From contig NW_003123412.1 of the NCBI RefSeq assembly GCF_000003605.2, positions 360,164 to 394,164 on the forward strand: a stretch of DNA of 34,001 nt, read 5' to 3'. Both the position numbers and the translations under genes were made by a program. The notes beneath the pieces are model-generated. The model was not told the origin of the DNA and made no database searches. It was given only the letters and a program-made list of their open reading frames with translations. This document shows positions 1 to 34,001 of this stretch, one piece after another. Numbering within the stretch: position 1 is the first letter of the stretch; each line of letters starts with the position of its first letter. Source of the DNA: Saccoglossus kowalevskii. Taxonomy: Eukaryota > Hemichordata > Enteropneusta > Harrimaniidae.

Positions 1-332
1 AATGAGTGTTGTGACATGTGGCAAATGTCCAACTGTCTTGGTTAATAAGATTGGCTATATTTCAACTAGAAACAGGTAAACCAGTATATCTGTATGTACG
101 AAGCCAGTGAATGTTATTCAAGCCAAAGAAACTGCATCTATTTATATAAATACACATGGACAGAGAATATTTTCTTGGAGCACTAAATGTGACAATTGCC
201 CTACTGTCTGTGATAAATATTCCACACCAGCTACATAGTGCCCGACGAGGAGTTGGGTAGGTAGTGAAGAAAAACATTGACTGAAGCCTGGCAGAGGACT
301 GAAAATAGAAAAACTCTACCACAACAGCAATT

Positions 333-430
333 AGAGCATTATAAGTATCACTTCCCTGTCAAATTAGTGGTTCATGCTTATTTGAATCTGAACATAACAG
401 GCCAATTCTATCACACCTTGCTAGGCCTGA
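333..430 (+). repeat. Dispersed repeat, copy 1 of a pair
   Basis: About 98 bp that aligns in the same orientation with 858-955. Shared blocks include the opening CATTATAAGTATCAC, the central AAATTAGTG/AAGTTAGTG, and TATTTGAATC before an ATCACACCTTGC/ATCATACCTTGC end. The two copies are diverged, so this is an old repeat family or local duplication. No terminal inverted repeats were seen. Confidence 0.6.
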
Positions 431-476
431 ACTTCCATCCAATCAGAGCATTCCAAATGAACATGATTCTCCACAA

Positions 477-490
477 TACTAGAGGGCGCT
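477..490 (+). promoter_or_regulatory. CTCF-like motif
   Basis: TACTAGAGGGCGCT matches the core of the bilaterian CTCF consensus (CCASYAGRKGGCRS) over its AGRKGGC part, in forward orientation. The match is to a short motif only, and binding is not implied. Confidence 0.25.
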
Positions 491-857
491 CTGACCAAAA
501 AATTATCTAAATAAAAAGAACTGATATATATATATATATTTATTTGATCCCAGTATATAAATACGGACAGAAACACACTGAATGTCGACCAGTTGTACCT
601 AAACATCTATCACGGCTTACATAAAAAAACACACAAGCATATTGATACAGTCAATATGCAAAGCAAATAATAGCCATAATAAACATAAAACAAAAACAAA
701 AACACAGGCATATAAATAATCCGCAGTAAAGCGAGATAAATCAACGTGAATGCAGCCATTATCTTATGGAGATATCACAGGTTATAACACCCCTAATTTT
801 AAAAATGACAGGTATAATTTAAAACTCACTCACAAGAATAGTTTAAACAGCTTGCTG

Positions 858-955
858 CATTATAAGTATCACATCCATGTAAAGTTAGTGATTCTTGTAT
901 ATTTGAATCCGAGCAAGCAAATTATATCATACCTTGCAATGACTAAGGCTTGGTC
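858..955 (+). repeat. Dispersed repeat, copy 2 of a pair
   Basis: Diverged direct copy of 333-430. The 76-codon open frame across it (750-980) has no counterpart in the other copy and is not treated as a gene. Confidence 0.6.
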
Positions 956-1286
956 ATCGGGAAAATACACATTTGGATGACAGTTCTAGTAAAAAACAGT
1001 ACACGAAATGCAGCATAACATCCTGTCGGTATAGGGTACTATGACCCCCTCCCCTCACGAGTATTAAACTTATTTGTCATATCAAATGAATATACATGTT
1101 TCAGAACGGTAGTACAATTTAGACATTTCTAATATGTGGGTGTATCGTTTTACTTGAAGTAGCAAAATGTGTTTCAAGCATATAATTGAAGTAAAATATG
1201 AACCTACTCAGTCTTTTTTTTCACAGTGAAACAGACAATCATAATATGGAGCTTGGAGAAGAGTGTCATCTCCATTAACTTTTAAG

Positions 1287-2619
1287 CAAGTTCCGAAATC
1301 ACAACACTCATTGTCATCATTCGGTGGAGGCTACTATTTACGATTCATCGGATTATTTCATGCTAGACCAGTTCCATCGAAAGTTGAATACTATGACTGG
1401 ACAAGGTTTGACAGAGGTAAATCTCGTACAGCCATAGAATGACGAGGGTAGGGGCAGCAAGTGATGTAATTTAAGTGGTAATGATATCATTAAGCTGGTT
1501 TCAAATGTAAACATTTCACCACAGCAAATATAAATACATTTGCAATCGGCGCCAATCTCACGAGTATCAATTTTGAGTATCAGTAAAGTCGACATCGGAG
1601 CTAAACAGTGATTCCACATTTTCCAATATTTTTTAACGAAATTCGAAATGTGATTTTTGATATTCCAATGCATTACAAGAATTCCTGGCAGTGTACAATT
1701 ACTTGAACAAGTTGTAATGATTGCTCACAATAAATTTTTAGTATATAATATTAATCTTGATTAATTTATCCAGGCTCAAGAAACAAAGGTGCACGTATAC
1801 TCATGGCTATCAGAAAAAACAAGGTTGTAACATACCCAGTTAGTGATATTATAGAGGTAGGCTGTTTTCTTACATTTTGAAGGTTGGTCAACAGTGGTAC
1901 CTTATTCACCGACGCATTGTATACCACGTAATTTAACATGTGTGCCATTTATGAGATACTCCATATTGCTCCATCCCAAACAAATCAATTAGCGAGTTAC
2001 GCAGTTCAATTTGGACAGCCATATTTCATTTGACGACCTAGAATGTGCTTCCGAAAAAGAATTTGGCAACTTGTGTTGGTTATGGTACATGTATTCCCTT
2101 CATGGAATGTTAGTATTGTGCGCAACTAACCTGGTGATTTGCATTATCCCTTGTATAAAGGTCAGTTAAGTAACAGTGACTACTTGTTACCTAGATCAAC
2201 TCTTAATATGTAAATAAAGCTAGTAATATTTCATAAATACCACTTCGTTACCAACTAGACTTGGTACGCAACTACAGGCCTTTTCATGAAACTAGGCTTT
2301 GTGACGTTTCAAAAGTGTGGCCTAGAAGGTTTAGTCACTAATCAACATTGATTTCATTATCATTTACGTGATTGGTTGTCAGTCTGCCAAACAAATGTTG
2401 AGCAATCCCAGACATGCTAATAATAAAATGTTAACTTTAATTTATTAACATTTCTACATTTCTTTGTATGAACTTTTTCAGAACATTCAAGATTACCAGA
2501 GAACAACCAATGGTAACATAGTTACCCATCCATCAGACTATCAGGATTCCAATATTCTAGACAATATACTTTCTATGCACGATTCTGGTATATATTCAGC
2601 TTTATTCCGACTTTTATAA
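1287..2619 (+). CDS. 3' end of an unrecognised plus-strand gene (three candidate exons)
   Basis: Three plus-strand exons fit together in phase: 1287-1416 (ends phase 1 at AGAG|GTAAAT), 1774-1856 (acceptor TTTATCCAG, 2 + 81 nt, donor GAG|GTAGGC) and 2482-2619 (acceptor CTTTTTCAG, 46 codons including the TAA stop). AATAAA follows six bases after the stop. The joined tail contains YYLRFIGLFHARPVPSK, then SRNKGARILMAIRKNK, then HDSGIYSALFRLL at the C-terminus. I do not recognise the family and see no signal peptide or obvious domain. It would end tail-to-tail with CMTR2. The first exon's acceptor is weak (ACTTTTAAG|CAAG). A second frame is also open through the first two exons (containing YDSSDYFMLDQFHRK), so the frame choice rests on the longer last exon and the poly(A) signal. 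Confidence 0.38.
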
Positions 2620-2624
2620 TGTAA

Positions 2625-2630
2625 AATAAA
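2625..2630 (+). terminator. Poly(A) signal of the plus-strand gene
   Basis: A canonical AATAAA six bases after the TAA stop at 2617-2619. The closeness to the stop is unusual but seen in compact 3' UTRs. Its meaning depends on the tentative gene model upstream. Confidence 0.4.
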
Positions 2631-3755
2631 CTTAATTGTTCATATCCCAGAGTGCTTAGTGCTTGTTAGTTTAAACGGAATGATGCAAAATTAATATATT
2701 CAGGTTAATGAAAAAAGTACTTTAAAACTGAACTGATAAATTGGTACTTTTTGGAAAGAAGCACAATTATCTACACCAACATGCATGTACAAGTTTGAAG
2801 ACATTTGTACAAAAAGTTGAGAACATGTACAAAATCTTTTTTCTATGTCAGCAACCAAAAATATACACTATATAAATACATACCCTTGTACTTTGAGGTT
2901 TGTATGATAATATAGAGAATTAAGAAATAACTCATCAGCCATCTCAGCTGAATGTTCCATCCAACATTTAGGAGTACTTCCAACAAACATTTACTCAAAA
3001 ATATGTGAGAAGACATGAAAGTTTCTTACATTCGAATCATTGCACTGCAATGTTCAAAATAAATATTTACATATTTTAGGGGAACATGCAAAAAGTGGTC
3101 ATTGTTTTAAACTATCAGCATGTGACCCTGTTTTATGAAGACGGTCAATTCTAAATGTGCCAAAGTGCATACATTCTTCTTGATAAACTAACAGGTCACA
3201 ATCTTCCAATTAAAATAAATAACTTGTTGTGGCATTTTACAATGGTCAACATGCAAAGGCATATCAGCTTTAATTGAAACTTAAATTGTATACTGGTACA
3301 TAAATACAATTCTTTTGACCATAGTAAAATCTGTTGAAATGGTCGAAAATAAAAAAGTGATACTTAAAACCATTGAAGCAATAATAGGAGATCTCTTTGC
3401 CGAGTTTAAAAAATAGCAACAATTAATTAAACTAAACAAAATGTGCTTCACTTTGACTGCACATTAAATATCTTTAAAATAACTAAGAATGATATTCGCA
3501 TATTCTCCAATGAAATCAAATGCAGATGCTCTAAATTAGCAAACATAAAATAAATATTCTGTATCAAAAATCATTTAAAACTGGAATATCTTTGTATGAA
3601 TATGAGCAAAATATAGTCTTTACAGAAATATTGTGGGTTTTTACCCATTGAAATCATAAGTTAGAAAAAGCATGCACACTACATTGATGGAGATAAGAAA
3701 GTAGCTTCTACTAATGTCGCTTTTCTGATCATTTCTTGTAGTGAATTCAATTAAT
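2631..3755. other. CMTR2 3' UTR / tail-to-tail intergenic region
   Basis: About 1.1 kb of AT-rich DNA between the CMTR2 stop codon (3756-3758) and the plus-strand gene's poly(A) signal. No coding exon or inverted-repeat element was recognised. The CMTR2 poly(A) signal must lie here or further left. Minus-strand ATTAAA-type hexamers exist (for example near 3271), and TTTATT (minus AATAAA) occurs at about 2602 inside the plus-strand last exon. I cannot choose between them. Confidence 0.4.
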
Positions 3756-6700
3756 TCATTCATTCTTTCCTTGAAATGTCCTTTCCATATAAACTGTGTT
3801 ACTAGTCTGAATCTTCAATAAATGGTCATTGATTTTCACAACAGTCTTATAAAATGAATATTCTGAAAAAAATTTGAATAAAATGAATATTATAAAATGA
3901 ATATTCTGAAAAAAACATTCTGGTTGTGGAATGCATTTATTCCAATCACGATTACATTGCAATTGCATCGTACATTTTAACCACCACAGCAATCATCTAA
4001 GCTTACTCTGGGCAATCACAAACATCGTCAAGTAAATGCTATGATCGCCTTGAATGCAACAAAATACAATTACCATTGCTGCCAGCTCATACTTTGTTAG
4101 TTTCTTGTGAAAAATAAAGACTTGTTGCATGACGTTTTGATAACTGCAAGTAAACTTAGAAAGAACTCTCGCATGCTGGGGGCATCAATTCAAAATTTAA
4201 GATTAGCCTTTCAAACATGAAGCTTGGTAACTAATATTTGTCTGCTATTTGAGATTTGAGACATTTTGAAGTTTATAAAACTTACAGAAAATGCATTTGA
4301 TTTTACATCTGTGGTTTTCAGTCCAATTGACTAAAAGCAACCTCTACCACAAGGTCAATTTAAATCAAATTTTTGAGATATCAGAATTGGCTAATAATTA
4401 GATAATACATATGCATTTTTTCCATTATTAAACTAATCATGTCTGTTGATTACCCCAGAGCATCTGTCAAAATTTCAATAAAATGTGATGATTATGCACA
4501 TTATGCAAATTAGACAATTAGTAAGCTTGATTTTCAATCCAAAACTAATCAGGTCTTTATAATTGTTCCCATAATACATACTAAGCTTATTGATATGCAA
4601 TAATTGGTTTTTGAGACTTAGGTACAAAATTTGGTAGTTGTAAGGCAATTTAAGCAATTATTATGCATAGATTTCAGTCCCAAACTATTTAGGTTTGTGT
4701 ATTATGCAAGTTAAGTAATTAATATGAACAGATATTTTGAAAATTTACTAATTATGCAAATAAGGAGAATAACATGCACAGATTTTTACCCACAACTAGT
4801 CAGAGCATCTATATACCATGTTTCATAAAAATCCATTGAGTGGTCCTTAGGTATCAGTGAAGCAGTAAAGGAACAGCTAAAAATTGGCGAATTATCATGC
4901 AAATTAGGTAATTAATGTGCATGGATTTAAAGCAAAAGCTAATCAAATTTGCATATTAGCGAAGAGCATCTATACATCAAGTATTATCAAAAACCAACAT
5001 AATTCTTGCGATATCAGTGGAACAGACACACACACACACGTCTTCCAATCGTTGTGACGACACATATTGGATCGACTTAATATACCGGTAGTTGCATCAT
5101 GTATTGATTAAATTGTGACTATATAGGGTTGCGTTTTTATTGAAGTTTAATCAAATTCAATTACAATGCAATTGCATTTTAATTCACGTTTAAATAAAAA
5201 AAATTTAACAAAGTAGAAATAACATCATACATCCTGTGACTTAACAAAAATATTTGCGAAGCTTATTGTAGGTATGGTAGAATATAATTATATTAATATA
5301 ATATAAATTGTACTACCCCTTCCCCCTTTACCAACCCTAAGCTCTGCAAACTTGACTTAAATTCAATTAAATATTAATATAAATTATGAAAATAGTGAGG
5401 GTCATCACTCGGTAGGTGGTGTGATGTTAAATGCGAGTCGTCACAAAATTAATAAGACAAACGTGTATATGCACGCACACAGGCATGTCTTACTGTCATT
5501 GTAACACACTTTTAATATAGTTAAATTAACTTTTAATAAAGTTGCAATATGAACTCTATTAAAACGCATTCCTATATAGAATTGCGTTTTAATTAAGTTT
5601 AATTAAATAAAAGTTGAATATCCCGTGACTGAACATAGAAATGTTTGTGAAGCTTACATGTAGGTTTAGTAATGGGGGAAGGTATGGTACAATTATATTA
5701 ATATTTATATAAATTGAACCATACCTTTCCTCTTTACTAAACCTAAGCTTCACAAACTTGACTTAAATTCGATTAAGAATTAATACAAGTTATGAAAATA
5801 GTCAGGGCCGTCACAATATAGGTCATGTCGTCACAAGTCTGTGTAAAGTTATTGAAGTCATCACAATGTTACCACACACAAGCACTAACTTCACAGACTT
5901 ACATTAGTAAAATCACAAACAATATTACACAATCCCTCACAATAACCTACCATATAAACACTTCATAGGCAAAATTTCCAAGACATAATTTTCTTCATTA
6001 TTTGCTTTTTGTTTTATAATATCTTCAGAATGAGTAAGTAAATCCTTTAAAAAAAAGAAATAAAAATAAAGTAACTAGTGAGTACCTAACGAGGTTCAAA
6101 TACAATTGACAATTACGTTATGGGCATCATACTTTGTTATTGGCTATTGCAATCAGGAAACAGGACAGGATGGTAAACAAAAATTGGGTTATCATACAAC
6201 TTTGAGATACATTGTTATGGAAAACTGGCAAAGTTGGCCAAGGCTTATACATGTATTGTGATATTTCTTCATATCACAATATTTTACAGTGACATTGCAT
6301 TATTATTGATACAAAAATGACAGAATTTAGTGAGTTCTCATTATCATCAACTATTATGATAGTATTTTTTTTATAAACAATGGGAGATCTCCCACAATGC
6401 ACTGCATATATGAGCAGATCATGCCGAGTAGTGACAAACGGTAATAAGCACTGAAAAATGACATAACATAACCAAGTTCTTTCGTAAATAACCACTTCTT
6501 GTTTAGTACAAGGCATGGAGCAAAACAAACCTGAGTGAATTCATCATTTGGATTGTAATTATCACAAACAACAATACATTCAGCTGGGTAAGACGACAGA
6601 ACATGTACTTTAACCTGAAGAGAAAAGAAAATTGTCAATTGTGATACCTAACCATTGCGGCTTCAATGAACTACTGGCATCTATTTAAACACATCACTAA

Positions 6701-9700
6701 CATTTCAAAACATATCCATAACACTTCAAAACACAATCTGTAACGCTTTTAAATTATATTGACATTTTCAATAGGGTTTTGTGAGTGTGCTCATAGTTTT
6801 CATAGACTTTGCTACAATTATGAAATTTAGCATGTCAGATGCCTTATCAGTGACATAATTCATACAAAAAGACAAGAAAATACCTTTTGAAAACTTGCTA
6901 AAAGTATATACAATAGCCCAGTTGAGAATCGTGTTAGAAATGTACTGGTTTTGATAATGAGAGTTCCACCACCATTCAGAGTCTGAGAAGAAAACACAGT
7001 AGTATTACAAATTTAATCTGTATTATTTTATAATGAAGACATGGATAATAGATATTGGAGGGAAAATGTCAATTCTACAGGTCGATTGTTGATATTCTAT
7101 AGAAATCATTCAATAAGACAAATACAAATATTAATTAATAAAGATTTGACTCCAAAATATCAATCTGGTATGTTACAACACACGAATTGACTAGAACAAT
7201 CAGGTTCAGTACTTCTTTGCAGCCAATCAGAAATTGTTTTACAGGCACGCCTTAATTTGTTGACAAATCCCATCAGATAAGAAATGCATAAATGTGATTT
7301 GGATACCCAGTAGTCAATTGGTCAGGCTTAATAAGCAGTGACGCATACACTGATGACAGGAACTGAAAGCAAACAGCCTTGTCCAACATCAGATTTGAAT
7401 TATTGGTGTGAATTAGGGAAACATCTCCATATCCCCTTCAGTTACAAATAATAGCTGTTTATTAATCACCTTCAAAGCAGTGAGAATATAAATCAGTAAA
7501 TTGTTTTTAGTTTCTAGCTCCATACACGAGTGTCCCTTCTCATTACTATTGTAGCATATGATAACAAGCTGTACACATGGCCCATCACAATTGGAACAAA
7601 ATCTAGACAAACAAAAGAATATAGATCCACACTGATTAGTTCATGTCTTCACGAATTATACTGAACTTCAAGCAATTGCCACTATTACATTTGCTCCATT
7701 TGAAGCACCATGTTAATGTCTGCTTCTTGCTGTTGTCTGAGCTCTTTTAAATATTGTTATAGCCACAACAAAGTTATTCTATGGTGCAAGGAACAAGAAC
7801 ATTTTATATATTTTTTTTTTATTTAGCCCTGATCATGGCATTGTCATGTATTTACAATCACCCATCATGAATCTTGCTGTAGGTGAATGCTAAGCAAATC
7901 TATATTCTACTTTTTTAGATCAAACAGATGAACCAGAAACAAACTATATAAAAGTGACTTGAATCACATTTGATTTATTTGTAAACATCTCAATAACACT
8001 TCAAATTTGGTGAAATTTTAATCATTTGATAATGGCTGGTTTAGGCATGCCCATTCCATCCTGTTCTAGCAGGAACCTTAGTGGCATTTGAGTGGGCAGA
8101 AGATGAGTGAATGTAAATCATGCATAGAATAAATTCGTTGTTGTACCATCAGTATGTGTTTTTCTTGGTGACCTGTTTTAGTTTGTATTTATGCAAACCT
8201 GACTGCGGGGCTGCTCAAGTGAATTTGAACAAGAACTGTTCTCATGCATACCCTACAGTAACTAGTTTAATTTAGGATTGGCAGAGCCAAACAGGAATGG
8301 GACAGAAAAAGGGACAGTTTTCTCTCAAGGAAACAAAACTCTCTTAAAGTAAACAATGGCCAGTCAACTTTAGTATCATTATAAAAAGTAGATTTATCAT
8401 CATATTTAGAACTGATAAAGCCTTGTTATACTATGACAAATGTGAATATTGGAATACCATAACTTAAATAAAAAAGCGCAAACAAATTAATAATGAAAAC
8501 TGTTTCTAGATGCTATATATTCACTAGATAAATGCATTAATGAAAGCAACTGTACTCAAGATTATAACCCATGTTGCACATAGGAAGTTTGATTATCTTT
8601 TGTCTCAGTCAGGAATTGCATGACTTTTTTTACAGACTATAAGTACATGTACCTTAGAAGTGAGAAAGGATTAACTTTGACATCAGATTCGCCTACTTCC
8701 TGGTCTTTCTCAAATGGATTAATCACTGTCAATTGATTTTTAGTGCAGTCTTCTGATAGCAACCAATCAAGTAATTGCTTGGAACACAGTGCAATACACT
8801 CTATAGTAGACTCTTGGAATTTCTGAAAGAACAACATAAAGTAGTTGCTTGGAACATAGTGCAATACATTTTTGTACATTTTATAGTAGACTCTTGGAAT
8901 ATCTGAAAGAACAACATAAAGTAGTTGCTTGGAACATAGTGCAATACATTTTTGTACATTTTATAGCAGACTCTTGGAATATCTGAAAGAACAATATAAA
9001 GTAGTTGCTTGGAACATAGTGCAATACACACTATAGTAGACTCTTGGAATTTCTGAAAGAACAACATAAAGTAGTTGCTTGGAACACAGTGCAATACACT
9101 ATTATAATAGTAGACTCTTGGAATTTATTAAAGAACAATATAAAGTAGTTGCTTGGAACACAGTGCAATACACTCTATATTAGACTCTTGGAATTTCTGA
9201 AAGAACAATATGAAGTAGTTGCTTGGAACACGGTGCAATACACTATAGCAGACTAAGGGAATTATATAATACACTATAGTAGACATCTGAAAAAAAAGTT
9301 ACCAACAGGTCATTATATTGTGTGTTATATTGCACCATTTACTTTATTTGGCCAGAACAAAGGTGGTAACACCAAAATTTACTGATCATGAAAACCATCC
9401 TATCAACCTCCTTGCAATATGGTAATTATTCCTAGGAATATTGCCAGTCAGGTTTGTTTTAGTTTTGCTCATTGGCAAAACCATTTTCAAATGAGATTGA
9501 TGAATTTGTTGGATTAGAATTTTTACTTACATGCATGACATTTTCTACTTCAAATTGTACAATCTGAAAAATATTTCCTTCTTTCTTTTCATCACAACTT
9601 GACAACAGTTCCACCATGGCCCCTTTATTTTCTGGCTTGAAAATCTGTCAACGAACAATCTTGTCATTATTCATAACCAATTGGTAGCATTCAACAGTTA

Positions 9701-12700
9701 ATTACAATGCAGTCATATACAGCCAAACCTATAAAGTTATTATGAGAATACAGCAAAGTATGCACGAAGGCAGTACAGTGATCATGTCTACCAATGTGTA
9801 GCGGAGATCAATGCATTACTGTATGGCCCGAGTACATACTTTGCTGTATTCTTATGATAACCTTATTATTAAATCATATTATCTCTGTAGTGATAATTAC
9901 GCACACACTGGAATTGAGTCCCAAGCAACGATAACACATGCTAAAAACACAAAGGCTCATGAGTATACAATTGTTTGTAAACAATGACACACTATGGCCA
10001 TCTGACACGTGCGCAGGAGACGACTCCCCCGCTTTAAGTATATGGTGGATAATAATGTTGCTTGTCAGTGTTCTGTGATAACATGCTGCAACACCTTTGG
10101 TTTGAATTGAATGTGGTTCTCAAATGCAACCTTGTAGAACTAAAATACAAGTTTCAATACCTGAGCTGTATCCTGAACTTTATTTAAGTTTTCCAACAAT
10201 TTAGGATGGCAGAATCTGGAGCTGTGTATTTCTTGTATTGGTTTTCCTTTCAGAATTTCCAGTTTTGAGAGCATATTATTATCTGGTGATGTCTACAAAT
10301 AAAATACAAAGGCATATTATGAATGACAGAACAAGTTAGAAGTCAATCATAACCACATCTCTGGCATCCATTCAAAGTGTTGTTTTGATCTATGGACATC
10401 AATAAAAATATTGTTTGTTTTTTTTCAGAAATTTATAATGTTCTGAGTGATGACAATACTCACATTCAACTACGTAATTTTGACACCATAAACTTTTCGT
10501 CACTGAAGGGCATGACTTTGGAATGATGTACTTGCATATTACTAAATTGAATGTTAAATGCGTCAAATCAACACAAATGTCCAATTATTGGTATCAACTA
10601 AAATCAGGAACTGAACTTGTGTCAGTAACTTTATTGATATAACTGCTTTGAATTACAAACAAATCACTGTGGTGTTTGAGGCACTTCATGAGGGCAAGAA
10701 ATTATGCTTACATGTAGTTTATATAGTTTTCCAATCTGATTAAAATAAGATCATAGTTTTTTTTTTGTGTATTTATTTTATTTTGATCTAAGTATTTATT
10801 TTTTTAAGTTTTGGTAATTATGAAAGGCGGAATTAAAAAAAAAATCACAAAATTAAAATCAAAATAATAAANNNNNNNNNNNNNNNNNNNNNNNNNNNNN
10901 NNNNNNNNNNNNNNNNNNNNNNNNNNNNNNNNNNNNNNNNNNNNNNNNNNNNNNNNNNNNNNNNNNNNNNNNNNNNNNNNNNNNNNNNNNNNNNNNNNNN
11001 NNNNNNNNNNNNNNNNNNNNNNNNNNNNNNNNNNNNNNNNNNNNNNNNNNNNNNNNNNNNNNNNNNNNNNNNNNNNNNNNNNNNNNNNNNNNNNNNNNNN
11101 NNNNNNNNNNNNNNNNNNNNNNNNNNNNNNNNNNNNNNNNNNNNNNNNNNNNNNNNNNNNNNNNNNNNNNNNNNNNNNNNNNNNNNNNNNNNNNNNNNNN
11201 NNNNNNNNNNNNNNNNNNNNNNNNNNNNNNNNNNNNNNNNNNNNNNNNNNNNNNNNNNNNNNNNNNNNNNNNNNNNNNNNNNNNNNNNNNNNNNNNNNNN
11301 NNNNNNNNNNNNNNNNNNNNNNNNNNNNNNNNNNNNNNNNNNNNNNNNNNNNNNNNNNNAAAATATTCACGAAAATTAGAGAATTGAAGACATCATCACA
11401 AAATGAACAAATCTGAGAGAGATCCACATGTAGTACCTATATATGTAATATCAAAGCAATCGGACTTGTGGTTTTTAACAAGAAGTCGAAAATATCACTT
11501 TTTACTAAAAACTACAAAAATATTCACCAAAATTAGAGAATTGAAGATATCATCACAAAATGAACAAATCTGAGAGAGGTCCACATGTAGTACCCTATAT
11601 ATGTAGTATTAAAGCAATTGGACTTGCGGTTTTTAACAAGAAGTCGAAAATATCACTTTTTACCAAAAATGATAAAAATATTCACCAAAATTAGAGAATT
11701 AAAGATATCATTACAAAATGAACAATTCTGAGAGAGGTCCACATACAATAACAAAAGTAATAAAAAGATAAAATAAGTTTATAGAATTATAGCACGTACA
11801 ATACATCAGATTTTAATCAGATTGATAGTTTTCCCAATTCAGACAGGTTTACTGCATATCTGGATAAAATCATTGTAAAAGTTCTAATAACATCCTACCT
11901 CATGTTTGAAATGAAAAACTTGATTTTCCTGTAGAATCCATTGATTCACCTGATGATCCATTGATCTCCACCAGTTTTCTGTATCACGTCTGTCATTATA
12001 GGAACCAGTATAGTGAGTCTTCATACTTGTCATCACAAAATATCTCATGTTATACTCCTCCTGAAAGTTGAACATTATATATTACCAAGGATTCATAAAC
12101 TGGAGGTGTAGGCAATGAATTTTGAAGTCACACGAGTTGCGAGATAAGAAAATCGCAAGACAAAGTACATTGAGAAATACAAGAAATGTCCGTAATCGTA
12201 TCAGAATGTATCCTTGCCTAACGTACCATTAGTTGGCAACAACAGATATCTCAACACAAAGTACATTTTGAGAAATACAAATGGAAATGACCATATCCAA
12301 GAACTGTCCGTATCTGTATTCGTGCCTAATGTAGTTGATAAACCATTAAAACTTACCCCCCCAGATTTCCCCCATTTCTACCATATGGCTTTATTTTATG
12401 CTGTTGATCACAAAATCTAGATAAAAAGGTCACCAAACTAATGTCTTACCTTGTATAAATCAGGACATATTCTGTCTTCCACAGATATTGGCTTAATACC
12501 AAAACGTTCCACATACATTCCCAGACAACAGTTTCTAACTTGTTCTATATGGCTTTTCTCCTCATCACTCATATTCTGGTAGAGCCGGATGTTGTTCTTA
12601 ATAGTATCTGTTTGAAAATCTTTGAATAACTTAGCACACTCAATTAGTTGTGATGTAAAGGATTCTGGAATGTCACACTTGGAAAACATAGCTTCGTTTT

Positions 12701-12773
12701 GTCTTGTACTACCTTCAGAGAAAACATAGCAAAACATTGAAGCCTAGAATGTGAATTTATGTTAAAAGAACTG

Positions 12774-12845
<72 letters not shown>

Positions 12846-15800
12846 CTGAAGTAATTCTACGCATGTTTCAAACTTTAATTTCTAATCTATATTGGAAAAT
12901 TGTTCTGGGGTTTATTAATTTCAACAAAAAACAGTATTCAACCGCAGTAAGATCATTACTTTAATTATATTTACAACACACAAACATTATAATGATAAAG
13001 CTCAAATATCTTACCAAACTTGTTCAAGAATACCGGAAAATATTTCTGCAAAGACAGCTTGCCATTGTAGTTGAGACAAACAACATACACTTCTGAATTA
13101 CCAGACTTGCTAGTGGCTGGTTTGAACACGTGTACCTGCCAAAAAAAAAAATAATTTGACAGTTACAGAAATGAGAATAACTGAAGAAAGCACAAACTTA
13201 TTTATTTTCTCTAGTGGGATGAAATTATTCATGTTAACTGGTATAAATAATGACTTCAGATAATTTGTTATTAGTTTGACAATTTTATCCTGACTATTCC
13301 CCAGCATGCTGGTCAAATGTTGTGGGGGAAAGGGTGGTTTGATCTTCTCAGCTATGACACATCATGTAAACCAGAACTCAACCTTGTTTATTCTTCAATA
13401 ACTTACATACGGATGCTAACTCGTAAACAACTGAAACGAAACTGATAAAACGAGTACCAAAAACATACAACGTTGCTATAGATCGCGTTGAGTAATAATT
13501 TTTAGGGTGGGAGGAGTTCTCATTTACCGATTACAAATATGGTGTTTACTCTTAACGCTCAAAACAAATATTGGCCATATTAAAGCTGGGCGTGCTAGTT
13601 TCTTATAGCATTACATGCAAAAATTGAAATACAGAAAAAACATATGGTTATGAATAAATATTGATAAATCAAATGAATCTCCCCACAAATGTCAAGTTAT
13701 ATTTTTGTAAAATGATAGAGAAACCTGATCGACTCGCACTGGATATTCCATTTAACATTTTTTTTAGTTACAAGGTCATTTATAATGTCTCCAATCATAC
13801 TAATAAACAGAAGTACATTGTGTATATTAAAAATATAGTGAAAAGTTTTGACAAATTTAGTCATTGTTGTGCTTTGTCATTTGCATGCATCGATATATAT
13901 TCACATTTTGATTTAGGAATGTTCATTCTCAGTTCAAATCAGAATTCTAAAACATTTTGGATTAGGACCTATAAACAGAATCCCAAACTTTGTTATGAAA
14001 TTTTGGAAAAATAATATTTCTGATGTATGTTGTATGTTATTTTACTGAATAGGGAGGAAAATCTTTAAGCAGATTTTGAACAAAAAGAAATAATTAATAT
14101 GCCCATTGCTGGGAAGACAGTACACAATTCTATAATGATATTTGTAGTCATTGACAAGTTAGTCAAACAATTCCTTATCATTGTCATAGAGTCCAGACAA
14201 AAGTTTTTTGTTCTGTAATACTGTTATTTAACATTTCAATTTCTTTTTTGTGTTTTTTTTCTCTAATTCTAACATTTTTTCCAATTTTTAATGTAATGCC
14301 ACATTTAATTTGTAATTTATACGGTTCCTATTTATTTACTCAAATAATGAACCCCTGATTCAAAAGGGTAGCAAAAAATAAATCAAAAAAAAAAACTTTG
14401 CACTTATAAAAGAGATGAGTCTATTGTTCACAATTCATTTTAATATGTTGTGTTACCATGACAATATTGTAGTCATTGTGGTAAGGCAATGACACATTAT
14501 TGAATAAACATACCTTATCAAAGACACAATTTAACAAATACATCATTGCGACAGAACTGTGCTCGTACAACGTGAACATCTTGATGACAAGTGTGCCACC
14601 ATCACTCAGACAATACAATGATGTAATTATTTCACAATAGTGCAACTGGTAAACTAACATCTCTTGCTCCGCTGGGTCACATTGACAATCGATGCTTCCA
14701 TCTGCTGTTATCTGTTTTTCAATGGAACAGACATATATTGTTTATAGTTGCATAACTGCATATAGTGAAAATTATGTCACTGACAAAAATTATTTATTGA
14801 GAGGAAACAATACTTCAATATCAAGATCAAGTACATTCAAGTATGAAAGGCAACGCGAGACAATACATTGCATTACAGGATTAATTATCAAGTATTAAAT
14901 AAATCAAAGCAAACACGGAACAAGGTAGAACAATAGCATCCACTCCCCTCTCCCTTTCCATGAGTGTGTAGAATTACAGTAATGCAGGCATAGAATGTAT
15001 TTCTATGGGTTCTACACAAGCTGCTGTAGAATGCCGGTCGAAAAGCCGGTGAAAACAGTTCAAGTCGAGAAAACAGAACAAACTCAACTTTCAAGTGATC
15101 CTGAGCAGTCAAATTTATACATGTTGCACATGGAGGGGTAATTTTGTATACTGTTCAGTTGATTTCCAACAAGTATACCAAAGTACAGTTTTCTGAAAAT
15201 TTTCGACCTTTGTTTTCACCATGATGGTTGCCAGACAGTGAAAATGTCCGGGTGTAGAACGTTGATTATCCGGACTGTTAGGGGGACATGCTTTTTGTTC
15301 GGTTATGCAAACAGTTCGAATATGCGATCTTGTGTGGGCGTGCTCAAATTTACAGGCTCACGTACACACAAATTCTAACGCACATGACTGTAATGAAATC
15401 AAACAATAGTACATGTAGAGTACGTCATTAAAAACATTTTATTTAATCAGTAATACATTGTAATAAAAATGTTGCATGCTGGAATGTTAAAAAATGTTTC
15501 AAAATGTCCGTAAAATGTAGCGATAATAAAGTTCCTTTGCTTCTTTCTTGGGAAAACCAAGTCTCGGAATCAAGTGAAGACGGATTTCTTCAAATGATCA
15601 TCATAGGCTGTTTTCATTATCTTTCATTTCAGTCCTGCATTGAATCCATTTTACTGGAAAAATCCAGCAGCTTTTGTTTTGCCTTGATATCGGATATCGC
15701 TGTATACACAATATTGCCAAATGATTTCATGCTGCTCATCTCTGTATTCTCGCAGGCACCTAACTTATTGCCCCCTCCCCCAAATGTGATACTTCATGCA

Positions 15801-16853
15801 AACATGTATGGTATAGGCATTCAACAATACAGGCAAGAATACCACTTTAAGTGAAAATAATACAAGGTTATTACGAGAATACCTTAAAGTATGCACGAAG
15901 ACAGTACAGCCGGGAGTATCCACCGACATGCAGCGGAGGTCGAAGCGACAGCGTACTGTCTGAGTACTGTCTTGTTTTTATCATCAGAGGACACTTATGA
16001 GTGTAATCATTCCATATTTGGAATTCGCATTTCCCAATATGGTATGATGAAAATACCCAGTAAAATACCGCAAAATCACGACACGCTGTAACTTATGGCA
16101 TTACAGTGACAGATGTATAATAATATTATTTAAAGCATCTTAGCTTACCAGGTGCACAGTTCCCAATTTTTCAGTAATTTTTGCGGCAAGTCCTTTCATA
16201 AGACGTACATCCATTATATCACCAGTGTTGTCTTCGCCAAAGTACCAATTGTTGATAGTTTGATAAATAAACCTGTCATCAGGAATCATGTTACTCAGTG
16301 AATGGTCTTCATAGTATGGGTTCAGAGTCGTTGCCAACCAGTTCCATTCAGTGTCAGGGTTATTGGTTTTAATGTAATGGTTAAGACTGGTTACAAACGC
16401 CCCTGGGGCCTCACATAGATGGACAGTGTTAAGTTTGTTATCACGTATAATATCAAACGTGGCCAGAATCTCATGGAACTTGCACCAAGCCTGGGTACAC
16501 AACTCAAGATTGAATTCAGATCTGATCTGTGGGACAACTCTACCTGCTTTGTTGGTGAACATCGTGTGGGAGTGCCACTTCTCTATATCTTTGTCGCTCA
16601 GTTCAGATTTTGTTAAGTTCAGTTCACATTTCAATTGTTGAAGAACATCGTAAATCTCGTCCTCATCACTGTAAATTTTTTCGACACCTGGTAAACTCCA
16701 TCTTTGTTCTTCGGGAGAGTCAAATGTGAAACGCTTGTTGAACATAGCACTTGCTTCATTGACAATGCCTGGATCATATGTGTCGGAACGCTTGCTCTTC
16801 CCCATCTGGCTTCTGAAGTTCCTGGACCGTTTTCTTTTTCTTCCCATCTTCAA
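3756..16853 (-). CDS. CMTR2: Cap-specific mRNA (nucleoside-2'-O-)methyltransferase 2, 13 exons
   Basis: This enzyme uses S-adenosylmethionine to methylate the 2'-O ribose of the second transcribed nucleotide of capped mRNA (cap 2). Coding exons, 5' to 3': 16149-16853, 14514-14711, 13015-13135, 12450-12712, 11899-12060, 10161-10292, 9531-9644, 8653-8822, 7470-7602, 6884-6982, 6531-6614, 5951-6044, 3756-3862. All junctions are GT..AG and in phase; they total 2382 nt, 793 aa (human about 770). Visible parts: a Lys/Arg-rich N-terminus (residues 3-22, NLS-like), FTNKAG with K102, SAM motif HLCEAPGAF (145-153), TADGS with D239, and LVIKMFTLYE with K279. K102, D239 and K279 fit the K-D-K catalytic set. 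The degenerate C-terminal Rossmann region includes GGGTLIIKTSTFLTRF. An alternative start is the ATG at 16847. The last exon is the least certain: its similarity is weak but its phase is exact. A small additional exon between the exons at 6531 and 5951 cannot be excluded. Exon 8 and exon 13 acceptors lie in tandem duplications. Confidence 0.92.
3841..3915. repeat. 43-bp direct duplication of the CMTR2 exon 13 acceptor
   Basis: ATAAAATGAATATTCTGAAAAAAA occurs twice, 43 bp apart. On the minus strand each copy reads TTTTTTTCAG|AATATTCATTTTATAA, so the last CMTR2 exon has two nearly identical acceptors (exon starts 3862 and 3905). Because 43 is not a multiple of three, the distal acceptor would give a different C-terminus that soon stops. 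Confidence 0.75.
4151..4360 (+). repeat. Dispersed repeat family R1, copy 1
   Basis: Aligns in the same orientation with 24012-24250. The strongest block is AATTCAAAATTTAAGATTAG followed by CCTTTCAAAC and AAGCTTGG, with a second block TACATCTGTGGTTT. One copy sits in the last CMTR2 intron and the other in a SLIMP-like intron. No ends were resolved. Confidence 0.65.
4440..5060. repeat. Degenerate ATGCAAAT-rich repeat cluster
   Basis: Several diverged units share the order AGAGCATCT...ATTATGCAAATTA...AATTAATATGCA...ACTAATCA/ACTAGTCA, with AGAGCATCT starting near 4458, 4803 and 4965. The stretch ends in a short CA run (5028-5038). It looks like an old transposon or tandem repeat within the last CMTR2 intron. 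I could not assign a family. Confidence 0.45.
5100..5420 (+). repeat. Fold-back repeat, copy 1
   Basis: This stretch is homologous to 5555-5835 in the same orientation. Shared blocks are TTGCGTTTTTATTGAAGTTT, GCGAAGCTTA, GGTATGGTA, ACTTAAATTC and TTATGAAAATAGTGAGGG. The centre (about 5255-5345) is a palindrome around an AT-rich loop and is more decayed than in copy 2. Confidence 0.6.
5555..5835 (+). repeat. Fold-back repeat, copy 2, with a long hairpin
   Basis: Between about 5643 and 5759 the arms GTTTGTGAAGCTTA and GGTTTAGTAATGGGGGAAGG (continuing TATGGT) are repeated as inverse complements (ACCATACCTTTCCTC..TTACTAAACC..TAAGCTTCACAAAC). This gives a stem of nearly 40 bp around an ATATTAATATTTATAT loop. 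It is probably a non-autonomous fold-back or MITE element. Confidence 0.65.
8746..9290 (-). repeat. Tandem array seeded by the start of CMTR2 exon 8
   Basis: About seven units, spaced 70-80 bp, with the repeated marker GTAGTTGCTTGGAACATAGT (plus-strand orientation) at 8770, 8841, 8921, 9001, 9071, 9145 and 9215. Read on the minus strand, most units contain a TTGTTCTTTCAG acceptor and the first ~50 nt of exon 8 (AAATTCCAAGAGTCTACTAT). The unit nearest the gene body is the real exon 8. Acceptor AGs survive at 8823/8824, 8903/8904, 8983/8984, 9053/9054 and 9197/9198; the one near 9125 is mutated. Entering at an upstream copy runs into a stop by about 8801, so only the proximal acceptor gives full-length protein. 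Confidence 0.85.
9735..9861. mobile_element. MITE-A, 127 bp with near-perfect terminal inverted repeats
   Basis: It starts GTTATTATGAGAATACAGCA and ends with the inverse complement, GTTATCATAAGAATACAGCA. The first 27 bp differ at two positions, and weaker inverted similarity continues (GCACGAAGGCAGTACAG versus TACTCGGGCCATACAG). There is no coding capacity. It lies in the CMTR2 intron between the exons at 10161 and 9531. A diverged relative is at 15866. Confidence 0.8.
9900..10037 (-). mobile_element. TTAA-flanked MITE-B, left-truncated copy
   Basis: This copy is homologous, in inverse orientation, to 32348-32512. Shared internal blocks are TTGAGTCCCAAGC, ACACAAAGGCTCAT and TTGTTTGTAAACAATGACAC. 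The right end TGCGCAGGAGACGACTCCCC, CGC then TTTAA, is retained with a TTAA at 10034-10037. The left terminal repeat is missing. Confidence 0.75.
10872..11359. other. Assembly gap (488 N)
   Basis: Unsequenced stretch in the CMTR2 intron between the exons at 11899 and 10161. The right edge runs straight into a 157-bp tandem repeat, so the missing sequence is probably more of that array. The open frame spanning it is an artefact of N translation. The flanking CMTR2 exons are in phase without needing an exon inside the gap, although one of a multiple of three cannot be excluded. Confidence 0.95.
11360..11745. repeat. Satellite array, 157-158 bp unit
   Basis: Two full units and a partial third, marked by ATATTCACCAAAATTAGAGA at about 11362, 11519 and 11677. 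Each is followed by AAATGAACAAATCTGAGAGA and, where the unit is complete, AACAAGAAGTCGAAAATATC. Neighbouring units are very similar, indicating recent amplification or homogenisation. The array's left part is hidden in the gap. The third copy breaks off after GAGAGGTCCACAT. Confidence 0.85.
12776..12841. repeat. (AT)n microsatellite
   Basis: 66 bp of uninterrupted alternating TA in the CMTR2 intron, about 60 bp upstream of the exon that starts at 12712. The ATATAT open frame across it is spurious. Confidence 0.95.
15866..15970 (+). mobile_element. MITE-A related fragment
   Basis: It begins GGTTATTACGAGAATACC and continues AAAGTATGCACGAAGACAGTACAG, matching the left end of the element at 9735. 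It keeps the inner GCAGCGGAGGTC and GTACTGTCTGAGTACT blocks but lacks the right terminal repeat. It lies in the first coding-region intron of CMTR2. Confidence 0.6.
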
Positions 16854-16898
16854 ATATTCATCTAATATCTTTCAAACAGTTTTTCTTCGATGTCGCCT
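16854..16898 (-). other. CMTR2 5' UTR segment with an acceptor
   Basis: Upstream of the CMTR2 ATG, the minus strand reads TTTCAATTTTTAG|AGGCGACATCG, a good 3' splice site at 16899/16900. This predicts a 45-nt UTR stretch joined to the ATG exon and an intron running to about 18677. The UTR stretch contains an ATG out of frame with CMTR2 just upstream of the main start. Confidence 0.5.
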
Positions 16899-18677
16899 CT
16901 AAAAATTGAAACATTTGGAACTTTATTGATAGTCATAAATGTTTTTCAGGAAGAAATATATTATGACTATCATAGCAGAAATGAATGACCAATAACACCA
17001 TAGGATGTAGAATTAATTCTACGAGATAATATGGTACACAAAATAGACACCTCATCCAATATGGCACAATGGGAGGGGGGGGTCGTTCTTATGAGATGCG
17101 ATCAATTGTGTCGTGTGATTTTATTTCAAGTGACAACAGGTTTTGAAAAGGCAGTCTGATACATTTCGAGCGAGCAGTCAAGAAATGTAATTTTGCGCCT
17201 TTGCAAACATACAAGTATAGATAAAGGTAAAACTTGTATATACAATAATCAAATATTAAAAGAGTTAAGTAAATTTATTTACCATTGCTTTATTATGAGG
17301 GAAGACAGTTAAAAAAAAGGATTACCAGCTGCCTCATAACAAAGAAACACTATTTTCTTTTTTTACTATGCATGTTTTTTTTATATGTTATCTTCTTTTT
17401 TCTAATTGTTATGTATTTTATTAGTTTTAGTTACCGGTATATTTTGTTTTGTCATTATTTTTATATACATTACCTTTATTGTATTTATCAATACCCAATT
17501 GTGGATACAATTACAATAAAGTTATTATTACAATTTACAGTTTTGAGAATGATGACTTGCTTTCAAGTGATGCCAATTTCAGCAGAGTAATTCATGGTTT
17601 TAAATATTATTAACCAGTGGTGTTGAAAGTGGCTCAATTTATTGTAGCTAAGTGTAAATGAAATTCACCACTGGCAACTTGCAAAGAGTTAGAAGAGGCC
17701 TACCATTTCAGTGAGCACAGATTGTTTCAAGGACTATTCGACAAAGTTCATTCATAGAAACATGTATAAAAATCAGCTTCAATGACAAGACAAAATTTTT
17801 CATATACTGTAAAATACTTTATTTTCGCTTGGAATTAATTTTCGCCATTTTCGCTGAAGGAGTGATTCACTGAAAATAAAATCTAGCGAATATACTTTTT
17901 TTCCTATATTTTACATTCAACTCGCCAAAACTCAGTGAAAATAAATTCCACACAAAATACCCAAATAATCATTTCAGCAAAAATTAATTCCAGTGAAAAT
18001 AAATTATTTCACAGTTATGTCGTTTTATTCCAAATGTTTGTTTCAGTCATTTTCAGACTGTGGCAAAAGAGCTGTTACGAGTGGCAGCATTATGAAACAA
18101 ACTTAGCACATTCCATTTGCCTCTATGTTTATTTTATTCTCTAGTAAATCGATTGGCACAAAGAAGTAAAGATAGATGATTGAAATGAATAAAAAAAATG
18201 CTCCATGTAATCTGTTACATAATTCATCCCACTAACATTTGTATATTAAAATATGTGGGCCAGAGCAAATTGTAGACGGCCCATTGCTCTGATGTTGCAC
18301 GCCACCAACGGTAAAATAATGTCAATGCATGGACGTACTTACACCATGGTCACTGTAACTTTAACAATATCAACGCAGATAACGTAATATATTTAACACG
18401 TAAAGTTGAGGGTAGGACAATATTGAAACTTGTTAGAATAATTTGAATGTTCATGTGTTCATTTTCATTGTAAGTTTCTCAAAAAGTTCGCTGTGGTCGC
18501 GGGTCTGGTAAAAAATACTCTATGTCGACACGTGCATATTTGAAACTCAAAACGCAATGTTTTAGTTGGAACATAGCTAACACTACGTATACGTTTAGAG
18601 TTGTAAAGGGTTAGTTTTACAGGTGGCCACAACAACCTAAACAAAATATGCGACGAAAACAACGAAAACACGCTTAC
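16899..18677 (-). other. Probable CMTR2 5' UTR intron
   Basis: About 1.8 kb bounded by the acceptor at 16899/16900 and the donor GTTG|GTAAGCG at 18676/18677. It holds MITE-C (17805-18017) and AT-rich sequence. Long plus-strand frames such as 17285-17590 are low-complexity T-rich artefacts. No other gene was recognised. Confidence 0.4.
17805..18017. mobile_element. MITE-C with ~40-bp terminal inverted repeats
   Basis: The left end TACTGTAAAATACTTTATTT and GGAATTAATTTTCGCC recur inverted at the right end (TAACTGTGAAATAATTTATT, then GGAATTAATTTTTGCTG). There is no coding capacity. A partial relative is at 22516-22640. Confidence 0.75.
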
Positions 18678-18776
18678 CAACAGCGAGTAGCCATTTTCTG
18701 ACAAGTGACTTGTGGGGGAAATCGGACCCCCTAGGCTGATAACAAACAGACAGTTACATTTGGGTTTTTTAGACGA
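18678..18776 (-). promoter_or_regulatory. Candidate CMTR2 first exon and promoter
   Basis: The minus strand shows GTCAGAAAATGGCTACTCGC then TGTTG|GTAAGCG. This is a donor at 18676/18677 preceded by an ATG (18692-18694) in a good context that cannot stay open: joined to the acceptor at 16898 it reads Met-Ala-Thr-Arg-Cys-stop. It would be an upstream ORF split by the intron. The first exon start is not defined, and no TATA box was seen. Confidence 0.4.
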
Positions 18777-18790
18777 GCACCAGGGGGCGC
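18777..18790 (+). promoter_or_regulatory. CTCF-like motif near the CMTR2 promoter
   Basis: GCACCAGGGGGCGC is a close match to the CTCF core consensus CCASYAGRKGGCRS, in forward orientation. It lies just upstream of the presumed CMTR2 first exon. A reverse-oriented match follows 2 kb away at 20746-20759. Confidence 0.4.
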
Positions 18791-19218
18791 ATATCAAACG
18801 ACACAACTGATAGATGCCATGATTATGCTTTGAAAGACGGTTTAGACAGATTTGAGTTAATATCAATCAGATTATGGAGGTAAAATATACCTTTAAAAAT
18901 AAACCATGATCAGACTAATTTCTTAGTGTCTTCAACGATTAATACAATAATATTCTTCATATCAGAAGGGATTCCTAGGGTAAATTGAGTTATGAAAAAA
19001 AAGTTTAAATCAAAACTAGGAGAAATTACAAGCAATGAACATCAAATACCTTAATTAAATTTCATTTTTATTTTTGTATCTGCTTCTATTTTTTTTATCT
19101 GCATAAAAACGTTCAGGAACATGTACTGGTATTTGAAAATAAATCAATAAATACATGATGTGAAGGGCAACCTCATGTTTTTGTCATTCTCGCCATAGAG
19201 GGCAGTATTAATAAAGTA

Positions 19219-19405
19219 TACTGTAAAAGCATTTATTTTCGCCGACATTTAATTTCACTATTTTGATCTTGTCACTGTGTTTTATTTTCATGAATTTGTC
19301 AAGGAAAGAATGAGTACAAGTTCATGTAAATTTAATTTTGCAGATTTACTTATCAGCGAAAATAGCGAAATTAAAACCTTGTGAATAATTAATGCATTTA
19401 CAGTA
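19219..19405. mobile_element. MITE-D, 187 bp
   Basis: It starts TACTGTAAAAGCATTTATTT and ends with the inverse complement TACTGTAAATGCATTAATTA. Internal palindromic TTTCGC/GCGAAA blocks are present and there is no coding capacity. The ends resemble those of MITE-C, so the two may share a mobilising transposase. Confidence 0.75.
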
Positions 19406-20745
19406 TGTGATTCATTAAGATAGGATCTTTTGATTGTAATTACACAATTAAATGCATTCCATGAACATGTAGGTATATTATGTGATGTATGTGACGCATA
19501 TAAATTAAATTAATATTACCGGTACTGACGTTTACCAACAAATAGTGTACAATCATTTCTGGTTCAACATGCTTATGCTGCTTTATAAATTGATTCAAAA
19601 CTGATGTGGTTAAATATTAAAATTAGCTAATTAACATGTGAAAATAAATTATAAATTAGTATTAGACAATCAACTCTATAACAGTATGATGCATGTGGAA
19701 GTTCAAACCTAATTTCAGCAAATTGGTTTTCATCAACAATCATAACATTCTGAAAGTAGTTTATTAGTACATGTATATATAATAATCTAATAAATAGGTT
19801 TGTACTAAAATCTAATCAAGTTTGGAGTTCATCACATTCTATCTAAGCAGGCTATCAAAAGTGCATGATTGATGGAATCATCTTACAAAAACATTGGTGC
19901 CTAATTTGAATCGATAAAATAGTAAATATACTTGTTCTGTCTGAACTGTGTCTATACACTAACAAATACTATACTATAAGTTATACTATTTACCAACTGG
20001 AGCTTTGATACATGCAGTAGTAATGAAATGGCATGGATTGATGAACTATGACTGCATAGAGTTCAAATATTTTGTTACCATGGAGACTACCAATCACATG
20101 TTTGACATATTCCATCCAGTACATTTTTTTTCTTTCAAAATGTGGATGCAACTTTTTGTTCATTACATATTTTTGTTTTAATAACTTTGAACTGAACTGA
20201 TATGATTTTCTACTGGCTTCAGATTTTCATCAAATGTTTCGTACTCTAAGCTTTATAAGAAGTGCTTACAATGATTATCTGACATCTTGTTTTCTGTGGG
20301 AGATACATTACCAATGATAGTTATTACAAGATAAATGATGTACTTCATTGAACATGTATAGCAATGCATATTCCCACAGAGACCAGTGACCAGTGTATCA
20401 CCCACCACTAATCAGTCCAGTAGAAACAGTCAATATTTGTTATCATAATTTGACTACTACTTTCTTAATTTTTGCATGATATTTTCATGCACAAAGACAT
20501 GATTTTATACCAATAAATAGGTGATCTAGTTTGGTACAGTTTGGAATAGAATTAGTAAAGTTATAGTGTACACAAAAACATTTAGTAATAATGACGACAT
20601 TTTTCCCTTAATAAACCTTTCCCTTTCATCTTTGATTATACGGCCAAGGTAAAAATAGAACATGTGTGTGATGCCCGTGGTGCTTTATATGACCTACAGA
20701 ATCTGTCATTTCAAGAACTAGAGTTGCCAAACAGAATGTAGGACT

Positions 20746-20759
20746 GCGCCCTCTGGTGT
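20746..20759 (-). promoter_or_regulatory. CTCF-like motif, reverse orientation
   Basis: The minus strand reads ACACCAGAGGGCGC, a close consensus match. With 18777-18790 it forms a convergent pair in the intergenic space. Confidence 0.35.
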
Positions 20760-21018
20760 TCATTTCATCAACATTGTCAGACTAAAATAACATTGTCTTC
20801 AAGACTCCTTAGTCAGTTTAAAATAATGGTAAACTATTTGGTGATGACACACTCAGCAAGGCAGTTAAAAACATGGTGGAACCCTGGTCGATAACTCAAA
20901 TGAGGTCTTCTGTATAACTCTTAAAAGGTCACACATCCTGGTAATGCATTGTCTTGTTTCCCTATAACAGAAATGATTTCTAATAATTGAAAACTTATCA
21001 TTGAATTTGCACCACAAA

Positions 21019-21190
21019 AAGTATCAGGATGTGTGAAACCTGAAAGTACCAGGATGTGTGACCCAAGAAAGTACCAGGATGTGTGACCCCAGAAAGTACC
21101 AGGATGTGTGACCCCAGAAAGTACCAGGATGTGTGACCCCAGAAAGTACCAGGATGTGAGACCCCAGAAAGTACCAGGATGTGTGACTTT
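21019..21190 (+). repeat. Minisatellite, 25-bp unit, about 7 copies
   Basis: The unit is GTACCAGGATGTGTGACCCC then AGAAA. The four central copies are nearly identical and the edges degenerate. An inverted unit, GTCACACATCCTGGTA, sits 75 bp to the left (20928-20943). A lone diverged unit (GTACTAGGATGTGTGA) is in a SLIMP-like intron at about 27452. The spacers are part of the repeats, so this is not a CRISPR array. Confidence 0.9.
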
Positions 21191-21240
21191 TCGGGTATCA
21201 GGCAGATTAAAATATGCTTTAACTCATAAAAATTATGTAC

Positions 21241-21246
21241 TTTATT
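21241..21246 (-). terminator. Candidate poly(A) signal of the SLIMP-like gene
   Basis: TTTATT on the plus strand is AATAAA on the minus strand, about 430 bp beyond the stop codon at 21677. If used, the 3' UTR would carry the whole 28-bp minisatellite. Confidence 0.4.
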
Positions 21247-21441
21247 TCACTTCTTCAAGATGATACATATTATGTTATTATTTTCATTCATTATATTCCA
21301 GCAAATATAAATAATATAAAAATTAATATTTTGTGAATTTACACATTCCAAGTGATGTATGACATATGGCACACGTATGGATTCAAAACTACCAAGCTTA
21401 TAATGAACAGATGACAATATGATTCTGGAACATCTGGAATC

Positions 21442-21720
21442 TGGTGATGACATCAATCCGGTTCCAATCTAGTGTTGACATCAATCCTGTTCTAATCTGG
21501 TGTTGACATCAATCCTGTTCCAATCTGGTGTTGACATCAATCCTGTTCCAATCTGGTGTTGACATAAATCCTGTTCCAATCAGGTGTTGACATCAATCCT
21601 GTTCCAATCTGGTGTTGACATCAATCCTGTTCCAATCTGGTGTTGACATCAATTCTATTCCAATCTAGTGTTGACATCAATCCTGTTCCAGAGTCTTGAC
21701 ATCAATTCCCTGGCACCCAA
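21442..21720. repeat. Minisatellite, 28-bp unit, about 9 copies plus a degenerate one
   Basis: The unit is GTGTTGACATCAATCCTGTT then CCAATCTG. Copies run from about 21442 to 21690, and a decayed copy (CTTGACATCAATTCCCTGG) lies at 21694-21713. The right end overlaps the last coding exon of the SLIMP-like gene. Its TGA stop (21677-21679) is the TCAA of a repeat unit read on the minus strand. Confidence 0.9.
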
Positions 21721-24700
21721 ATGTATAAGGCCACAAAGCCGAGGGAAATACGACAGAACCATCCTGAGTAAGAAAGTAAATACAGTTAAACAGAAACTAG
21801 CAATAACTTTTGAATGCACATTATGTATTATGTACCAAATTATTATTGACCAATTGTACAAGGTCACTTGATTGGCTCTTTGGAGTAAACGATAATTTTA
21901 GTTTCATAATTTAATTTAACTGGTTTTTTTAACTATCATTAAAATCTGATTCAACTGATTTGTTGATTGTGATCATAATATGATTTAACTGACATGTTGA
22001 GAATAAAAATGAAATATACATGTAAGGGAATCAATCAATTTGTGGACATATTTCACCTTTTGTTGGCAGTTTTCTAGCAAAATAGCTATAACAGATGGAA
22101 CACACATTGCTGTACCAAACACCTAGAGTTAAGAAGAAGAAACCATAATGTACAAAACTAAATAAGTGACAGATAATAAAGAAGAAAGAGAATGTTCTAC
22201 TCAATTAGGAATGTTGAATAGTGTTTGATCAAAGTCTCAGCAGTGCATTAATGTAGGACTTTTCACTGCTAGAAATGTTCATAATTTTATGATATTTGTG
22301 AAGACAAAATTCAGTAAATATATAAATTATCTAATATTGAACTCACCGTGTGACAATAATGTCGTTTACGACTGATTACAGCAGACTCTGATGGATTGCA
22401 TGGATATCTAAATTTTAATCTTCGACTTATAAAATCAGTGCAGTTATAAACAGATGCTACCTAATAAATAAAAAAAAAATACCATTCACAGTTACCGGTA
22501 TTTGAAAAAAACATATACTATATACTTTAAAATACTTTATTTTAGCTGGAATTAATTTTAGCTGAAAAGTCTTTTCAGGTGTTTTGTATGGAATTTATTT
22601 TCACTGATTTTTGACGAGTTGAATGTAAAATATAGCAAAAAAGGTATATTACATATATATCTAACACAGTAATTTTACTAAAATAAAATTAAAACATAAC
22701 TAACCTCTTGATACGTGTTCTGTGATGGTAACCACATCTGATNNNNNNNNNNNNNNNNNNNNNNNNNNNNNNNNNNNNNNNNNNNNNNNNNNGTGTTCTG
22801 TGATGGTAACCACATCTGTATGGCAGATTTTCTGTACATACATGGGTCTAACTGACCGATAGGTACATTCACCGTTCTAAAAGTACATGTAAACAACCAT
22901 ATAAAGTCACATTTTTGGCATTATCATAAAATTATTTTGTAATATAAATAATAAGAGTGTAATTTCCACAGATAACTGCAACATAATTTGTAACACTGAT
23001 ATTGTAAATCAGATTAAGCAGCAAATTTGAAGGGGAAGTCAAGGCTAACAACATAATGCTCCCCGACCAAAGAGCTTGGCAAATGTAAGAACATGCAATT
23101 TACAGTTTTTTTATATCACTTCTCATTCTCTAGATATTCAATTTTTCATCAATTTATGTAGACCGCCATCTTGATTCTTCAGCAAAGGATTATGGGTAAA
23201 GTATGGCAACATAGAATCTGTTGTCAGAAATTGAGAAAATGATTTCATCTATAGCATGGGAAATACTGATGCAAATTAGTTAGGCTTGACTTGCCCTTTA
23301 AGATTATGCAGCTTTATTCAAGGTGCATAGGCTGGAGTTGACAAGCAGATAGAATTTTTCATCAACTATTAAAAAAGTTGGCCAAGGAAGGCGTTCAAAT
23401 CTCACATCAACTGCAGCAGGTAGAGCTTCTAATGACTGAGCTATTACAGATTCTGATGGCGATTCAGGGAAAATACAGACATTAGGCATTAACTTATGTT
23501 CAGCACTGTGCACCGGCTGGCAATGCAACATATTACCAAATCTTCCAATGTTCCCATTTTTTTCACTCACCGAGAGTGGACGCGGTCACAAGTCGGCACC
23601 AGCGAAATTCTAAAGCCAATTGTTTAGTCAAAACCTAAGAAGTTAGCCAATTCGGTAGCAAGTTTGCAAATTGGCTGCCCCAATACAACACTCACTAATT
23701 GTGTGGGTTTATTGATATGAACATAATTCCACACTTTCTGGTGGTGTTTCTAAAATTTTATTTGTATTGTCACCACATGGTATATAGGTATATAGAATGA
23801 TACTAACCGCATATGTATGTTTAACTGAGAATAAAGATCCTGTAGAAATAATAAATATTCATCCATCAAGTGATTGCTTTCATCAAATGAATTATGAGTT
23901 ATGCCGCACAGCTGGACCTGTAAATAAATTTATCAGTCACTAATGGTAAATTACTTTTAGATTTCAAAAAATGTTCGCACTATCATGAATGAAAGTCTAA
24001 GATCGAATGAAAGAAAGCTTAGAAAGTACTTTAGTGTGCTGAGAGTACTGGAGGCATATTTAGAATTAATTCAAAATTTAAGATTAGCCTTTCAAACAAA
24101 AAGCTTGGCGACTAATGTAGGTCAATTATTTGAAAACCACAAAGTGTGATCCACAATATTCAATTGCTCACAGAAATAAATTTGAATGTACATCTGTGGT
24201 TTGCAGTATAATTTGCAGTCCAAAGCAGTTGTGCCACAAGCTCAATCAATTTGTTAGGTTTGATGAAAAAACATGTTATATGGAAACCAATGCCATGGAA
24301 ACCAATGCCATGGAAACCACATTAAACTAGCATTCTACAGTTTATTACTTTGGCATACATGTATAATTAAATATTCGATTCAATTTTTCTTAAAATCTCA
24401 CCATACTTGATTGCTGCATACTGCATAAACTTGAGAATGTCTTGCTCTCTGAAATGAAATTGTTGAATTGAAGAAATTCCCCAAAAAATGAGAATGAAAA
24501 GTTTTATTAGAAGAGAAAATATTCATGAAACTAATTGATGATTTATTTCTGTAATTTTGAAAAAAAATGTGATGAATTTGTCACTTTGATTTGAAAGACT
24601 TCGATAATATCTTTTGAAACAAAAACTAGAATATCAAAATAAAAGAATATTCTACCTTTTGATGGATCATAATTACGACCAAATGTAAAGCACCTGAGAA

Positions 24701-27700
24701 TAAAAAAAAATCAAAAAAAAAATATTATCATATTAAATAACTTTGGACAAGGGAAAGGAAAATAGACACATGGCTGTTGAGCTAAAGTAAGGATAAATTG
24801 CTGTTTAATTTCAACCGAGACAAATTTCAGTGAAAATCATGAAATTTTGAAGAAGTGAAAACTTCTCTGGGGTCTTATGATGAGAAGTGTCAGAGACGAA
24901 TGCCATAAAGTCGTCAATTCGTGAAAATTTCTAGCAGTGACACTGGCAATTAATCGGCTCACAGTATGTCAACAGAATCGATTTCAATGACGAGAAAATG
25001 TACACCATACCTATGCGGTAAACTGTCATATTCAAAAACAGCCATCATGTAATTAGCTAATGAAAAAAAATAAAAAAGTTTTACAATATCGGTGCTAAGT
25101 AAGCAATACACATGCACCTACAAAGAAAGTTCATTCACAATGCGCATATGTTTAAAGTGAGAAAATAACATAATAAATATTAATATTAATATCAAATAAC
25201 AGGATTGTCATACAAACATTCAAATCACTCAAAATTAGGACATTTAACACAATTTAGAACAATTTGTTTCAACTGAAACTGCCATGTAACATTCAAATGA
25301 TTAATTTTGTCGATCCTAGGGGGTCTGGTATTCATATGCAAATTAAATATTCTTGCTATATAAATTACTTTTTCTGCACAATATATTAATTATCTTGGAT
25401 ATTATTTATCTCACATCAATAGATGGAAATACTTGCATTGTAACAACATTTGTTTGTTTCTTGATACTACAAACGTAAAACATTTTTAAAGGTTTTCAGT
25501 CAGTATTGTGCATGCTCACCATGACCAGTATGTTGACACCAGACTTATAGATACCGAAATGTTAGCCTGTCTCATTGATCCTTCACGTATAGGTGAAATG
25601 AGAGATGATGAATCGTGTAATCATGTATCTATACATGACACTTGCTACGAATATTTCCTTGTTAACAAGTGCATGATGACTTCCTGATCTCAATTCACTC
25701 TATGGTGAAGGTAACCACAACTTGTGCCATTGCTGTGTCATAGTGGCTATGGGCATTCTAGAACTTCCCTAGCAGCATGTGTTATAATCTGATCTGATTC
25801 AGCAACAGAATCTCCATTGCAGCCAAGACTGTACACTCTTTGCAACAGCTGTGTCACAAGCTTTGTGCTTATGTTTTAAATAACATGACCATGATGAAAT
25901 CAAGGCCGGTTTTATTCAGTGATATAATTATTCACTACATAAATGTGCTATACACCACTTACCAGCCAATGACATAATGGAGACTCCAGCAAGATGTAGA
26001 ACATCATCACTAGCGATAACAGAGTAAACCTATCAGGAGATAGAAAGTATATAAATTTCAAATAACGTAAAATTAAATCAGTTCATTGTGCTGTGGTACC
26101 AGGTACTTATCATGCATTTTTATGATTGGTCACATGGTTCACTGGACAGATTGGTTTAAAGAAAAAACAAAAGTGATAATTTGGAAACTTATCTGAGGTT
26201 TGAAGAAATCTGATTCCTTGCTGTGCTATCCATTTAACAAATCAAAAGCTAAGTGGTAATGTTACGATTAATGGATTTTCTATAAAAAAAAATCAAAATC
26301 TCCTTCTTCAGAACCACTAGGCACATTGATCTGAAATTGCATTTTAGTATTTATCTACCAAGGGCATTAGAGTTTACATATCATTAAGTCACATGGTTTG
26401 GCAGCCATCTTGAATTGAATACAAATGGAAACGAGCTCAATTACTCTTACTATCCTGGAGTTTAAAAAGTTTAATTTAACAAAAAGTGACATAAAAATCA
26501 AATTTATCGTAATCACATTGATGTGATATTTAGTATGTTACATCATCTTTGTTAATTTAAAAAATCCTCTCCTACAACAACACAAGACAAAAGCCGCCCA
26601 CGGCGCCAATGTTGTGCCTTTAAAGGCCCAATTCATTTGCCCCAGGCAAGTGTTTATGCTATGCTAATGTGTCCTGTTACCCACTTGCATAACCTATGTT
26701 TACAGAAACTCATAGTTTATTTACAAGCTGATAGCACTAATACTCATAAACATCATAGTGTATAACAGGCATGTCAGACTTGCACAGACCTGAGCACATT
26801 CAAGTTTTCAACATTTCGTTGAACAAATACTGTTATAATAGTTGCAAATTTTTCATTTTACGATAAATCATGTATTATATTGTTTCTCTCAAGATACAGT
26901 TTGAATACAAATATTAAAACATGATAACAAAATTTATTTTATTTTACAACATTTTATTTTATTAAGAAAAATACAACAAATAAACAAGAGACTGTATGCA
27001 AGGGTAGGCAAACGCCAGGATTTATTGAATTCAGGCAAGACAGAAGTCATGTAATAATGATAACATCTAACTTTTCTCAAGTGTAGAATTTTGCATATTT
27101 TTATAAATTTTTCTATAATTTCTTTCTATAATTAAATATACATAAAAATATGCAAAAAGTTAAGCAGATTTATTTAATACAGAAGACAAATGTGGACTTT
27201 GGTATTCAAGGGTTGACTATACCTGTGATGGATCCTCCAGTTCTAATCCACATCCTTCCTAATAAAAACACAACATAAAAAAAATGTCAATATTGTCATT
27301 TAGTAGCTCATAGTTCTGCAATTTACAAACCATGAGGAAAAGAACATTTTTTTTTGGTTTTGACTTTTCACCCATCAAAGATCAAAAATCAAGGTACGTA
27401 AGATTTAATTGGAAATGATCAGTGTTATAGGACAATACCCTGGCCCATAAAGTACTAGGATGTGTGATCGTTAAATTACTTGAAAGCTTACTATATTGTT
27501 AAATACACATTCTTAAACACGGCTCTTTTGAGCATTTTAGGTAATTCCCTCAGATGCTTGTGGATTAACTAACTTCTAGTGAGTATCGCATAGTTATTTT
27601 CCAATTCTTGTTACTTACAAACACTGAAGCAAGGTGAACTATACACAACTGCATTTGTAAACATATGGGCAATATGTTTAAATCGTTCCGTAAACTTATT

Positions 27701-30700
27701 CTATCAGAAGATGACTAAAAGAATCTGTTGTATCACTCATCGCTAACAGTTACACGAAAAGTCAACTCTGCTGTCACCCTGGATTATTTAAATTCTAGTC
27801 TTGTTTTCCTTAGTAATTATCATTGTTTATAATCTTTGAAATAAATGATGGCAGCATCTATGTTATTTTTAGTCATAAAGAAATCCCTCCTACAACAACA
27901 ATGCGAAACAAAAGCCGCCTGCAGTACAGATGTTGTGCATTCAACCCTTTGATCTTTAGCCCTTGACTTCAAAGGCAAATATTTTCACCTTTCACAACAA
28001 AATCAAACCAAATTTTTTTTCAGACAATGGAAAGTACACAAAATGTTGCCTCAAGATGTTGTCAGTATTTGTTTACAATTTTTACAGTAGTTTACAATAA
28101 AATTTACAATACCCAGCATGCAATGCGAAAGTTCTTACCACTATAATAGGCTTGAACATCTCTGGACAGCAGAGATGTAAACAATTATTTTCTTTTAATT
28201 TGTCAGACATCCAAAACAGCAGACCTTGCTCAAGTAAAGCAGCCTCCTTTTTGAGATAACATACACCAGGTTGAACATGAGAATGTCTGCAAAACAAAAG
28301 AAATATGGCACTATTAAAACAAATCGTTCATCGCAACAATTTGCGGCAACTTTATAGTCTATAGCACACATATATAGGTATTAATAAACTAAATGCATAA
28401 GATACATCATAAAATCTCAGGAACTGACATGTTAAATGGTAAAAATATTACTAGGGTGAGTCAAAAAGTTATGCAATTCACTTTATTTCATATTTGAAAT
28501 CCGAAATAACAATAACTGACATTTTACTTTTACTTTAGTTTTATATGTATTGTACTTTATTACTAACATTTTATTGCTGTCAACCAATGGAAATTATTTC
28601 TAAGGATGCAATAAATTCATTATTATTATTATTATTATTATTAAGTTTTGATAAGAATAACTGAAAATTTTCGTAGTTTCAGGGATGATTATATCATTTA
28701 CGTATTGACATATTTTGTTTCTTACTTTTTAGGTTTTCAGATTTGTAAGAAAAATTCAAATTGGCTACCCCCCCTTAGAGTTGTATAAAAATAAATAGCA
28801 CTGATTGAATTTCTTGTTGCTAAGACAGAAACCCCTGTAGGCATTCACAGATGATTACAAAATGTCTTTGATGACAATACTTTACATTATAGCAATGTAT
28901 GCTGGTTGGTCCATTGTCTGAAAGATGAAAAAGTGACAACTGTGAGTGCAAAGGTCATTAGGAAATTAGGATGCTCAAGTTGTCATTCTGGTTGATAACT
29001 AGCCAAAAGGAAAAAAATAAGTTATGAGACCTACACAATGTACATTGAGACCCTGACGAGGCTCAGAGCAAGAATCGAGTAAGATCCAACTTGCCAATCG
29101 ACAATTATCTGCATGCGAATAATCAACCACACACAAGCATCTGGACAAGGGGGACTCATTTGGGTGGACAACTTTACCACATCCTCATTACTCACCAGGT
29201 TTAGCACCTTCAGACTATCATCTCTTCAGCCCCATGAAAGTGGGTTTGAAAGGCAAATATTATTCCAGTGACAAGGAAGTGAAAACTGTAGTGAAGAAGT
29301 GGTTCAATAAACAGTCAACAGAATTTGACAGGGCAGAAATACATGCTCTCATTCAAAGGTGGAACATGGGATGTGATCCACAGAGGACCAGCTTCATTTT
29401 AATGTGTGGTATATGTTCCTGTGTTGGTAATTATACCTGTTCTGAACAAAATGGCATTACTTTTTGGCTCACCCTTGTAGATTCTAAAATTATGTGGTTT
29501 ATGTAAAATTATAAGCCATATTACAGATCCAACCACAAAACAGAATGACATAAATATCACACGACAGGATAGTGCAATCTCTCGCACAAAAATAAAATGA
29601 CCAACACACAGTTGGTCTGTTAAAATCAAACCACTAAAATATATTATGTGCATAACAATATTTAAACACTTACTCAAAGGACAGGACATCCAAGACTTTT
29701 CCCAGAACCACATGGTTTTTGATCCATGGTTGTAATTTTAGCTGATCACCAAATCTATGTGTTATAAGTTCAGTCATACCAGATGGCTATGAAGTAAATA
29801 ACACTAATCAAGCACTGAAATGTGAGCGTTCTTTCATTCTTACATTGAGATGTGGTTCAGGTTGAGCCAAAATGCTGGCTGGCTGTACATATGCAAACAG
29901 GTAGCACCTAGAAAGCTGGCTATGCATATGTGAACAGCACCTAGACATCTGGCTATGCATATGCGAACAGCACCTAGACAGCTGGTTATGCATGAATTTT
30001 TAGTCAACAAAAAATACATGATCAATTCAAAATTCAATTTCTAGCTAATTTGCATATTATCATAAATATATGTCTTGATACATGTGACCAGGTGTTTACT
30101 TAGGTGGTATCACAAAGAAGACTTTAGTTCAGTGTGAGTTAATATATAGCCATGGGAAAAAAATGCAGCACTTTCCCTTTGACGTTAATTTCGTGTTTGA
30201 ATATTTGCATTCATTATTGTCAACTTGGTAAAAATGCAGAGGAGTTCTTCTGCTACAATTTTATTGCATCTTCAAGATCAGATTTTTTATAAAATGTTAG
30301 CTTTTATATAGTGATATATACCAACTGAGGGAAAGGTGTGTACTTACCGTGTTAGAATGTGTAAAGTTTGGGAGTTTCAGTACAATATTGTATAATTCTT
30401 CAGATACATTAGAATATAAACTCTATAAAAATATAGAATAGATATGGAAGTTTATTTTTAGTGGTTGCAGAGAAATTTCACTAGGTTTTAAATTGTCTAG
30501 TTTGTGAAAAAAAAACAATACTTGACCTTAATACCAGAGATAATGTATGGTAGCTAGGCTTAAAATAAATAGAAATGCTGTTTTTAGCAGTACCACATGT
30601 TAACACCAGCATTAGGTAGTTACTAATATCTTAGTTATCATATGCGCAATTGCAGTAAGAATAGAAATTTTTATAGTTACTACAAAAAAGTGAACGAGTG

Positions 30701-32209
30701 TGAAAAGTTGAAAAGCAAGCTGTATGCATCGGAAGAATCACATCACGGTTTATATTGGTAAAACAGTAGAATTGTGTACATCAGCGTTCTGGTGACAGTC
30801 ATGCTGGTAAAAACCAGACCATCTTTACGCTTACTTTAATTTTTTTCAATTCATTTCGTAGCCGTTTACTTTCATCTTTCATTTGTTGTATTTCATCAGA
30901 AGTTGAGTTTTCCTGTAAGTAACATTAAACAAGTCATAGTAAAGAAAACTGAAACAAGTCGGCCATTTTGAAACAACACTTGAAATGAATATATGACTTT
31001 TGTATATGCAATACAAGATATATACGATAGTGGAACAGCAATTAGTAAAAACAAAACGACAACCAGTCGGCCATTTTGAATCTGATCTGAAAAACAAAAA
31101 GTTTGAATTAAATCTGACATGCACAAAGAGATCCAGTTGAGGAGTTGCAGAGATGCTTGAATTCGATTGTGATACAAATGCATTGATGCATGTCAGAGAT
31201 ATGGCTCAGAACAAAAAACATTAAAACAAAATGGCCACCAGTCAGCCATTTTGATTGCATGATGGTGAATCTACAGAATTTAAACAAAATTTGACCATGC
31301 ACGACCCAGATTAGGTTTTCTTATATGACAGAAATGCTTGATTTTGATGAATTTTTAACTTGACCATCAACAAAGATTTATATACTGGTATATTAGTCAC
31401 TGACCTGTTTGACCTTTTTCACTAACTGATTCACTTTTTTCTTCTGAATTTCAAGTTGGTCAACTGCAACCTTGTGCTGTTGCATATCCTTCCATAGAGA
31501 TGCCTACATTTGAAAGGTGTACGTGTTTGTATAGAATGCAAATTATTTTACTATATTAAGTGTTCTATCAATTAGTAGTGCATGCGCTTACACAATGATG
31601 TATCTGAAACTTTATTGTATTTTAAAAATCCAGATCCTAAACAGGATATGATTTCAATAAAGGCATTATTATTATTATTATTATTATTATTGATCAGGAT
31701 GCGTACATACCATGATGCTATTTGTTAATAAAACTGTCGCTTCATTTAATTTATATATTATCCACATTTGAGTGGGCCATGGTGGTAATTGTTTTACCTC
31801 CATAGACAGGGAATTATCATAACTCTTAATAGTTGCTTACCAAAGCTTTGAAATCAATCAACGTATTCCTGGCTTTCACATTCCTTTCCATTAAATCGAT
31901 ATTATTCATAATACCGCTGATATCAATGTCTGGTCGACTGATAAAGGGCACCCTCTCTCCTTTGCTGACCGGCGTGTACAACGTAGAAGATGATCTACAG
32001 ATGAAAGCATTCACTTGACGGCAAGCAATGTGGATCATATAAACACGATCGTTGATCACACCATGGAATAACCTTAAGTTATGACATAAATGAATTATCG
32101 GCGAAGCCATTTGATGTCCAGTATTAATTTTTGACAGTTTGACGCAAAACCACAGCATACTTCTCGTTACGATTACTACAGTGCACAACAGACGTAAAAA
32201 CCAAAACAT
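21677..32209 (-). CDS. SLIMP: Catalytically dead mitochondrial seryl-tRNA synthetase paralogue (SLIMP-like), 16 exons
   Basis: Exons, 5' to 3': 31841-32209, 31405-31503, 30835-30912, 30348-30422, 29674-29786, 28139-28286, 27223-27258, 25963-26029, 25011-25056, 24656-24693, 24402-24448, 23808-23917, 22705-22876 (contains a false gap), 22347-22460, 22057-22122, 21677-21763. All junctions are GT..AG and in phase. With the gap collapsed the CDS is 1587 nt, 528 aa (human SARS2 518). A hydrophobic, Arg/Lys-containing N-terminus looks like a mitochondrial targeting peptide. Next come a RPDIDISGIMNNIDLMERN SerRS start, a Lys-rich coiled-coil tRNA arm (exons 2-3), VLKLPNFTH, and YNCTDFISRRL, well conserved. 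Lost: the serine-site TxE (LAGVSIMSLA), motif 2 RxE (CFTFGRN), and the motif 3 Arg (CVPSVIAILLE). Known insect SLIMP is mitochondrial, essential and non-aminoacylating; a similar role here is inferred. A decayed active SARS2 is less likely given the intact frame. Confidence 0.87.
22516..22640. mobile_element. MITE-C related fragment
   Basis: CTTTAAAATACTTTATTTTAGCTGGAATTAATTTTAGCTG matches the left end of the element at 17805 with several changes. A right part TGGAATTTATTTTCACTGA..GACGAGTTGAATGTAAAATA matches its inner right arm in inverse orientation. It lies in a SLIMP-like intron. Confidence 0.6.
22743..22792. other. Artefactual 50-N gap inside a SLIMP-like exon
   Basis: The 26 bases before the gap (from 22715) and after it (from 22793) are identical: GTGTTCTGTGATGGTAACCA then CATCTG. 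Collapsing them gives a 94-nt exon (1 + 31 codons) that joins both neighbours in phase and aligns with SerRS. The gap is a placeholder between overlapping contig ends, not missing sequence. Confidence 0.85.
23027..23301. mobile_element. MITE-E, 275 bp
   Basis: The left end TTGAAGGGGAAGTCAAGGCT and the inverse complement of the right end TTAAAGGGCAAGTCAAGCCT match at 17 of 20 positions, and both continue AAC. The interior carries CCGCCATCTTGA (23163-23174), a YY1-type motif. It lies in the SLIMP-like intron between the exons at 23808 and 22876. The open frame 23304-23570 next to it shows no family similarity. Confidence 0.75.
24012..24250 (+). repeat. Dispersed repeat family R1, copy 2
   Basis: Second copy of the 4151-4360 repeat, sharing AATTCAAAATTTAAGATTAG, CCTTTCAAAC and ACATCTGTGGTTT in the same order. 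It is moderately diverged. Confidence 0.65.
24278..24322 (+). repeat. Short 15-bp tandem repeat
   Basis: ATGGAAACCAATGCC occurs about 2.7 times in tandem. The frame across it (24130-24330, METNAMETNAMET) is spurious. Confidence 0.85.
26560..26625 (+). repeat. Dispersed repeat family R3, copy 1
   Basis: CTCCTACAACAACACAAGACAAAAGCCGCC followed by a GATGTTGTGC/AATGTTGTGC block is shared with 27885-27945 in the same orientation. Both copies lie in SLIMP-like introns. The flanking 26300-26560 also looks repetitive (GGCAGCCATCTTGAATTGAA) but has no second copy in this window. Confidence 0.6.
27885..27945 (+). repeat. Dispersed repeat family R3, copy 2
   Basis: Carries CCTCCTACAACAACAATGCG, AAACAAAAGCCGCC and GATGTTGTGC, matching 26560-26625. 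The ends are undefined. Confidence 0.6.
28505..28643 (+). mobile_element. Retroposon-like 3' tail nested in the mariner
   Basis: ACCAATGGAAATTATTTCTA, then AGGATGCAATAAATTCATTA, run into about eight ATT triplets. An AATAAA followed by ATT repeats is typical of non-LTR retrotransposon or SINE 3' ends in invertebrates. The left limit is approximate and the family was not identified. Confidence 0.45.
28806..29370 (+). pseudogene. Mariner transposase remnant
   Basis: The frame at 28806 reads IEFLVAKTETPVGIHR, then a stop and LQNVFDD, the N-terminal helix-turn-helix start typical of mariner transposases. The C-terminal part is recognisable from about 29180: HYSPGLAPSDYHLFSPMK, followed by LKGKYYSSDKEVKTVVKKWF and IHALIQRW. 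The middle, including the first catalytic Asp residues, is missing or scrambled. It cannot encode an active transposase. The 90-codon frame at 29234-29506 is the tail of this remnant running through the terminal repeat. Confidence 0.85.
29878..29995 (+). repeat. 33-bp tandem repeat, about 3.5 copies
   Basis: The unit is CAGCACCTAGACATCTGGCT followed by ATGCATATGCGAA. Each unit carries an ATGCATATG octamer-like element. It lies in a SLIMP-like intron just upstream of the exon that starts at 29786. The minus-strand Cys/Ser-rich frames across it are translated repeat. Confidence 0.85.
30947..31350 (+). repeat. Irregular repeat carrying GGCCATTTTG modules
   Basis: AGTCGGCCATTTTGA or AGTCAGCCATTTTGA occurs three times (30957, 31065, 31240). 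The latter two are about 175 bp apart and share further blocks (GACATGCAC/GACCATGCAC, AGAGATGCTTGA/AGAAATGCTTGA). CAAAATGGCCACCAGTCAGC then CATTTTG is a local inverted repeat. It lies in an intron of the SLIMP-like gene. Confidence 0.6.
31600..31691 (+). mobile_element. Second retroposon-like (ATT)n tail
   Basis: GATTTCAATAAAGGCATTAT followed by about seven ATT triplets (to 31691). As at 28505, AATAAA precedes a simple repeat. Only the 3' end is recognisable. Confidence 0.45.
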
Positions 32210-32347
32210 TCACAACTTTTTCAATCCGCCATGCTTTGACCCCCTATCTTCATGCGTAATATATATAACCACTTACATGCCGGTGGTGGCGCTCTGCCAC
32301 ATTCTCTGTATTCTCTGGTCTAAATCACTCAAGGATTACTACAAATG
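32210..32347 (-). promoter_or_regulatory. Putative promoter/5' UTR of the SLIMP-like gene
   Basis: The minus strand upstream of the ATG at 32209 contains an AT-rich TTATATATAT (about 32260-32269). It also has a minimal upstream ORF, Met-Ala-Asp-stop (32221-32232), whose ATGGCGG context resembles YY1-type promoter elements. The uORF ends 11 nt before the main ATG. The MITE-B copy at 32348 bounds the region on its far side. Confidence 0.4.
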
Positions 32348-32512
32348 TTAAACCGAGGGAGTCGTCACCTGCGCATAAGTTAGGTGGCAATAGCGTGTCA
32401 TTGTTTACAAACAAGCGTCTACCAATGAGCCTTTGTGTTCTTTGCATGTGTTGTTATCATCGCTTGGGACTCAATTTCAGCGCGTGCGCAGGTGACGACC
32501 CTCCCGCTTTAA
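32348..32512. mobile_element. TTAA-flanked MITE-B, complete copy
   Basis: It is bounded by TTAA (32348-32351 and 32509-32512). The left end ACCGAGGGAGTCGTCACCTG, CGCA matches the inverse complement of the right end AGCGGGAGGGTCGTCACCTG, CGCA at all but a few positions. TTAA target sites are a hallmark of piggyBac-type transposition. There is no coding capacity. It sits about 140 bp upstream of the SLIMP-like ATG. Confidence 0.82.
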
Positions 32513-32639
32513 TACCTAACCTTCAAACAACGGTTTCTGATTCCTGCATATTTCATTGAAAAAAACAATGCATATAAATAAATGATACTGTATATATGAT
32601 GAAGTAATTTAAAAATAATAACATTGATTTCACTTTCAG

Positions 32640-32715
32640 ATCCCCTAAAAAGATGGTTCAGGTTTTGTTCAAAATTGGCAATTCATTTAAAGCCTTCCAT
32701 GACAACCAAAATCAA
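32640..32715 (+). CDS. Exon-like stretch on the plus strand, unrecognised
   Basis: It is bounded by an acceptor (TTTCACTTTCAG) and a donor (AATCAA|GTGAGTGTG). An ATG at 32653 opens exactly 21 codons to the donor: MVQVLFKIGNSFKAFHDNQN plus Q. This could be the first coding exon of a gene running right, divergent from the SLIMP-like gene. I found no partner exon and do not recognise the peptide, so chance is a real alternative. Confidence 0.22.
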
Positions 32716-33892
32716 GTGAGTGTGTATTAGTACTGCCAAGATTAGCAACACATCGTAACCATGTAATTGTTTTGTGTTACAAAAACTGTAAAATGTGCAA
32801 CTTAATAACAATTATACTTTTACAAAAAAACGTTGAGTCAAAGAGGCTAAGGCCAATTTTTGGGAATGATGCAAATACTCCGTACAAAGGAGACTGGTTA
32901 CTGGTTTCGTAACTAGTCTTGTGATTGGTTGTTGACACATTCTGAACAGGCCACGCCTCCAACTCTGCCGTGGTTTCGGGGCAACCGTTAATTATTCATA
33001 AATGGAGTCAATTTGTGTAGTTTTCTTGATTTAATCTGAAGATATCGGTCAAATATAGGTATGGCTTTGGCAAAATTTGAAAGAGCAACCAATATTCTTC
33101 AAGCTGGCATTTTTTTTTAGATTTTATTTTTCATTCTGTTTGACTGTTTTTTCGAGTTTAAAAATCGTGAGCTGACTGGAGCCTTCATCCCTTGTCTATT
33201 TCTTACACTAGATACCAGCCGATACCCCCTCCAACTCATAGGGACTGCGTACACTTCATCATAGTTCCTGGGCTCCCTGTGAGCAGCCATGGAAAAACCT
33301 AATATTAGCCAGCTCAGTTTCTAAGCAGTTTCTTGGGCATCATTTTCTATCACCGAATGGTTGTTTCTCTATTTATTAATACCAGGGTCGAGAAAGGTAA
33401 ACATATAGGCAAACAAAAAACATGCATGACAAATTTTAAAGTGTATCATATGAATATAAAATATAAAACACTTTTTTTATGTCTTTCTCTTCGTAATTAC
33501 ATGCTGTGGCCAGATGTTATGAATATTTGTTTCTGGACAGTGTTTAGATTGAATTTTGCTGGAGAGAAATGCAAATAGTTCGTGTTTGTTTGTTGGTTTG
33601 GGCTTGCAAGTTTGATCTAGCCAGCCACGTGTACCTTGTTGACTAATTGTTGCTATGATGGTGGTATATGTGTCCATTGTTAGGGAAACCACTTCTATAT
33701 ATTTACATTGTGTTAGCATGTAAATGTCGCCCTCTGTAGTCCTTTACTGTAATTTCTTTATATACGATGTTTTTTTGTTTTTTTTTGTTTGTTTTTTTTA
33801 CGTTGGTGGCGTAGTAAGTGAGTTGCATGTGATTTTCGCGCTCCTGTATATTCCAAATTATCACATTTTTGCTGAATATTATATCGATAATC
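32716..33892. other. Gene-poor stretch at the right
   Basis: Apart from a CCAAT-like GATTGGT near 32923 and a CTCF-like motif near 33727 I see nothing definite. The open frames are short and unsupported. T-rich runs lie near 33110, 33470 and 33770. Confidence 0.5.
33727..33740 (-). promoter_or_regulatory. CTCF-like motif, reverse orientation
   Basis: The minus strand reads ACTACAGAGGGCGA, matching the AGRKGGC core of the CTCF consensus. This is only a motif match. Confidence 0.25.
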
Positions 33893-34001
33893 ATGAAATG
33901 TGAGGACTGTGATATGAAGAGGAATGTCAGGTTGTGCCAGGGTGATATTATGCTGTGTACTAAGTGTGAAACTCAGAGATTCAGAAAAGATCCATCTTCG
34001 A
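33893..34001 (+). CDS. Start of a Cys-rich, zinc-finger-like protein, cut by the window edge
   Basis: The open frame begins with ATG at 33893 and is still open at the edge (36 codons visible). It has Cys-x2-Cys (MKCEDCDMK), a central LCQGD, then MLCTKCETQRF. Pairs of Cys-x2-Cys around a Cys suggest a small zinc-binding fold like B-box or PHD-type N-termini. Such short CxxC..LCxGD..LCxxC modules recall N-termini of transposon-associated proteins in marine invertebrates, from general recall only. No splice site lies within the visible part, and the gene runs right, away from the SLIMP-like gene. Confidence 0.5.
   Translation, partial: MKCEDCDMKRNVRLCQGDIMLCTKCETQRFRKDPSS

Follow-up and report, generated by a model that had tools for sequence, protein, structure and literature searches.

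The results presented here reveal that a 34,001-nucleotide stretch of DNA (the window) harbors a real, intact-looking gene for a relative of mitochondrial seryl-tRNA synthetase (SerRS). The gene is very likely the SLIMP of an acorn worm (Enteropneusta, Hemichordata), most probably Saccoglossus. SLIMP is related to SerRS but lacks a working active site, and it helps a partner enzyme to charge tRNA in animal mitochondria (de Potter et al., PMC10570016, cited throughout from excerpts). The SLIMP assignment is supported by the residues lost and retained, a long branch, a mitochondrial contig of hemichordate type, and the published occurrence of SLIMP in hemichordates. Three points count against it: SerRS2alpha, the partner said always to be present, was not found in the searches described below; exon 13 contains a gap; and the mitochondrial tRNA-Ser has A73.

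According to the excerpts of PMC10570016, SLIMP occurs in most of the invertebrate taxa that were surveyed, among them hemichordates, and the duplication that gave rise to it is assigned to the base of Bilateria. It is described there as monophyletic, with the hemichordate sequences inside the group, and as fast evolving. It is also described as always accompanied by SerRS2alpha, with hemichordates carrying both genes. The main text of that paper does not name Saccoglossus. The finding is correct and not new, SLIMP being already known both in kind and in this phylum. An initial annotation of this DNA had treated SLIMP as an insect trait and its wider spread as a novelty, a view that is outdated given the range reported in PMC10570016.

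Gene structure

The gene was rebuilt from reading frames and splice signals as 16 exons on the minus strand, running from 32209 to 21677 (Table 1). Each of the 15 introns has GT at its start and AG at its end, and the phases are compatible at every junction, which bears out the 16-exon model of the initial annotation. The stop codon is TGA (21679-21677, minus strand). A 28-bp minisatellite of nine copies (21438-21690) covers the stop, and the last few codons are repeat unit.

The run of N in exon 13 and the 26-bp direct repeat beside it are probably an unclosed assembly overlap. Once the repeat is collapsed the protein comprises 528 codons plus the stop. The uncollapsed exon also keeps the frame and gives 554 residues, including 17 X. 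The gene had been called intact over 528 codons, a statement that was partly inferred, since the gap was not mentioned with it. The frame without a stop stands; the figure of 528 depends on collapsing the repeat.

The start codon is uncertain. M1, M18, M34 and M57 are all in frame, and M1 comes immediately after an in-frame stop. The first 40 residues contain four K/R and no D/E, and the N-terminal extension is possibly a mitochondrial presequence.

Table 1. Exons of the probable SLIMP gene, with positions in the window
Feature	Positions	Strand	Content
Exon 1	31841..32209	-	N-terminal extension (possible presequence) and start of the SerRS N-terminal domain; start codon ambiguous
Exon 2	31405..31503	-	Coiled-coil arm; Pfam Seryl_tRNA_N at residues 95-202, E 5e-11
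Exon 3	30835..30912	-	Coiled-coil arm, includes R175 (aligned to human SARS2 R146)
Exon 4	30348..30422	-	End of coiled coil, LPNFTH junction
Exon 5	29674..29786	-	Start of catalytic-like domain
Exon 6	28139..28286	-	Motif 1 region
Exon 7	27223..27258	-	EGCGLELEDPSQ
Exon 8	25963..26029	-	VSI in place of the serine-site TAE
Exon 9	25011..25056	-	Splice signals and frame
Exon 10	24656..24693	-	Motif 2, without R and E
Exon 11	24402..24448	-	Degenerate motif 2 loop, LCSMQQSSM against LYRVHxFTK of the enzymes
Exon 12	23808..23917	-	Splice signals and frame
Exon 13	22705..22876	-	50-N gap (22743-22792) between two copies of a 26-bp stretch
Exon 14	22347..22460	-	NCTDFISRRL block kept
Exon 15	22057..22122	-	Motif 3, N to F (480) and R to S (488)
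Exon 16 and stop	21677..21763	-	C-terminal end with short C-tail; stop inside the 28-bp minisatellite

Relationship to mitochondrial SerRS

Judged by sequence comparison, homology to mitochondrial SerRS is far beyond chance. Among solved structures, the protein comes closest to two mitochondrial SerRS chains, 1wle and 7tzb (E 2.8e-51); the best cytoplasmic SerRS structure reaches 1.1e-25. Further down the list of solved structures is 2dq3 (E 4.4e-35), which we take to be a bacterial-type SerRS. The TIGR00414 serS model matches residues 95-513 with an E-value of 4.4e-54 and 184 bits, below its curated cut-off of 301.65. The Pfam coiled-coil match spans model positions 2-107 of 108, whereas the Pfam match to the class II core is weak (3.3e-5) and under its cut-off. 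Compared with mammalian SARS2/SerRS2 (PDB 1wle, 7tzb and 7u2a), the domain order is the same, and identity to the human SARS2 stretch is 31%.

A search of the genome with the gene's own protein gave 16 matches at E 10 or better. Fifteen lie on its own contig, and the remaining one is a cytosolic SerRS with 32% identity. One copy of SLIMP was found in the assembly.

A tree of 13 catalytic-domain rows included no animal SLIMP or SerRS2alpha. The branch of the SLIMP protein is very long (5.99), and its composition is unlike that of the other rows. Its placement in this tree carries no weight. The branch length appears in line with the published fast evolution of SLIMP. In a tree without insect SLIMP, so long a branch would also fit a dead SerRS duplicate confined to this lineage, with an origin separate from insect SLIMP. 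Such an origin is very unlikely: the combination of losses and retentions is the same as in SLIMP, and the excerpts of PMC10570016 place hemichordate sequences within a monophyletic SLIMP. We infer from the sequence that the gene is an ortholog of insect SLIMP.

Loss of the active site and retention of the tRNA-binding arm

The protein was aligned with 10 canonical SerRSs, namely the human and bovine mitochondrial enzymes and eight bacterial loci chosen from 80 listed. Of 80 columns invariant in these 10 sequences, the SLIMP protein keeps 37 and loses 43. In a leave-one-out control, the canonical row set apart lost between 0 and 11 of the columns on which the remaining nine agree. The serine-site TAE (at 322-324), the motif-2 R and E (around 352-353) and the motif-3 N and R are invariant in 10/10 canonical rows, and all are replaced or gone. 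Most of the motif-2 loop LYRVHxFTKxEMF is also lost. Decay extends beyond the catalytic signatures, with other losses, for example, around 225-229 and 419-439. The class II catalytic residues of a functional SARS2 are lacking, and the SLIMP protein alone should be unable to activate serine.

The tRNA-binding coiled coil, by contrast with the pocket, has persisted. The NCTDFxSRRL block is also kept (446-455), except that the Q of the enzymes at position x is missing. The coiled coil retains its arginine, R175, which aligns with human SARS2 R146. The C-tail is short by length: 14 residues follow the final position of the alignment, compared with 33 in human SARS2 (7u2a, 485 of 518). The four SLIMP features looked for in the sequence were all found: a mitochondrial-type SerRS, a collapsed pocket, a coiled coil with its arginine, and a lost C-tail. 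These observations uphold the earlier claims that all three catalytic signatures are changed and that the coiled coil and NCTDF-x-SRRL are kept.

The protein resembles published SLIMP in its mitochondrial SerRS type, its coiled coil with the critical arginine, its collapsed active site, its reduced C-tail and its long branch; no distinguishing protein feature was found in this comparison. Mammalian SARS2 differs from the acorn worm protein in retaining TAE, the motif-2 R and E, the motif-3 N and R, and a longer C-tail. SerRS2alpha, which descends from the same parent gene as SLIMP, has kept the active site and lost the coiled coil, according to the excerpts of PMC10570016; the acorn worm gene is the reverse.

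The mitochondrial contig

A COX1 search led to a mitochondrial contig of 17,037 bases in the same assembly. Its genes other than COX1 and cytochrome b were named by eye. Aligned to the best solved chains, which are presumably mammalian, nine COX1 ATA codons fall at Ile (5), Val (2), Leu (1) and Met (1), and eight cytochrome b ATA codons at Ile (3), Val (2), Ala (1), Phe (1) and Ser (1). ATG falls at Met in 17/19 cases in COX1 and 3/4 in cytochrome b. AAA falls at Lys in 1/1 and 4/5 cases, respectively, and never at Asn. The 11 mitochondrial gene stretches contain four AGA and no AGG; one AGG occurs in the frame ahead of COX3. The tRNA-Lys carries the anticodon TTT. Cytochrome b comes after ND5, and ND2 rather than ND1 after the 16S region. 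COX1 lies on the strand opposite to most of the mitochondrial genes.

For Saccoglossus kowalevskii, excerpts of PMC3121625 report AUA as Ile, AAA as Lys, AGG missing or unpredictable, a tRNA-Lys with UUU, an inversion of COX1 and a transposition of ND1 or ND2. Excerpts of PMC2697986 concur on ATA, AAA and the nd5-cob neighbourhood. The contig fits these published Saccoglossus traits. The assembly is thus most probably that of Saccoglossus or a close relative, assuming that the contig comes from the same animal as the gene. Together with the residue pattern, the hemichordate type of the contig agrees with the initial description of a SLIMP-like dead SerRS in a non-insect invertebrate.

The mitochondrial tRNA-Ser(GCU) (C4830:4442-4509) has A73 at its end, a feature in which the host departs from published SLIMP systems. 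According to excerpts of PMC10570016, U73 is usual among invertebrates, and human tRNA-Ser(GCU) was not charged by the Drosophila enzyme until its A73 had been changed to U. A73 counts against the SLIMP assignment; in the test of that paper the Drosophila heterodimer needs U73.

Search for the catalytic partner

The assembly was searched for SerRS2alpha with 11 queries: PF00587, the SLIMP protein, TIGR00414, PF02403, 402 aa of human SARS2, the pattern NCTD[FY]Q, a consensus SerRS catalytic domain, human segments of 70 aa and 134 aa, the pattern TC[FY]RAE[TA], and an NCTD[FY]Q[ST]RR-type pattern with <=2 mismatches. Exons were searched singly, and apart from exon 1 the SLIMP exons span some 12 to 50 codons. 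SerRS2alpha was not found with any of the 11 queries, which is weak evidence of absence from this assembly, as 9 of the 11 also miss SLIMP itself. Only the own-protein query and the NCTD[FY]Q[ST]RR-type pattern returned SLIMP; the patterns NCTD[FY]Q and TC[FY]RAE[TA] cannot match it. The initial annotation had held that placement inside SARS2, with no second SARS2 in the genome, would tell against SLIMP. At face value the null result supplies half of that case, from searches of low sensitivity.

The TC[FY]RAE[TA] pattern and the 134 aa query gave no match in the assembly. The two matches to NCTD[FY]Q do not resemble a SerRS on reading. The NCTD[FY]Q[ST]RR-type pattern gave 11 matches. One is the SLIMP gene, a positive control for the NCTDFQ-type block; nine others were read and none looks SerRS-like, and the eleventh is identical in sequence to a member of these nine. 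A match on C351 was set aside as a prolyl-type synthetase exon, named by eye. The TIGR00414 and PF02403 queries gave weak matches on C2727, C2221, C2665, C3226, C3427 and C2597 (E 0.1 to 8).

A cytosolic SerRS was found on contig C3160. The solved structure closest to it (1.5e-141) marks it as cytoplasmic; the best mitochondrial chain reaches 1e-42. This gene (C3160:1269405-1271567) has a pair of similar first exons, separated by about 2 kb, whose upstream reading frames differ. The twin exons may be alternative starts, a partial duplication or an assembly artefact.

It could be argued that the gene in the window is the only mitochondrial SerRS gene of this animal and is decaying to a pseudogene, while another enzyme, such as an isoform of the cytosolic SerRS, serves the mitochondria. 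No second mitochondrial SerRS was found with the 11 queries, and the twin first exons on C3160 would in principle allow two isoforms. Decay is nevertheless extremely unlikely. The reading frame of 528 codons in 16 exons has no stop and intact splice sites, and the catalytic signatures are lost while NCTDFxSRRL, the coiled coil and R175 persist. Moreover, excerpts of PMC10570016 report both genes in hemichordates, and a SerRS2alpha with short exons could be missed by searches that mostly miss SLIMP. The least probable of the readings considered is a SLIMP without a separate SerRS2alpha, which would pair with, or hand tRNA to, another catalytic SerRS, for instance a mitochondrial form produced from the cytosolic SerRS gene with its twin first exons. 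SerRS2alpha is treated here as missed by the searches or absent from the assembly, because hemichordates carry both genes according to PMC10570016.

Proposed function

Taking the gene to be SLIMP, a function can be proposed by analogy with Drosophila. There, excerpts of PMC10570016 describe a heterodimer with one tRNA site, in which the coiled coil comes from SLIMP and the active site from SerRS2alpha, and report that SLIMP R123, the counterpart of human R146, is needed for charging. The acorn worm SLIMP would likewise pair in the mitochondrion with a catalytic SerRS2alpha subunit. It would supply the coiled-coil arm that grips mitochondrial tRNA-Ser through R175, and the two proteins would make a heterodimer with a single active site that may charge this tRNA.

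Hemichordates are the sister phylum of echinoderms. In echinoderms the evolution of the heterodimer is less far advanced, according to excerpts of PMC10570016. The distribution and mechanism of SLIMP are already published; the gene model of a hemichordate SLIMP could help to date the loss of catalysis and the loss of the partner's coiled coil.

Neighbouring features

Intron 5 contains an open frame on the plus strand (29123-29503) that by eye resembles the end of a mariner-type transposase; no Pfam family matched it at E 0.01. Elsewhere in the window, a gene on the minus strand (14424-16871) has two FtsJ-like methyltransferase stretches and is presumably the cap methyltransferase CMTR2.
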